From positions 1 through 50,946 of the IMG/VR virus record IMGVR_UViG_3300008954_000074: 50,946 nt of DNA; one strand, written 5' to 3'. Origin of the DNA: a virus. The notes under the pieces were generated by a model. It was not told where the DNA came from. It worked only from the letters and a program-made list of their open reading frames with translations, and ran no database searches. This document shows, one piece after another, positions 1 through 50,946 of the stretch. A program made the position numbers and the translations under genes. Position 1 is the stretch's first letter; every line of letters begins with the position of its first letter.

Positions 1-537
1 GACTTCTAGGAAAGATTTGCGTCCGAACAGGTCTGCTGTAACCTCACCTGAAGGCATTGCCCTTTTGTTTGGGTCAAACATGCCGAGGAGGGCCCAGTGG
101 ATCTTGGTGAGGACGCCGAAGACCACCAGATCAGGGAGAGCCTCGTAGTCGCGATCATAACGACGGATATTTGTTCGGAACAGGGCACCGGGGACACACC
201 CAGAGGCGCGAAAGATTGAAGCGCAAAAGCGATGAATGTAACTTGCTGCTTTCAATTGTTCGGGGAGGCGAAGCTTCCTCGCCTTGCAGGTCCGTCGGTT
301 ATGTCCTACTTCATTGCAATAGGAACACTTGCGAGAGACGGACTTACGTTCCGCCGCCTGTCTTTCGCTCCTTGCTTGTTCCGTCAGTAGGAGCCTCTCG
401 TTGTAGTCGAGTTCTTTCTCGGGATTTAGGAGAGATGCCTCTGCTGCGGCGACGGCTTTCTTCCGGCACGCACAGGACCGCCGGTTATGCCCATATGTGA
501 AGCAATAAGAACATTGGATTTCTTGCCTATAAGACAT
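1..537 (-). CDS. Double zinc-knuckle protein, C-terminus cut by window edge
   Basis: An open frame runs from an ATG at 537 to the window edge with no stop (179 codons). It carries two near-identical CCHC zinc knuckles, CSYCFTYGHNRRSC near residue 10 and CSYCNEVGHNRRTC near residue 70, separated by a charged helical stretch. Such knuckles usually bind single-stranded nucleic acid. A ribosome site (gggaga) precedes the ATG. The rest is unrecognised. Plus-strand frames over the same stretch look like shadows, because the repeated Cys/His pattern exists only in this frame. Confidence 0.75.
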   Translation of the reverse strand, partial: MSYRQEIQCSYCFTYGHNRRSCACRKKAVAAAEASLLNPEKELDYNERLLLTEQARSERQAAERKSVSRKCSYCNEVGHNRRTCKARKLRLPEQLKAASYIHRFCASIFRASGCVPGALFRTNIRRYDRDYEALPDLVVFGVLTKIHWALLGMFDPNKRAMPSGEVTADLFGRKSFLEV

Positions 538-603
538 CTGATTTCTCCCAAAATCTTGGAGGGTCCTTCCCTCAAGAATACAATACCACGGATATGGTAT
601 TGG

Positions 604-834
604 TCAAACTTTTTCTTCGTTTTTCTTTGTGCCGGATGAGACAACTCTCTTGATTGATCCGAGGTAGACAACGAGGGGCAGCCCTCCCTCTATGGGTTGA
701 ATACGTAGAAGCGGTCGAGTGTCTTCTTCGCCGATGACGAGCCCGAGGCGCTCAACAATTGTGATCTTCTTGTTGTCGCCTGTTCTCACTTCGTAGAACA
801 CGAGATCACCGGGCCGAACATTATCGCAGTTCAC
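604..834 (-). CDS. Small GDLV-family protein
   Basis: This 76-residue product starts at a GTG whose GTGA overlaps the stop of the upstream gene, so the two are translationally coupled. It has the family opening RPGDLVFYEV, a middle GLVIGEE strand and a closing LVVYLGSIKRVV strand, the alternating pattern of a five-strand SH3-like barrel (inferred). It is an isolated copy far from the main array at 37-51 kb. Function unknown. Confidence 0.75.
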   Translation of the reverse strand: MNCDNVRPGDLVFYEVRTGDNKKITIVERLGLVIGEEDTRPLLRIQPIEGGLPLVVYLGSIKRVVSSGTKKNEEKV

Positions 835-1058
835 CCGACTTCCACGACCTCGGCAACCACATCACTATCAAACGGGATATAGTCCATCCGTCGGCTCACG
901 TTGATCAGTCCGACCGAGTGCTTCGCCGCCTGCTCTGCCGCCCACCGCTGGGAATATCCCTCGGTGTTCGGGTCATGAGGGAACGCCAACTCTTTGGCAT
1001 ATCCAGCGATGTTGTAATCTACGGTTCCGTCGGCATCAGAAAAGATAATCTTAAACAT
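831..1058 (-). CDS. Hypothetical protein, 75 aa
   Basis: The start is placed at the ATG at 1058, giving MFKIIFSDADGTVDY, because the ribosome site GAGAGGG lies just before it. A longer frame upstream would run over a separate small gene. The product is acidic with the opening of a small alpha/beta fold; FSDADGT resembles a HAD motif but the protein is far too short for a HAD enzyme. No family recognised. Confidence 0.6.
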   Translation of the reverse strand: MFKIIFSDADGTVDYNIAGYAKELAFPHDPNTEGYSQRWAAEQAAKHSVGLINVSRRMDYIPFDSDVVAEVVEVG

Positions 1059-1065
1059 AATAAAT

Positions 1066-1079
1066 CCCTCTCTAGAGGG
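1066..1079 (-). promoter_or_regulatory. Hairpin masking a ribosome binding site
   Basis: In the minus-strand transcript CCCUC-UAGA-GAGGG folds into a perfect 5-bp stem with a 4-nt loop. The 3' arm is the ribosome site of the gene starting at 1058 and the loop holds the UAG stop of the 29-codon frame upstream. A ribosome finishing the small frame would melt the stem, a classic coupling arrangement. Confidence 0.5.
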
Positions 1080-1161
1080 TGTTCTTGAGAGCAAGGGTGG
1101 GGAGGACGAACATAAAGAGCCCACTACCTCCGCCGATGGTTACTTGGAGCTTGCTCAACAT
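1072..1161 (-). CDS. Tiny membrane peptide, 29 aa
   Basis: A 29-codon frame starts at an ATG at 1161, nine bases after a strong AGGAGG. Its middle is glycine-rich and hydrophobic (TIGGGSGLFMFVLPTLAL), consistent with one short membrane segment. Its stop lies in the loop of the hairpin that hides the next gene's ribosome site. It could be a real membrane peptide or a regulatory leader. Confidence 0.5.
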   Translation of the reverse strand: MLSKLQVTIGGGSGLFMFVLPTLALKNTL

Positions 1162-1173
1162 CAACAAGCCCTC

Positions 1174-1395
1174 CTACTGAAACCAGTCGGCGAGTTGTCG
1201 TGCTTCGACGTGGATATGCTCGAAGCGCTCAAGGGCTCGGTCATACTCCTCGTTCTCGTCGGGCGAAGAACTCATGAGAATATCATAGTCCTCTTGGGTT
1301 GTCCGCCAGAAGTTCGTTGCCTCTCGGTTTCCTTGTGCGATGAGGTCATCGAGGGTGTCTTCGACCAGGGCGAGCTTTCGAGTGAAAGTCAGCAT
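1174..1395 (-). CDS. Hypothetical helical protein, 73 aa
   Basis: An acidic, mostly helical 73-residue product beginning MLTFTRKLALVEDTLDDL. It has a good ribosome site (aaggagaaatta) inside a 35-base leader duplicated in front of the upstream gene. No family recognised. Confidence 0.65.
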   Translation of the reverse strand: MLTFTRKLALVEDTLDDLIAQGNREATNFWRTTQEDYDILMSSSPDENEEYDRALERFEHIHVEARQLADWFQ

Positions 1396-1427
1396 TTAAT
1401 TTCTCCTTGTTAGTTTGGATTTATGTT
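1393..1427 (-). repeat. Copy 1 of 35-bp duplicated leader
   Basis: These 35 bases are identical to 1631-1665. They cover the start-codon complement, the aggag ribosome site and about 20 bases further upstream. The copy leads the 73-aa gene and overlaps the end of the 70-aa gene. Confidence 0.85.
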
Positions 1428-1633
1428 CTTCCATCGTCACTAATCCACAATACGATCGGTTTAGTTTCCTTGGCAGCCTGCAACTCACGCGCAAGGTGTG
1501 CGGAGGTAGCACGGTGAACTTCAATAATTACCGGTTCTGCGCCGTTTGCTTCGGTTGAAAATGCATACCATGCCAATGCTGCATTGACGCCGGTAGCATT
1601 TAGGATTTTATCGATGTGATATTGCGTATCCAT
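1421..1633 (-). CDS. Hypothetical protein, 70 aa
   Basis: Starts MDTQYHIDKILNATGVNA and ends in a beta-like VLWISDD strand. It uses the second copy of the duplicated leader and is the first gene after a class A promoter at 1669-1698. No family recognised. Confidence 0.65.
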   Translation of the reverse strand: MDTQYHIDKILNATGVNAALAWYAFSTEANGAEPVIIEVHRATSAHLARELQAAKETKPIVLWISDDGRT

Positions 1634-1665
1634 TTAATTTCTCCTTGTTAGTTTGGATTTATGTT
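1631..1665 (-). repeat. Copy 2 of 35-bp duplicated leader
   Basis: Identical to 1393-1427. Here the copy lies between a class A promoter and the 70-aa gene, so it forms most of that transcript's 5' leader. Confidence 0.85.
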
Positions 1666-1668
1666 TTT

Positions 1669-1698
1669 ATTATACCGCATTATAATTTGTTTGCACAA
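1669..1698 (-). promoter_or_regulatory. Class A promoter
   Basis: TTGTGC and TATAAT are spaced 18 bases apart on the minus strand. The element precedes the 70-aa gene at 1421. Confidence 0.65.
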
Positions 1699-1729
1699 AT
1701 CAATGCGTTAGCAAAGAGCTCTGTGGGTT

Positions 1730-2047
1730 TTACACAAAGTCACAAGCTTCATCGAGGTCAATAATCATATTGCGAACCTCTTCTGTATCGTTTTCGTAGC
1801 CATTCATGTCCCAACTGTAAGTCTGATTGCAGTTCTTTGCCAGCAGAGTTCCAAGTGAGGCACACATTTCGTCGTCCATCTCGGATAGGGCGTCAATGTT
1901 TGGTTTGAGATTCTCTTTGATTTGGGATCTGAGGCCTTTATAATCTCGCAAATCAATGTTGTCAATGTCGAACATATAAGTTCCGCCCATAGTTCCAGCA
2001 TACATTACATTTTCGATCGTCTTGAGTAGACCAGTGTTATTGATCAT
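1730..2047 (-). CDS. Hypothetical protein, 105 aa
   Basis: The ATG at 2047 (MINNTGLLKTIENVMYAG) is chosen over a GTG at 2167, because a ribosome site (aaggaaa) and a class A promoter lie directly upstream of it and the GTG lies inside the preceding gene. The product is acidic and helical with a conspicuous Asp/Asn-rich centre. No family recognised. Confidence 0.65.
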   Translation of the reverse strand: MINNTGLLKTIENVMYAGTMGGTYMFDIDNIDLRDYKGLRSQIKENLKPNIDALSEMDDEMCASLGTLLAKNCNQTYSWDMNGYENDTEEVRNMIIDLDEACDFV

Positions 2048-2066
2048 CTTGTTTTCCTTATGTTTT

Positions 2067-2096
2067 ATTATAAGGTGCTCCCTGCGATTTGCACTC
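2067..2096 (-). promoter_or_regulatory. Class A promoter
   Basis: GAGTGC, an 18-base spacer and TATAAT on the minus strand, ending 20 bases before the ATG of the 105-aa gene. The -35 block is the weakest match of the set but keeps GTGCAA. Confidence 0.5.
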
Positions 2097-2112
2097 GTTG
2101 TTACTCGAGGAT

Positions 2113-2424
2113 CTACACAGAATCTCTGCCAAGCATCGTCGGCTTTAGAGATAGAATTGACATCCACGACGGATATCGGTGGCGGCCTGAGAGTGTGGTC
2201 CAGTTAACTTTGATCTTGACACCGTGTTCAAATGAATCCTGAATTATCATGATCTCGCCGATTGCGGCTTGCTGGTACTTGCCTCGAAACATCTTGGTAA
2301 ACTTGTCACCTACCTGAACGTTGAGTTGCTTTAGATACTCGCGGCTTTCCTTGCGGCGGTCTTTCTTCTTGCCGGAGCTGTAGTATAGGTCTTCGTATCT
2401 TTGCTTGTAGATTGTGTATGACAT
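2113..2424 (-). CDS. GDLV-like small protein with N-terminal extension
   Basis: 103 residues. A basic helical N-terminus (YYSSGKKKDRRKESREYL) of about 35 residues is followed by VQVGDKFTKMFRGK and then strands IGEIMIIQDS and KIKVNWTTL, the spacing seen in the GDLV family. The ribosome site (aaggaga) fits the ATG. Its own class A promoter lies at 2445-2475. Assignment to the family is tentative. Confidence 0.6.
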   Translation of the reverse strand: MSYTIYKQRYEDLYYSSGKKKDRRKESREYLKQLNVQVGDKFTKMFRGKYQQAAIGEIMIIQDSFEHGVKIKVNWTTLSGRHRYPSWMSILSLKPTMLGRDSV

Positions 2425-2444
2425 ATTATCTCCTTGTCTAAACT

Positions 2445-2475
2445 ATTATAGTTATAACTTCTCGGTTTTGCACAA
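2445..2475 (-). promoter_or_regulatory. Class A promoter
   Basis: TTGTGC, a 19-base spacer and TATAAT on the minus strand. The -35 block lies inside the last codons of the gene ending at 2452, so the promoter overlaps coding sequence. Confidence 0.6.
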
Positions 2476-2664
2476 GATCGTGCAGTGTGAGGCAATCATC
2501 GATGCCATGTGAGTTGATATCTCGGTTGGCATTTCATCATGCTCGTGCCACATTATCTTAACTTTAGAATAGCGATCATCGGATCCGATCACTTTTAGAA
2601 TCGTGCCTTTGCGCATAAGCAATAAAGGGCGAGACAATACTTGAATCAGATCTCCGGGAGCCAT
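2452..2664 (-). CDS. Small GDLV-family protein
   Basis: A 70-residue family member opening MAPGDLIQVLSRP, with a GTILKVIG turn and a KVKIMWHEHDE strand. It starts three bases after the stop of the phosphoesterase gene and is probably co-translated with it. Function unknown. Confidence 0.7.
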   Translation of the reverse strand: MAPGDLIQVLSRPLLLMRKGTILKVIGSDDRYSKVKIMWHEHDEMPTEISTHMASMIASHCTILCKTEKL

Positions 2665-2667
2665 AAT

Positions 2668-3180
2668 CTAAATAAACTCCATCACATCTTGCAGCGAGAC
2701 AGGTTTGTAATCCCATGCTTCGACTGTGAAGTTCACGTGCTGGCCTACCATTCTTAGCCGTGAATGAGTGTGACCGTGAAATTGATAGTCGCAACCTTCG
2801 AGGTCATCTTGCGGGATGTGCTTGAGCAGTGCTGTCTTACCATTGGGCAGATCGAGGATGACTGACTTGTAAACCTCATCGAAGCCAAGCTGCTTCATAT
2901 AACCTGAGGATCTGTCGTGATTTCCTTTGATTAGGATCTTCTGGCCGTTGAGTGATTTGATCAGTCCAGACTTGAGAATGCTATCGAACCTACCCATGAA
3001 CACATCTCCGACGTGGATCACGATATCATCCGGGGCGACGGTTGAGTTCCATTGGTCGATCATGTGCTGATTCATCTCATCTGCATCTGCAAATGGTCGG
3101 TGGCAATATTTGATTATGTTCTTATGAAAGAAATGTGTGTCACTGACAAAGAACACTCTTGCTGGATTGTCGAACTTCAT
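2668..3180 (-). CDS. Calcineurin-like metallophosphoesterase
   Basis: The metal-binding signatures of this superfamily are all visible in order: SDTHFFH, HVGDVF, KGNHDR, LKHIP and FHGHTHS. The enzyme hydrolyses a phosphodiester or phosphomonoester; the substrate cannot be told. The ATG at 3180 is preferred over one at 3195 because GAGGAAA lies eight bases before it and the class A promoter at 3200-3230 would start transcription at about 3193. At 170 residues it is near the size of small YfcE-type enzymes. A second, unrelated-looking phosphoesterase is at 42561. Confidence 0.88.
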   Translation of the reverse strand: MKFDNPARVFFVSDTHFFHKNIIKYCHRPFADADEMNQHMIDQWNSTVAPDDIVIHVGDVFMGRFDSILKSGLIKSLNGQKILIKGNHDRSSGYMKQLGFDEVYKSVILDLPNGKTALLKHIPQDDLEGCDYQFHGHTHSRLRMVGQHVNFTVEAWDYKPVSLQDVMEFI

Positions 3181-3199
3181 TGCGCTTTTCCTCATGCAT

Positions 3200-3230
3200 A
3201 TTATACAGCATGCATATTCGGTTTACACAA
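3200..3230 (-). promoter_or_regulatory. Class A promoter
   Basis: TTGTGTAAAC, with 19 bases between TTGTGT and TATAAT on the minus strand, immediately after the stop codon of the 446-aa gene. The clearest example of the class. Confidence 0.75.
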
Positions 3231-4571
3231 CTATCGGTTGATTATCATTTCTTTTATGAGCTTGCGGAGAAGCTGGGTGGATTCTGCTACAGGTTCGAAT
3301 GTCTTGAGCTCTTCTTCGGGCTCATCCTTCTCAATCTTTCTGTCATAATATGCTTCTTTCTTCTCATCGAGGTCAGCAACAACCTCACTTAGATGCGGAA
3401 ATAGTTCTACAGCAGCAGTAATCATGCGCATCTTTGTCTTCTCGTCACGTTCACGGTCGTTGTTGTATAGCATCTGTGATTCGAATGGGCCATACAAGCT
3501 CTTGTCGATCATGAGCTTCATTGTATCTTTTAATACCTGCGGGCCGAGGATATCATTAATGAGCTTAAGTGCGCCTGTATACGACCAGAACATATCAAAT
3601 TCTTGTTCAGTTGGTTGCTTGCCGAAGAATCTCTCAAAGATGGCAGCCACTGCGGTTGTGTATGTTGAGTTTGCCGATGTCAGTGCCTTATAGATCTCTT
3701 CTTCACCGATTGTGGCAAACTTTTCAAACTTGTCTCTCATTCCTTTGCGAACTGAGAATGCCAATGTTGATGGGCTTTTATACTTCTTTGATTTTGATAG
3801 TTGCTTCTCGAGGTTTTGTGATAGCTTTTCAATTGTCGCAGAGCCCTTTGCAACCTTCATTCCTGGGCGCTGTGACGATGCACGAGCAAGGTTCATGAGC
3901 AAGAACTTGTGCGCAACACCTTTTAGGCCCTGCTTCATATCTGAGAATGATGACGATCGGCCAAACTGGACGAACTCCTCTGGTTGGTCATCCTCAAAAT
4001 CAACGCCTTCAAAATCAATCTGGACGAAGATTGGATTTTCTAACCCTGCGTCATAAGCAAAGACTCCATGAATCTGATCGGCTGCTGCCTGAGCGGTCTT
4101 GTCATTGTTTCCGATGTATGTGACTCCCGGCAGGATCTCTTGCCCTTCAATCTCGTGAAGGAATACAAACAGGTCGGGAATGTTGGTGAGTGGCATTTGA
4201 ACGTCAATGTCGCCTGCTTCTTCTTTGACGTCAGATATGTCTTTACCTTTTACCTTCGGGTCGAACATTACAGATGACGAGCCCGAGAACCACGAACCAG
4301 AATTCATGCCGTCTTCGAAAGCCTTACGTTCTGGCCAGAGGCCACGATCAAACCGTGACATGAACATATCATCAAGCCTGAAGAAGAGTTTGCGGAATGT
4401 AGCAGTGAACTTTGCAATGTCAATCTTGCGCAATGGAATCTGCTCAGCATTGGCCGGCCGGCCATTGAATTGCTTTACTTCTCCAGTCTCGATATCAATT
4501 GCTTTGGCATTGCCGCCCTCTTGCAAGAGAACAATTTGCTCAGCTACTTCAAGTATTCTGCTGTGGTTCAT
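3231..4571 (-). CDS. Nucleotidyltransferase-like protein with C-terminal helical tag
   Basis: 446 residues. Around residues 93-126 it has SWFSGSSS, then a spacer and GDIDVQMP, the GS...DxD pattern of the polymerase-beta nucleotidyltransferase fold. The remainder is helical. The last 14 residues, QLLRKLIKEMIINR, match the short amphipathic tag found at the N-termini of many other proteins in this window, here at the other end. A class B promoter lies 23 bases upstream, so I expect late expression and possibly packaging into the virion. Enzymatic activity is not proven by the motif alone. Confidence 0.55.
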   Translation of the reverse strand: MNHSRILEVAEQIVLLQEGGNAKAIDIETGEVKQFNGRPANAEQIPLRKIDIAKFTATFRKLFFRLDDMFMSRFDRGLWPERKAFEDGMNSGSWFSGSSSVMFDPKVKGKDISDVKEEAGDIDVQMPLTNIPDLFVFLHEIEGQEILPGVTYIGNNDKTAQAAADQIHGVFAYDAGLENPIFVQIDFEGVDFEDDQPEEFVQFGRSSSFSDMKQGLKGVAHKFLLMNLARASSQRPGMKVAKGSATIEKLSQNLEKQLSKSKKYKSPSTLAFSVRKGMRDKFEKFATIGEEEIYKALTSANSTYTTAVAAIFERFFGKQPTEQEFDMFWSYTGALKLINDILGPQVLKDTMKLMIDKSLYGPFESQMLYNNDRERDEKTKMRMITAAVELFPHLSEVVADLDEKKEAYYDRKIEKDEPEEELKTFEPVAESTQLLRKLIKEMIINR

Positions 4572-4593
4572 ATAGTCTATCCAAGCTTACGTT

Positions 4594-4601
4594 ATAAATA
4601 T
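4594..4601 (-). promoter_or_regulatory. Class B promoter candidate (ATATTTAT)
   Basis: ATATTTAT on the minus strand in the short gap upstream of the 446-aa gene. The surrounding bases form a partial palindrome (ATAAATATATTTAT). Confidence 0.45.
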
Positions 4602-4621
4602 ATTTATTCGTGAGATTTATC

Positions 4622-4987
4622 TTATTCTTCGGGTGGTTGCGGAGGGATTGCATATGAGCACGGGCATGCATTGACATCGACTCCCCAGATAGACATTCGC
4701 CAGCAGTCATTCTCAGTCTCAGCTACGTATAGATCGATGCTGTCATCAAATGTATAGCGATCTTGCTGGTTGAACTCCCAAAGCCAATCATCCTTGTGTT
4801 CTTGTTCTTCATCCCCATCGTCAAATACCCATACCGTTTTTGTATCCTCGTCAAGAATGAAGCAGCTCTCCGGGAAGTATTGATCAAGCTGCAGCCATTG
4901 ACCTGAATATGATTGATCTGGTGTCACATGTGCTACTTCTTCAGGGCATGCGCATAATAGCAATGCTAGACTAATTAATTGTTTCAT
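4622..4987 (-). CDS. Predicted lipoprotein, 121 aa
   Basis: The N-terminus MKQLISLALLLCAC has a basic start, hydrophobic core and a Cys suitable for lipidation at about position 14. The mature part is acidic and tryptophan-rich, with two further Cys in NACPCSY near the end. It probably sits in the host envelope. No family recognised. Confidence 0.6.
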   Translation of the reverse strand: MKQLISLALLLCACPEEVAHVTPDQSYSGQWLQLDQYFPESCFILDEDTKTVWVFDDGDEEQEHKDDWLWEFNQQDRYTFDDSIDLYVAETENDCWRMSIWGVDVNACPCSYAIPPQPPEE

Positions 4988-5195
4988 TTCTCTGCACCAA
5001 TCTCATATATGCTTCTCCGACTATAAACTTGTTTCCGGTGTCACACAAGACATTCCAGCAGGGTGTTCTGTTTCCTTGCGCGTGAGCCCTTGCTAGTGGA
5101 GCATAGTGGGCAAATGATATAATGACACCCGACTTTGGTAGCCACTTGGATTCCATCGTAATGAGGTCGCCCTCTTTGAATTTCTTCTTGGTCAT
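4971..5195 (-). CDS. Small GDLV-family protein
   Basis: 74 residues opening MTKKKFKEGDLITMES, then SGVIISFAHY and CWNVLCDTGNKFIV strands and a final AYMRLV. It overlaps the start of the lipoprotein gene by 17 bases and begins next to the stop of the upstream gene, so three genes form one unit. Confidence 0.7.
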   Translation of the reverse strand: MTKKKFKEGDLITMESKWLPKSGVIISFAHYAPLARAHAQGNRTPCWNVLCDTGNKFIVGEAYMRLVQRNETIN

Positions 5196-5711
5196 CTAGC
5201 TATCAAACGCAATCACCATGCGGACTGACTGTTCAAAATCTTGATCCCCTATCAGGTCTTTTAATGTGCCTACCCACGGAATTGATTTGTAAGCACGATC
5301 ACCCCACTGGCCGACTGTGTCATCCCAGAAATACCTGAAGAGGAGGCGTTTAATGGGCTCCTCCGGGAAGACACACATCTTTGATCGAGATTTCGGGGCA
5401 TCATCTGGCAACTCATTATAATCGCGTTTGACAGCTTCTAGCCATTCCTCAAAGCAATCTAGTACCTCATCCGGGGTTAGCCATGTGTGCGAGTGGAGAT
5501 CATCATTTCCAACGTAGTCCTTCCAGCAATCAGACGAATCCGCTGGCATGCCGCGGTGGTGATGAAACGTATTGTCTCCGTAACCTCTGACACCTGCAAT
5601 AATGCGGAACCACGTGTAGTCTCGGTTGGTTGGGATATCACGGAAAGCAACCCACTTTCCAGATGGTTGCTTCACTTCCCAGAAACCCGTGGATGTCTGC
5701 GCCCATCTCAT
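5196..5711 (-). CDS. Hypothetical protein, 171 aa
   Basis: The ATG at 5711 is chosen over an upstream TTG because AAGGAGAGG directly precedes it. The product is rich in Trp and aromatic residues (WAQTSTGFWEVKQPSGKW at the start) and has an acidic helical middle. No family recognised. It is divergent from the HNH gene on the other strand. Confidence 0.65.
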   Translation of the reverse strand: MRWAQTSTGFWEVKQPSGKWVAFRDIPTNRDYTWFRIIAGVRGYGDNTFHHHRGMPADSSDCWKDYVGNDDLHSHTWLTPDEVLDCFEEWLEAVKRDYNELPDDAPKSRSKMCVFPEEPIKRLLFRYFWDDTVGQWGDRAYKSIPWVGTLKDLIGDQDFEQSVRMVIAFDS

Positions 5712-5786
5712 GCCTCTCCTTCTGCTATGCAAGATGATAACAAGTAATAATACTCAATTGTAGTTTAAATTTACAACACATTTTGG

Positions 5787-5792
5787 TATAAT
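5787..5792 (+). promoter_or_regulatory. TATAAT -10 box for the HNH gene
   Basis: A perfect TATAAT ends five bases before the ATG at 5798. Transcription should start at or inside the first codon, implying a leaderless mRNA or initiation from another promoter. Confidence 0.45.
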
Positions 5793-5797
5793 CAAAC

Positions 5798-6436
5798 ATG
5801 AAGACTATCACAAGATTATGTCCAGGATGCAACAAAGAGCTTCACTATGCAAACAAACATAGTGTCAAACGAGCCAATCAAAATAATTCTCATTGCCTCT
5901 CGTGTAGCCAGAAAAAAGTAATGTCAAATCAGGATACAAGAGATAATCTGTCTAAGAAAAACAAGGGCAAAAAACTTTCAGAAGAACATAAGAGAAAAAT
6001 AAGCAAATCGAACATGGGAAGAAAAGGCTGCTGGCTTGGAAAAGAATTTTCACAAGAAATGTGTAAAAATATATCAAAAGCCAAGCTCGGAAAAAAGAAC
6101 GGAATGTTTGGAAAGAAGCACTCCGATAAAACAAAAATAGCAATGTCTAAAAGTCAAAAGAGAAGATGGGAATCAGAAGAGTTTAAAAATCTGCCGCACG
6201 AAAGAAAAGAGGAAAAACTATGGGGGTTCTTAGTAAGAGATCGTGCAAACTATAAATGTGAAAATTGCAATGCTGCTAATGACAAGCTTCATGCACATCA
6301 CATCAAACCAAAAAAGCAATTTCCTAGCATGCGGTTTGATGTTGATAATGGGATTCTTTTATGTGTAGATTGTCATGTTGAAGCACATAAAGTACTGGGT
6401 CAAGATTATCTTGAAGGTCTAATAAGAAGGATTTGA
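5798..6436 (+). CDS. HNH homing endonuclease with NUMOD3-type repeats
   Basis: 212 residues. Order of parts: a zinc site CPGCNKE...CLSCSQKK (8-37), lysine-rich DNA-binding repeats of NUMOD3 type (about 50-125: KKLSEEHKRKIS, GKKNGMFGKKHSDKTK), and an HNH domain at the C-terminus with YKCENCN, LHAHHIKPK and LLCVDCH. This is the layout of free-standing phage homing endonucleases. It is the only plus-strand gene for 25 kb on either side and its base composition is more A-rich than its neighbours, which fits a mobile insertion. Its end overlaps the convergent gene by 18 bases. Confidence 0.9.
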   Translation: MKTITRLCPGCNKELHYANKHSVKRANQNNSHCLSCSQKKVMSNQDTRDNLSKKNKGKKLSEEHKRKISKSNMGRKGCWLGKEFSQEMCKNISKAKLGKKNGMFGKKHSDKTKIAMSKSQKRRWESEEFKNLPHERKEEKLWGFLVRDRANYKCENCNAANDKLHAHHIKPKKQFPSMRFDVDNGILLCVDCHVEAHKVLGQDYLEGLIRRI

Positions 6437-6829
6437 CTTCTTCTTCATCAGGTTCGTTTGTTTGCAATCAACTAGCCAGCAGATGTAACGATGTACCAAT
6501 CGTCGTCGGGAAGCCATCATGTGCCGACGAGACTCTGCCTTGTGACCTTTTTCGCTTGTGGGATAGGACCAGCTAGCATAGTAGTTTTCGTCGAGATATT
6601 TTCGTATGATTTCTTTAGGGTTAGCTCGGCCTCTTGACACAACAGATATCAGGTTCTTCGACTCCCATTTGAGAGCTCTTCTAAATACCTTGCGGAATTT
6701 TCGGTGATATGTTTTTAGTGCGGTGGGTGTCCAGTCGGAAGTTACATCTGTTGACTTGACATTACGCGGAATCAATCCTCGATTCATATATTCAAGTTCG
6801 ATCAATAGCTTGCGCTTAGTAAAGCTCAT
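6419..6829 (-). CDS. Hypothetical basic protein, 136 aa
   Basis: A strongly basic, helical product with many Arg and Lys (YHRKFRKVFRRALKW, SRRHMMASRRRLVHRY), probably nucleic-acid binding by charge alone. No recognised domain. It converges on the HNH gene, with the two 3' ends overlapping. Confidence 0.6.
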   Translation of the reverse strand: MSFTKRKLLIELEYMNRGLIPRNVKSTDVTSDWTPTALKTYHRKFRKVFRRALKWESKNLISVVSRGRANPKEIIRKYLDENYYASWSYPTSEKGHKAESRRHMMASRRRLVHRYICWLVDCKQTNLMKKKSNPSY

Positions 6830-7039
6830 TCACACCTCGATAAGAAAGGAAAGAAAGCGAAAAGGAGGTTACTTGGGGTTGAGATAGAAAACAAGTTTCC
6901 CGTTCACCTGGTGTACATGTATGTTATTTCCCGCTCTTGACCCACTGCATTATCGCAGTGTACTAGAAATCAAAAGCTCGTCCATCTATCGCAATCTTTC
7001 CTTTTCTAGTTTTATCTTATCTAAAGCTTCGTGAATGTA
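6830..7039 (-). other. 210-bp gap with a possible gene remnant
   Basis: No start-to-stop frame of convincing length is present. On the minus strand ATGCAGTGGGTCAAG leads to an early stop, but one frame over the reading continues as GNNIHVHQVNGKLVFYLNPK before a stop at 6869. This looks like a short frameshifted gene. A small CTGC/GCAG hairpin is near 6944. Confidence 0.3.
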
Positions 7040-7423
7040 TCAAGACCAAGCTGATACGTTTTTGCCACGTTGGCGAGCTTTGCGATTTTCACGATCTACC
7101 CAGTGTTCATCTGGTGCCACAGGAGCAGGTTGATGCTCTGGGCGAGGCGGTGTCTTCTCTGCACGAAGAGCAGATGCACGAGCTACATAATCATCTAGCA
7201 ATTTTGAATCACTTGATGCGATGACAACAACATTTGTGCCATTCATTTGTGGCGAGGTTCTTGCCTCAAGACCCTGATTGTGGACAAGGTCTGTTATAAG
7301 TTTTACCATTTCGATAGGACTATTGAACGGGAATACTTGAACACCCGCCTGATTGTCTTCGTTGATTACCTTTTCGATCTCTTCACGAATGATCTGACGT
7401 AATTGCTTGTTTGTTGTTTGCAT
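7040..7423 (-). CDS. Protein with N-terminal helical tag, 127 aa
   Basis: Residues 7-22 (QLRQIIREEIEKVINE) are the tag shared with about ten other products here. A compact alpha/beta region follows (VQVFPFNSPIEMVKLI..., TNVVVIASSDSKLLD) and then a Pro-rich, basic tail. A class A promoter lies at 7454-7483 and a ribosome site (gaggata) precedes the ATG. Function unknown; a virion-associated role is inferred from the tag only. Confidence 0.7.
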   Translation of the reverse strand: MQTTNKQLRQIIREEIEKVINEDNQAGVQVFPFNSPIEMVKLITDLVHNQGLEARTSPQMNGTNVVVIASSDSKLLDDYVARASALRAEKTPPRPEHQPAPVAPDEHWVDRENRKARQRGKNVSAWS

Positions 7424-7453
7424 AATATCCTCTTTTTGTTGATGATGTAATTT

Positions 7454-7483
7454 ATTATACGTCTATAAGTATATCTTACACTT
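7454..7483 (-). promoter_or_regulatory. Class A promoter
   Basis: AAGTGT, an 18-base spacer and TATAAT on the minus strand, 30 bases ahead of the 127-aa gene. The -35 block touches the stop codon of the upstream gene. Confidence 0.55.
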
Positions 7484-7736
7484 ATAAATGACTCGGCGGT
7501 TTCACGGGCTTCTTCGGTGAGTTTACAATCGTTGGAATCTTTGATGGGTCAATGTTTGGGTTTCCGTCGTCAGGCAATTGTGCCTCATAAAGAAGCTCGC
7601 ATATTCCGCTGTGTGCCGTTGCTTGAAGCTCAATGATTCTTGTAAGCTGCTCAATTTGAACCTCGAGTATTTCAATTTTTTGTGACATCCTGCCAATGAT
7701 TATCTCAACTGTGTCTTCGTCATAGTTGTCATACAT
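7482..7736 (-). CDS. Short coiled-coil protein, 84 aa
   Basis: Residues 8-50 show heptad spacing of Ile/Leu (IEILEVQIEQLTRIIELQ), a coiled coil. The rest is a Pro-rich tail. No family recognised. Confidence 0.6.
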   Translation of the reverse strand: MYDNYDEDTVEIIIGRMSQKIEILEVQIEQLTRIIELQATAHSGICELLYEAQLPDDGNPNIDPSKIPTIVNSPKKPVKPPSHL

Positions 7737-7757
7737 GTTTTTATCTCCTGATCATAA

Positions 7758-8234
7758 CTATTTCATTTTTGGAGAACAGCTAAAAACAAATCGAGGATAA
7801 TAATCACTTGATCTATCTGTGCCAAACATCAGCCAGACATGACCATCGTCAACATCAACTAATCGGAATCCTGTGAACTCATGTCTCTCATAATCGTTAA
7901 TTTCTCTGTCTTCATTATATTCTTCTAGCTTTACCTTAGCGAAAGGCTGAGAATAGAAGTTGTATTTGCTTTCATCAGTTGCAAGATATCCACCGAGATA
8001 TGATCGATAGCCATCGTCTTCGTCTTCAAGAACCTCGATCACCATGTCATTAACTTTGAATGCTTGTGACTCAGCACCATAGAAGTCGACCTCTTGCCCA
8101 AGAAGATTATTAATATGCTTGTCACCAAAGTCTAGAAAATTTTTAATAATGTTGATATCACCATCTTGAATTTCATCCTTATAGACATGTTCACCCATAA
8201 CAATGTATCCATTCTTTCCGCCTTGATATCTCAT
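7758..8234 (-). CDS. Hypothetical acidic protein, 158 aa
   Basis: A beta-rich, very acidic protein (VIEVLEDEDDGYRSYLGGY). It begins at an ATGA overlap with the upstream small gene, so the two are coupled. No family recognised. Confidence 0.65.
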   Translation of the reverse strand: MRYQGGKNGYIVMGEHVYKDEIQDGDINIIKNFLDFGDKHINNLLGQEVDFYGAESQAFKVNDMVIEVLEDEDDGYRSYLGGYLATDESKYNFYSQPFAKVKLEEYNEDREINDYERHEFTGFRLVDVDDGHVWLMFGTDRSSDYYPRFVFSCSPKMK

Positions 8235-8380
8235 TTTTTATTCTTTTGCTTCTCTTTTAGTTTCTTTTCATAGCGGATTCGTTTGATGCCGGCCTGAATT
8301 GCATGATGCATGCCGATGTTGTGAAACCCGTAGCCAATGATGCTTTTGAAATTATTCATAATCATTCTACCAAGCTTCAT
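8231..8380 (-). CDS. Small basic protein, 49 aa
   Basis: The start is placed at the first ATG (8380) after the end of the preceding gene; in-frame ATGs at 8365 and 8359 are alternatives and none has a strong ribosome site. The C-terminus is highly basic (IRYEKKLKEKQKNKK). Function unknown. Confidence 0.45.
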   Translation of the reverse strand: MKLGRMIMNNFKSIIGYGFHNIGMHHAIQAGIKRIRYEKKLKEKQKNKK

Positions 8381-8415
8381 AAGAATTACACTGAACAAAA
8401 GTTGCAGACGCCAGA

Positions 8416-8583
8416 TCAATCTTTTCTCTCCCGGTTGTATCCGTCGATAATCGTGCGGCCTTCCCACTTGTAAACGCGGAGGTTGAGGTTGATCGGGGTT
8501 TCTCGACCATCCTTTTCTTTGAGGACGATATCCTCATTGGGATCGAAATGATTGAGTTGCTTGATTAGATCTTTAACTTTCAT
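8416..8583 (-). CDS. DLIKxL-type small protein, 55 aa
   Basis: The ATG at 8583 overlaps the TGA of the zinc-ribbon gene (ATGA). The opening MKVKDLIKQLNHFDPNED resembles a widespread family of small phage and bacterial proteins and is paralogous to the gene at 9389 (VADLIKKLQELDQ). Role unknown. Confidence 0.65.
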   Translation of the reverse strand: MKVKDLIKQLNHFDPNEDIVLKEKDGRETPINLNLRVYKWEGRTIIDGYNRERKD

Positions 8584-8825
8584 TGCTCTTCTCCGTCTTT
8601 GAACCGTTTGTTGCAGAATCCGCATAGCCATCCGGATCTCTTGTCTGTCGTTGTATTCCAGACCTCTGTTGTGCTGTAAAGATAGGGGTTCTCAGGAGTT
8701 ACGCAAAAGTTAGGCCACTCGGATTCATTTAGTCTTACGTGACTCCGGAGACCTGACTTGCAATGCGGGCATTCCTCTGGGCGTTTATCGAACTCAGTTC
8801 CTGCTACGTTTGTAAGCTTTGTCAT
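8580..8825 (-). CDS. Zinc-ribbon protein, 81 aa
   Basis: The ATG at 8825 follows a gagaataag ribosome site; the longer upstream frame lies inside the previous gene. Two CxxC pairs, ECPHCKSG and LCGFCNKR, about 47 residues apart, would bind one zinc. This resembles the Lar or zinc-finger restriction-alleviation-like phage proteins in layout, but I cannot assign it. Confidence 0.65.
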   Translation of the reverse strand: MTKLTNVAGTEFDKRPEECPHCKSGLRSHVRLNESEWPNFCVTPENPYLYSTTEVWNTTTDKRSGWLCGFCNKRFKDGEEQ

Positions 8826-8826
8826 C

Positions 8827-9330
8827 TTATTCTCCAATGATCGTATCAGCTTGGGGGGACATGCGCCAGCGAGCGCCGGAGGAGCGTGTGTCTTCGGCTT
8901 CGGAGGACATTCGACGGCGAGAGACTTCAACTACTGAGACAGTGTGTCGGTTTCGACGAACTACCTTGCCAATCACATGCGCAATCAAATAGGGGGAGTG
9001 ACCATCTTTGTAATGATGATCTCCCTTCGGGCGGAACTTAACTAGCTGTCCGATCTCGAAACCTTTGATTCGATCAATTTTAGCCTTCTGTGTTGCAGCC
9101 TTTTTCTCATAGTAGATCTGGTTAGACCACTCATGTGTCTTGTTCAGGTGATTTCTGGATAGGGAGTTAACAGCGCGAATTACTTTTGCCAGATGATTGT
9201 AGCTTCGAACGTTTGACATCTCTTCGACTTCGTCAAGATACGAAATGATCTTTTCAAATGCTGCCTCAATATCCTCGGGGGCATTAAGCATCCTGAAGTA
9301 TTGTGGGTCGCCTGGATAGATATGATCCAT
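8827..9330 (-). CDS. Helical protein fused to a GDLV-like C-terminal domain
   Basis: 167 residues. The first 85 are helical (DIEAAFEKIISYLDEVEEM). From about residue 93 FEIGQLVKFRPKG starts a family-type barrel, followed by LIAHVIGKVVRRNRHTVSVVEV. It is one of three longer proteins carrying the domain. A class A promoter sits at 9351-9380 with a good aggagg ribosome site. Confidence 0.65.
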   Translation of the reverse strand: MDHIYPGDPQYFRMLNAPEDIEAAFEKIISYLDEVEEMSNVRSYNHLAKVIRAVNSLSRNHLNKTHEWSNQIYYEKKAATQKAKIDRIKGFEIGQLVKFRPKGDHHYKDGHSPYLIAHVIGKVVRRNRHTVSVVEVSRRRMSSEAEDTRSSGARWRMSPQADTIIGE

Positions 9331-9350
9331 GTTTCCTCCTATTCACTACT

Positions 9351-9380
9351 ATTATACAGCAGCAGCTGGAAATTGCACAA
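9351..9380 (-). promoter_or_regulatory. Class A promoter
   Basis: TTGTGC, an 18-base spacer and TATAAT on the minus strand, in the gap between the stop at 9389 and the start at 9330. Confidence 0.65.
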
Positions 9381-9388
9381 ATTTTAAT

Positions 9389-9586
9389 CTATCTCAAAAC
9401 AAAGCAGGTTCTGCCACCGTCTCCGATTTCACCATCCATCCAGGTTCGAGAACCTTTGAATGCCTGGAACATATTTTCTGTTTCCATGACAGTATCTATT
9501 TCAACAAAGTCAATTTGATTGGAAATAAGGATAGGCGCTGTTTGATCTAGCTCCTGTAGCTTCTTAATTAAATCTGCGACGGTCAA
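9389..9586 (-). CDS. DLIKxL-type small protein, 65 aa
   Basis: Starts at a TTG (9586) eight bases after an AAGGAAG ribosome site. MTVADLIKKLQELDQTAPIL is paralogous to the gene at 8416. The second half is beta-rich and ends DGGRTCFVLR. Function unknown. Confidence 0.55.
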   Translation of the reverse strand: MTVADLIKKLQELDQTAPILISNQIDFVEIDTVMETENMFQAFKGSRTWMDGEIGDGGRTCFVLR

Positions 9587-9607
9587 GTCTTGTCTTCCTT
9601 TTCTGGA

Positions 9608-10015
9608 TTATTTTTTTGTTGGCGACTTTTTAGTTCGTCGCTTTCTTGCTGTTTTTGCCTTAGGCGCCTTAACAGCAACGCTTTTTGTAATGGCGTCAGC
9701 TGCTTTTTCTGCAGGCGACTTCGGCTCTTTGCTGTCTTCCACTGGGGCGCGCTTTTTTGTGACAGAACTTTTTTTATTGCGTACCACAGAACTAGAACGG
9801 GTAGAGGAATCAGAATCAGAATCAGAAGCGTTCTTCTTGGGAGAGACGGGAAGCTGCGCAACCACCTCATCACGCGTTCCCACTGGTAAGCCAGATCTCT
9901 TAAGGGCATTAACTGCTTCTTCATAGGATACTATCTTTCGTTTTTTAAGCCAATCGTGCAAAGGCATTCTTAGCTTAGATTGCACTATAAATAGCCAGTC
10001 TTCTTTAAAACCCAT
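9608..10015 (-). CDS. Protein with histone H1-like basic tail, 135 aa
   Basis: The ATG at 10015 overlaps the TGA of the upstream HTH gene (TGATG). A short helical N-domain is followed by an Asp/Ser repeat (SDSDSDSSTRSSS) and a Lys/Ala/Pro tail (KAPKAKTARKRRTKK) like the tails of histone H1 and bacterial Hc1-type proteins. It probably binds DNA without specificity. An overlapping frame at 9583-9924 looks like a shadow. Confidence 0.65.
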   Translation of the reverse strand: MGFKEDWLFIVQSKLRMPLHDWLKKRKIVSYEEAVNALKRSGLPVGTRDEVVAQLPVSPKKNASDSDSDSSTRSSSVVRNKKSSVTKKRAPVEDSKEPKSPAEKAADAITKSVAVKAPKAKTARKRRTKKSPTKK

Positions 10016-10308
10016 CAAGCAGACAAAACTCCCATTGTATACAAGTCTGACATCATGCTTGCAATTCCAGTTTGAAATTGTGGAGACCTGGCAATTGAAT
10101 CTACCTTATCTAGATCAAGATCTTCTCCGTGTGCTTTCAATACATCAGTAGCAAGAGATCTCATAGCACTTAACAGCACATTGCGGGCTGTTGCATGATT
10201 CATCTTAAAACCATTCTCAGACATGATCTCAGAAATAGTTCTATAATCTAGACCTTCAGCTACAGTTACATATCCTTGACTCATCTTGTGACCCTTTGGC
10301 ATAGCCAT
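10015..10308 (-). CDS. Small helix-turn-helix protein, 97 aa
   Basis: Residues 12-53 (GLDYRTISEIMSENGF, then MNHATARNVLLSAMRSL) have the spacing of a tri-helical HTH similar to sigma region 4.2. I recall similar proteins in T4-like marine phages without a proven role. Ribosome site aaggagaaaa. It lies two genes downstream of a sigma factor lacking that very region. Confidence 0.6.
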   Translation of the reverse strand: MAMPKGHKMSQGYVTVAEGLDYRTISEIMSENGFKMNHATARNVLLSAMRSLATDVLKAHGEDLDLDKVDSIARSPQFQTGIASMMSDLYTMGVLSA

Positions 10309-10329
10309 TCTTTTTTCTCCTTTGTTTTA

Positions 10330-10794
10330 TTATTTCCAGCGACTAATGTCAGTGTTTAGAATTATTGATGTTACAACTTCAGAATCCATGAACCTGCAAA
10401 TATCTAGTGACTCAGATAGCGCACTTGATAAATCCCAGTCACAAATAATTCTTCTTAAGATTCCAGTAATAGCTGCTACTTCGATCATTTCTGCTCCACA
10501 CACAATATGCATCTTTGACCCTCGATGAAGTTGCTCAACAGACTTGTCAATAATTCTTGAAACCTTTTCGTCAACTGTCAGCTTTGAAGAAACTACGTCT
10601 AAAGGAAAGTGTGTTACTTCCATTGCTTTCTTTTTAAGATTAACAACAACATCTGCATTTACGAAGCCGCCAGAAATTGTCATAATTTTTCGGCAACCAG
10701 AATTATGAAGAAACTCGATGTTATCTTCTAGCAGTGGAGCACTAATCGTAAGATTGGGTGTAATTAATCGATATCTTGTTGGCGGTGTAATCAT
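10330..10794 (-). CDS. Degenerate dual-specificity-phosphatase-like protein
   Basis: 154 residues. The run YRLITPNLTISAPLLEDN, the segment THFPLDVVSS and the later HIVCGAEMIEVAAITGILRR follow the order of a small tyrosine or dual-specificity phosphatase. The catalytic loop should read HCxxxxxR; Cys is present but the Arg five residues later is not, so it is probably inactive or has drifted to another role. It sits between the sigma factor and the HTH gene. The family call is tentative. Confidence 0.4.
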   Translation of the reverse strand: MITPPTRYRLITPNLTISAPLLEDNIEFLHNSGCRKIMTISGGFVNADVVVNLKKKAMEVTHFPLDVVSSKLTVDEKVSRIIDKSVEQLHRGSKMHIVCGAEMIEVAAITGILRRIICDWDLSSALSESLDICRFMDSEVVTSIILNTDISRWK

Positions 10795-10796
10795 TA

Positions 10797-11570
10797 TTAA
10801 GCCTTTAGATACTTATGATCATCAAGATCGATATGATAATTCTGTGTATCATCCGGATCTGAGATGCCGAACCTTAGGCGAATTACTGCCTGCTCTCGAG
10901 GAGAAAGTTTGCTCGTAGACGCTAGCACAATTCTTCTCATTTCATCTCTAGCAATCTTATCTTCTGCATTTTCAGACCAGATATCTTCAATTGAGCTGCC
11001 TAGTGTTCCATCACCAGAATCATTACGATACTTGGGAGCGTCAAGAGAAAGCGTAAACGCTGGAGCACTCATTGCTGCCTCAACTGAGGACTTTGTAGCC
11101 CCCAGAATATCTGCGATCTCATCGGCAGTCGGCAAACACCCAAACTCTTTTTCAAACTCTTTACTAGCAACATGAATCTTTGCAGATAAGCCTTGGGCAT
11201 GAGATGGAATTCGAATACTGCGACTGTGCATTTGGATATGGCGGCCTACTGCTTGACGAATCCACCAGTGTGCATAGGTTGAAAATCTAAATCCCTTTGT
11301 AGGGTCAAATCGCTCAACTGCGCGCATCAATCCGATGTTTGCTTCTTGGATTAGATCTTCAAGATCTGTGCCTTTTTTCTGCATTTTCTTGGCAACAGAT
11401 ACTGCGAGTCGTAGATTTCGTTGAATCAAGATATCTCGAGCTCTCTTATCACCCTTTCGAGATTGAATTGAAAGATCAACCTCTTCACTCCTTGTAAGGA
11501 GGCGGTCTTTTCCAATTTCTTTTAGGTATCGACCCAAGCCTGAGGCGTTTGATTTTGCTGCGATAGCCAC
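10797..11570 (-). CDS. Sigma-70 family factor lacking region 4.2
   Basis: 257 residues. Region 1.2/2 is clear: SGLGRYLKEIG, NLRLAVSVAKKM, then DLIQEANIGLMRAVERFD and FRFSTYAHWWIRQAVGRH (about 72-114), which contact core polymerase and the -10 box. Region 3 follows (IRIPSHAQGLS, LPTADEIADILG). Region 4.1 begins (LSPREQAVIRLRFG), but the chain ends 20 residues later with no -35-binding helix-turn-helix. Group 1 or 2 sigmas are normally longer. Such a factor would favour promoters recognised mainly by the -10 element, as T4 gp55 does. Confidence 0.88.
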   Translation of the reverse strand: MAIAAKSNASGLGRYLKEIGKDRLLTRSEEVDLSIQSRKGDKRARDILIQRNLRLAVSVAKKMQKKGTDLEDLIQEANIGLMRAVERFDPTKGFRFSTYAHWWIRQAVGRHIQMHSRSIRIPSHAQGLSAKIHVASKEFEKEFGCLPTADEIADILGATKSSVEAAMSAPAFTLSLDAPKYRNDSGDGTLGSSIEDIWSENAEDKIARDEMRRIVLASTSKLSPREQAVIRLRFGISDPDDTQNYHIDLDDHKYLKA

Positions 11571-11585
11571 ATTAACTCCTTAGTC

Positions 11586-11593
11586 TATTTATA
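11586..11593 (-). promoter_or_regulatory. TATAAATA element upstream of the sigma gene
   Basis: TATAAATA, identical to the T4 late-promoter core, lies 15 bases before the sigma ATG, overlapping the stop codon of the upstream gene and followed by AGGAG. With so short a distance it may be chance or may give a very short leader. Confidence 0.35.
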
Positions 11594-11825
11594 CTTTATC
11601 AAATTCTAAAAGATTTTCACTATTTGCATCATCAATAATTTGAAAATGCCCAAACTTTTTCCGAAGTTCTAGCTCTCTCTGAATGTAGCACACCTCTTCC
11701 TCAAAAGATCTTGCATTTTTGCGCTCCCTGTTTAGCTTTCCAATCTTAGCCTCAAGACGTCGAGCAGTATTTTTCAACTCAGCATCAGACGTTCTCTTAA
11801 TAGCAAGCTCACTTATCTTTTTCAC
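11589..11825 (-). CDS. Basic coiled-coil protein, 78 aa
   Basis: I prefer the GTG at 11825, six bases after AAGGAGG; an ATG at 11840 just upstream contains that ribosome site and is the alternative. The product is helical with heptads (RLEAKIGKLNRERKNA). Function unknown. Confidence 0.6.
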   Translation of the reverse strand: MKKISELAIKRTSDAELKNTARRLEAKIGKLNRERKNARSFEEEVCYIQRELELRKKFGHFQIIDDANSENLLEFDKV

Positions 11826-11915
11826 TGGATCCTCCTTCATTTATATTGATCCTTTCCTAAAATTATTAACTAGCTTTTCAAAACGATATTTAAGACATAT
11901 TGTTTTACCTCTTTG

Positions 11916-11946
11916 ATTATAACGCGTGATTGCAAAATTTACACAT
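11916..11946 (-). promoter_or_regulatory. Class A promoter
   Basis: ATGTGT, a 19-base spacer and TATAAT on the minus strand, in an A/T-rich gap of about 125 bases. It would transcribe the coiled-coil gene and probably the sigma gene. Confidence 0.6.
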
Positions 11947-11966
11947 TTATTTCATTTTAATCTGTA

Positions 11967-12533
11967 TTAATGATGAACATGTCGTAATGCGATCTGATTT
12001 AGATTTCTCAAATAGATTCTTTTATCTTTCTTTAAGGTAAATTTATGATCGATGTCAAAGTGCGGAATTTTAATATCCTCTTTGTACTCACAGAGAAACT
12101 TGGCAGGATCTTCATATTCTGGCTTTTGACCATTTCTGACTATTGCGATCTCAATATGCACATGTGGCCCTGTAGATCTACCTGTTGATCCAACTCTTCC
12201 TATGATTTGATCTCGCCTTACTTTCCACCCGGACTTGGCAAATATACGACTCATATGAAAATATCGAATAATCTTTAGGCGTCCTCGGTGCTTTGTTAAG
12301 ATTTCAACAATAAGGCCTCCGCCATCAGGATCAACACCTGCGAATATTACAACGCCTTCAGTAACTGAGTGAATTGGTTCACCATGCATTGCAGCAATAT
12401 CAACGCCTACATGTAAAGTCTTTTTAGTGCTTCCAGGATAAACGCGATAACCAAAATGAGAAGATACAACCCCTTCATTGGGAGATATCGGGCTAAAGCA
12501 AAGTGCGGATAATAAAATAATTGTAGTATTCAT
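11967..12533 (-). CDS. Secreted M23-family peptidoglycan endopeptidase
   Basis: 188 residues. A short hydrophobic N-terminus (TTIILLSALCFSPI) suggests export. SSHFGYRVYPG, the zinc ligands HVGVD and the later GPHVHIEI are the LytM/M23 core, which cuts peptide cross-links of peptidoglycan. The C-terminus is a basic tail ending RHVHH. It could act in host lysis from the periplasm. A second, much larger M23 protein is at 28607. Confidence 0.88.
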   Translation of the reverse strand: MNTTIILLSALCFSPISPNEGVVSSHFGYRVYPGSTKKTLHVGVDIAAMHGEPIHSVTEGVVIFAGVDPDGGGLIVEILTKHRGRLKIIRYFHMSRIFAKSGWKVRRDQIIGRVGSTGRSTGPHVHIEIAIVRNGQKPEYEDPAKFLCEYKEDIKIPHFDIDHKFTLKKDKRIYLRNLNQIALRHVHH

Positions 12534-12542
12534 AACAGTGAT

Positions 12543-12572
12543 ATTATAGATCTAAAAATCAGATTTGCACAA
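12543..12572 (-). promoter_or_regulatory. Class A promoter
   Basis: TTGTGC, an 18-base spacer and TATAAT on the minus strand, ten bases ahead of the M23 gene start. The leader is therefore almost absent. Confidence 0.6.
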
Positions 12573-12583
12573 AAAAATTATAA

Positions 12584-12874
12584 CTATATTAAGCCTACGT
12601 TAATTCCCAGTCTTTTTATAGTATCATTAATATTTTTGAATCTTTCAGTGAAATCTGATGGCCATAATTCTGTATCGCTTAGTTTGTCTACATCCCAATT
12701 AAGATCATCAATATCTTCCATTAGATTCTTAATACGAGGATTCCAGAATGAAGGATCGTCTTTACACGCTTCATTAATTTTATCTCTAAACCTAGACAGC
12801 TGTCTTTGAGCTGATTCTTTGAATGTCTTCGTTCCCTTGTAACGAATATGTCTTCTTGTAATAATTGGCGGCAT
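12584..12874 (-). CDS. RNL-family protein, member 1
   Basis: 96 residues. It shares with three other genes here the block NPRIKNLMEDIDDLNWDVD, a Trp-Pro-containing linker (ELWPSDF) and a C-terminal IKRLGI. All-helical by appearance. The ATG at 12874 is used. Function unknown. Confidence 0.65.
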   Translation of the reverse strand: MPPIITRRHIRYKGTKTFKESAQRQLSRFRDKINEACKDDPSFWNPRIKNLMEDIDDLNWDVDKLSDTELWPSDFTERFKNINDTIKRLGINVGLI

Positions 12875-12890
12875 CACTAAATACCCATAT

Positions 12891-13376
12891 CTATTCTGTA
12901 GTCTGTTTTACTCGTTGCTGTAGTTGATATACATAACCTTCAAATGTATTTGCTGACTGTGAAAGAAAATCATTTAGTCCGAGCGTCATTACATTATGAT
13001 CTTCCAGCACTTCAAACATATGATCAACAAATGAAAGGTACGATTTAACCAAAGCTAATGCGCTCAGTGCAATCTTTAAAGGCGCAGCATTCGTCGGAAC
13101 AGGATAATCCATCAATACTTCCATCGCTTTGTACGTGATTATTCTTGGGCATCCCATTGACTCATTATTAGTTATACCTACTGATTTTTCTATTGCTGCA
13201 TCGATATCATGTGTAACCTCATCATAGATTCGGCCATAAATATTGACATGATCACCTGCAAATCCTGCGCCTTTAGTCAAAATATGTGCAGAATGGAACC
13301 ATAGCTGGATTGCACGCAGTGATCCAACGTAATTGATGAGATAATTTTCTAAGTATTCTTTTTCCATATCAGCCAT
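12891..13376 (-). CDS. Dps/ferritin-like protein
   Basis: 161 residues, all helical. Residues 27-67 run FHSAHILTKGAGFAGDH, then IYDEVTHDIDAAIEKSVG, closely following the first helices of Dps (His, then a GxxF turn, D/H, then E/D ligands on YDE..xxxID). Dps oxidises and stores iron and protects DNA; ferritin-like folds also occur in phage proteins of unknown role. Class B element ATATTTAT ends six bases before the ATG and no ribosome site is present, so the mRNA may be leaderless. Confidence 0.5.
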   Translation of the reverse strand: MADMEKEYLENYLINYVGSLRAIQLWFHSAHILTKGAGFAGDHVNIYGRIYDEVTHDIDAAIEKSVGITNNESMGCPRIITYKAMEVLMDYPVPTNAAPLKIALSALALVKSYLSFVDHMFEVLEDHNVMTLGLNDFLSQSANTFEGYVYQLQQRVKQTTE

Positions 13377-13382
13377 TCGTTT

Positions 13383-13390
13383 ATAAATAT
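13383..13390 (-). promoter_or_regulatory. Class B promoter candidate
   Basis: ATATTTAT on the minus strand, six bases before the Dps-like ATG. Confidence 0.4.
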
Positions 13391-13408
13391 TGCTTATTCA
13401 GCGTTAAG

Positions 13409-13705
13409 TCAGAATTTTTGTGGTATTTTTGGCGTTAAAAAATCTGGGTATATGCCAAGACGGCGCGAAGTCTGGATTACATCTGTCAACCTAGCTTTAA
13501 GATTTGACGGGAGTAATATATTGGGCTTGTGAAATGTCTGCGCTAAAATGTCACAATCTAAATCAATAATATCGTCTAACAAGTTTTTAATTCTTGGATT
13601 CATAATTGTTGGATCTTTCTTAATTTGCATATCAATCCCGTTAAGCAAGCCTTTAATAAAAAGCAATGACGGATGTTCTGGATAATCTTTTATTATTATA
13701 GACAT
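13409..13705 (-). CDS. RNL-family protein, member 2
   Basis: 98 residues with MNPRIKNLLDDIIDLDCDI and a C-terminal SRRLGIYPDFL. It keeps the leucine-rich linker but lacks the Trp-Pro seen in members 1 and 3. It is separated from member 3 by a 15-base gap. Confidence 0.65.
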   Translation of the reverse strand: MSIIIKDYPEHPSLLFIKGLLNGIDMQIKKDPTIMNPRIKNLLDDIIDLDCDILAQTFHKPNILLPSNLKARLTDVIQTSRRLGIYPDFLTPKIPQKF

Positions 13706-13720
13706 AGCAATATACGTAGG

Positions 13721-13981
13721 CTAGACATCGAGAGAGATTCCAAGTCGCTTTACTGTTTCATAAATATCTGTGTATGCTTGGAACATTCCGGGTGGCCACG
13801 TTGCCTCGACATCAGCCTTTGATAATTGCCTTAGATCTCTTTGAAATTGTCGAATATCTTGCTTGAGATTTTTGACTCTGGAATTCTGAAATGCAGGATC
13901 AGTTTTTTCTAGATCTCGGACCCTTCTGAGGAGTCGATACATCTCGTATCTTGTCGACTGCGCCATGCTTATCATTTGCAT
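13721..13981 (-). CDS. RNL-family protein, member 3
   Basis: 86 residues from the ATG at 13981, which follows cgggagag; earlier and later ATGs are possible. Contains QNSRVKNLKQDIRQFQRDL, a WPPGMF linker and VKRLGISLDV. Its start overlaps the previous gene by 83 bases, an unusually long overlap. Confidence 0.6.
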   Translation of the reverse strand: MQMISMAQSTRYEMYRLLRRVRDLEKTDPAFQNSRVKNLKQDIRQFQRDLRQLSKADVEATWPPGMFQAYTDIYETVKRLGISLDV

Positions 13982-14372
13982 AGAACTCTCCCGCGGGGCT
14001 ACATTCAAGTATATCCTCTTGCTCTACGTATATATATGACCTCGGAACAATCTTTGGAACTCCGTAGCCAGGTAAAACCCACTCCTCTTTTATGCTAAGC
14101 TCCTTCCTGCATTTCATCGGTGTCCATAGCTCGAGGTACTTGCGAATCTTCTCTCCTTGCTCTCGAAGAGATCTAACTTCTGACGTTAATACTGTTATCT
14201 TTGCTGTAACTTGACGTGATATCTTGTCAGCATCAGATTCTTTGTCTAGGTAGCCTGTCGTCTGGACTGCAAATACAATGATTGCCACAAAGATTGCACA
14301 TGTAATTGCAGCAACGAATGCGGTCCATGCTGCCGCCTTGCCCCAATTTGTCTTATTATCTACGTTCTTCAT
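13899..14372 (-). CDS. Membrane protein with coiled coil, 157 aa
   Basis: The ATG at 14372 follows GAGGAG. A transmembrane helix (WTAFVAAITCAIFVAIIVF) at about 14-36 is followed by a coiled coil (ITVLTSEVRSLREQGEKIR) and a polar C-terminal domain. The topology resembles an inner-membrane spanin or holin accessory, but no family is recognised. Confidence 0.6.
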   Translation of the reverse strand: MKNVDNKTNWGKAAAWTAFVAAITCAIFVAIIVFAVQTTGYLDKESDADKISRQVTAKITVLTSEVRSLREQGEKIRKYLELWTPMKCRKELSIKEEWVLPGYGVPKIVPRSYIYVEQEDILECSPAGEFYANDKHGAVDKIRDVSTPQKGPRSRKN

Positions 14373-14387
14373 GTATCTCCTCAAGGT

Positions 14388-14464
<77 letters not shown>

Positions 14465-14490
14465 ACGTAGTTTACAGACATTTCGGTCTA

Positions 14491-14566
14491 TGGTGGAGAT
14501 AATCGGGATCGAACCGATCACATCCTGCGTGCAAAGCAGGTGCTCTACCAGATGAGCTATATCCCC
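14491..14566 (-). tRNA. tRNA-Ala (UGC)
   Basis: The loop TTTGCAC gives anticodon UGC. The acceptor stem GGGGATA/TATCTCC contains the G3-U70 wobble that identifies alanine tRNAs. CCA is encoded. Confidence 0.93.
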
Positions 14567-14568
14567 AG

Positions 14569-14656
14569 TGGAGGAAAGTGAGGGATTCGAACCCTCGGAG
14601 ACTTGCACCTCAATGGATTTCAAATCCATCGCCTTCGACCGCTCGGCCAACTTTCC
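14569..14656 (-). tRNA. tRNA-Ser (UGA)
   Basis: The loop TTTGAAA gives UGA. The acceptor stem GGAAAGT/ACTTTCC is perfect and the long variable arm expected of serine tRNAs is present. CCA is encoded. It starts three bases from the Ala tRNA. Confidence 0.93.
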
Positions 14657-14685
14657 ACTATGGTTTTTTAAAGAAACCTAACTTT

Positions 14686-14760
14686 TGGCTGGAGAGGAGG
14701 GGCTCGAACCCACAACCACAAAGTTAACAGCTTCGCACTCTTCCATTGAGTTACTCTCCA
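14686..14760 (-). tRNA. tRNA-Asn (GUU)
   Basis: The loop CTGTTAA gives GUU. The acceptor stem starts U1-A72 with discriminator G, as in bacterial tRNA-Asn, and CCA is encoded. Its 5' end overlaps the last ten bases of the homing endonuclease gene. Confidence 0.92.
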
Positions 14761-15455
14761 ATAAATTCGTTACTTAATTTTATCCACTTCTTTGTGTTTT
14801 TATAAAAATCTTTCCAAGGTATTCTTAGAACTTCCCATCCATTTTCTTTTAAACATTCATCTTTCCTTTTGTCTCTCTCTTTTACTTCATCGAACCGCTG
14901 ATGTTGAGCGCCGTCAATTTCTATGCATTTTTTAATCTCTGGCCACGCAAAATCGCAAGAATAAATAGATACTGGATATTCCATCTTAAACTTTTTGTTA
15001 TCAAACTCATTCTCGATAACTTGTTTAAAGAATTTTTCTGGCCAGCTTGGTTCATTATTCCATCTAGATCTTCCTATGTTCCAGGCCCTGCCTTCTGCAT
15101 GAGCAGATTTCATTCCATTTGATATTTTCTCTTTATGTAACTCAGATAGCGGAATGCTTTTTACAATTATTTCACCAGAAGCAATTTTCTTTTTATACGT
15201 TTCTCCGGCCTTCTTGAGGCTTGGGTGCATTTCTTTTGTTAGTCCTTTATTCCAGGCTGTTCTTGTTCCGTTTGCATAGCCCTGATTGTTGATTGAGTTT
15301 TTGTTAAATTCCTGACCTTGAGCAGAATGATTACGCCAAATATGTGTACTGATTCCGCGTTTTACATACGATTTTTCACAATACGGACAATCATATAGAC
15401 CGTCTTTGTTTTTCCATTCTTCTTTTATTCTTAGTTGACTTTTTTCACTTATCAT
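14751..15455 (-). CDS. Vsr-like homing endonuclease inside the tRNA cluster
   Basis: About 234 residues. The N-terminus has a C2H2 finger (YDCPYCEKSY...THIWRNH). The middle has NUMOD3-like repeats (NKGLTKEMHPSLKKAGETY). The C-terminus has a Vsr/EDxHD-type nuclease core: YSCDFAWPEIKKCIEIDG, AQHQRF and ENGWEVLRIPWKDF. These free-standing enzymes cut a neighbouring site and spread by repair. Its stop codon lies inside the tRNA-Asn gene, so the tRNA end may be the insertion target. Class B element upstream at 15474. Confidence 0.85.
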   Translation of the reverse strand: MISEKSQLRIKEEWKNKDGLYDCPYCEKSYVKRGISTHIWRNHSAQGQEFNKNSINNQGYANGTRTAWNKGLTKEMHPSLKKAGETYKKKIASGEIIVKSIPLSELHKEKISNGMKSAHAEGRAWNIGRSRWNNEPSWPEKFFKQVIENEFDNKKFKMEYPVSIYSCDFAWPEIKKCIEIDGAQHQRFDEVKERDKRKDECLKENGWEVLRIPWKDFYKNTKKWIKLSNEFIGE

Positions 15456-15473
15456 AATCACCTACCTCTAATA

Positions 15474-15481
15474 ATAAATAT
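15474..15481 (-). promoter_or_regulatory. Class B promoter candidate
   Basis: ATATTTAT on the minus strand, 18 bases before the homing endonuclease ATG, followed by gaggtag as a ribosome site. Confidence 0.45.
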
Positions 15482-15519
15482 CGTTTGGTAGAGCAATTAA
15501 CCCTATATATTTTAACTTC

Positions 15520-15595
15520 TGGAGCGGCCAGTGGGGCATGATCCCACAACATCCAGTTTGGAAAACTGGTACTCTACCAATTGAGTTATGGCCGC
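15520..15595 (-). tRNA. tRNA-Gly (UCC), unusual T loop
   Basis: The loop TTTCCAA gives UCC. The acceptor GCGGCCA/TGGCCGC and T stem GTGGG/CCCAC are perfect, but the T loop reads ATCATGC instead of the usual TTCRANY. CCA is encoded. Confidence 0.85.
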
Positions 15596-15605
15596 CTATT
15601 CCTTT

Positions 15606-15935
15606 CTACTTATTATACTTCTCAGCCAAGCCTTCGTTTAAAAGCCACTGATTTATATTCTCATCTTTTATAAACACCTCGCCGAGCCAACGACCATACT
15701 TTCCCTTGCGGTCTTTGGTCGTCTTGATGATGACATTTTCTCCCATGATCCTCTCGCGAAGCCGGTCCCTTGATATCAGACCCTGCTCACGGGATTTTCC
15801 CCTGACTTCGGGTGTGTTGATCCCAAGCAATCGAATCTTTTGTTTTCTCAGAACGATACCAAAACCTAAATCGAAGTCAACCGTGATCGTGTCTCCATCA
15901 TAGACCTTTGTAACTTTTGCACTATATTCATACAT
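15606..15935 (-). CDS. Staphylococcal-nuclease-like (SNase) endonuclease
   Basis: About 109 residues with the SNase order: VYDGDTITVDFDLG (calcium ligands), KIRLLGINTPEVRG (catalytic Arg and Glu), then KGKYGRWLGEV and NEGLAEKY. It is a calcium-dependent sugar-nonspecific nuclease by family. No signal peptide is visible, so it may act in the cytoplasm, perhaps on host DNA. The start is uncertain between a GTG at 15944 and the ATG at 15935. Confidence 0.88.
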   Translation of the reverse strand: MYEYSAKVTKVYDGDTITVDFDLGFGIVLRKQKIRLLGINTPEVRGKSREQGLISRDRLRERIMGENVIIKTTKDRKGKYGRWLGEVFIKDENINQWLLNEGLAEKYNK

Positions 15936-15956
15936 GATATTCACACAATCAATTTT

Positions 15957-16032
15957 TGGTGCCGGTTGGAGGAATCGAGCCCCCGGCCTTCTGGTTACAA
16001 ATCAGATGCTCTTCCAACTGAGCTAAACCGGC
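15957..16032 (-). tRNA. tRNA-Thr (UGU)
   Basis: The loop TTTGTAA gives UGU. Acceptor GCCGGTT/AACCGGC is perfect; one A-C mismatch closes the anticodon stem. CCA is encoded. It lies six bases from the candidate structured RNA. Confidence 0.9.
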
Positions 16033-16037
16033 AAAAT

Positions 16038-16188
16038 GACCCCTGGGTTCTACTTGGTTTTTAAGCTGGTTAAGTAGTAACCCAGCATTTAACTAATAGT
16101 GTTTCGATCCCCGCCAGGATCAGGAAGCATGATAGGATGGCGGTCCCACCAAAACTCCCTTGGAGGCGTAATATGAATGCCAGGGGTC
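16038..16188 (-). ncRNA. Candidate 151-nt structured RNA
   Basis: GACCCCTGG at one end and CCAGGGGTC at the other form a perfect 9-bp closing helix. Inside on the minus strand are further hairpins: GATCC/GGATC with a 6-nt loop, GGTGG/CCGCC, and CTGGGTTA/TAACCAG with a one-base bulge. No protein frame fits. A class B promoter element (ATATTTAT) ends five bases before the first G, the right distance for transcription to begin at the helix. It lies between tRNA-Thr and the methyltransferase gene and is not a tRNA or any RNA family I recognise. Confidence 0.55.
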
Positions 16189-16192
16189 CAAC

Positions 16193-16200
16193 ATAAATAT
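16193..16200 (-). promoter_or_regulatory. Class B promoter candidate for the structured RNA
   Basis: ATATTTAT then GTTG then the first base of the closing helix. The spacing puts the transcription start at or within two bases of the helix. Confidence 0.5.
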
Positions 16201-16233
16201 TACTCAATATGCATAAATTATATTATGCTGCCA

Positions 16234-16851
16234 TTATTTGTTTAAATCTTTTTTAGGACCCCACGTGCCCGTTTGATTTCCTTCTGCAACCCACCCGGGC
16301 CGGGAGGTTCGTGAATAGAGCTCAAGATAGGGACCAGCACTTCTCTTCTCAACATACTCATAGAATGCATCAGGCTTACGAGAATGCTCGCGACGTGGTT
16401 CAATGATGTAATCTCGAGATGAGCATAATCCTTTCCCGTTAACAACATTCTCAGGATCCTCAGTGCCACTGTAGCGTGTGTTTTTACCCATGCCTTTTCG
16501 ATACCTGACACCGAAGATGCACATCTCAGTATGCCTCATGCCATATGGCGTGGGACTTCCTGCGCCGTTCTTGACCCACGGAATCAAGGTTACCGGGGTG
16601 AAGCCAAGCTTCTTGCAAAGCTCCATTCCCGGAATGATACCCTGATCTTTTCCCGCTGTGAATGAGTTGATCGTCCACAGGTAAAGGTGTGCCTCGGGTG
16701 CAACTTCATGTTTGTCAAACCAACCTTCAAGCGTTGCCAGAACTTGATGACGATTCTGAACGTCGTAATGTGTTGATGGTGCCAGTGTCTTGTGTCCTAC
16801 TCCACCTGTTGTCTTCTTCCAGGGCGGATCAATTAGAACTGTCTTGAACAT
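16234..16851 (-). CDS. MT-A70 family adenine N6-methyltransferase
   Basis: 205 residues. DPPW at residues 8-11 is the catalytic motif of the MT-A70 family. PYGMRHTEMCIFGVRY and a C-terminal RPGWVAEGNQ complete the SAM-dependent fold. In phages such enzymes methylate adenine in DNA, often to resist host restriction; an RNA substrate cannot be excluded. Its start codon overlaps the stop of the upstream gene (TAATG). Confidence 0.88.
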   Translation of the reverse strand: MFKTVLIDPPWKKTTGGVGHKTLAPSTHYDVQNRHQVLATLEGWFDKHEVAPEAHLYLWTINSFTAGKDQGIIPGMELCKKLGFTPVTLIPWVKNGAGSPTPYGMRHTEMCIFGVRYRKGMGKNTRYSGTEDPENVVNGKGLCSSRDYIIEPRREHSRKPDAFYEYVEKRSAGPYLELYSRTSRPGWVAEGNQTGTWGPKKDLNK

Positions 16852-17129
16852 TAAGGTCCTTTGCTTTTTCTATCTGGATCAACGTCACCGTAATAATACT
16901 CAACGTTCTTAAGGTGTTTAAGTGCGAAAGCAATATTTGTAATCACGTTTCTATTGCTTCTACTTACGGACCCAACGGGCAAGTTGTTATAAAAGATGGG
17001 TGATGACATGAACTCGGGTGGATAATCCATCGGAGATTCTACGCCCTCGATATCATTCAACCTCAGACGCTCTTCATCTGATATGATCACGTATCTTGAG
17101 CGCTTTAGTCTTTCTTTGTCAACTGTCAT
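16851..17129 (-). CDS. Hypothetical protein, 92 aa
   Basis: A basic N-terminus (MTVDKERLKRSRYVIISDEE) and an unremarkable C-terminus. It is coupled to the methyltransferase by TAATG, so it could be an accessory. No family recognised. Confidence 0.6.
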   Translation of the reverse strand: MTVDKERLKRSRYVIISDEERLRLNDIEGVESPMDYPPEFMSSPIFYNNLPVGSVSRSNRNVITNIAFALKHLKNVEYYYGDVDPDRKSKGP

Positions 17130-17137
17130 CTTTAATC

Positions 17138-17569
17138 CTAATCGATGCTTACTAGCTCAATCTCAAAGTTCAGTGACTTGCCAGCGAGAGGATGATTGAA
17201 ATTAATTGTTACAAACTCATCATTTACTTCGTTGATAATTCCAACGACTGATTCACCTGAGTCATTTTGTCCTTGAACCATTGCATCAACTTCGAACTCA
17301 TAGTTCTCAGGGAAGCTAGCCTTTGGAACATCAGCAACTGCCTCAGGATTTGACTCACCATATGCTTGCTCAGCGCTAATTGTGATGCTCTTGGTCTCGC
17401 CAACTTCCATTCCTGGCAATGCTGCATCGAAACCCGGGATCATTTGTCCGGCGCCGACCTCGAATGTTAGTGTCTCTCCGCGGTCGTGTGAACTATCAAT
17501 CTCTGATCCGTCGTCAAGAGTGCCTCGATAGTGGACGTTGACTGTGTTTCCTGTCTCTACTGTGCTCAT
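17138..17569 (-). CDS. SlyD-like FKBP peptidyl-prolyl isomerase
   Basis: 143 residues. VNVHYRGTLDDGSEIDSSHD, then PLTFEVG-type TLTFEVGAGQMIPGFD and LPGMEVGE, with GESNPEAV leading into an inserted chaperone flap and NHPLAGKSLNFEIEL returning to the FKBP half. This is the complete SlyD-type layout without the metal-binding tail. It would speed proline isomerisation and hold unfolded chains in the cytoplasm. Ribosome site aaggagaat. Uncommon in phages. Confidence 0.92.
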   Translation of the reverse strand: MSTVETGNTVNVHYRGTLDDGSEIDSSHDRGETLTFEVGAGQMIPGFDAALPGMEVGETKSITISAEQAYGESNPEAVADVPKASFPENYEFEVDAMVQGQNDSGESVVGIINEVNDEFVTINFNHPLAGKSLNFEIELVSID

Positions 17570-17640
17570 CTAATTCTCCTTCTTTGTGTTGTAGATGATT
17601 TGAACTTCTCTATTCTATACCGTTCCCGGTAAATGTATCA

Positions 17641-17717
17641 TGGTTGGCCCAGGAGGATTCGAACCTCCCACCTCTCGCTTATCAGGCGAAAGCTCTAACC
17701 AGCTGAGCTATGAGCCA
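17641..17717 (-). tRNA. tRNA-Ile (GAU)
   Basis: The loop CTGATAA gives GAU. Acceptor TGGCTCA/TGGGCCA pairs fully with one wobble, the T loop is TTCGAAT, and CCA is encoded. Confidence 0.92.
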
Positions 17718-17724
17718 ATTTATT

Positions 17725-18096
17725 CTATGATACCTTTCGCCAAATAAGAGTTCCTGACTTGGTTGAGCTTTCTACATCTAGCTCAAAGTCTCCCAAATAC
17801 GAATAAGATCCATTGATTTTTCCGAATGCCTTGCGGAAATGTCTCCGACTGACTGGGATATCGCTGTTTTGCTTTTGATTTAGAACAGCAAGCAATCTCT
17901 GCTTATTGTCTGTCGTTAGACCGGTCTCTTGAATTACATTTCCTCTATATGTATTTTTCCACCCAGGGCTTGGATTGCTAATCTTAGGAAACCAGAATGC
18001 CTCTCCTGATTTTTTGTGCTTTAGGACTGACATTTGTGCTCCGGCATGATCACTACCATACGCGTTCATTACTGCTGCCATTGTTTTGTAACTCAT
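17725..18096 (-). CDS. Hypothetical protein, 123 aa
   Basis: A mixed alpha/beta protein beginning MSYKTMAAVMNAYGSDHAGA with a basic second half (PVSRRHFRKAFGKING). Its start abuts the stop of the short coiled-coil gene. No family recognised. Confidence 0.65.
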   Translation of the reverse strand: MSYKTMAAVMNAYGSDHAGAQMSVLKHKKSGEAFWFPKISNPSPGWKNTYRGNVIQETGLTTDNKQRLLAVLNQKQNSDIPVSRRHFRKAFGKINGSYSYLGDFELDVESSTKSGTLIWRKVS

Positions 18097-18240
18097 TTAT
18101 TCTACTCCTGTTTGATGTTTACTATATAATTGTGCTGAAAGTGATTTGTTTAATGCTAGCAGCTTCTTGTTTTCAGCCGCAAGCTTTTCGTTTATACTTG
18201 CAAGACGATTGATTTCTTTTAATAAGCCTGCTGTTGACAT
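18097..18240 (-). CDS. Leucine-zipper-like peptide, 47 aa
   Basis: Starts at 18240 after an aaaggagaaa ribosome site; the longer frame runs through a tRNA. Residues 5-38 are a continuous coiled coil (LLKEINRLASINEKLAAENK). Likely dimerises. Confidence 0.65.
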   Translation of the reverse strand: MSTAGLLKEINRLASINEKLAAENKKLLALNKSLSAQLYSKHQTGVE

Positions 18241-18260
18241 CTTATTTCTCCTTTTTCTTT

Positions 18261-18335
18261 TGGTGACCCTGCGGGGAATCGAACCCCGCTTACCAGGATG
18301 AAAACCTGATGTCCTAACCGATAGACGACAGGGCC
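18261..18335 (-). tRNA. tRNA-Glu (UUC)
   Basis: The loop TTTTCAT gives UUC. Acceptor GGCCCTG/CAGGGTC pairs with one wobble, T loop TTCGATT, CCA encoded. Confidence 0.92.
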
Positions 18336-18383
18336 ATAGTGATCCGTTGAGGTGGATCAATCCTATGCTAGAATCGCACTCTA

Positions 18384-18459
18384 TGGTAGGTGTGGTGAGA
18401 CTCGAACTCACGATCAACTCATTAAAAGTGAGATGCTTTGGCCGCTAAGCTACACACCC
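18384..18459 (-). tRNA. tRNA-Lys (UUU)
   Basis: The loop CTTTTAA gives UUU. Acceptor GGGTGTG/CACACCT starts with a G-U pair; T loop TTCGAGT; CCA encoded. It is the first RNA gene after the class A promoter at 18571. Confidence 0.9.
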
Positions 18460-18570
18460 ACAATTAGCAGCGTGAAAATACCCATAACGAGCGCGATTCA
18501 TCTTGTATTCATATATCAAATAACATCCAAGCCATTTCCTCAGGGAGGTTATGATCTTTATTACGTAGAC

Positions 18571-18601
18571 ATTATAACTTAGCTGATTTGGATTTACACA
18601 T
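18571..18601 (-). promoter_or_regulatory. Class A promoter for tRNA-Lys/tRNA-Glu and downstream genes
   Basis: ATGTGT, a 19-base spacer and TATAAT on the minus strand, directly after the stop of the 40-aa gene. The roughly 110 bases between it and tRNA-Lys hold no convincing frame. Confidence 0.6.
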
Positions 18602-18602
18602 T

Positions 18603-18725
18603 TTAATTACCTGTAGTCTTGAAAACAATGTATGCAATTATCAAGCAGTTACCGACAACAAGACCGATAGTTTCCCAGGGCCTGATCTCGTTTATTGTCT
18701 TGTGCGGCTTTGGTTCTTCAAACAT
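18603..18725 (-). CDS. Single-pass membrane peptide, 40 aa
   Basis: ATG at 18725 inside the end of the previous gene. A polar N-terminus (MFEEPKPHKTINEIRPWET) is followed by one membrane helix (IGLVVGNCLIIAYIVF). Could be a holin-like or regulatory membrane peptide. Confidence 0.6.
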   Translation of the reverse strand: MFEEPKPHKTINEIRPWETIGLVVGNCLIIAYIVFKTTGN

Positions 18726-18879
18726 CTTCCTCCTCCGCAATGCACATGTAATATTCTTCTAGCACCTCACCGACTCTGTCCAACCACCGCGTCACCTCAG
18801 CGTCCATGATTGTGCCTGAGGTTGGTATTTCATCCCGGAGACGATTGAGGTGTGCCACGATTACTTCTTTGCTATCCAT
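18718..18879 (-). CDS. Hypothetical protein, 53 aa
   Basis: Opens MDSKEVIVAHLNRLRDEIP and ends in an acidic run (IAEEEDV). Its last bases, gcggaggagg, provide the ribosome site of the 40-aa gene. Confidence 0.6.
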   Translation of the reverse strand: MDSKEVIVAHLNRLRDEIPTSGTIMDAEVTRWLDRVGEVLEEYYMCIAEEEDV

Positions 18880-18881
18880 GG

Positions 18882-19376
18882 TTAGACGCTCGCGGCGAAT
18901 GATAGAGAACTCCGGATTGCTGAGCTGAGGCTGTTGATATACTTCGTTGGGAACACGTAATATGCACCGTTCAGGTCTGTCTTGCGAACATACTTATTCC
19001 ATGTTGATGATCTTATGTATGTAACATTTTCAGCTCTCGGATATCCCAGAGCATACCATCGACATAGGCCATTAAAGTTTTCAGACTTGGACGTGGTAAA
19101 CCTAGTTTTCCCTGGCGGCGGGTTCATTGAACAACATTCAATAAATACCGGGGCTCCTGTCTTTGGAGATACAACCATAATATCGCCCATCATCTTTGCA
19201 GTGGCATTCAAGCCGACCTGATTGATATCTGGGAATTGACGCTCGAGCCAGTCAGACACCAGCACAGGGTGAAGGCCTGCTTTCTCAAGATCTCTCATGA
19301 CTCGCCGTTCGAATACAAATCCCATATTGGTATTTTCTGAGTTTGGATTGAAGATTGATGCAGGTATTATGTTCAT
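18882..19376 (-). CDS. Possible PD-(D/E)XK nuclease-fold protein, 164 aa
   Basis: MGFVFERRVMRDLEKAG, then GDIMVVSPKTGAPVFIECCS, then a later helical region follow the E...D...ExK order of restriction-like nucleases, but the expected Lys is Cys (ECC). This makes activity doubtful. Its ATG overlaps the stop of the 33-aa gene. Tentative. Confidence 0.4.
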   Translation of the reverse strand: MNIIPASIFNPNSENTNMGFVFERRVMRDLEKAGLHPVLVSDWLERQFPDINQVGLNATAKMMGDIMVVSPKTGAPVFIECCSMNPPPGKTRFTTSKSENFNGLCRWYALGYPRAENVTYIRSSTWNKYVRKTDLNGAYYVFPTKYINSLSSAIRSSLSFAASV

Positions 19377-19477
19377 TATGGGCCTCCCACTATGCTTAGG
19401 ATAGTCACTAATAGACCTCCGATAGCAAGGATGATATCGATTGTTGTTTCAAGATTTTCAAACATAAGGTTTGACAT
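19376..19477 (-). CDS. Tiny membrane peptide, 33 aa
   Basis: TAATG junctions at both ends couple it to its neighbours. After LENLE-like polar residues the chain is one membrane helix (IDIILAIGGLLVTILSIVGG). Confidence 0.6.
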   Translation of the reverse strand: MSNLMFENLETTIDIILAIGGLLVTILSIVGGP

Positions 19478-19686
19478 TACTCACCTGTGATTGAGCATGC
19501 TGCCTCTTGATCTTCAGTAATCTCATTGCCTGTCTGCTCGAGTGCTGATAGCATTGCTTCAATTGCATCGATAGCCTTTTGATCGTGCTCATTTGCTGGG
19601 CAACCGCAACTATGCTTTGATGTTGCATGAAGTCGTGCTTGTTCCATATGCCACTGGGCAACCTTTAAGTGTTGATCTACGTTCAT
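19477..19686 (-). CDS. Hypothetical helical protein, 69 aa
   Basis: ATG at 19686 after an aaggagaataag ribosome site; the longer frame reads through tRNA-Leu. Contains HMEQARLHATSKHSCGCPAN with a Cys-Gly-Cys, and an acidic C-terminus. No family recognised. Confidence 0.65.
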   Translation of the reverse strand: MNVDQHLKVAQWHMEQARLHATSKHSCGCPANEHDQKAIDAIEAMLSALEQTGNEITEDQEAACSITGE

Positions 19687-19721
19687 CTTATTCTCCTTTT
19701 GCCTCTCGGCGTTTAAGTTTC

Positions 19722-19797
19722 TGGTAGGGCGAGTGGGATTCGAACCCACACTGAGTCGATTTTAAGTCGAGGTCCTCTGCCGTTGGGATACCGCCCC
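19722..19797 (-). tRNA. tRNA-Leu (UAA) with a short variable loop
   Basis: The anticodon loop CTTAAAA gives UAA. T arm GTGGG-TTCGAAT-CCCAC is perfect and CCA is encoded. The variable region is only about five bases, whereas bacterial leucine tRNAs normally have a long arm, and the top pair of the anticodon stem is C-C. Confidence 0.75.
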
Positions 19798-19807
19798 TGA
19801 TCTCATC

Positions 19808-20143
19808 TTACTTTGCTTCAAACACCCAGTAGCAATCTGACAACCCGGACTTGATTTGCTTTGCTGCCTCTCCCGAGATTATAATCTTACTGTACCTTTC
19901 TAATGAGATACAAAGTCTTTCGAACTGTTTTAGACGATTGATGATTACAGCTTCTTTTATCTCTGTAACATACTGTTTGTCATTTTTGCCTACGTCAAGC
20001 CCTTTTAAGTCGGAGCTGGCTGCGTGTGATGGATCATTTCCGCAGATATCAACGGGCGCATTTCCAGAGCTCGGACGACATCGATCGACTGCAGCATGGC
20101 TGCATCCCATTATCAGTGTCAGAGCTAGGCCGTAAAGTTTCAC
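19808..20143 (-). CDS. Predicted lipoprotein, 111 aa
   Basis: MKLYGLALTLIMGC has a lipobox ending at Cys14. The mature part has several Cys (CRPSS, DICGND, LCISLE, DCYW) that may pair in the periplasm. The start overlaps the previous stop by four bases. Confidence 0.65.
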   Translation of the reverse strand: MKLYGLALTLIMGCSHAAVDRCRPSSGNAPVDICGNDPSHAASSDLKGLDVGKNDKQYVTEIKEAVIINRLKQFERLCISLERYSKIIISGEAAKQIKSGLSDCYWVFEAK

Positions 20144-20397
20144 AGAATGTTACTCTCGATCATTCGAAGGGTTTCATTGTATGCATTCTCAGCCTGTCCA
20201 AGCTTCATAACTGCATGTTCATCTTCTGGATCACCTGAGTATGTAAAGTGGCGGCATGCATAAATGTCTCCGCCGGCGATGGCATTGCAATTGAATACAT
20301 ACTGGCCGCCCGGTCCTCGGGGGTCATCTTCATTCCACGGCTCATCATTGATTGACAATGCGAAATCACCTATTAACTTAAACTTCAACTGTCTCAC
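20140..20397 (-). CDS. Hypothetical protein, 85 aa
   Basis: Contains DEPWNEDDPRGPGGQYVFNC in the middle and an alpha-helical C-terminus. It lies between the ligase and the lipoprotein. No family recognised. Confidence 0.6.
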   Translation of the reverse strand: MRQLKFKLIGDFALSINDEPWNEDDPRGPGGQYVFNCNAIAGGDIYACRHFTYSGDPEDEHAVMKLGQAENAYNETLRMIESNIL

Positions 20398-20407
20398 TTG
20401 TTACTTC

Positions 20408-21697
20408 CTAGCATGTTCTCTTGTCTCCGTGAATTACTTTGACTACCGGGAATCTCAGGCTGAATGTGCCGTTTTGATTTTGGCTCTCTTCAAAGTATTG
20501 CACGGTAATCACTTTGTTTAAAATATGTGTTGGTCGGTGGTAAAATTCTTTGCGCTGTTCGATGGTGAATCCGCTTCCGACCCTGACCGTGTTTCCTTTG
20601 TGCTCGATCATTACTGCTGACAGCATTTCTTCTTCGACCTCTCGGCCGTCGACCACGTAGCGGAAGGGTCCGGTGGCGATATCCTTCACACGATATTCAG
20701 CGTCATGCATTGTCTTGACCTTCAGGATGTCCTTTGAGCGTTTGCCCTTATATGGAACATCGAGGCGGAGCATTAAACCTTCCCATCCAGCATCCTGTGA
20801 ATCCTGTCGCCACTCCTGGAAGTGATTGTCGCCAGTGATCTGCTCTTGATGAAGGACCGAGAGCATCTTTGCATCGTCGCCGATCACAGAACGTAGTCGG
20901 CCGAGTCGCGTAAAGAATGTGTCGCCTGAGGTTCCTTGCTGGAAGTCGAGCAGATCGATCAGGTCGAATGCTTGATACAGACCGTTTGTGATCGTGTGAT
21001 CCTTGCGCCGGATCTGCTTCATGCAGTTCTGGAAATCTTCGTCACCGTTTTCATCGATGATGCACATCTCGCCGTCAAAGACCACGTTCTTCATGTTTAG
21101 TGCTTCGATCTCTTCTTCGACCTTCCGCAAAGTTTGGAACTGCTTGCCGGAGCGTGCCCATGAGGTTGCTCGACCGTTCTCATCGACGATCACCAGACAA
21201 CGAACACCATCCAGCTTTCGTGATACCATCCACTGCTGGCGTTCGAAGTCAACCTTCTTTGCTGTCTTCTCATCGTAAGATCCTGCAAGAGCAACATCAA
21301 ACGTCGGAATCAGGTTATCGCACGCACGGTTGATCAGCTTCTCTGACGCACGGATCTTGAGGTTGCGGTCAAGGATTAGATAGACCAGCTCCTCGTTCTC
21401 CGGGTTGTCGCGGATATATGCATTGACCTGCGAGATAGCGTCGTGGCCTGTGATCTCACGTGCATTCAGATCCTCAAGCAGATCGAACAGATCGAGGTAG
21501 TCGCATGTCTCAGCACACAAATCCTTGCGTTTCCTGACATTGTCAGGCCCAACGTGGAATTGCTTGTATTTATTATATGTCCAGTAGAGAACTCGTCGAG
21601 TTGTGAAATCGACTGACTCCAGGATCGCGATCTTATCAAGGACAGATGACGTTTCCGCCATCGATGTCATAAAGTCTTGGGTTCTGAGGAAGCTCAT
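20408..21697 (-). CDS. ATP-dependent DNA ligase
   Basis: 429 residues. Motif I KLDGVR has the AMP-accepting Lys at 161; motif III VVFDGEM (205-211), motif IV EGLMLR (306-311) and motif V ILKVK (324-328) follow, then a C-terminal OB-fold (VRVGSGFTIEQRKEF). A helical N-terminal domain of about 140 residues precedes the core. It seals nicks in phage DNA during replication and repair. A class A promoter lies at 21717-21747. Confidence 0.95.
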   Translation of the reverse strand: MSFLRTQDFMTSMAETSSVLDKIAILESVDFTTRRVLYWTYNKYKQFHVGPDNVRKRKDLCAETCDYLDLFDLLEDLNAREITGHDAISQVNAYIRDNPENEELVYLILDRNLKIRASEKLINRACDNLIPTFDVALAGSYDEKTAKKVDFERQQWMVSRKLDGVRCLVIVDENGRATSWARSGKQFQTLRKVEEEIEALNMKNVVFDGEMCIIDENGDEDFQNCMKQIRRKDHTITNGLYQAFDLIDLLDFQQGTSGDTFFTRLGRLRSVIGDDAKMLSVLHQEQITGDNHFQEWRQDSQDAGWEGLMLRLDVPYKGKRSKDILKVKTMHDAEYRVKDIATGPFRYVVDGREVEEEMLSAVMIEHKGNTVRVGSGFTIEQRKEFYHRPTHILNKVITVQYFEESQNQNGTFSLRFPVVKVIHGDKRTC

Positions 21698-21716
21698 TAT
21701 ATCTCCGTGTGATTGT

Positions 21717-21747
21717 ATTATAACACAGGGATGCGAAGTTTACACAA
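21717..21747 (-). promoter_or_regulatory. Class A promoter for the ligase unit
   Basis: TTGTGTAAAC with 19 bases between TTGTGT and TATAAT, immediately after the stop codon of the SspB-like gene. Confidence 0.75.
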
Positions 21748-22158
21748 TTACTTCAGCTGGGTTAATGTGCCTTTGTGACCCAGGCCGGTGATCGGGAATT
21801 CCTTTTCAATGATCTTGAGACCTGGACCTGCGCTCTGGTCTCTGGGATCCTTCAGCTTCTTCTTTGTAGGCTCGGGCGGAGTTTGCGCCGAGTTCATTGA
21901 GATGATGCTCTTGATTGACTTGATCGGGAATGTGCACCTGAATGGTGTGCCTTTGAATCTGAGTGTTGCTTTGACTGAACGTGTGTTTATCTCGATATCA
22001 ATTCCCGGATAATCCCACGCAAGGATGAAGACCGTTGGGCCCACGTTCATGAATGATACTGGGACTTTGACACCTCGATGCCCAGTGTCGATGATGACGC
22101 GGATCTTGCCAGTGTCGAGTTGCTTTTCTAGCTCAGCCTTGATTTCTTTATTAGTCAT
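21748..22158 (-). CDS. SspB-like ClpXP adaptor candidate
   Basis: 136 residues. RVIIDTGHRGVKVPVSF, then IDIEINTRSVKATLRFKGTP and CTFPIKSIKSIISM match the strand order of the SspB fold, including the conserved FxGxP turn. A disordered Pro/Lys-rich stretch follows and the C-terminus ends KGTLTQLK, where SspB has its ClpX-binding tail. SspB delivers ssrA-tagged chains to ClpXP. A phage copy could redirect host proteolysis. The match is by pattern only. Confidence 0.55.
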   Translation of the reverse strand: MTNKEIKAELEKQLDTGKIRVIIDTGHRGVKVPVSFMNVGPTVFILAWDYPGIDIEINTRSVKATLRFKGTPFRCTFPIKSIKSIISMNSAQTPPEPTKKKLKDPRDQSAGPGLKIIEKEFPITGLGHKGTLTQLK

Positions 22159-22166
22159 GCAGGTAA

Positions 22167-22577
22167 TTATAAAGTTTGGAGGTATGCAATTAGGGCTGTT
22201 ATTTCTGCATCAGGAATCTTTATAAATTTCTTTATAGGATCTGGGTGAATTGGAAGTATGTGTGTTGCCATCTCTGTTGACGGCTTGACTGATTGTGGAT
22301 CTGTTAGCCACTTTCTCAGATTGTCAGGCGTGTTTGGCAGTGTTCCTGCAATTGTCTTTCTATGAGAGAACCCAATTAAATGCGGTGCATTATGCATGCC
22401 TGCAGTATGACATGTTGAACAATTTACTGTTCCGTCGCCATAAAAAATTGCCTTTCCTCTTTCAGATAAAGTTATACCGGATATAGTGTCAATATTTGCT
22501 GAAGTTTTTGCTTCCACCTCTGGGATTGCAGGCATGCAAGATGCTATTAAAAATAAGATTATTAGTCTGGTTGTCAA
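22167..22577 (-). CDS. c-type cytochrome lipoprotein
   Basis: 136 residues from a TTG start eight bases after AAAGG. IASC at 11-14 is a lipobox. CSTCHT (53-58) is the CxxCH haem-binding site; Met103 in KPSTEMATH is the probable second axial ligand. The segment HRKTIAGTLPNTPDNLRKWL and the end ITALIAYLQTL closely resemble the cytochrome c domain of caa3-type oxidase subunit II. The product would be an outer-leaflet or periplasmic haem protein needing host Ccm machinery. Such a gene is very unusual for a phage. Confidence 0.85.
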   Translation of the reverse strand: MTTRLIILFLIASCMPAIPEVEAKTSANIDTISGITLSERGKAIFYGDGTVNCSTCHTAGMHNAPHLIGFSHRKTIAGTLPNTPDNLRKWLTDPQSVKPSTEMATHILPIHPDPIKKFIKIPDAEITALIAYLQTL

Positions 22578-22614
22578 TTGAAAAACCTTTCTGGCTGAAG
22601 TTTTCTTTTAATTA

Positions 22615-23187
22615 TTAAGATTTATTATAGTCTTGTATGACACTTTTCAAAATATCGTAAAACTTTATGGCGCCCTTTGCGCAATTCTCTTTCCATTGAT
22701 TAGCTGCATTTTCATCTGCGCCATCTGTGATATATTTGTATGATACGAAATCGACGCTAGATAGATGGCATGATTTTGCTATGGCATATGCTTCCATGTC
22801 TACTACGTCGCATTCTAGTTTATCTGACGCAGCCACGAAGTTATCTCCGGTTCCACACACCATATTCATATTACCACTCGAGGAAAACTCTATGACTCTG
22901 GGTATGTCTTCTTCGAAAGGTGTAATGCCGTAGCCAAATCCAAGTGCATCAATATGCATGTCTCTTTGAATAAATTTATTACAATCAACTAATGTATGTG
23001 GTTTGATACTGTGACTTCCGGCGGTGCCAAAGTTGATGATGAGTTTAGGCTTGTATTGCTCAATGGCCTTTGCAGTGGTGAGAGCAGCATTAACCTTACC
23101 TACTCCGCTATAAATCACTGGAAGAACATCATCAAAAAGATCTTGTGTTTCATCTCTTAGAGCGCTGATCATTATGATATCAGTCAT
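22615..23187 (-). CDS. MTA/SAH nucleosidase-like enzyme
   Basis: 190 residues. GVGKVNAAL (29-37), INFGTAGS (51-58), CGTGDNFV (111-118) and DVVDMEAYAIA (127-137) are the purine nucleosidase signatures, with TDGADENAANQW near the end. It would split methylthioadenosine or S-adenosylhomocysteine to adenine plus a thioribose. It overlaps the APRT gene by eight bases, so product adenine can pass straight to that enzyme. Somewhat shorter than the usual 230 residues. Confidence 0.88.
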   Translation of the reverse strand: MTDIIMISALRDETQDLFDDVLPVIYSGVGKVNAALTTAKAIEQYKPKLIINFGTAGSHSIKPHTLVDCNKFIQRDMHIDALGFGYGITPFEEDIPRVIEFSSSGNMNMVCGTGDNFVAASDKLECDVVDMEAYAIAKSCHLSSVDFVSYKYITDGADENAANQWKENCAKGAIKFYDILKSVIQDYNKS

Positions 23188-23674
23188 ACGTTACTACACA
23201 TTTCGTGTCAAGGCTTCTATCATGAATAAACCTCAAGTCAATAAAGCAAAGTGAATCAACAACGTCATACCCGCAATCCTTTGCAAGTTGTTCTGCAGCA
23301 GTCAGGGTTCCGCCAGTAGCAACTACATCATCAACAATTACGACGCGACCGGAGCCGGCTTGCATTTCTAAGCTATCTGTGCCATACTCCAATGAATACT
23401 CAACTGACTTTACGGGCGGCGGAAGTTTTCCGGGCTTTCTTGCTAATATTACTCCCTTGCCAAGCTTGTATGCCAATGCTGACGCAAAGATATATCCTCG
23501 TGATTCAATACCTACGAAAGCATCGATGGTGTCAATATCAACGAGCTGCTCGGCCATTGCATCAATTAGCTCAGGAAACTTATCTGTCCCCAGTATTGAT
23601 GTGATATCTTTAAATCCTACGCCGGGCTTGGGCCAATCATTAACTTCTCTAATTAAGCTTTTGAAATTTATCAT
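23180..23674 (-). CDS. apt: Adenine phosphoribosyltransferase
   Basis: 164 residues. The PRPP loop VVIVDDVVATGGTL (111-124) and FVGIESRGYIFASALAY near 53-69 are typical of APRT, and the opening (VNDWPKPGVGFKDIT) matches the family. It converts adenine and PRPP to AMP in the cytoplasm. It is first in a unit with the nucleosidase, cytochrome and SspB-like genes. A TATAAT box lies upstream at 23698 but without the class A -35 block. Confidence 0.93.
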   Translation of the reverse strand: MINFKSLIREVNDWPKPGVGFKDITSILGTDKFPELIDAMAEQLVDIDTIDAFVGIESRGYIFASALAYKLGKGVILARKPGKLPPPVKSVEYSLEYGTDSLEMQAGSGRVVIVDDVVATGGTLTAAEQLAKDCGYDVVDSLCFIDLRFIHDRSLDTKCVVTYD

Positions 23675-23729
23675 ATATCTTCCTTGTTTTACAGAAGATT
23701 ATAACACAAATAGATGATTTGATTACCGA

Positions 23730-23894
23730 TTAATAATAATCGTTACCGTCGTCGAAGTGCAGTGCATAGTGATCATCTACTGTGTCATCGACCTGCTTTT
23801 GCACAATCTCTTTGATGATTACGGGTAGGATCTCTTGGACCTTCTTTGTGACCTCTGCGATTATTGCCTGCCTTAGTTTTTCATCTATTTTCAT
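23730..23894 (-). CDS. Tag-like small protein, 54 aa
   Basis: ATG at 23894, overlapping the end of the 488-aa gene in another frame. KLRQAIIAEVTKKVQEILP is close to the helical tag, and the remainder is an acidic tail. It may be little more than the tag itself. Confidence 0.55.
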   Translation of the reverse strand: MKIDEKLRQAIIAEVTKKVQEILPVIIKEIVQKQVDDTVDDHYALHFDDGNDYY

Positions 23895-25347
23895 TTTGGA
23901 TTCTTTTCATTTCTCTGAGTATTATTTGGTTTAGCTGGGCTGGTGTAACTTGGCGGGATTCACTAACAGCAGAAGAAGCGGGTGTAATTTTTATGTCAGG
24001 ATTTCCCGGGGTCGATATAGTTGTTTTGTTTTTACCTCTGAGATCTTTGGCATTCTGTATGAGGTCGGCCCATGTAATATTTATTGTGACTGTTTTAAAC
24101 AAATCAGAACCGGTTATTTCAATAGAGTCTGGTTTACCAACGATTTTTTTAAAGCTTATATTGCTTATATTAGATCCGAATACTGTGGCCTTGTAAGGCT
24201 TTCCGTCTAGAATTAATCGATCTTCAGTAACTTTCATTTTCATACCCTCAATATCAAACTCTTTATTCATGAGATTGCCTTGCGGATATTTTAATTTCTT
24301 CTTTGCTGCGGGCTCTTTAGCTATCTCTTTTTCTTTTTTAACAACTTCGGGTTCTTCTTCTTTTTTAGTCTTAGCATCTGATACAGTTCCGAAATACGGC
24401 ATCTTAAGCTCAGATGCCAATATATCTGATTCTTTCTTTGCTAGATCATCGACCTTTTCCCATGAGCCTAGCTTATCATATATTCTTTCAGATAAGTCTA
24501 GAGCCCGCATTTGAATTTCTCGAGGAAGAGATTTATTAAAAATTAGTTTTAGTGCTGCATCCAGACGAGCTGACGCTCCCGAAATGGGATCATCAGATAA
24601 CTGCATAAAGCTATAGCCCATATTGATCGGCTTGTAGATTTCTTTGTCATATTGTTTTGATATGATTTTTTTAACTGCATCTCTAAACAGCGACTTTGTA
24701 TCATCGTTTTCAGCGAAGCTCTTTATATATTTTTTAACCTTCGGGTCAATTCCCGTGGTATTATTTTTAATATAGTATCGAAGTGATCCTCGAGGAAACG
24801 TGTTATCAATCTTTTGATCTTTACCGCCTATTCCGTCTTTTTTGGCCTTCTTCTTACCTCTAATTGTTGGGTCTTGCATCGGCTCTTGATCTGTAAAGTC
24901 TAGCTTAGATTTCTTCTCATGCTTCTTCTCAGCTTCAGTTACCCGCTGGCAAATTAAATCTGCACCGCCGAGTGTCTTTCGAAGAATCTCCCAGGAATCT
25001 TGCCCTTTGAGCTTTCCTCTTTTCCAGATGTATTTATCTTTTTCTAGTGTTCTTTGTCTTTGGCCGGCGGTTATCTTCTTCCACTTATTGCGAAACTTTC
25101 TTTTTGCGAGCTTAGAAAATCCCGTTACTTTAAACTTTATACCCTCGGGATCATCGCATGGATCTCCGACAATTGTATATTCAAACGGATCACCTTTCAT
25201 CTTGTCACGAAATGGGCCGCGATCGGCAGACATAATGCGGGAATCTTCAGATTTTAGCTTTCGTTTTTTTGATACAGATTTCTCATCTTGTTCTGACAGC
25301 AATTGTTTAATTTCATTTTGAACTATGTTTCGAAGTGTTGTATTCAT
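23881..25347 (-). CDS. 488-aa protein with helical tags at both ends
   Basis: The N-terminus TLRNIVQNEIKQLLSE and the C-terminus QLNQIILREMKRIQNE both carry the tag, with the body between. The first 250 residues are lysine-rich (KFRNKWKKITAGQRQR), followed by a helical region, a KKKLKYPQGN linker and a beta-rich C-terminal domain (KMKVTEDRLILDGKPYKATV). It sits in the probable structural block. No family recognised. Confidence 0.6.
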   Translation of the reverse strand: MNTTLRNIVQNEIKQLLSEQDEKSVSKKRKLKSEDSRIMSADRGPFRDKMKGDPFEYTIVGDPCDDPEGIKFKVTGFSKLAKRKFRNKWKKITAGQRQRTLEKDKYIWKRGKLKGQDSWEILRKTLGGADLICQRVTEAEKKHEKKSKLDFTDQEPMQDPTIRGKKKAKKDGIGGKDQKIDNTFPRGSLRYYIKNNTTGIDPKVKKYIKSFAENDDTKSLFRDAVKKIISKQYDKEIYKPINMGYSFMQLSDDPISGASARLDAALKLIFNKSLPREIQMRALDLSERIYDKLGSWEKVDDLAKKESDILASELKMPYFGTVSDAKTKKEEEPEVVKKEKEIAKEPAAKKKLKYPQGNLMNKEFDIEGMKMKVTEDRLILDGKPYKATVFGSNISNISFKKIVGKPDSIEITGSDLFKTVTINITWADLIQNAKDLRGKNKTTISTPGNPDIKITPASSAVSESRQVTPAQLNQIILREMKRIQNENR

Positions 25348-25358
25348 TTACTTGCCTG

Positions 25359-26285
25359 CTAGCTTAAGGCTTTTTTAAATTCTTTTGCTCCGGCGCCAAT
25401 TCTTTTCTCGAGCTTCGCTTTCATGTTATCTCTATTGTCTTTATTAGTTCGCTGGAGAATTCCTTTATAGCCTTTAAGAAGTCGATTATAGTGATTTATA
25501 AGCTTGATTCCGCGGGCTTCAGCAACATCTAGAAGTGTCGCATGGAGCTCAGATATTCTTCCTTCTTTTTTTGACTTTTTCGGAAGTGTTGACAAAACAT
25601 GCATTGCCATGTCTTTGTTTTTTATTTTATTGTTTAAAAACAAATAATTGATTCCATCAAGAACTGCTTTTTTGATTCCTTCTTTATTGAGATAGTCTAC
25701 GTGACTTTGTTTACTATTTCTTTTAATTGGGCCTTTGCTGATATCATAGCCTCGTGCATTCACGCTAGATTCTGCTTCGCTATCTTTACCCCCGACAGAC
25801 ATTTCTTTTTCTTCTGGTTCAGGTTTAGATTTTTTCTTTTTGGGCTTGCCTCTTGACATTCCCATTACTGCTCGTAAATCTATTAAGCGCTTCAAATCAT
25901 CTGCGATCGGCCCGAATTCCTCTTCTGCGAAATCTCCAGCAGCTTCATTCTCAATTTCAAGAATAAACTCATTAATAGCTTCTGACATTTTTATCATTGT
26001 CTTTGGGCCGGCCAAACCGTCGGGCTTTACTCCTAATTGACTTTGCGCTTTTCTAAGCTCTCTATCTGTATTTCTTCCAAAGATTCCATCAACATTGAGC
26101 ACGTCTTTTAAATCTTTTTCTAGATTATCTAGATCTATGTCTTCGTCATTATCAACATCGACAATAAAATTAATTGCAGACTGTAAAGTTTTGACATCGT
26201 CATGTGTAGGATTATATTTTGCCTCACTAAGGAGCTGGATCTCTTCGTTAATAATCTTTCTTAAGATCTTGCCTGACATTTTCAT
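25359..26285 (-). CDS. Tagged peptidoglycan-binding-domain protein, 308 aa
   Basis: The tag ILRKIINEEIQLLSEA is at 7-22. Residues 23-110 look like a PG_binding_1 domain (DVKTLQSAINF, VDGIFGRNTDRELRKAQ, PDGLAGPKTM). A basic, helical C-terminal half follows (KPKKKKSKPEP). It probably belongs to the virion and touches peptidoglycan during entry. Paralogous in layout to the protein at 27765. Confidence 0.65.
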   Translation of the reverse strand: MKMSGKILRKIINEEIQLLSEAKYNPTHDDVKTLQSAINFIVDVDNDEDIDLDNLEKDLKDVLNVDGIFGRNTDRELRKAQSQLGVKPDGLAGPKTMIKMSEAINEFILEIENEAAGDFAEEEFGPIADDLKRLIDLRAVMGMSRGKPKKKKSKPEPEEKEMSVGGKDSEAESSVNARGYDISKGPIKRNSKQSHVDYLNKEGIKKAVLDGINYLFLNNKIKNKDMAMHVLSTLPKKSKKEGRISELHATLLDVAEARGIKLINHYNRLLKGYKGILQRTNKDNRDNMKAKLEKRIGAGAKEFKKALS

Positions 26286-26296
26286 TTGATTTTTCC

Positions 26297-26704
26297 TTAT
26301 TCCTTGTGGCTAAGTTTTTCTTTGAGCGCTACAAGGCGACTCATGCACCATGACCAGCCAGCCTTGACCCAGCTAACCTTCTTATTCCATGACCAGCGAA
26401 CTGCTCCGCAACCTGCGTCGCAAACGTCTGATGCTGATTCGACAACCTGATCCCATGCAAGGTCAAGGATATCCAATACAAGCTTGAGGGGTGCTGATGC
26501 TGCTCTGAGGAGCGGATGTTTGTCTCTGCGTGCTAGCAGCCATGCAAGTGCAATTCCGACCAACAGGCCTTCAAGACGAGGTGCATCAACGTGAAGAACC
26601 ATCAATAGATCCCAGGCTCCTGCTAGTAATGCGAGGCCTAGTGACCAAGCTGCGATTGCGACGAGGGATACTAGGCCCCATAATGATTGTAGTAGCTCTA
26701 ACAT
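26297..26704 (-). CDS. Membrane protein, 135 aa
   Basis: Two or three hydrophobic segments fill the first 60 residues (LVSLVAIAAWSLGLALLAG, LEGLLVGIALAWLLA), then an amphipathic, tryptophan-rich tail (RWSWNKKVSWVKAGWSWC). The ribosome site ggggg is close to the ATG. Its place among lysis-type genes would suit a holin, but that is only positional. Confidence 0.6.
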   Translation of the reverse strand: MLELLQSLWGLVSLVAIAAWSLGLALLAGAWDLLMVLHVDAPRLEGLLVGIALAWLLARRDKHPLLRAASAPLKLVLDILDLAWDQVVESASDVCDAGCGAVRWSWNKKVSWVKAGWSWCMSRLVALKEKLSHKE

Positions 26705-26718
26705 GATTTAGCCCCCTT

Positions 26719-26730
26719 GACAATATTGTC
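26719..26730. promoter_or_regulatory. Perfect 12-bp palindrome
   Basis: GACAATATTGTC lies in the short gap upstream of the membrane-protein gene, just downstream of an A/T-rich -10-like stretch. It could be an operator or the start of a leader hairpin. Confidence 0.3.
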
Positions 26731-26753
26731 TATAATATATATCGCTTTGACTA

Positions 26754-27179
26754 TTAAATGTTAATGCTATTTAAGTCTATTACAGATCCTTCTCCGAGAT
26801 CGTGAAGACTAAACCACCCTTTGGGTGCTTCAAGCACATACATGGCCGGGCCTTGTGATAGCATCTTCTTCTCAGACAGCGGGTTTCCTGTCTCAATATT
26901 CAGTATCTTGCCATGGATGTCAGCAAATGCTACGTCGAGAGGAATGTGTGTGTCCCGCATCCAAAATGATTGCTGGTCTGCCCATGGGAATACGAAGAGC
27001 ATACCCGTGTCTTGCGGAAGATCAGTTCGATGCATGAGGCCTTGCATTCTTGCTGCGTCAGTATTTGCAATCTCGCAATCAATCTTATGACCTTCGACAG
27101 TGATAATTTGATGTGAAAGTAATGCGGGCTGAGCATGCTCTTTAATTATCTTTTTCAAGCTACCCAGAGTGATTTTCAT
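26754..27179 (-). CDS. DUF192 family protein with helical tag
   Basis: The ATG at 27179 forms an ATGA overlap with the upstream stop, which settles the start. The tag-like SLKKIIKEHAQP comes first. ARMQGLMHRTDL, LFVFPWADQQSFWMRDTHIP and LDVAFADIHGKI are the DUF192 signature. That family is small, beta-rich and often exported; function unproven. Tag plus DUF192 suggests a virion-linked copy. Confidence 0.85.
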   Translation of the reverse strand: MKITLGSLKKIIKEHAQPALLSHQIITVEGHKIDCEIANTDAARMQGLMHRTDLPQDTGMLFVFPWADQQSFWMRDTHIPLDVAFADIHGKILNIETGNPLSEKKMLSQGPAMYVLEAPKGWFSLHDLGEGSVIDLNSINI

Positions 27180-27466
27180 TCTATGACACCCATTCGTTTC
27201 ATTGTTGCCCAAATTGCATTCATCTCATCATCCCAGTCATCATACCATTGCCAACCTGAGTCTTCTTCGCCGATATCTCTGGCAACTCTCTCTATGTCTT
27301 CCAGGAGGTTTCGAGTTCGAAGTGAATGATTGTCATCCTCGTAAATCTTTGCCCAGTCAAGCGTCGCTTTATACCAATGCCGAAGCTTAAGAAGCGCTTT
27401 TTTTCTTTCGTCATCATAAAGCGGCCACGTATCCATTGATATCATGGATGCTAACGCTGCGATCAT
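27176..27466 (-). CDS. RNL-family protein, member 4
   Basis: 96 residues with SLRTRNLLEDIERVARDI, Trp-rich DSGWQWYDDWDDE and a C-terminal MKRMGVIE in place of RLGI. It is 13 kb from the other three members and coupled by ATGA on both sides. Confidence 0.6.
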   Translation of the reverse strand: MIAALASMISMDTWPLYDDERKKALLKLRHWYKATLDWAKIYEDDNHSLRTRNLLEDIERVARDIGEEDSGWQWYDDWDDEMNAIWATMKRMGVIE

Positions 27467-27756
27467 ATATTGTCTTCTGAATCAAATAGTTCGTGCCTAA
27501 AATTTGATCTTACTTTAATAAAGTTCTTAAACCTTATGTTCTTTCTAACTCCCACATATGCACCTTCGGGTTTAACTAACTCACCGGTGATGTTGATATC
27601 TGAAAAATCGATTGATGTTTTCTTTCGATATGAAATTTTATCTTCTTCTCTTTTGACATCGGAGGCTTTTGCATCAGAGATCGTGCTAAAAAATAAGATA
27701 GTTAGCAAAGCTGCAATCAAGTATATGAATGAATTTTTCCTAATAGTGTTTTTCAT
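27463..27756 (-). CDS. Secreted protein resembling myxobacterial motility-associated domains
   Basis: 97 residues. A clear signal peptide (FIYLIAALLTILFFSTISDA) is followed by IDFSDINITGELVKPEGAYV and RKNIRFKNFIKVRSNFRHEL. The last two stretches are reminiscent of short periplasmic proteins linked to adventurous gliding in myxobacteria; I recall this from pattern alone. If right, the gene was taken from the host lineage. Confidence 0.5.
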   Translation of the reverse strand: MKNTIRKNSFIYLIAALLTILFFSTISDAKASDVKREEDKISYRKKTSIDFSDINITGELVKPEGAYVGVRKNIRFKNFIKVRSNFRHELFDSEDNI

Positions 27757-27764
27757 AATATTGA

Positions 27765-28547
27765 TTACGGCATTTTGATCATAAGATCACCAGACATAAA
27801 CTTGTCTGACAATTGTGTTGGCTCTTCAATATCAAGGCTAGCGCCAGATCTGTCATGAATTTTAATTATCACTGGTTCGAGACCTTGCTTACCGCCAACT
27901 TTGACTTCGACTTCTTCGGGGCTGGATTTTACTATTTCTGCATCATCACCTTGACCCATTGCGCGGGCGACGGCCAAACGATCTTCTTCTGTGATACCTA
28001 CATCAACTTTGGTATCTCCGATTATCATACGTAAAGCATCAGCTACTGCAGCATCGCTTTCTTTATCGCCGGCAACTAAGTTAATTGTGGGCATTTCGAC
28101 CTCTGCAGGAGATAAATCTGCTACACCTTTGCGCCCAATAATCGGTCCATCTGTCAATAGAGCGCCCATAACATCTTCTGACGGCCACTCTTCAGCCTCA
28201 AGTGCAGATGCAAGTGCTGCGTAAGTTTCAGGACCTGCAACACCATCAACGGTAAGATTAGCATCTTTTTGAAATTGTGCAATAGCATTTGCAGTCTCTT
28301 TGCCGTAAATTCCGTCAGGCTTAGCTGAGTTTGGCTTTAATGTATTTAGCGTAGCTTGCAGTGTTACAACATCCTCGCGAGTTGGATTGCGTGCCTCAGT
28401 AAGAATCTTTTTAATTTGTGTTCTTATGATTCGTCGAACTTTTTGCTCAGCTAAGACTGTTTTGACCTCTTGGTTTTCAGATGGATCTTTAGCTTCGTTT
28501 AAAACTCCTGCCATCTTTAGCCAGCGATTATCATTATTATTACTCAT
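27765..28547 (-). CDS. Tagged peptidoglycan-binding-domain protein, 260 aa
   Basis: The chain opens RWLKMAGVLNEA, then the tag KVRRIIRTQIKKILTE at about 36-51, then a PG_binding_1 domain (DVVTLQATLNTL, PDGIYGKETANAIAQFQKDA, VDGVAGPETYAAL). The C-terminal half is acidic. Ribosome site aaaggag. Probably a virion protein engaging the cell wall. Confidence 0.7.
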   Translation of the reverse strand: MSNNNDNRWLKMAGVLNEAKDPSENQEVKTVLAEQKVRRIIRTQIKKILTEARNPTREDVVTLQATLNTLKPNSAKPDGIYGKETANAIAQFQKDANLTVDGVAGPETYAALASALEAEEWPSEDVMGALLTDGPIIGRKGVADLSPAEVEMPTINLVAGDKESDAAVADALRMIIGDTKVDVGITEEDRLAVARAMGQGDDAEIVKSSPEEVEVKVGGKQGLEPVIIKIHDRSGASLDIEEPTQLSDKFMSGDLMIKMP

Positions 28548-28606
28548 TTAAGATTGTACTCCTTTTGTCTTGTGACAATATTATATATTTCTTTATACTT
28601 TAATTG

Positions 28607-30862
28607 TTATTTTATCTTTGTTTCTTTTGGAATAACATCAATGATGATCGAAGCATTCTTGGGCATGCTCGGAATTCCTAGCATTGATGAATAGAGTTGT
28701 CGCTGTATAAGGTTAACATCTCGATCATTTCCTGCATTTGAGCCGGTTGATACATGGCAATCCATTTTAAAGCCGTCAGTAGTATAATGAACATCATCAG
28801 GCTGGATCACTATTTTATCATCAACAAACCCACCTTTGAAAAATGTTTCATAAAGCTTCTTTGCATCTCGATCAGAGCGTATTGAAATTTCATATGGCAA
28901 TGATCGAGTTCGATCAACATATCCCGCAGCAGCATGTGGGATATTTGTGCTTGCATTCTTATAATCAACACCCATCCTAAACATTTGGCCCACACCACCT
29001 TGTGTAGGATCAATTCTTCCTACACCATATGCTGACACAACTTCATTAATATATTGCTTAATAATATTGGTGCCTGGGACTTTAGATTCTGACATGCTTT
29101 TCTCGGGTTTTCTAAATTGTTCTGGTATTGTTGCTTCAAAAAGCTTTAAAAACTTTTCATCATCGCTTATTACACTTTTAAATTTATCAGCAACAGAAGT
29201 AATTTCATCTTTTAAGCTTTCATATGATTTTAGGCGACCTGTAGTATTACTATGTTTGTGTGCTAAATTCCAATTTTTTCCACCTTTTCTTATTTCAAAG
29301 TGAAGATGGGGACCTGTAGTGCAACCAGACATACCCATTAAACCAATTGCTTTTCCGGGCTCAACAAGGTCACCTACTTCCGGAAAAATTGAACCTTCAT
29401 GAAGGTGTGCAAAAAATAGTGTTAAATTTTGATCTCCAACCGAATAGATTGGTTTGATTTTTATATAATTTCCGGCTGCAGTGCCGGGTGGGCACTTATC
29501 TGTTTTTAAATTATAAGATTTTTTACCATCACGTATATCAGCAACAACTCCATATACAGAAGAATAAACTGTCGTTTTTCCAGATTCACCTAGAGGATCT
29601 GTTCTTATATCGATGCCTCGGTGCGTATTATTAATCTCTTTTGGCTTTCCGTCTTCGCCAACAATTGTAGTTATTCTTGAACCGTACGGTGACGCTATCT
29701 CCATTTTTTTAGCAGGAGGAACTACTTTGAAAACTTTTTTAATAAATTGATTTTTAAGAGAAAGAAGATTGTTAGCTGCCTCATTAATTGTAAATGTCTC
29801 GAGATCTTTGATTTGATCTTTGGCGCGTGTTTGCTTATCATCATTTGGATCTTCTGGATCGTTTACTTCAATATTTGATATATGTACTATTCTTATTTCA
29901 AAATAATCATTTGAAAAATTATTATCATCTTTGTCATCTTTTATATCGGGAGATGTATATCCAATAATTTCTCCTTGTCTTATATTCTCCCCCGGCTTGA
30001 TTTTGTTTGTTTTTTCGCCTAAGTGCATATAATCAGTAATGTATTGAGATATTGTTTTTTTATCTTTGCTTTGAACATTGCTAAGAATTTCTATGAAATT
30101 TCCTTTTTCTTTTTCATTTCCTATTTTAAGAACAAAACCAGAAAAGATTGCATGTACCGGTACTCCGTGACCTTCAATCTTATATATTTTTTTTGTATCA
30201 TCTGACAGGCTTGGGGCAGGCATTCCTAAGATTGGTTCGAATGGCTTCTTTTCATACCTTGACATTGCTAAAATTTCAAGCGATTTTTGTTTTTCAGCTG
30301 CGTGAGGTAGCCTATTATTAGAAAATTTTTTCACGCTCAATGAGTCAGATTCTTCTTCCTCATCTTCGTCTTCGCTAGATGAAACATCTGCTTTGATATT
30401 TTTAAGGAAGGTGCTTAATTGAGATTCTAGCTTTTTGCTTGCAGACTCTTCTTTTTCGCTTATAAGTGAACGTCCCTCATAAATCCGCTCAGGGCCCACA
30501 TTGTATGCAAAGGATTTAAGCATTGCACCTGCTCTTGCATTTGCCTCATCCTCGATATCACCGCCAACATCTTGGACAACTGCTTCAAGTTCGCCGTTTA
30601 CATTTTGCTTATGATGAACCAGCTCGTGTGCAATTGATCTAAGCACATCACCGAAGTGACGATTCTTGCCATTCACTGTGATATACTGACTGTTCGGATC
30701 GTATTGTGCAGTTGTCTTTAAACCAGCTTCATCTCGCCCATTAACAATATCAACGTCACAGGGCATGCATTGCAAATCTTTGCACGTGAAGACAATGAAG
30801 TCTTGGAGAAGACCAGTCCGATCTGTAATATGCTCGAGCTCATTATTTATTTTGATTTTCAT
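28607..30862 (-). CDS. Multidomain lysin: HExxH domain plus two M23 domains
   Basis: 751 residues from the ATG at 30862 (aagga upstream). About 70-95: RSIAHELVHHKQN, a zinc-protease HExxH site. About 235-330: a degenerate M23 domain (HGVPVHAIFSGFVLKIG, IRQGEIIGYTS) lacking the usual His/Asp set. About 390-550: a full M23 domain with HRGIDIRTD, FFAHLHEG and GPHLHFEIRKGG. A tag-like NIIKQYINEVV begins the C-terminal region. Probably a tail-associated peptidoglycan hydrolase. Class B promoter at 30883. Confidence 0.82.
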   Translation of the reverse strand: MKIKINNELEHITDRTGLLQDFIVFTCKDLQCMPCDVDIVNGRDEAGLKTTAQYDPNSQYITVNGKNRHFGDVLRSIAHELVHHKQNVNGELEAVVQDVGGDIEDEANARAGAMLKSFAYNVGPERIYEGRSLISEKEESASKKLESQLSTFLKNIKADVSSSEDEDEEEESDSLSVKKFSNNRLPHAAEKQKSLEILAMSRYEKKPFEPILGMPAPSLSDDTKKIYKIEGHGVPVHAIFSGFVLKIGNEKEKGNFIEILSNVQSKDKKTISQYITDYMHLGEKTNKIKPGENIRQGEIIGYTSPDIKDDKDDNNFSNDYFEIRIVHISNIEVNDPEDPNDDKQTRAKDQIKDLETFTINEAANNLLSLKNQFIKKVFKVVPPAKKMEIASPYGSRITTIVGEDGKPKEINNTHRGIDIRTDPLGESGKTTVYSSVYGVVADIRDGKKSYNLKTDKCPPGTAAGNYIKIKPIYSVGDQNLTLFFAHLHEGSIFPEVGDLVEPGKAIGLMGMSGCTTGPHLHFEIRKGGKNWNLAHKHSNTTGRLKSYESLKDEITSVADKFKSVISDDEKFLKLFEATIPEQFRKPEKSMSESKVPGTNIIKQYINEVVSAYGVGRIDPTQGGVGQMFRMGVDYKNASTNIPHAAAGYVDRTRSLPYEISIRSDRDAKKLYETFFKGGFVDDKIVIQPDDVHYTTDGFKMDCHVSTGSNAGNDRDVNLIQRQLYSSMLGIPSMPKNASIIIDVIPKETKIK

Positions 30863-30882
30863 GTATGACAATCCTTGCTAAG

Positions 30883-30890
30883 ATAAATAT
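30883..30890 (-). promoter_or_regulatory. Class B promoter candidate
   Basis: ATATTTAT on the minus strand, 20 bases before the lysin ATG. Confidence 0.5.
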
Positions 30891-30904
30891 TCGTATACAG
30901 GGAT

Positions 30905-31216
30905 TTAATCACTAATCTCGAGCAATACTATGCCTTTTTTAAAGCCGCCTCGACTATCATGTTTGGTGGACTTCTCCTCGAGAACATCTTCGATTGTGAT
31001 CCCCATGTGTCGGCGGAACTCTTCGAGGATCTCAATAACGTCGGCAAATTCCTCTGCACACGGATCCTCGAAGAGCTCATTCACTTCCTCAAGCACTTTC
31101 TTCCTGAGGTATGACGTTAGCTCTTTGTCTTTGACCTTCCGGGTCTTGCACTTTTGTCCTGACCTTCGAATGATCTTCGGGATGTTATCGCGGACAAGCT
31201 TGTCATATTTCTTCAT
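30905..31216 (-). CDS. MazG-like nucleotide pyrophosphohydrolase
   Basis: 103 residues. KYDKLVRDNIPKIIRRSG at the start, then LRKKVLEEVNELFED and CAEEFADVIEILEEF give the EExxE...ExxD metal sites of the all-alpha MazG-type fold. It would hydrolyse an NTP or dNTP to the monophosphate; substrate unknown. Such genes are common in phages. Confidence 0.85.
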   Translation of the reverse strand: MKKYDKLVRDNIPKIIRRSGQKCKTRKVKDKELTSYLRKKVLEEVNELFEDPCAEEFADVIEILEEFRRHMGITIEDVLEEKSTKHDSRGGFKKGIVLLEISD

Positions 31217-31444
31217 TTATGCCTCGAGGATATCAATCATTGTCTCGATTGTGCTTGAAGAGTCAATGTTTTTCAATCGAATCTTATAGATACTGAGTGC
31301 TGCTTTGAGTGCCTTGGTGTCGAGCTTGTCCTTGAACTCATTGAACAGAATCTTTCGATCCTCCTTGAGCGTCTCTATCTCTCCCTCGATGTTCATAAGC
31401 CGACTCATGAACTCATTGATCTCACTTTTCAGTGCCTCTGACAT
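31217..31444 (-). CDS. Coiled-coil protein resembling GapR/DsbA-type DNA binders
   Basis: 75 residues. Two helices (INEFMSRLMNIEGEIETLKE) with the turn KDKLDTKALKAALSIYKI recall the DUF2312/GapR domain and the T4 DsbA late-transcription protein. All are small dimeric dsDNA binders. Similarity is weak and by eye. Confidence 0.45.
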   Translation of the reverse strand: MSEALKSEINEFMSRLMNIEGEIETLKEDRKILFNEFKDKLDTKALKAALSIYKIRLKNIDSSSTIETMIDILEA

Positions 31445-31445
31445 G

Positions 31446-31655
31446 TTAGCTCCTTTTCATTATTTCTACCTTGTCAGGCGTTGTCATTATCTTCTGTCCG
31501 CTAATTAATACTTCTACCCACAGCAATTCATCGAACGGAACGGATGCAGGAAGATTGAGCAAGACGCCGTTCTTCCATACAGGTTCTTTGGCTCCGGAGA
31601 TATCAAGCTCGTATACAAGAACCTCGACTAGATCGCCAGCTTTTGGTGATCTCAA
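31446..31655 (-). CDS. Small GDLV-family protein with TTG start
   Basis: 69 residues. SPKAGDLVEVLVYELD opens the barrel, then VWKNGVLLNLP and WVEVLISGQKIM. The only start is a TTG overlapping the stop of a 12-codon frame (TTGA). The frame is open further upstream but offers no standard start codon. Confidence 0.65.
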   Translation of the reverse strand: MRSPKAGDLVEVLVYELDISGAKEPVWKNGVLLNLPASVPFDELLWVEVLISGQKIMTTPDKVEIMKRS

Positions 31656-31687
31656 TCGGATGCCTTTGTCTGTAGATTGAATTTCAT
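31652..31687 (-). other. Short upstream frame coupled to the GDLV gene
   Basis: ATG at 31687 encodes MKFNLQTKASD and stops at a TGA sharing bases with the TTG of the next gene. It may be a leader peptide, or the N-terminus of the gene separated by a one-base shift. A TATAAT box lies at 31712-31717. Confidence 0.35.
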
Positions 31688-31736
31688 ATAACCCGTCTGT
31701 TAGTATGATAGATTATAATTTGAGCTGTGGGAATGT

Positions 31737-32585
31737 TTATCTTATAAGATCAAGGATTCTTGCTTCAAGCATTTTTTGGCGGGTGTGCAATGCTAGCTCA
31801 CCCATTTTTATATTATCCTCAATAAACGCCTTAAGCGCATGATGCGGTGAGGAGATAGCAATGCTTTCAATTCCGCGGTAGCCTGCAAAGATCATGCCTA
31901 TAATCTCACCATCAGCATTTAAGATTGATGATCCGCTTGATCCAGGCTTTGTAGGCAGTGTATATAGTGCGTAACCTTGCTTGTTGTATCCTGAGAACAA
32001 GCCCTTGAACATGAACACCATCTTCGTATTAAATATTCCGAGCGGAGCGGCGATGTTGTATGATTTTTGTGTGCGGACCGGGGGGGTCTCTGATACGCGA
32101 ACTGGAGCTGGATGATCTCCGATGCCGTGAACCTGTAGCAAGCACATATCATATTGATGATTCATCTTGACGATTGTTGCCGGGTATGATTGCCCATGAT
32201 ACGTAACAATATTCATTCTTTGCGCCTCGACTGTGATGATGACGTCTGGCTTATCATATCTTTTCTTGAAGCCTTGCGCATCACAGCTATGACCTGCAGT
32301 CAAAACGTAGCCTACTGTGCTGTCGATCTTGCTTCTGCCTACGAACATACCCGAGGACGCGGATCCGAGCGTTGCAGTTTGACATGCAGAGAGAAGATTA
32401 GTTCCGATTGATTTGCATGCCTTGAGGTCTAAAGAATTTTGTATCAATGCAAAAGATTGTCTGGGTAGTTTTTCTTCTACGGTCCTTGAAAGATCTTTAA
32501 CAGCGCAATAAGATGACGCACATGAAGAAGTCACAATCATGATTATGCATAAAATTATATACTTTTTAAGGTTTTTTATATCCAT
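31737..32585 (-). CDS. Trypsin-like serine protease lipoprotein
   Basis: 282 residues from the ATG at 32585. IMIVTSSC at about 15-22 is a lipoprotein signal. The triad is visible: LTAGHSC (His about 99), YDMCLL (Asp about 146) and KPGSSGSS (Ser about 217). It should be an envelope-anchored chymotrypsin-fold protease; the target is unknown. It is divergent from the plus-strand secreted operon and could act on those products or on host envelope proteins. Confidence 0.85.
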   Translation of the reverse strand: MDIKNLKKYIILCIIMIVTSSCASSYCAVKDLSRTVEEKLPRQSFALIQNSLDLKACKSIGTNLLSACQTATLGSASSGMFVGRSKIDSTVGYVLTAGHSCDAQGFKKRYDKPDVIITVEAQRMNIVTYHGQSYPATIVKMNHQYDMCLLQVHGIGDHPAPVRVSETPPVRTQKSYNIAAPLGIFNTKMVFMFKGLFSGYNKQGYALYTLPTKPGSSGSSILNADGEIIGMIFAGYRGIESIAISSPHHALKAFIEDNIKMGELALHTRQKMLEARILDLIR

Positions 32586-32590
32586 CAAGT

Positions 32591-32598
32591 ATAAATAT
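32591..32598 (-). promoter_or_regulatory. Class B promoter candidate for the protease
   Basis: ATATTTAT on the minus strand, five bases before the protease ATG, too close for a normal leader. Read on the plus strand the same bases give TATAAATA, 66 bases before the plus-strand operon. Confidence 0.35.
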
Positions 32599-32621
32599 AG
32601 ACGAATTTAGCTTATAAGTCC

Positions 32622-32629
32622 ATATTTAT
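32622..32629 (+). promoter_or_regulatory. Class B promoter candidate for the plus-strand operon
   Basis: ATATTTAT on the plus strand, 34 bases before the ATG at 32664, with aggag in between. It shows the motif follows gene direction. Confidence 0.45.
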
Positions 32630-32663
32630 AAATGGCGCGTATGAAGCAACAGGAGCACAAAAC

Positions 32664-32948
32664 ATGTTTGCGAATTTAACAAGAGTCCTTTTGATGGGGT
32701 CAGTTGTTCTTTCTACCAGCCTCTCGGCAATGGCAAATGATATTGATACCCAGCCAAAAATTACTAAGATTCCACAGATGTGGCATGTAGTTAAAGGTGA
32801 GTGGGCAGTAGCAAATCAGAAGCCAAAGATGAAGCACCAAGTCTTTTTTACTGCTGCAGGTTTCAATGCATCTAACACAGAAGTCAAAGCACAATTGATA
32901 AAGATGCCTTTTATTACAGTGGAGCGTCAGTCAAGCGAGGGTGAATGA
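32664..32948 (+). CDS. Secreted protein, 94 aa
   Basis: A signal peptide (LTRVLLMGSVVLSTSLSAMA) ends near residue 24. The mature part is short and basic with no recognised domain. First gene of a three-gene plus-strand operon; its stop overlaps the next start (ATGA). Confidence 0.7.
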   Translation: MFANLTRVLLMGSVVLSTSLSAMANDIDTQPKITKIPQMWHVVKGEWAVANQKPKMKHQVFFTAAGFNASNTEVKAQLIKMPFITVERQSSEGE

Positions 32949-33409
32949 TACGGGAAAAGTTTTCAAGACTTTCAATTCTACTCGGTCTATTAATAATAGC
33001 CGGATTCACTTACATCATCTCAGCTGACCAAAAGCCTGAGATCATCTTTGCCGCTGAGACCACATACTACATCCCGGGTAAGAACGGTCTTTGTGACTGG
33101 GTTGGGTACATTGAGAACGATGTTACTCGGGAACGCGGTAGCTTCTCACGTGTCTTCATCGGCATACCCAAAGCTGAGGTTCGAGGATCTATTGTTGGCG
33201 TGCTTGAGGTTCACGGTGACATTGCAGTCCTCTCATATAATTTAACTTCCCAGCAAAAAGCTTTGCCAGTTGTTATGATGGGTAATCTAGGGGGCAAAGA
33301 CACCCCGATCAAAAGCATTAGGTTTAGATGGCTTAAGAGCTCAGTCCTTACAATTCCTTTTTATAGCTCCCGGGAATCATGTATTAAAGGCATGGAGGAG
33401 CTAAAATGA
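32945..33409 (+). CDS. Membrane-anchored or secreted protein, 154 aa
   Basis: An N-terminal hydrophobic segment (LSILLGLLIIAGFTYII) precedes a beta-rich domain with two Cys (GLCDW, ESCIKG). It overlaps both neighbours by four bases. No family recognised. Confidence 0.7.
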   Translation: MIREKFSRLSILLGLLIIAGFTYIISADQKPEIIFAAETTYYIPGKNGLCDWVGYIENDVTRERGSFSRVFIGIPKAEVRGSIVGVLEVHGDIAVLSYNLTSQQKALPVVMMGNLGGKDTPIKSIRFRWLKSSVLTIPFYSSRESCIKGMEELK

Positions 33410-34668
33410 AATGGGCTGCGGTCGTTTCCATCTCAGTGGCATTGCTTCTTGCAGGGGCATGTGAAGATGATAAGCTTATCGCGCTTGACTGCACACCTGG
33501 CAGTATTCTATATTGTGACGGTGCTGGCCGGACGTGGGAAGATAAAAAAGTCAGAACCGGAATATGCTCGTGGGGCAAGCAGACATGCTCATACGCTGGG
33601 TGGTCAGAATGTGAAGGTGTCACCGACCCGACAGCAGAAGTTTGTGACGGCCTTGACAATGATTGTGATGGCGCAATTGACGAAGACTATCCAGAGCAAG
33701 CACAGCTTTGCGGTATGCAAGATGATATCGAATACGGTGTGGGCATATGCAGTCCCGGTGTCTGGATGTGCTATGACGGATACCTGAGGTGCGATGGTCA
33801 TGCTGGTCCGAGCCCTGAGGTTTGCGACAGCATTGACAATGATTGTAACGGTGTAGTTGATGATCAGCTTCCCAACACTACGATGGAAGTCTGCTATGAC
33901 GGTCCGCAGGAGACGATTCTTGTAGGTGAATGCAAGCCGGGTATTAGATATTGTGTTGACGGATCAATGGAGTCTGATTGCGTTGGCATGGTTTTGCCTT
34001 CCCCGGAACTTTGCGATGGCAAAGACAATGATTGTGATGGTGAGATTGACGAAGGCTTTGACACGGGCAGTGTTGACCTTACGTTTATCATTGATGTGTC
34101 CGGATCCTTTGACGATGAGATTGAACGAACCATTTACGGTATTGCTCCTCTGCTCGAAGACGATCTTACACGCAACTTTAAGTTCAGTCTCGTTGTGATT
34201 GGCTCTCATTCTATTCCGGGTGCCAACTACCTCGATGGCAAGATGAGATTGATTACAGACTTTGTGCCACGAGATGAGTTCTTGCAACATCTTGAGACTG
34301 CGCTAGAGATGGCAAGAAGTCGTGGAGGCGGTGATGAGCCATCGTGGGATGCTATTCGCTATGTCGTTGAGAACACCTTTAGATTATCATTTCGGCCTGG
34401 GTCAAACAAGGTTATCATTCTCATGACAGATGAAGAAGGCCAGACACATGATCTAGCAATCCCTCAACACAGAGAAGCAGAAGTAGGAGCCATTGTGGCA
34501 AACTCACCATTCATCGTGCACGTATATTCAGACAATGGATTCTATGATAGCTTTGATGATATCTTTAGGGTTCGAGACAACTTCCACCCGCTTGGTGATC
34601 ATCCTACAACCAATGAGGTATTTGAATCCTTGCGCAGGATCTTCCTCAATATCTGCACCGGTGGTTAG
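33406..34668 (+). CDS. MopE-repeat and von Willebrand A lipoprotein
   Basis: 420 residues. LLLAGAC (Cys19) is a lipobox. Three MopE-type calcium/metal repeats follow: VCDGLDNDCDGAIDE (79-93), VCDSIDNDCNGVVDD (139-153) and LCDGKDNDCDGEIDE (202-216). From 224 a vWA domain starts, with the MIDAS motif DVSGS (230-234) and a later LMTDEEGQ. Such surface proteins are typical of myxobacteria and relatives and mediate adhesion. Placed in a phage it may be a host-derived surface or receptor-modifying protein. Its stop overlaps the convergent protease gene. Confidence 0.88.
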   Translation: MKWAAVVSISVALLLAGACEDDKLIALDCTPGSILYCDGAGRTWEDKKVRTGICSWGKQTCSYAGWSECEGVTDPTAEVCDGLDNDCDGAIDEDYPEQAQLCGMQDDIEYGVGICSPGVWMCYDGYLRCDGHAGPSPEVCDSIDNDCNGVVDDQLPNTTMEVCYDGPQETILVGECKPGIRYCVDGSMESDCVGMVLPSPELCDGKDNDCDGEIDEGFDTGSVDLTFIIDVSGSFDDEIERTIYGIAPLLEDDLTRNFKFSLVVIGSHSIPGANYLDGKMRLITDFVPRDEFLQHLETALEMARSRGGGDEPSWDAIRYVVENTFRLSFRPGSNKVIILMTDEEGQTHDLAIPQHREAEVGAIVANSPFIVHVYSDNGFYDSFDDIFRVRDNFHPLGDHPTTNEVFESLRRIFLNICTGG

Positions 34669-35474
34669 CCAATTAGTCTAGCTACATCGGTATAGATTGC
34701 CAAGCCCATTAGTGCACAGACAAATAACAATCCTACGAAATGAAGCTTGCCTCGGACTGACATTGATATGCGCTTGCGAGTGATCCATTCATAGGTAGAC
34801 AGCATAATATGCCCGCCGTCCAATAGTGGTATAGGTAGTAGATTCATGGCGCCCAGATTGATTGAGAAGAAAGCGATCCACTGAATTAGGAATCCCCAGT
34901 CTTTAGTCTCCTCAGATTTCCTTACAGCTCTTTGCGTCTCATTATATATTGCTACTGGCCCGCCGAGATCTTCTTTCTTGACCCCGCTTTGCTTGAGGTG
35001 ACTAACTGCGCGACCGATTGATGCATACATGTCTTTCGTCATCCTATAGGACGCTTGAGCTGCAACCTTTGCATCTACCTCGTGAACTTTTACCATGACT
35101 CCGGCCGGGGTTTGATGCTCAACTTCAACCTTTTGACCATAGTAATAGCCAAAGAATAGTGCCAGAGGTAGTGCTAGGTTTACCACGGGACCCGCCACTG
35201 CAATTAGAATCCGCTTCCAAGGTTTACATCCCCAGAATGAATTAGGATCCTCTGCAAGGTTCTCATAATCATCGTCACCTTCCAGGCGAACGTATCCGCC
35301 GAGAGGTATAAGCGATAATCTCCACTCAGTTCCTCGTGCATTGAAGCTGAGGAGTTTGGGGCCGAAGCCGAGGGAGAATGTCTTGACTGGGATCCCTACT
35401 GACTTTGCAGCAAGGTAATGTCCAAATTCATGAACAAATACGACGAATGTAATAATACCGACGAATGTTAACAT
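34665..35474 (-). CDS. Site-2-protease (RseP-like M50) membrane protease
   Basis: 269 residues. HEFGH at 15-19 in the first membrane helix and NLLPIPLLDGGH at 211-222 supply the zinc ligands. LSLIPLGGYVRLEGDD and FWGCKPWKRILIAVAGPVVN are typical RseP segments. The usual periplasmic PDZ domains are absent or reduced to about 60 residues, so it is shorter than the 450-residue bacterial enzyme. RseP cleaves anti-sigma factors and signal-peptide remnants in the membrane; here it might alter the host envelope stress response. Confidence 0.9.
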   Translation of the reverse strand: MLTFVGIITFVVFVHEFGHYLAAKSVGIPVKTFSLGFGPKLLSFNARGTEWRLSLIPLGGYVRLEGDDDYENLAEDPNSFWGCKPWKRILIAVAGPVVNLALPLALFFGYYYGQKVEVEHQTPAGVMVKVHEVDAKVAAQASYRMTKDMYASIGRAVSHLKQSGVKKEDLGGPVAIYNETQRAVRKSEETKDWGFLIQWIAFFSINLGAMNLLPIPLLDGGHIMLSTYEWITRKRISMSVRGKLHFVGLLFVCALMGLAIYTDVARLIG

Positions 35475-35482
35475 ATTAATAA

Positions 35483-36499
35483 TTATCCTTTCGGGTGAGT
35501 AACTTCATAAACTTGCTCGTAAGCGTCTTCTAATTCTTTGCTAAGGGTTCTGGGAAATGTTACCCTTATTGTGACAACGTGATCGCCGCCGTTGACACCT
35601 TCACCTTTGAGACGAATCGTGTCTCCGGGCTTGGTGCAGTCAGGAATTACTAATCGCTTGGCCGGGCCGGCGACCGTTTCAATCTCTCTTCGGCAACCCA
35701 ATATTGATTCAGGTATAGAAATAACAACGCTGGTATGAATATCGTTTCCCACCCGCTTGAAGTTACCATGCTCACCTACTCTTACTTCTAGAAAAAGATC
35801 GCCAGGAGGTGAGCCTTTTACATTTTGATGTCCGTATCCCTTGACTTTGATTACGTTGTTATTTTCGACTCCTGCTGGGATGTTGACCTTGATAGACTCG
35901 TGTGTGTTTTTCAAGCCCTTGCCCAGACATGAATTGCATGGATTCGTTATATTTGTGCCTTTACCATTGCATTCCTCACATGTTCGTGTCATCTGGAAGA
36001 AGCCTTGCAAAAAAGTAGTGTTACCTTGCCCGTGACACTTCTTGCATACAGCCTTGACAGTCTTGTCTGTGCTTCCTGACCCATCGCATGTCTTGCATGG
36101 CACCATACGCTCAACCTTTAGATCGATTACTTTTCCTATCGCTGCTGCGAAGAAATCGATATTAAGTCGATAGCGAAGATTTGTAGGCTTTGGGTTCTGC
36201 TTGTAGCCTCGGCGACTTGTGAATAAATCTTCAAACCCGCCCGTAAACTGGCTAAAGAAATCACCGAAGCCTGGACCTGGAGGCGGGAACCCTTTTGGTG
36301 CAGGATTATCGTATGATTTTCTTTTGTCCTTATCGCCTAAGACTGTGTATGCTTCAGCGACTTCTTTGAACAGCTCTTCTGCGTTTGTCTCTTTTGAAGT
36401 GTCTGGGTGATATCTCTTAGCCAGGTTTCTATATGACTTTTTGATTTGTGCTTGAGTAGCATCTTTCTTTACACCCAAGATATCGTAATAGTTCTTCAC
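35483..36499 (-). CDS. dnaJ: DnaJ (Hsp40) co-chaperone
   Basis: 338 residues with the full class I layout. J domain at 1-65 with HPD at 31-33; a Gly/Phe-rich linker (PPGPGFGDFFSQFTGGF); four zinc motifs CKTCDGSG, CKKCHGQG, CEECNGKG and CNSCLGKG; then the C-terminal client-binding domains. It would recruit host DnaK. It starts six bases after the stop of a GDLV gene and ends nine bases before the site-2 protease. Confidence 0.96.
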   Translation of the reverse strand: MKNYYDILGVKKDATQAQIKKSYRNLAKRYHPDTSKETNAEELFKEVAEAYTVLGDKDKRKSYDNPAPKGFPPPGPGFGDFFSQFTGGFEDLFTSRRGYKQNPKPTNLRYRLNIDFFAAAIGKVIDLKVERMVPCKTCDGSGSTDKTVKAVCKKCHGQGNTTFLQGFFQMTRTCEECNGKGTNITNPCNSCLGKGLKNTHESIKVNIPAGVENNNVIKVKGYGHQNVKGSPPGDLFLEVRVGEHGNFKRVGNDIHTSVVISIPESILGCRREIETVAGPAKRLVIPDCTKPGDTIRLKGEGVNGGDHVVTIRVTFPRTLSKELEDAYEQVYEVTHPKG

Positions 36500-36505
36500 G
36501 TAATA

Positions 36506-36730
36506 CTATCCTACCCTGATTAATTCATCCTCGTGGAAATAAACAAGTTCTCCGGCGAGGAAGATCTGGTAGTCGTATCCGCCAGTTCCTGCATCAGCAA
36601 TTGCCATTACAAGTGGATCTAAGCAGTTAATAACAATTCCAGACTTATCTTTCCACGTCCAGCTTTTTGAACTTGCTGTATAGTCTGAACATTCTTTTAT
36701 TATAACCATGTCGCCGGGATTGTATTTCAT
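36506..36730 (-). CDS. Small GDLV-family protein
   Basis: 74 residues: YNPGDMVIIKECSD, then KSGIVINCLDPL, then YQIFLAGELVYFHEDELI. It is coupled by ATGA to the secreted protein upstream and lies directly before dnaJ. Confidence 0.75.
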   Translation of the reverse strand: MKYNPGDMVIIKECSDYTASSKSWTWKDKSGIVINCLDPLVMAIADAGTGGYDYQIFLAGELVYFHEDELIRVG

Positions 36731-37152
36731 GGCTTTACTATTATGGTCTTCGTTAGGCGCCCGGTATTTTCTATACAGACACTTTTATTGCATGTAGAGA
36801 ATACGAGATCAGCATCAATCTCTGCTATGCCAACCTTCTTACCTTTGATTAGTATGTCAAAGTTTGCTGACTTTACTTTTTTACCCCAGCGCACGTCTTT
36901 GATCGTAAGTTCTGTCTGGCTAAGCTCAATATTCTGAGTGTGTTTGATGGATATCTTTACTGGTGCTTCGGGCTTAATGAACCAACCCTTTTCCGGGATC
37001 ATAGAGATTCTAGCATGTGCGTAATTATTGACCCATGTATTATCATGTCCGGTAATTACAGCCTTGAACTGGTGTGTTTGTTGTCTAGACGCTGCAAAAA
37101 TACAAGCAGCCAGTAGAATACCTACCCCCGTTATTAAAAAGGGTTTGAGCAT
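36727..37152 (-). CDS. Secreted DsbD-alpha-like protein
   Basis: 141 residues. LITGVGILLAACIFAAS is a signal or lipoprotein peptide. The body is beta-rich with GWFIKPEAPVKISIKH and, near the end, VFSTCNKSVCIENTG, a two-Cys arrangement similar to the periplasmic N-terminal domain of DsbD-type proteins. A thiol-disulfide role is possible but weakly supported. Confidence 0.5.
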   Translation of the reverse strand: MLKPFLITGVGILLAACIFAASRQQTHQFKAVITGHDNTWVNNYAHARISMIPEKGWFIKPEAPVKISIKHTQNIELSQTELTIKDVRWGKKVKSANFDILIKGKKVGIAEIDADLVFSTCNKSVCIENTGRLTKTIIVKP

Positions 37153-37340
37153 AACCAGCCTGCCAACATTCCGTCAGCCCATAGCATTGCACCGAGAAAA
37201 TAGTATTGCCACGGCATTTTAAATGTGATTAACTTGCGACACAAGATCATAAGCAGCGTAAGCTCCCCTTTGATCTTTGCAAATCTACTTAATCTTTTAT
37301 CATGTACTTCTTGTATCTTTGTGACATCATCACTCTTCAT
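37134..37340 (-). CDS. Small membrane protein, 68 aa
   Basis: A charged N-terminal helix (IQEVHDKRLSRFAKIKGEL) and one or two short hydrophobic stretches (YYFLGAMLWADGMLAGWLC). Ribosome site cggaggtaat. No family recognised. Confidence 0.6.
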   Translation of the reverse strand: MKSDDVTKIQEVHDKRLSRFAKIKGELTLLMILCRKLITFKMPWQYYFLGAMLWADGMLAGWLCSNPF

Positions 37341-37384
37341 ATATTACCTCCGTGTATAGTATAACTATGCAGAGCTCTATATTT

Positions 37385-37597
37385 TTAATCTTCGTCTAAA
37401 AGGCCGAGGGACTTGAGATAGTTGCTGATTCTGACATTGACAGGCGGGTCATACTCACCTTCAGGCCATCCGCCGGCGGACTTAAACTTCTTGTCTAAGT
37501 GAAGGTTCTTAGCAGTTGAAGGCAACCAACCATCGGGTCGACGTTTAGCAACTTCTCTTATTAGCTCGCGGAGTTGTTTTGCAGTTATTTTAATCAT
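37385..37597 (-). CDS. Tagged small protein, 70 aa
   Basis: QLRELIREVAKR at 8-19 is the tag. The rest is basic with GWPEGEYDPPVNVRIS and NYLKSLGLLDED. A ggggcag ribosome site precedes it. Confidence 0.65.
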   Translation of the reverse strand: MIKITAKQLRELIREVAKRRPDGWLPSTAKNLHLDKKFKSAGGWPEGEYDPPVNVRISNYLKSLGLLDED

Positions 37598-37632
37598 GAT
37601 CTGCCCCTAATAATAATATATATTAGACAGAG

Positions 37633-37830
37633 CTACCTTTTTTCCGGGCCACGCTGGTGGATTTGAACATGAGCTGCCTTGATTCTTACGACTGTGCCGG
37701 CGTGGAGAATAGAAACGATCTTCTCCCAGGATTCATACTCCTTGACGACAACACCGTATTTCCACTCAGACAGCTCCTCAGCGCGGTGATTGATTACAGT
37801 TCGGAACCGGACCATGTCACCCTTCTTCAT
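37633..37830 (-). CDS. Small GDLV-family protein
   Basis: 65 residues: MKKGDMVRFRTVINH, WKYGVVVKEYESW, VSILHAGTVVRIKAAHVQI. First member at the downstream end of the main array; it overlaps its neighbour by 14 bases. Confidence 0.75.
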   Translation of the reverse strand: MKKGDMVRFRTVINHRAEELSEWKYGVVVKEYESWEKIVSILHAGTVVRIKAAHVQIHQRGPEKR

Positions 37831-38089
37831 TTTCTATCCTTTGAAGCCATCGCTCATCTACTTCTTTCGGTTCTTCGTTCTGGAACCTGACGAGATATAC
37901 ATCAGTTCTGTGCGGACGTCTTGCTTGCGTCTTTCTAATTATGAACCCCTTGAGGTTTTTTGTCATACGGTATGACGTTCCAGTTCCTATCACCAGATCT
38001 CCGGGCTTCAAGTTCAACTCTCTGTCAGGATCATACTCGGGCATAGCTTCTTTTATCCACGAGTGATGATCATATGTAGGCTTTACCAT
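37817..38089 (-). CDS. GDLV-family protein with N-terminal extension
   Basis: 90 residues from the ATG at 38089 (cgaggaaga upstream). About 28 residues rich in His and Trp (YDHHSWIKEAMPEYD) precede LKPGDLVIGTGTSYRM and KGFIIRKTQARR. Confidence 0.7.
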   Translation of the reverse strand: MVKPTYDHHSWIKEAMPEYDPDRELNLKPGDLVIGTGTSYRMTKNLKGFIIRKTQARRPHRTDVYLVRFQNEEPKEVDERWLQRIENEEG

Positions 38090-38279
38090 TGTCTTCCTCG
38101 GCTGCTTCGCAATCATTAATATGAATCCATTGAGGCTCATTGTCAACGAATACCCAGAGAAATGTATCAAATGACTTTGGTGTTTCGAGAACAAGGCCTA
38201 CAGAGTTTTTGAATATGCTTCCGACGATCTTGATCATCATACCTTCTTTAAAAGCTACTTTTGGATTCACAGCAATCAT
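38070..38279 (-). CDS. GDLV-like small protein, Asp lost
   Basis: 69 residues. The motif reads KEGMMIKIVGSI, keeping Gly but not Asp. SVGLVLETPKSFDT and LWVFVDNEPQWIHINDC complete the barrel pattern. TAATG-type junction with the gene upstream. Confidence 0.65.
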   Translation of the reverse strand: MIAVNPKVAFKEGMMIKIVGSIFKNSVGLVLETPKSFDTFLWVFVDNEPQWIHINDCEAAEEDNGKAYI

Positions 38280-38467
38280 TAGGCTATAGCTTCTATTTCA
38301 TCTTGATGCACCCACCACATTTCATTCTTAAGAAGAACTTTGTATCGCAGTGTCCCGGCATCATCTTCGTCTACTGCGAGGACGATACCTTTGTCGTCAG
38401 GGAATGAACTGATTTCTGTGCGGACTCTGATTAGGTCACCCTTTTTGATCACATGAATCTCAGACAT
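38279..38467 (-). CDS. Small GDLV-family protein
   Basis: 62 residues, among the most typical members: IKKGDLIRVRTEIS, DKGIVLAVDEDD, YKVLLKNEMWWVHQDEIEAI. It overlaps the upstream gene by 19 bases. Confidence 0.78.
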   Translation of the reverse strand: MSEIHVIKKGDLIRVRTEISSFPDDKGIVLAVDEDDAGTLRYKVLLKNEMWWVHQDEIEAIA

Positions 38468-38724
38468 CCGCGAATATTGTCACCGTAAAGTTCGATGGTT
38501 GCTTTTCCTTCGTAGCTGTAACCATGCTGCAACTTTTCAGGCTTTTTTATCCATAAAAATCTATGCTTCTTCCACTTGCTTCCGTCTTTGTATGCGTGCT
38601 TATACGATCCAACGTACTGGACAACGCCCGGTTCGACCAGATTGGCTAGACTGTTGGGCCAGCTATACGGAACATATTTATAGCACTCACCTCTTGACAG
38701 ATCTTTTACATACACCTTCTTCAT
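38449..38724 (-). CDS. Divergent GDLV-like protein, 91 aa
   Basis: The opening is KDLSRGECYKYVPYSW, with a GVVQYVGSYKHAY turn and HRFLWIKKPEK. The Gly and strand order fit the family but the motif has drifted; membership is uncertain. Confidence 0.55.
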   Translation of the reverse strand: MKKVYVKDLSRGECYKYVPYSWPNSLANLVEPGVVQYVGSYKHAYKDGSKWKKHRFLWIKKPEKLQHGYSYEGKATIELYGDNIRGCLRFM

Positions 38725-38948
38725 GCTTCAGGTTGGCCCCACTCATGAATCCAGTTGTGATCATCTATGTTCTTGTCATTGACGGGTGCTAGCTCGTCTT
38801 GAATGCATACGACAATCTTTTCATTTACAAGAATCTCTATGTGATCGGCTGACTCGGATTTAGTTATCACGGCTTTTTGAGGCAACTCATCGCCGAGCCA
38901 GAATAGAGATGAATACCAGACCAATGTTCCAGCGCTGAACAGCTTCAT
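38721..38948 (-). CDS. GDLV-like small protein
   Basis: 75 residues: FSAGTLVWYSSLFW, KAVITKSESADHIEILVNEKI and VCIQDEL. Asp is replaced by Thr. ATGA couplings on both sides. Confidence 0.6.
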   Translation of the reverse strand: MKLFSAGTLVWYSSLFWLGDELPQKAVITKSESADHIEILVNEKIVVCIQDELAPVNDKNIDDHNWIHEWGQPEA

Positions 38949-39835
38949 TTCTCTTTCTTCTTTCGTTGCTCATAAGTGTGAATAGCAAAGTCCTTTGTCT
39001 TCATCCTTCTCTCAATCACGTCATACGGGTCAGATCCGGGACCTGCCTCGCTTATCATGACGGTTCCCAGCTTGTTCATGAAGAACAGGACGTCCTCGGT
39101 CTTGATTAACTGCTTTGAGTGTGTAAGGAGTGCCTTGACCCTTTGCAAAGGATTGATTAGCTTGCCCCACTGACCTGATGACATCTTAGACATGACGTGC
39201 TCGAGGATCCCAACCTTTGAGTCGTCTGAGAGACTGTAGGGTGAAGGCTTGTCTTTCGTTGCACCTTTGTTTATGTACTTGATAACTCGCCACGGAACAA
39301 GATCCTGGTAGTCGTCGATGTGGATCAGCTTATCTTCTTCTAGCTTCTCCCAGCCTTCGCGGATATAGATCTGTTTGCCGTCAGTGGCGATCTTGCAGTT
39401 GGCGATATCAAAGCTCTGGAGGATTTGGCTTGGGGTTCCGCCGAACTTGTGGATCAATTGCATCATCCCGGAGTGATCGGCAAGGGTAAATGAAGCATCG
39501 TAAGCATACTTCATCATTGAGTTCGGCCCGGAAGCCCATTGCTTTGTATGATAGGGATGAAGTGAAACTCGCCCAAGATTGACACGATCATCCCGGATTT
39601 TCTTTGTAAAGCGTTCAGCGTGCTCTGGTGATCTGAAGAAGAAGTCCATGTCACCTGGCCTGTGGGTCCGATCGAACGCCTTGACTGCAGACCCCTCTGT
39701 AATTGCAGTACGAAGAAAGCCTCCTGCTAAAAATGCGCCGTGGTCAAAAAATGGCTGGAATTGAGCAAGAACACCCTCGGCGTCGGGCACCTGATCATAT
39801 AGCCATTGCATATCTTTTGTCAGAATCTTGGTCAT
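38945..39835 (-). CDS. Nucleotidyltransferase-fold protein (polyA polymerase head type)
   Basis: 296 residues. FLAGGFLRTAITEGSAV at 35-51 and GDMDFFFRSPEHAERF around 62-77 give the GGxxRD...DxD active-site pattern of tRNA nucleotidyltransferase and polyA polymerase heads. The C-terminal half is helical. It lacks the neck and body domains of a CCA enzyme, and the tRNAs here already encode CCA, so another substrate is likely. Related in fold only to the protein at 3231. Confidence 0.7.
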   Translation of the reverse strand: MTKILTKDMQWLYDQVPDAEGVLAQFQPFFDHGAFLAGGFLRTAITEGSAVKAFDRTHRPGDMDFFFRSPEHAERFTKKIRDDRVNLGRVSLHPYHTKQWASGPNSMMKYAYDASFTLADHSGMMQLIHKFGGTPSQILQSFDIANCKIATDGKQIYIREGWEKLEEDKLIHIDDYQDLVPWRVIKYINKGATKDKPSPYSLSDDSKVGILEHVMSKMSSGQWGKLINPLQRVKALLTHSKQLIKTEDVLFFMNKLGTVMISEAGPGSDPYDVIERRMKTKDFAIHTYEQRKKKEK

Positions 39836-39851
39836 TAAACCTCCATATAAT

Positions 39852-39880
39852 ATTCTATCACACAGCAGTATCGTTTACAA
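39852..39880 (-). promoter_or_regulatory. Variant class A promoter
   Basis: TTGTAAAC and TAGAAT with a 17-base spacer on the minus strand. The -35 block includes the stop codon of the 56-aa gene. It lacks the GTG(T/C)AA core of the other members. Confidence 0.4.
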
Positions 39881-40045
39881 TTCTTCTAGTCCTTGCATCA
39901 AAACATCATCTTCAATATAGAATGAATCAATTTCTCCTGATGCGCTGGTAATTAGTTGTCCCAATCGAAGCTCTGGATGGATTCTCCATGCTGCTTCAAG
40001 TATATTCAAGTATGCTCTGATTTCATTGTCTCTCTTCTTTGTCAT
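39875..40045 (-). CDS. Conserved-looking phage protein, 56 aa
   Basis: ATG at 40045, overlapping the previous gene by 23 bases. AYLNILEAAWRIHPELRLGQ and DSFYIEDDVLMQGL fit a small family often seen in phages and bacteria (PxxRLGQLI...D.FYIED). Role unknown. Confidence 0.65.
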   Translation of the reverse strand: MTKKRDNEIRAYLNILEAAWRIHPELRLGQLITSASGEIDSFYIEDDVLMQGLEEL

Positions 40046-40289
40046 GTGTGGGCCATCCTTTCTTTATGTACCAACGTCTGGCTTCATATAATACCCTTTT
40101 CCCTTTGACAAGTACATCATGTGCATCTACTTTTTCAGTCTGATGATCACTTTGATTGTTGAACGTGCCCATAACTCTCGGAACATTCTTCTTTGTCATT
40201 CCAAGCCAGACGCCGTTATCAATCCATACAGGGTTCTTTCTGCCGTCATAGACTGACACCATGTCGCCGGCGATGAGGATTTCTTTCAT
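40023..40289 (-). CDS. Small GDLV-family protein
   Basis: 88 residues: ILIAGDMVSVYDGRKN, VWLGMTKKNVPRV, and a long basic tail (YIKKGWPTHDKEERQ). The central loop is longer than in most members. Confidence 0.7.
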   Translation of the reverse strand: MKEILIAGDMVSVYDGRKNPVWIDNGVWLGMTKKNVPRVMGTFNNQSDHQTEKVDAHDVLVKGKRVLYEARRWYIKKGWPTHDKEERQ

Positions 40290-40471
40290 GATTCTTTGAC
40301 CATGCTTTCGATCATGATATCTAGCATATCAATCTTCTTTCCGTCAATCAGGATCGTATAGATACTAAATTGATTTTTGACAATCAATCCTGTCTTGCCG
40401 ATAAGCTTGCTGTTCATAAGCATGCCCAAGGGATCTGCTTTTACCCTTACAAGCTCTCCCAGTTCGAACAT
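40286..40471 (-). CDS. Small GDLV-family protein
   Basis: 61 residues from the ATG at 40471, two bases past the stop of the 176-aa gene. MFELGELVRVKADPLG, KTGLIVKNQF, YTILIDGKKIDML. A longer frame lies inside the upstream gene and is rejected. Confidence 0.72.
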   Translation of the reverse strand: MFELGELVRVKADPLGMLMNSKLIGKTGLIVKNQFSIYTILIDGKKIDMLDIMIESMVKES

Positions 40472-40472
40472 G

Positions 40473-41003
40473 CTATTGCCAGATCCCTCTGTAATATTTC
40501 GTGTATAGCGCCATGCCTGCCTCGTATCGATTTTCCCATGAATCGCGGCGTTCTTTATCGTCCCACGGGTAATCAGGCATATCCATTCCGTTGTTAGCTG
40601 CGACGAACTCATGAGCCCAGATCATTTCATCCAGCATGTTGTCCCACACTTCGTCTGGGTTTTTTGTATTACCATCTTCGAGTTCGGCCGGATATCCATA
40701 GAAGTGTGTAGTCTTCTTATACGCCTTGAGCCTCGGGAGAACAAACTCAGATATAGTATTGTACAAACTCCATAGTTCGCGGTCATCGAAGCCGCGTGTC
40801 AGGCGCTGGTATGGCCATTTAACAAATCGCTTGTAGATCATTTCGGGAGAAAGATATTCGTCTGCATTGCGAAGGATCGCCGACCACAGATGCACATACC
40901 ACGGCTGATCACGCATTTGCCTAAAGAGCTCGTCCAGATCTTCTTCAGATCTGATTACTGTATCACCATCTTCGGTGTATTCAAACTCATATTTATCAGA
41001 CAT
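40473..41003 (-). CDS. Conserved-type phage protein of unknown function, 176 aa
   Basis: A helical, acidic and tryptophan-rich product. RGFDDRELWSLYNTISEFVL and LPRLKAYKK, then VWDNMLDEMIWAHEF, recall a protein found in many T4-like phages whose role I do not know. A class A promoter lies at 41033-41063. Confidence 0.65.
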   Translation of the reverse strand: MSDKYEFEYTEDGDTVIRSEEDLDELFRQMRDQPWYVHLWSAILRNADEYLSPEMIYKRFVKWPYQRLTRGFDDRELWSLYNTISEFVLPRLKAYKKTTHFYGYPAELEDGNTKNPDEVWDNMLDEMIWAHEFVAANNGMDMPDYPWDDKERRDSWENRYEAGMALYTKYYRGIWQ

Positions 41004-41032
41004 CGATGATCCCCTAGCTTTGTATCTTAAAT

Positions 41033-41063
41033 ATTATACTGCGGGTTCGAGGGGTTTACACCT
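41033..41063 (-). promoter_or_regulatory. Class A promoter
   Basis: AGGTGTAAAC, with 19 bases between AGGTGT and TATAAT on the minus strand, right after the stop codon at 41066. Confidence 0.65.
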
Positions 41064-41065
41064 GA

Positions 41066-41524
41066 TTATTTGTCGAGGAATACGTCTTTTGCTGTGAATC
41101 GAATTTTCTTATCACTACCTGAATTCTTGCCGAATGCCTTGCGGTCGAATTCTTGTGCAGCAATCTCGTCTGGGTGCATCTCTTCTTCGGGCTCATCTTC
41201 GAAGCTATCTTGAATGAAATCATTAGCGAAAGCTAGGGCTTCCTCACCCATATCAGGCGGGATCCTGACATGGAGCAGGGCTTGGACAGCTATGTCAGCC
41301 GGCGTTGATCTGGAATGAATAGGATCATGAATAAGATTTGCCGCTGAATTTCTTATGGCATCTTTGATATCTTCGGGTAGATCAGCCTCGGGTGCAGCCC
41401 TATCTGCGTATTTACGATCGGCAAGTGTTTCATGCTCATCATCGTGCCAGTCGCTGCTCTCAGTCAAAACTCTCTTGAGCTCTTCCTGAATGATCTGTTG
41501 TAGTCTGCTTTTTGTGATCTTCAT
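41066..41524 (-). CDS. Tagged acidic protein, 152 aa
   Basis: The tag RLQQIIQEELKRVLTE is at 7-22. The body is acidic and mostly helical, ending with a basic RFTAKDVFLDK. First of three adjacent tagged genes in the order 42157, 41533, 41066. Confidence 0.7.
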   Translation of the reverse strand: MKITKSRLQQIIQEELKRVLTESSDWHDDEHETLADRKYADRAAPEADLPEDIKDAIRNSAANLIHDPIHSRSTPADIAVQALLHVRIPPDMGEEALAFANDFIQDSFEDEPEEEMHPDEIAAQEFDRKAFGKNSGSDKKIRFTAKDVFLDK

Positions 41525-41532
41525 GTTATTTT

Positions 41533-42150
41533 CTACATGCTTTCTGCTGCGTACAAGTTAAGCTGATATTCGTCGTCGTCAAAGGCGTATCGAAGCTCTT
41601 CTTGCTCATCCTGTTCAAATGAGTATAGAACCGAGGCAGCCAGATCTAAAGCTACATCCTCAAGGCTTGCATCTGGATTGTCCGCCATGTATTCTTCGCC
41701 GGCGATCTTTGCTCTTCGACTGAGTTCGTCTTTGAGCCTTCTGGGATCCAGCCGTTCTTCCTCTGCTTTGCGGGCAGCAGCGGCCTTTTCTCTTTCGGGT
41801 CTGTCATAGACATCATCGATGTGCGCCTCAAGCTTTTCAAAATCGGCCTTGCTCAGCTCGATGCTTCGTTCAGTTCCGTCTTTGTCGTCGACGATGACGG
41901 ACAGCCTAAGCTTTTCGATAAACTCATCGGCTTTGGCAGCAGGTATACCTCTTTGAGTGCCGGCGCCGATGTAAAGCACCTCGCCGGTTTCTACATCAAC
42001 GATATCAACCGTGTCGTTGTCGAGCTTGTCTGCCAAGTCCCTGAGTTCATCAGGGCTAAGTTCACCGTCACCGTCACTATCAGCTTCAGCCAGAACTCGT
42101 GTGAGCTCCTCGCGAATGATCTGCCTAAGGTTGCTGAGTGTTGTTTTCAC
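41533..42150 (-). CDS. Tagged protein with EF-hand loop, 205 aa
   Basis: The tag NLRQIIREELTRVLAE at 7-22 is followed at 24-35 by DSDGDGELSPDE, a perfect 12-residue EF-hand calcium loop, then helix LRDLADKL. A domain with ETGEVLYIGAGTQRGIP and a charged helical C-terminus follow. Calcium binding is predicted from the loop. Confidence 0.72.
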   Translation of the reverse strand: MKTTLSNLRQIIREELTRVLAEADSDGDGELSPDELRDLADKLDNDTVDIVDVETGEVLYIGAGTQRGIPAAKADEFIEKLRLSVIVDDKDGTERSIELSKADFEKLEAHIDDVYDRPEREKAAAARKAEEERLDPRRLKDELSRRAKIAGEEYMADNPDASLEDVALDLAASVLYSFEQDEQEELRYAFDDDEYQLNLYAAESM

Positions 42151-42156
42151 TTTCTC

Positions 42157-42507
42157 TTATTCCCCGTGAAACATTGCCTGAACTGCATCAAGCTCGCCCT
42201 TGACATATCTTAGGTCAGGGTCAAGTGAATTGTCACGATGATTTACAGAGTCATCTTCTAGCTTGAGCATTTGCTCCATAAACTCAGCGTCTTCTGCAGC
42301 GGCTGATTGCTCGTGTGCTGCGAGGCTCTGTGCTAACTCAGCAACTGCATCAAGTGCGCTATGTGCTTCGTCTAGATTGTCCATAAGTTGGGTGAGCAAT
42401 CCTACCTTGGCAGAATAGAACTCATTGGCTCCGTCTGCTGGTTGCTCATTTAGCTTTGATAGCTCTTCACGAATGATCTGACGAAGTGTGTTTGCTTTGA
42501 TTTCCAT
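42157..42507 (-). CDS. Tagged helical protein, 116 aa
   Basis: The tag TLRQIIREELSKLNEQ is at 7-22, followed by a long helical, alanine-rich region (AELAQSLAAHEQSAAAEDAE). A class B promoter is at 42535. Probably transcribed together with the next two tagged genes. Confidence 0.7.
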   Translation of the reverse strand: MEIKANTLRQIIREELSKLNEQPADGANEFYSAKVGLLTQLMDNLDEAHSALDAVAELAQSLAAHEQSAAAEDAEFMEQMLKLEDDSVNHRDNSLDPDLRYVKGELDAVQAMFHGE

Positions 42508-42534
42508 TATTACCCCTCCCGGGTGTGTCTACAA

Positions 42535-42542
42535 ATAAATAT
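42535..42542 (-). promoter_or_regulatory. Class B promoter candidate
   Basis: ATATTTAT on the minus strand, 27 bases before the first of three tagged genes. A separate TATAAT box lies at 42560-42565 without the class A -35 block. Confidence 0.45.
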
Positions 42543-42560
42543 ATGGTTGCTGCAGTAATA

Positions 42561-43307
42561 TTATACAGTAATTAGCTTACCTGTGTAAGTGCTTTGTTTT
42601 CCGTTATCGCTGGGATCAAATGCGTTTCTTTCGTGCGGATATCCCCGAGGATTGCAGACCAGCCTTGTGTTACTAATCGTTTGATCTTGTTCGAAATGGG
42701 TGTGACCATACATCCAGAGCTTTGGCCCTCGACTATAAATCAAGTTCGAATAGTCACAGGCGAAGAATCGGTTCAAAAACGAACCTTTAAAAAAATCATC
42801 GATGCATACCTCACTCGGCAGGTGGTGGGTCACAACGATATCATCAACTTGTAGGTTTGCCTCGAGGAACTGCTCAAACCTTGCTTGCTCTTCGTATACC
42901 CACGGTTTGAAGTCATTGATCACGTTAAAATCTGACATGTTGCGCTCGTAAGGGAAGTTTGTCGGATGATCACGGAACCAACCTGTGCTCCCGAGGAAAC
43001 GCTGTCCATTGATTACTGCAACGTTATTATTGAGCCAGTCAAGATTGGCATGGCGTTTGAGGCATCGATCTCTGATATCACTGATTGCTTGTGGGCTTGA
43101 GTGATAATATTCGTGGTTGCCTGGTACAAATACCACGTTTTCGAACCGGCCACAGAACAAGCCCAGAGTGTCCTCGATCTGGTCATTCACAGTGATATCA
43201 CCTGCCAACACCAGCACATCCACATCGTTATCGAGGCCTTCGACAAACTCTGGCATGTCACGGTGGAATTCGAAGTGAAGATCAGACAAGAGGAGGAGCT
43301 TAGTCAT
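42561..43307 (-). CDS. Calcineurin-like metallophosphoesterase
   Basis: 248 residues with the ordered motifs LSDLHFEF, LAGDITV, VPGNHEYY, THHLPSEVC and YGHTHFE, and a C-terminal NPRGYPHERNAF seen in a bacterial and phage subfamily. The substrate cannot be told. It overlaps the rhodanese gene by eight bases, so the two are co-translated. Confidence 0.92.
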   Translation of the reverse strand: MTKLLLLSDLHFEFHRDMPEFVEGLDNDVDVLVLAGDITVNDQIEDTLGLFCGRFENVVFVPGNHEYYHSSPQAISDIRDRCLKRHANLDWLNNNVAVINGQRFLGSTGWFRDHPTNFPYERNMSDFNVINDFKPWVYEEQARFEQFLEANLQVDDIVVTHHLPSEVCIDDFFKGSFLNRFFACDYSNLIYSRGPKLWMYGHTHFEQDQTISNTRLVCNPRGYPHERNAFDPSDNGKQSTYTGKLITV

Positions 43308-43548
43308 GCAACTTCCTTGCAGCCTCTACAGTTCCAACGTTCTCAGCTTGAAACCCCTTTGCTAACAAAATATGCTTTGTATATTCAGCACGTTTTCCGG
43401 ATCGGCAGTAGATCAAGATTGTCTTGTCCATCGGTAGGTCAGTCAGGTGGTTCTGGATTTCGATTGAACTGATGTTGAGGTCTCCCGGAATATTGCTTCG
43501 GGCATGTTCTTCTTGGGTTCGAACGTCTAAAAAGAATGTTTGCTTCAT
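43300..43548 (-). CDS. Single-domain rhodanese
   Basis: 82 residues: FLDVRTQEEHARSNIPGD, then YCRSGKRA with the active Cys at 48. Typical of GlpE/PspE-type sulfurtransferases though slightly short. It moves sulfane sulfur to a thiol acceptor. A class A promoter is at 43566. Confidence 0.9.
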   Translation of the reverse strand: MKQTFFLDVRTQEEHARSNIPGDLNISSIEIQNHLTDLPMDKTILIYCRSGKRAEYTKHILLAKGFQAENVGTVEAARKLHD

Positions 43549-43565
43549 CTGTATCCTCTGTAGAT

Positions 43566-43595
43566 ATTATATATCACAGTTTCAATTATACACAA
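43566..43595 (-). promoter_or_regulatory. Class A promoter
   Basis: TTGTGT, an 18-base spacer and TATAAT on the minus strand; the -35 block lies inside the end of the upstream GDLV gene. Confidence 0.6.
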
Positions 43596-43785
43596 TCTTG
43601 TTATTGATGTATTGACTTCGCCATAGGCAATTTTTATTTATGTAGTGCCTCTTCCCGTCGATCAAGCCAACGAACCCGTTTTCCCATTCGCTTATTAGGA
43701 ATGTTGGCTTGTTATTTCTCGGGTCGAGAGTTGCTACAGCATAATAGAATACGAGATCACCCGGTTTGAAGCTGTAGTTGATCAT
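43582..43785 (-). CDS. Small GDLV-family protein
   Basis: 67 residues: SFKPGDLVFYYAVATLD, FLISEWENGFVGLIDGKRHYI. Coupled by ATGA to the 234-aa gene upstream, which itself contains a GDLV domain. Confidence 0.75.
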   Translation of the reverse strand: MINYSFKPGDLVFYYAVATLDPRNNKPTFLISEWENGFVGLIDGKRHYINKNCLWRSQYINNKIVYN

Positions 43786-44486
43786 CCTGTAATTCCCATT
43801 GCGTCCATCATCCCGTGAAAGCTCATCTCTGAGGGTTGTTCAATCTTGGCTTCTTCGTTAACAAGCTTAGTTGCACCAACCTTTCGGATCTTGTTTGATC
43901 TGAATCTATATACTTTTGAGTTTGCCAGAACTTCATACAAAGATTCGTGAGTCATCTTATCAGTTCGTTGATCGTCGTTTAATTCCCAGTAGATATCGTG
44001 TTTATCGCTACGCCCAGATGATTCGTTCATAGCTTTTTTAATATCTTCTGGCAAGCTTGAGGGCGCTGACATTTGATCGTTTTGATCGAGGATCCAGGCA
44101 GGATTTGGCTTCAAGATATCGATTAGAACACCTTTGTAGCTTTCATTTGGATCTTCGGGATTCGGGATCTCAACTAGGTCACCTTTGCTGACGGGATAGA
44201 ACTTAGCATCTTCATTATGGATTGAGACGAACTTTGGGGTGAAGATCTCTTTGGGGTCAGTATTTTTAACTGGATTGTTCCACATGTCTCCGAACTCTTT
44301 GTGGTCTTCTAGTGTCTGATTACGAACCTTCTTAACGACAGCGTTGAGCATATCTTCCACGATCTGATCTTCGTCGGTTTCGGCCATATATGTTCCGGGC
44401 ATTTTGTCATCTTTGTATGATGACGGGCCGTGATCTTTGGCCATGTTTAGGGTGTAATTGTGTAGGATTTCGTCAGAGGCACTCAT
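43782..44486 (-). CDS. 234-aa protein with internal GDLV domain
   Basis: About 100 acidic residues precede YPVSKGDLVEIPNPEDPN and YKGVLIDILKPNPAW, then a long insert and VYRFRSNKIRKVGATKLV, so the barrel is split by about 60 residues. One of three larger proteins with the domain. No other motif recognised. Confidence 0.65.
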   Translation of the reverse strand: MSASDEILHNYTLNMAKDHGPSSYKDDKMPGTYMAETDEDQIVEDMLNAVVKKVRNQTLEDHKEFGDMWNNPVKNTDPKEIFTPKFVSIHNEDAKFYPVSKGDLVEIPNPEDPNESYKGVLIDILKPNPAWILDQNDQMSAPSSLPEDIKKAMNESSGRSDKHDIYWELNDDQRTDKMTHESLYEVLANSKVYRFRSNKIRKVGATKLVNEEAKIEQPSEMSFHGMMDAMGITG

Positions 44487-44887
44487 TTCTCAACGCCCTC
44501 GGCGAATAAACCAACTTCCACACTATTCTCACTCTTAACGATAACTGGAACTATATCACCATTATCTTCACGAAACCACATTCTACGAATCACCCTTGTA
44601 TCATCTCCGAACACCCTATACTCACGAAGTGCCTCCTTGAACCCATCGTGAAGTTCACTCCAAGGGATATCATTTAGGGATGGTAATCTGGGTGGTTCTC
44701 CATTCTCACCTCCCTCTTTTAATACCGCTAGATCCATGGGGGTACTCATTGCGTTCATAATCATTACTGAATATTCTGTAGGATCTCGCTGGTGTACCTT
44801 ATCATCTATTGTGCAGAATTGCATCAGATACCCTTCTTTGCCGTGTTCTAACCATCGCACATCGCTGATCTCTTTACTCTCGCTCAT
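44483..44887 (-). CDS. Hypothetical protein, 134 aa
   Basis: The ATG at 44887 overlaps the upstream TGA (ATGA), which settles the start. It opens MSESKEISDVRWLEHG. The C-terminal half (RVIRRMWFREDNGDIVPVIV) is beta-rich. No family recognised. Confidence 0.65.
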   Translation of the reverse strand: MSESKEISDVRWLEHGKEGYLMQFCTIDDKVHQRDPTEYSVMIMNAMSTPMDLAVLKEGGENGEPPRLPSLNDIPWSELHDGFKEALREYRVFGDDTRVIRRMWFREDNGDIVPVIVKSENSVEVGLFAEGVEK

Positions 44888-45117
44888 TCTTTTATTTTCT
44901 TCGCGCGCCACATTCCCTTATCTAGGATTTTCAACTCGCCACCAGCCAGATATGTTGCGTGCCCATGTCCAGATAGCGAGAATCCTCCATCCGTTTCTGT
45001 GTTAAGTTCTATCACAGTTCCGATCATAGGAGAGCTGTTCACGGTGAATACGGATAGAACATCGTTATTATTAATGGGTGTTAATCTCACCAGATCTCCT
45101 TTTTGAATCTCACTCAT
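44884..45117 (-). CDS. Small GDLV-family protein
   Basis: 77 residues from the ATG at 45117, eight bases after ggggg; an ATG six bases earlier is the alternative. SEIQKGDLVRLTPINN, MIGTVIELNTET, YLAGGELKIL. Confidence 0.75.
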   Translation of the reverse strand: MSEIQKGDLVRLTPINNNDVLSVFTVNSSPMIGTVIELNTETDGGFSLSGHGHATYLAGGELKILDKGMWRAKKIKE

Positions 45118-45580
45118 CTTCATCACCCCCTTCCCTATCTTTGCCTGCCCATTTTTTGGCTGCACGAACCATTCCGTCGTCCAGGATCATTTGGAATTCT
45201 TTCGTTACCCTTGCCGTATTTGCTGGCCTGGATTTGCCTGAACTTTTATAAGCATAATCTTCTTTGATGTCAAAGAACTCGCGGTAGTAATCTGAGTGCA
45301 TCCTTAGCACGGTGCCGGAATGCTTTTCATATACTTCCATCTTTTCTTCGAGCCAGTCGAGGCGGTCACTGCAGATCGCCCAAAGATGATTAACTTCCTC
45401 AAGCTCGCCTTTTAAAGCTCTCGTTTCACCCTCTTCAGCAATTAAACTACCCTCTATGCACAAAAGCTCATCTTCAAGTTCAGTGACTCGGCTCTTCAAC
45501 CATGGGACAGTGTTTTCTTTTGCTATCTCTATAGCGAGATCAGCTAGGTCTTTAAACTTTTGCTTATTGGTTTTGTTCAT
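45110..45580 (-). CDS. Coiled-coil protein, 156 aa
   Basis: A long coiled coil (VTELEDELLCIEGSLIAEEG, LDWLEEKMEVYEKH) occupies residues 25-85. The C-terminus is charged (AAKKWAGKDREGGDEDE). No family recognised. Confidence 0.65.
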   Translation of the reverse strand: MNKTNKQKFKDLADLAIEIAKENTVPWLKSRVTELEDELLCIEGSLIAEEGETRALKGELEEVNHLWAICSDRLDWLEEKMEVYEKHSGTVLRMHSDYYREFFDIKEDYAYKSSGKSRPANTARVTKEFQMILDDGMVRAAKKWAGKDREGGDEDE

Positions 45581-45809
45581 CTTCTTCTATTCCTTCTAGC
45601 AATTCATCTGCCATCTCGCGCCAATACCACATAAGCTTGAGTGACTCAGGGTATCCGGCTTTCTTTTCAATTATATCATATTGCCCGAACCACCTAAGCT
45701 CGTTTGAGATATCCTCTTTTGTCAGATGAGGGGCACGATTTGCTAAGAACTCTTTTGCATCTGCAAACGTGTTGTCGAGTAGAATCTGCTGCTTCTTATT
45801 TAGATTCAT
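45564..45809 (-). CDS. Helical protein, 81 aa
   Basis: The ATG at 45809 (MNLNKKQQILLDNTFADAKE) is chosen; the longer frame lies inside the membrane-peptide gene. Acidic C-terminus. No family recognised. Confidence 0.6.
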   Translation of the reverse strand: MNLNKKQQILLDNTFADAKEFLANRAPHLTKEDISNELRWFGQYDIIEKKAGYPESLKLMWYWREMADELLEGIEEDEQNQ

Positions 45810-45915
45810 CGTCGTCTTTGTTCTTGCGAGACAGCATTCTGAGTATGTGAATCTGCAATGCAATGCCGGCGATGATTGTTAGTGTAATGATACCAACTAG
45901 TTCTTGCGGGGTCAT
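45796..45915 (-). CDS. Single-pass membrane peptide, 39 aa
   Basis: ATGA overlap with the upstream gene. One membrane helix (LVGIITLTIIAGIALQIHIL) followed by a basic then acidic tail (RKNKDDDESK), giving an N-out or holin-like topology. Confidence 0.65.
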   Translation of the reverse strand: MTPQELVGIITLTIIAGIALQIHILRMLSRKNKDDDESK

Positions 45916-46394
45916 GCCTCTACTTCTGCCTCTGCGTCAGCTTTCTTGGCCTCGTATTCTTTTCGTTTGACCTCTCGCAGATCTTCGAGTTCAGACATCG
46001 TCTTGAGGCCCTTGAGCTCTTTGGTGACCTGGACCTTGCGGATCTTGGGCACCATTGTCCGATAGAGATCTTTGGTATGCGGGTCGAGGTGCAGAATGTA
46101 TGCGTTCTCGCGTGTAAGCAAGAAGGTCATGACGTCGAGTGCTTCAATCACCTCGTCCATGCCGCCGGTGAACTTGCCGATCTTGCTTAAGTTTGTCTTG
46201 CGCCCATCGCCCGCTAGGACCAGCGGGTAGTCGGCATGAGACCAAAAAAGGTAAGGTGATTTGGTGTTTGCAAAGTATACTGACTCTGAATGCTGGGTCA
46301 GGTCGTAGTCTGAGAATGATCGAGCATGCTTGAATGCATCCTTGAACTCCTCTTTACGATCAGATGTTAGAATGCTACACTTCAGGTTAGCCAT
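45912..46394 (-). CDS. Hypothetical protein, 160 aa
   Basis: The ATG at 46394 follows aatggaggt. It opens MANLKCSILTSDRKEEFKDA. An alpha/beta body ends in an Ala/Glu/Lys helix (EYEAKKADAEAEVEA). No family recognised. A TATAAT box is at 46415-46420. Confidence 0.65.
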   Translation of the reverse strand: MANLKCSILTSDRKEEFKDAFKHARSFSDYDLTQHSESVYFANTKSPYLFWSHADYPLVLAGDGRKTNLSKIGKFTGGMDEVIEALDVMTFLLTRENAYILHLDPHTKDLYRTMVPKIRKVQVTKELKGLKTMSELEDLREVKRKEYEAKKADAEAEVEA

Positions 46395-46439
46395 AGACAC
46401 CTCCATTATGTATTATTATAACCTACGGGTGGTCGGTGT

Positions 46440-47180
46440 TCAATCCTCGTCAGTGCATTTAAGCATCAAATTTAAATCTTGGCGAACCCATGATCTCTTT
46501 TGGCCGTCGATAAGGACAGTCATATTGTATCGACCTTCATACAGATTTATGATCATTGCTGCTGAATCGCCGTGTTCTATCAGGTCACCGTTTCTGAACA
46601 CCTCGCCATAATTTGTTGTGAATGTTTTTGTATCTATCATCGTTCTTTTCTCGTAATCTAATACACGTTCACACTCGTCAAGAAACACTAATTCGTCGGG
46701 TCGTTCTTCAATCACCGGTGTCGTATTAATTATATCGAAGAGAGCATTGTCTGGAAGGATTACATCGACAGTTCTTCCTCTCAGCTCTTCGCCTAGGCCT
46801 GTCTGATGAGTGACCCCTGATCTGCGCAATCTTGACATTGAGGCAAAATGAACTTGTGCACCATCCGCAATTTGTAGATAGCCTGACGATCGTTTTGATT
46901 TTTTGACTGGGATTGACAGCTTTGCCAGGATGTTTTCAATAAATGTGGATTGAACTCGCTTACTATGAGCGATTGGGACAGGGATCAAGACATCGTCACC
47001 CGTCATCAAGTGGGCAATCGCAGTCAAACAATTAAGCGTAGATCGACCGGTTTGTCGCATATAGTTGCACTCAGAATATCCTCCCATTTTATTGTGCTTG
47101 ATCTTTGACTTGGTCCAGATGCGTGGATGCTCAAGCCCGAGGAGCTGATACAGATCATTAACTGTCTTGCCTATGCTCAT
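46440..47180 (-). CDS. P-loop-like domain fused to a C-terminal GDLV domain
   Basis: 246 residues. MRQTGRSTLNCLTAIAHLM at about 41-59 looks like a variant Walker A (TGRST), and VDVILPDNALFDII may be Walker B, as in phage P-loop proteins with TGRTT motifs. From about 190 FRNGDLIEHGDSAAMI starts a family barrel ending YNMTVLIDGQKRSWV. Activity is unproven. Coupled by ATGA to the small gene upstream. Confidence 0.6.
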   Translation of the reverse strand: MSIGKTVNDLYQLLGLEHPRIWTKSKIKHNKMGGYSECNYMRQTGRSTLNCLTAIAHLMTGDDVLIPVPIAHSKRVQSTFIENILAKLSIPVKKSKRSSGYLQIADGAQVHFASMSRLRRSGVTHQTGLGEELRGRTVDVILPDNALFDIINTTPVIEERPDELVFLDECERVLDYEKRTMIDTKTFTTNYGEVFRNGDLIEHGDSAAMIINLYEGRYNMTVLIDGQKRSWVRQDLNLMLKCTDED

Positions 47181-47338
47181 TTGGTCTCACAAAGAATCAG
47201 TGCATGCTCATGAATCCATACTGCTTTTGTATTTCCTTCCCACAGAATTTTGCAGGGCCCCGAGTCGCATGACTGAATAACTTTGCCGATTCGATGCGTT
47301 GCTGACTTGTGGTGAACTTTGGCGCCGACTTTAAACAT
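47177..47338 (-). CDS. GDLV-like small protein, 53 aa
   Basis: ATG at 47338. MFKVGAKVHHKSATHRIG, KVIQSCDSGPCKILWEG and KAVWIHEHALIL give the family's strand order with the motif changed to GAKV. It ends in an ATGA overlap with the P-loop gene. Confidence 0.65.
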   Translation of the reverse strand: MFKVGAKVHHKSATHRIGKVIQSCDSGPCKILWEGNTKAVWIHEHALILCETK

Positions 47339-48035
47339 CCTTTTGATCTCCGAACCTGCAGACAGTCATTGCATATGCCTTTTCTTCTTCGTATCGGGTA
47401 GTTGCTACAACTTTGTCATCGTCAGTTAGGTAGCTACTTTCATTTATATCATCGACTTGCTTAGCATAGTATTCTTCGAGCTCCTCGATATCATTGAACA
47501 AGTAGTTGGGGTGATCAGCGCCGGACCAGATTGCGTATTCATATTCAGGCCAGAGTGTAAATGCCTGCTGATATACGTGTCGATAATGCGCAGAATCATA
47601 TTCACGACATTGTTGTTCATGCTCTTCAAGTGTAGGTTCATCGAGTGGGTAGGTATTGTATTTAAATGAGCTGAGAATGTGCGGCGTGATTTCCTTGTGG
47701 TTCTCCTCATCAAGATCGCCGGACACCCATCGATGATATCTATTGTTCTTTTCCTTGGCATCGGTGAGGTCTTCTTTCCACTGCTGCTCAACATGTTCGT
47801 GGGTAGCAAGGTTAGTGTGTACTCTTGCCTGGCCGAACTTTTCTTTGGTCTGCTGAACTGTGATGGTTGCAAGATGATTCCACATCGGACTATAGCCTGA
47901 GATTGATGCTTCCAGCGCATATCCGATCCACTCAGCGATGATGCTAATCTTGTTCCAGTAATCTTCATGCCCTGGCGCGAGTTTATCATTCCAATCACTG
48001 TAATAAACCTGCTCAGTCTTATATTTGCGTGTCAT
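47331..48035 (-). CDS. Hypothetical acidic protein, 234 aa
   Basis: Rich in Tyr, Trp, His and Glu, mostly helical. It opens MTRKYKTEQVYYSDWNDKLA. No domain recognised. It overlaps the GIY-YIG gene by four bases. Confidence 0.65.
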   Translation of the reverse strand: MTRKYKTEQVYYSDWNDKLAPGHEDYWNKISIIAEWIGYALEASISGYSPMWNHLATITVQQTKEKFGQARVHTNLATHEHVEQQWKEDLTDAKEKNNRYHRWVSGDLDEENHKEITPHILSSFKYNTYPLDEPTLEEHEQQCREYDSAHYRHVYQQAFTLWPEYEYAIWSGADHPNYLFNDIEELEEYYAKQVDDINESSYLTDDDKVVATTRYEEEKAYAMTVCRFGDQKDV

Positions 48036-48310
48036 TTAATCAGCTCTTCTTTCTGCTTGCGTGTCAACTTTTTGATTTGTGCCTCCCGGCGTGATGCAGT
48101 CGATCGGTTTTCTGATGGCTCGACGTGAACTAAGCTGACTGGGCGGCGAGATCGTGTATATTTGGCACCCTTTGAGCCGGAGTTGTGTTCCTTTAATCGT
48201 CGCTCAATGTTTGTCGTGATACCGCAGTAAAGAGAACCATCGCCACATTTCACCAGATACACGTACCAGCTAGCTAAGGTTTGAACCATAGTTACAATCA
48301 TCAAACTCAT
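48032..48310 (-). CDS. GIY-YIG endonuclease (YhbQ/UPF0213-like)
   Basis: WYVYLVKCGDGSLYCGITTN and IERRLKEHNSG form the GIY-YIG core, with RRPVSLVHVEPSEN and EAQIKKLTRKQK closing the compact UPF0213-type domain. Catalytic Tyr, Arg and Glu positions are kept. It is a small nuclease domain without DNA-targeting repeats, so a repair-type or host-DNA role is as likely as homing. Three in-frame ATGs (48310, 48301, 48289) are possible starts. Confidence 0.88.
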   Translation of the reverse strand: MSLMIVTMVQTLASWYVYLVKCGDGSLYCGITTNIERRLKEHNSGSKGAKYTRSRRPVSLVHVEPSENRSTASRREAQIKKLTRKQKEELIK

Positions 48311-48437
48311 TCATCAGCTTGCGCAAGGACCTCAGATCTCCGTGATACTCATGTGTTACTGCTAGCACATCTCGGAGTTCATTCAGGATATCACTGACCT
48401 GGTGCAAGTATGCTGTCTCTCTATCTTCGTTATTCAT
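48270..48437 (-). CDS. Hypothetical helical protein, 55 aa
   Basis: ATG at 48437, overlapping the end of the previous gene and 41 bases of the GIY-YIG gene. MNNEDRETAYLHQVSDILNE is helical. No family recognised. Confidence 0.5.
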   Translation of the reverse strand: MNNEDRETAYLHQVSDILNELRDVLAVTHEYHGDLRSLRKLMNEFDDCNYGSNLS

Positions 48438-48660
48438 TGATGTTTCCTTTGCTTATCACTTCCACTTTGTATCTCGTGTAGGGCCCTCGCCCGATATCAT
48501 GTGTCTCTTTTCTGCCAGCAACCAACACCTGCATCAGATCATCGTCGATTTCCTCCAACAACAAGCCTACTGTATCTCTGATCGGATTCCAATACAGCGT
48601 CTCTCTGTCCTGATAGAGCTCTACTATCTTTATAATATCACCACGGAAGTAGTTGTTCAT
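48430..48660 (-). CDS. Small GDLV-family protein
   Basis: 76 residues: YFRGDIIKIVELYQD, DTVGLLLEEIDDDLMQVLVAG, YKVEVISKG. Motif GDII. Coupled by ATGA to the next member upstream. Confidence 0.72.
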   Translation of the reverse strand: MNNYFRGDIIKIVELYQDRETLYWNPIRDTVGLLLEEIDDDLMQVLVAGRKETHDIGRGPYTRYKVEVISKGNINE

Positions 48661-48866
48661 TCTATTTTCTCAATCTTATATAGCTCAGTAGTTACTCGTC
48701 GGATCTTACCTTGTGACAAAACTTGAAACTCATTATCCCAGTTTTTGGTGATCTTCGACTTAAACCTTTTATGACTAATCAAGACACCAACGATATCTTT
48801 GATCTTGCTTTTGTGGATGAACTTATCAGGGTGAACGTAGCATCTTACGAGATCACCTCTGTTCAT
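48657..48866 (-). CDS. Small GDLV-family protein
   Basis: 69 residues: MNRGDLVRCYVHPDKF, IVGVLISHKRFKSK, FQVLSQGKIRRVTTEL. Basic for the family. Confidence 0.76.
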   Translation of the reverse strand: MNRGDLVRCYVHPDKFIHKSKIKDIVGVLISHKRFKSKITKNWDNEFQVLSQGKIRRVTTELYKIEKIE

Positions 48867-49138
48867 GATTCCTCCGCAGGCATCAATGTGAAGTAACTCG
48901 TATTATAGTATTTTATTTGACCTTCCGCAAGAACTGCGTGATGCCTGTGATTGAAGTGCTTTCCCTCAGTATCATAAGTTGTCATCTTCATACGACAAGA
49001 CACAACTCGATCTTTTATGTGTTCGTTATCGGGTTCTTTCTTTAGCATCTCGTATGGGATCACTTCTTCGATATAGATTTTGCTATCGATAGTAGATCCG
49101 TTTTGATCCATTATTTTGACGAAAGATCCTTTAACCAT
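48863..49138 (-). CDS. GDLV-like protein, 91 aa
   Basis: From the ATG at 49138, inside the end of the upstream gene. MVKGSFVKIMDQNGS replaces GDLV by GSFV; SKIYIEEVIPYEM and HHAVLAEGQIKYY follow. A 40-residue insert between strands makes it longer. Confidence 0.65.
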   Translation of the reverse strand: MVKGSFVKIMDQNGSTIDSKIYIEEVIPYEMLKKEPDNEHIKDRVVSCRMKMTTYDTEGKHFNHRHHAVLAEGQIKYYNTSYFTLMPAEES

Positions 49139-49328
49139 TTGCCAACTCCAACTCTTCAAAATAGAACTCAGTATCATTGACACCGTTGATTAGGCAGATC
49201 GCAGTCGTTATTCCTGGCTCTACGTTTATTTTTGTAACAAACCCTATGTCTCCAGCCTCAATCGTGACAGTTGAGAAGTAGTGTGACATGATTGACCGAA
49301 CCAGATCACCTTTTTTAAAGCTCTTCAT
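49131..49328 (-). CDS. Small GDLV-family protein
   Basis: 65 residues: SFKKGDLVRSIMSHYFS, AGDIGFVTKINVEPG, AICLINGVNDTEFYFEEL. Confidence 0.76.
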   Translation of the reverse strand: MKSFKKGDLVRSIMSHYFSTVTIEAGDIGFVTKINVEPGITTAICLINGVNDTEFYFEELELANG

Positions 49329-49566
49329 CTTCTATCTTCTCGATTAGTTTGATGTGAGGTGTCTTGAATAGCTTTCCTTCAACGAGAACTTTAAACCTGT
49401 CTTTCCCGAGTCGATCACCCTTTGTCTTGAACCTCTCGACGATTACGCCGGTCGTGATGTATAGCCCAGTGACTTTTTTGTGAGGCGGAAAGAATCCTAC
49501 CTTGACCATATCACCAGGTTGCAGTTTGTCTTCCTCGTCTTTGAACATTGTTACGAAACCCACCAT
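49315..49566 (-). CDS. Small GDLV-family protein
   Basis: 83 residues: KLQPGDMVKVGFFPPH, TGVIVERFKTKGD, FKVLVEGKLFKTPHIKLI. The start could instead be the ATG at 49548, since neither has a strong ribosome site. Confidence 0.74.
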   Translation of the reverse strand: MVGFVTMFKDEEDKLQPGDMVKVGFFPPHKKVTGLYITTGVIVERFKTKGDRLGKDRFKVLVEGKLFKTPHIKLIEKIEDEEL

Positions 49567-49578
49567 TTTTTATTATAT

Positions 49579-49794
49579 CTACTCGGCGACATCTTTTACA
49601 GGAATCAGTTGTTGCGGTGAGTGTTTAAATATTTTTCGATCTGCAAACCAGAAAACCTGGAACGTTTCGAACTTTTTAACTGAGTGTGTTTGATCGTATG
49701 AATCATTTTGTTTATAGTCATCCTCTTCACGTGATAAGATTATTCCTCTATATAGCAGATTAATGGCTGATGAGACAAGATCCCCTGGTTTCAT
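49579..49794 (-). CDS. Small GDLV-family protein
   Basis: 71 residues: MKPGDLVSSAINLLYRG, RGIILSREEDDY, FQVFWFADRKIFKHSPQQLI. The terminal binding-loop region is longer and His/Gln-rich. Confidence 0.75.
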   Translation of the reverse strand: MKPGDLVSSAINLLYRGIILSREEDDYKQNDSYDQTHSVKKFETFQVFWFADRKIFKHSPQQLIPVKDVAE

Positions 49795-50060
49795 TGATCT
49801 GCCAGCCTAAGATATTCTGGTTCAATAGAGGTAATTTCCCCATCAATCAAGCATTCTACAAGCCATTCACCCGAGATCGCGCTCATCAATGCGTCGAATG
49901 ATGATGTCCTTTCGGGATCCTGGATTACAAGTGTTTTGATTACGATACCCTTTTGTTTGTGATATGGATGGATAACTGGATATGGTTGTCGGTTTGCAAG
50001 GGCTGAATTGTCGAATACCTGGATTAGGTCGCCGGGGGTGAACCTATTCATCTTGGGCAT
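49791..50060 (-). CDS. Small GDLV-family protein
   Basis: 89 residues: RFTPGDLIQVFDNSA, KGIVIKTLVIQDPE, WLVECLIDGEITSIEPEYL. An internal ATG at 50051 is an alternative start. Confidence 0.74.
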   Translation of the reverse strand: MPKMNRFTPGDLIQVFDNSALANRQPYPVIHPYHKQKGIVIKTLVIQDPERTSSFDALMSAISGEWLVECLIDGEITSIEPEYLRLADQ

Positions 50061-50211
50061 GCGTCAGCATTGATTCAGACGATCGATAGATTTCACCACT
50101 AATAAGCACACGAAATAAGCTGGTGTTTGATTTTTCAACTATAATCCCGGGTTCATGTTCTGGCCCAAACATCATTTGTACAAGATCTCCCGGTTTGAAT
50201 GTGTTTTTCAT
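50044..50211 (-). CDS. Small GDLV-family protein, 55 aa
   Basis: ATG at 50211 in a TAATG junction. FKPGDLVQMMFGPEHE, PGIIVEKSNTSLF, RVLISGEIYRSSESML. This is close to the minimal size of the family and shows what the core consists of. Confidence 0.75.
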   Translation of the reverse strand: MKNTFKPGDLVQMMFGPEHEPGIIVEKSNTSLFRVLISGEIYRSSESMLTHAQDE

Positions 50212-50417
50212 TATATCTTCTCCAAATGTTCGATATAGACGTCTATTAGTTTCTTGTCTGCATTTAAAACTTTTGCGTATAATTTTTGGTCGTATCTAAA
50301 GATTAAACCTGTAACAAACATTGGGTTTTCAAATGCCTTTTTTGACATAACACTATTGTAATACGGTGAAGGAGGTAATCCGGTTTGAATTCTGACTAGG
50401 TCGCCTTGTATGATCAT
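50211..50417 (-). CDS. Small GDLV-family protein
   Basis: 68 residues: IIQGDLVRIQTGLPPS, FVTGLIFRYDQKLY, AKVLNADKKLIDVYIEHL. Confidence 0.76.
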   Translation of the reverse strand: MIIQGDLVRIQTGLPPSPYYNSVMSKKAFENPMFVTGLIFRYDQKLYAKVLNADKKLIDVYIEHLEKI

Positions 50418-50689
50418 TTGATCTCTGGGAGCTTGATCAACGCCCCCGCTGTCCAGCCACGGGTCATGACACCGTCTTCTAGAAGGACAGTGAATACTGT
50501 GTATGGAAACTCATTTAGAGGGTCGAAATCACCTGGTGGGCACTCTATGATCTCTGAGGATATGATCATGCCCTTTGTGCCCGGCTGAATCCTTTGATCG
50601 TCTTCGTCAGACCAGAATCGAGGAGAGTTGATGTAGTCATCGGGCTTTGCTTTGACTTCTGAGAAATAAACTAAGTCACCTTTTTTCAT
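50414..50689 (-). CDS. Small GDLV-family protein
   Basis: 91 residues: MKKGDLVYFSEVKAKPD, KGMIISSEIIECPPG, FTVLLEDGVMTRGW. First gene after the class A promoter at 50709. Confidence 0.77.
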   Translation of the reverse strand: MKKGDLVYFSEVKAKPDDYINSPRFWSDEDDQRIQPGTKGMIISSEIIECPPGDFDPLNEFPYTVFTVLLEDGVMTRGWTAGALIKLPEIK

Positions 50690-50708
50690 ATATGAATCCT
50701 TTATAGGT

Positions 50709-50738
50709 ATTATATGTAACCCTCTGCGGTTTACACAT
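50709..50738 (-). promoter_or_regulatory. Class A promoter
   Basis: ATGTGTAAAC, with 18 bases between ATGTGT and TATAAT on the minus strand, adjoining the stop codon at 50738. It probably drives the long run of GDLV genes below it. Confidence 0.7.
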
Positions 50739-50946
50739 TATTCATTAACCTTCACCAGATTATAGATTGAATCTGTCTGGGTTCTGATTGTTCCGTCAGT
50801 TTTCCACCACTTAACATTGACAAATTCAGGTTCTGCTTCTTTTCCAGCAACGGAGAACGCAAAATCCATCACGAATGGCCCTTCAATAACGATACCATGC
50901 TTGAACTTTGAACCGTCCCAGTTTCCCGTGTATTTGACCATGTCGC
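50738..50946 (-). CDS. GDLV-family protein, N-terminus cut by window edge
   Basis: The frame is open to the window edge; the residues before the internal Met read Asp and probably Gly, giving GDMVKYTGNWDGS. FKHGIVIEGPFVMD and VNVKWWKTDG follow. The array therefore continues beyond the window. Confidence 0.72.
   Translation of the reverse strand, partial: DMVKYTGNWDGSKFKHGIVIEGPFVMDFAFSVAGKEAEPEFVNVKWWKTDGTIRTQTDSIYNLVKVNE

Follow-up and report, generated by a model that had tools for sequence, protein, structure and literature searches.

Between an MT-A70 gene and the tRNA-Thr gene of a marine phage, on the minus strand, we find a well-formed 151-nt element as a candidate small structured RNA from a tRNA operon, and we add to it two predicted tertiary contacts, both testable. 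We put at about even the chance that it is a non-coding RNA of the same kind as RNAC and RNAD of phage T4. The window (the whole stretch of DNA analyzed, 50,946 nt) holds ten tRNA genes by ARAGORN, the same ten being given by Rfam, and the count rises to 15 distinct tRNAs once the phage is extended to ~78 kb by two near-identical contigs. The tRNA-Thr gene starts 5 nt beyond the end of the terminal helix P1 of the element. Features are mapped in the table, where helices are also given in an RNA numbering whose position 1 is 16189.

Table. Map of the element, its surroundings and other features of the phage (window coordinates)
Feature	Position	Strand	RNA numbering	Remarks
Candidate structured RNA element	16038..16188	-		151 nt between P1 ends
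P1 5' strand	16180..16188	-	2-10	perfect 9-bp complement of 16046-16038
P1 3' strand	16038..16046	-	144-152	pairs with 16188-16180
P2 hairpin	16122..16160	-	30-36/62-68 and 39-46/53-60	7 bp, internal loop, 7-8 bp; pair probabilities near 1.0
Loop L2 of P2	16143-16138	-		CCGCCA
P3 hairpin	16106..16121	-	69-73/80-84	5-6 bp, directly abuts P2; pair probability 0.9
Loop L3 of P3	16116-16111	-		UGGCGG
Predicted L2-L3 kissing pairing	16111..16143	-		6/6 pairs, CCGCCA/UGGCGG; within or between molecules
P4 hairpin and predicted H-type pseudoknot	16050..16086	-	104-108/121-125 (P4)	GCUGG/CCAGC
P4 pseudoknot strands	16077-16072 / 16055-16050	-	135-140 (AAGUAG partner)	CUACUU/AAGUAG
Alternative leader hairpin P0	16168..16203	-		GUAAUAU 16203-16197, AUAUUAC 16174-16168
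ATATTTAT	16193..16200	-		first proposed as promoter element
Candidate promoter for element and tRNA-Thr	16217..16246	-		TTTAAA-N18-TATAAT, 10/12 consensus bases
tRNA-Thr (UGU)	15957..16032	-		ARAGORN; Rfam tRNA 65.2 bits
TTG-started 45-codon frame	16207-16070	-		crosses the element
Phage-class promoter examples	9356, 21722, 1674, 50714, 43571	-
Sigma-70 family protein	10797-11570	-		regions 1.2, 2, 3; region 4 only a trace (Pfam 4-18 of 50)
Strongest minus-strand folding window	31115-30961	-		z -6.3; within open frame 30905-31216
DUF559/MTES_1575-type endonuclease gene	14751-15461	-		within tRNA array
NUMOD3-HNH gene	5798-6436	+		outside tRNA array
SRA-domain protein and MT-A70 methyltransferase (in that order)	17725-18096 and 16234-16851	-		close together in tRNA array
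Genes with MKxTxxxLRQIIREELxxVL-like stretch	7040-7423, 23881-25347, 25359-26285, 26754-27212, 27765-28547, 41066-41524, 41533-42150, 42157-42507	-
Host-like genes	33406-36499 and 22167-23674

Predicted structure of the element

The minus strand of the element folds at -56.2 kcal/mol (minimum free energy), a z-score of -3.6, with none of 200 shuffles equally stable; the terminal helix is perfect, GACCCCTGG pairing fully with CCAGGGGTC. The first-pass annotation had proposed a 151-nt structured RNA with internal hairpins and a perfect 9-bp closing helix, lying amid tRNA genes without being a tRNA; all of this held up, ARAGORN and Rfam calling only the neighboring tRNA-Thr at this place. The plus strand folds less strongly (z -2.1), and G-U pairs of P2 (pairs 33-65, 36-62, 41-58 and 43-56) become A-C mismatches on that opposite strand; from these two observations we assign the RNA to the strand of the tRNA genes.

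Two features had escaped the earlier account, the complementarity of loops L2 and L3 and the pseudoknot of P4. The loops could pair at all six positions, and the arms that bear them, of about 15 and 5 bp, have no linker between them. The pseudoknot, which is read from strand complementarity and not from an energy calculation, would be joined by strands of 4, 2 and 9 nt, the longest of them being the A-rich crossing strand (UUAAAAACC).

Terminal helix, kissing pair and pseudoknot are largely independent features, and each is infrequent in shuffled sequence, although the descriptors were defined after the element had been seen and the counts thus overstate significance: the 9-bp terminal helix arose in 4 of 20,000 dinucleotide shuffles of the element, and an H-type pseudoknot of the P4 kind in 27 of 4,000. 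Among 400 shuffled 51-kb strands, 28 had adjacent hairpins with 6-bp complementary loops; such a pair enclosed by a closing helix of ≥7 bp was found twice among the 400, and never when ≥9 bp were required. With both strands scanned, the element is the sole instance in the window of a kissing-hairpin pair within a closing helix. Folding energy by itself does not single it out and is merely tRNA-like: by z-score (22 shuffles per folding window) it comes 15th among 677 minus-strand folding windows, at a level that the tRNA regions also reach. The strongest of these folding windows lies within an open frame elsewhere and exceeds the element.

Transcription

The first-pass annotation had also read ATATTTAT as a promoter element placed so that transcription would start at the helix. 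We rejected this: the word is weakly directional (9 forward versus 5 reverse occurrences), its distances to starts are scattered from 2 to 54 nt with no fixed spacing, and the promoter class of this phage is different. Word counts upstream of predicted genes define that class as TGTGYAAA, ~16-17 bases, then TATAATA. In ~78 kb the latter word has 41 forward and 8 reverse occurrences, mostly 15-37 nt ahead of starts, and a profile of the class finds 16 coding-strand sites above a score reached by none on the other strand. The phage encodes a sigma-70 family protein that either is a possible reader of these promoters or may be broken.

The best sigma-70-like site upstream of the element is TTTAAA-N18-TATAAT, with a modest score under the phage profile. 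From its sequence it is a likelier promoter than ATATTTAT, and a start ~7 nt past this predicted site would fall near 16210, ~20 nt ahead of the helix. We found no promoter-like site between the element and tRNA-Thr and no terminator-like site in the element region.

Search for relatives

At the element Rfam gave no family match, whether the curated thresholds were applied or the cutoff was relaxed to E 10, which is the outcome of the covariance-model search of known RNA families that the first-pass annotation had suggested as a check. A tRNA, including a split or intron-containing one, was rejected since ARAGORN and the Rfam tRNA model detect the neighboring tRNA-Thr and not the element; a CRISPR repeat was likewise rejected (16 bits versus a threshold of 45, E 0.57; single copy).

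The element is identical in a second contig, IMGVR_UViG_3300013119_000728, but the two contigs are about 99.8% identical across the whole region and so are uninformative on constraint. When a single-sequence covariance model was applied to the window, to fetched loci and to 71 complete virus records (chosen via FKBP, ligase or SNase genes or DNA words), it recovered only the element and this near-identical copy; the next-best matches, at 10-16 bits and E about 0.7 or worse, are at chance level, and one is inside a coding frame. We scanned all of IMG/VR for the gapped P1 helix and for three exact 16-17-mers, and GTDB genomes for an 18-mer; these scans returned scattered words, none supported by the model, and blastn against phages and plasmids gave nothing credible; a single-sequence model and exact words are sensitive only to fairly close relatives. 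In ~700 kb of related sequence, the descriptor of kissing hairpins within a closing helix picked out a single non-coding candidate, L095:8450-8900 (-), close to the end of a related contig of 191 kb. This region is rich in C and G and has several hairpins, and we rejected it as unrelated to the element.

Comparison with T4 RNAC and RNAD

In T4, RNAC (139 nt) and RNAD (119 nt) are packed against tRNA-Arg and share its strand. According to a review, the two RNAs are transcribed but have no known role (PMC3014915); RNA-seq, confirmed by Northern blot, identifies them as late RNAs (PMC9697503). Like them, the element is phage-encoded, of ~120-150 nt, not a tRNA, and tight on the strand of tRNA genes. 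A strong fold is found in RNAC (z -4.6), but RNAD, at z -0.8, folds no better than its shuffles, so a strong fold is not common to all RNAs of this kind.

The differences are also clear. The T4 RNAs have no detectable sequence or model similarity to the element, whose covariance model found no match in the T4 region; RNAC has a T-arm-like GGGTTCGAATCCC hairpin that the element lacks; and RNAC and RNAD follow a tRNA, whereas the element precedes tRNA-Thr. The likeness is thus one of kind and not of homology: the element is a structured RNA candidate within 100-160 nt, adjacent to tRNA genes and sharing their strand.

Other features of the phage

The DUF559/MTES_1575-type and NUMOD3-HNH genes are likely homing endonucleases; in T4, SegB is located in the tRNA cluster. 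The SRA-domain protein and the MT-A70 methyltransferase are a possible DNA-modification pair. Many otherwise different proteins have in common an MKxTxxxLRQIIREELxxVL-like stretch at or near their start. The host-like genes encode a MopE/VWA-type protein, an M50 protease, DnaJ, a nucleoside phosphorylase, a phosphoribosyltransferase and a protein with haem-binding motifs (cytochrome c-like, assigned by eye).

Discussion

We suggested above that the element may be a small RNA of the RNAC/RNAD kind. In its favor are the fold z-score, the rarity of its features among shuffles, its strand, its position just before tRNA-Thr and the promoter-like site upstream; we would add the T4 precedent, with its similar layout, its demonstrated transcription and the similar z-score of RNAC. 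Against it we count that our searches found no homologue whose covariation would point to selection on the pairs, and that the folding energy is ordinary for the window. In the pathway that we envisage, the sigma-70-like site (16246-16217) would give one transcript carrying the RNA and then tRNA-Thr, and RNase P, cutting at the tRNA-Thr 5' end, would free the 3' end of the RNA at about 16033. Trimming of the leader would then let the GC-rich P1 close the ends against nucleases, L2-L3 pairing and the P4 pseudoknot would compact the RNA into a stable particle, and the particle would act in trans, most likely via protein binding. We rejected an antisense role for the unpaired segments, which are no more complementary to the starts of phage genes than shuffles are.

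A further point against a separate small RNA is an equally stable fold, available to the leader-containing transcript, that lacks P1. Here the hairpin P0, one arm of which overlaps ATATTTAT, encloses the P1 5' strand, while CUGGGUU-A-CUACUU/AAGUAG-AACCCAG takes the place of P4 and of part of P1. Globally, these folds are near-isoenergetic (-56.8 for P0 and -55.8 for P1, 1 kcal/mol apart), which leaves two options: trimming of the leader, or an alternation that is in itself a feature. The second of these leads to an alternative that we regard as unlikely but deserving of weight, namely that the element serves in cis as the leader to the tRNA-Thr operon, the exclusive folds (P0 with the long hairpin, or P1 with P4) governing processing or read-through, and that no separate RNA is made. 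The element does stand directly ahead of the tRNA, and including the leader lowers the probability of P1 from 0.98 to about 0.4-0.5 for transcript starts at 16210-16205. The balance depends on the exact 5' end, however, with P1 back at 0.85 for a start at 16212, and two features that the folding program does not score, the L2-L3 contact and the pseudoknot, would favor the P1 fold. The leader reading is further disfavored in that no terminator-like site was found in the region, and we know of no case of leader control in a phage tRNA operon with which to compare it.

Rather unlikely, in our judgment, is a non-functional remnant, either a decayed gene or a small mobile element of miniature inverted-repeat-like form, with 9-bp repeats around ~133 bp. 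The ends are indeed a perfect inverted repeat, and finding no relative is to be expected if the DNA was inserted recently or is random intergenic sequence. A mobile element is opposed by the absence of a target-site duplication at the ends, by the single copy in the ~78 kb of phage read, and by the occurrence of the exact helix at about the same spacing in only two other IMG/VR contigs, neither of which matches the covariance model. The complementary loops and the pseudoknot would be left unexplained.

That the element is a short protein gene seems to us very unlikely. The first-pass annotation had stated that there was no coding frame; this was mistaken, as a TTG-started 45-codon frame (MSNIYVGPLAFILRLQGSFGGTAILSCFLILAGIETLLVKCWVTT, with a hydrophobic stretch) crosses the element on the coding strand. 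It shows no sign of coding in its sequence, with no Shine-Dalgarno before the TTG and no Pfam or PHROG match; we estimate that a frame of this length is expected by chance roughly 1 in 8 times per frame, and a protein gene would not account for the structure.

The pairing of L2 with L3 could also take place between molecules. Phage phi29 pRNA is a small RNA with paired ends and two arms bearing complementary loops; the element has these traits too, but phi29 is another type of phage, the arm layout is different, and no Rfam pRNA match was found. The GOLLD and ROOL phage RNAs, often near tRNA islands, form cages via kissing loops and other contacts (PMC12286853); found in phages and prophages, they resemble the element in their setting and in having no known function, and their kissing loops and pseudoknots have predicted counterparts in it (PMC12286853), but GOLLD is often >800 nt and ROOL also far larger, whereas the element is ~150 nt. 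A self-assembling RNA, forming a ring or chain through L2-L3 contacts as in these systems, is accordingly a long shot, the fully complementary loops on linkerless arms, where the geometry suggests that intramolecular pairing would be awkward, being outweighed by the failure to find homologues, or any Rfam match to pRNA, GOLLD or ROOL at the gathering threshold or E up to 10. More speculative still would be a new class of small phage RNA, made in a tRNA operon, released by tRNA processing and self-assembling via the loops of two unequal arms, as a minimal counterpart of GOLLD and ROOL.

The RNAC/RNAD-like small RNA is the reading that we carry forward, for an element that keeps the status of a candidate and is known from one lineage of uncultured phage. 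Small RNAs of the T4 tRNA cluster have been known for decades without a function. The element would offer a second, unrelated-looking case, with predicted closed ends, paired loops and a pseudoknot, and so a concrete object on which tests of such RNAs may be made.
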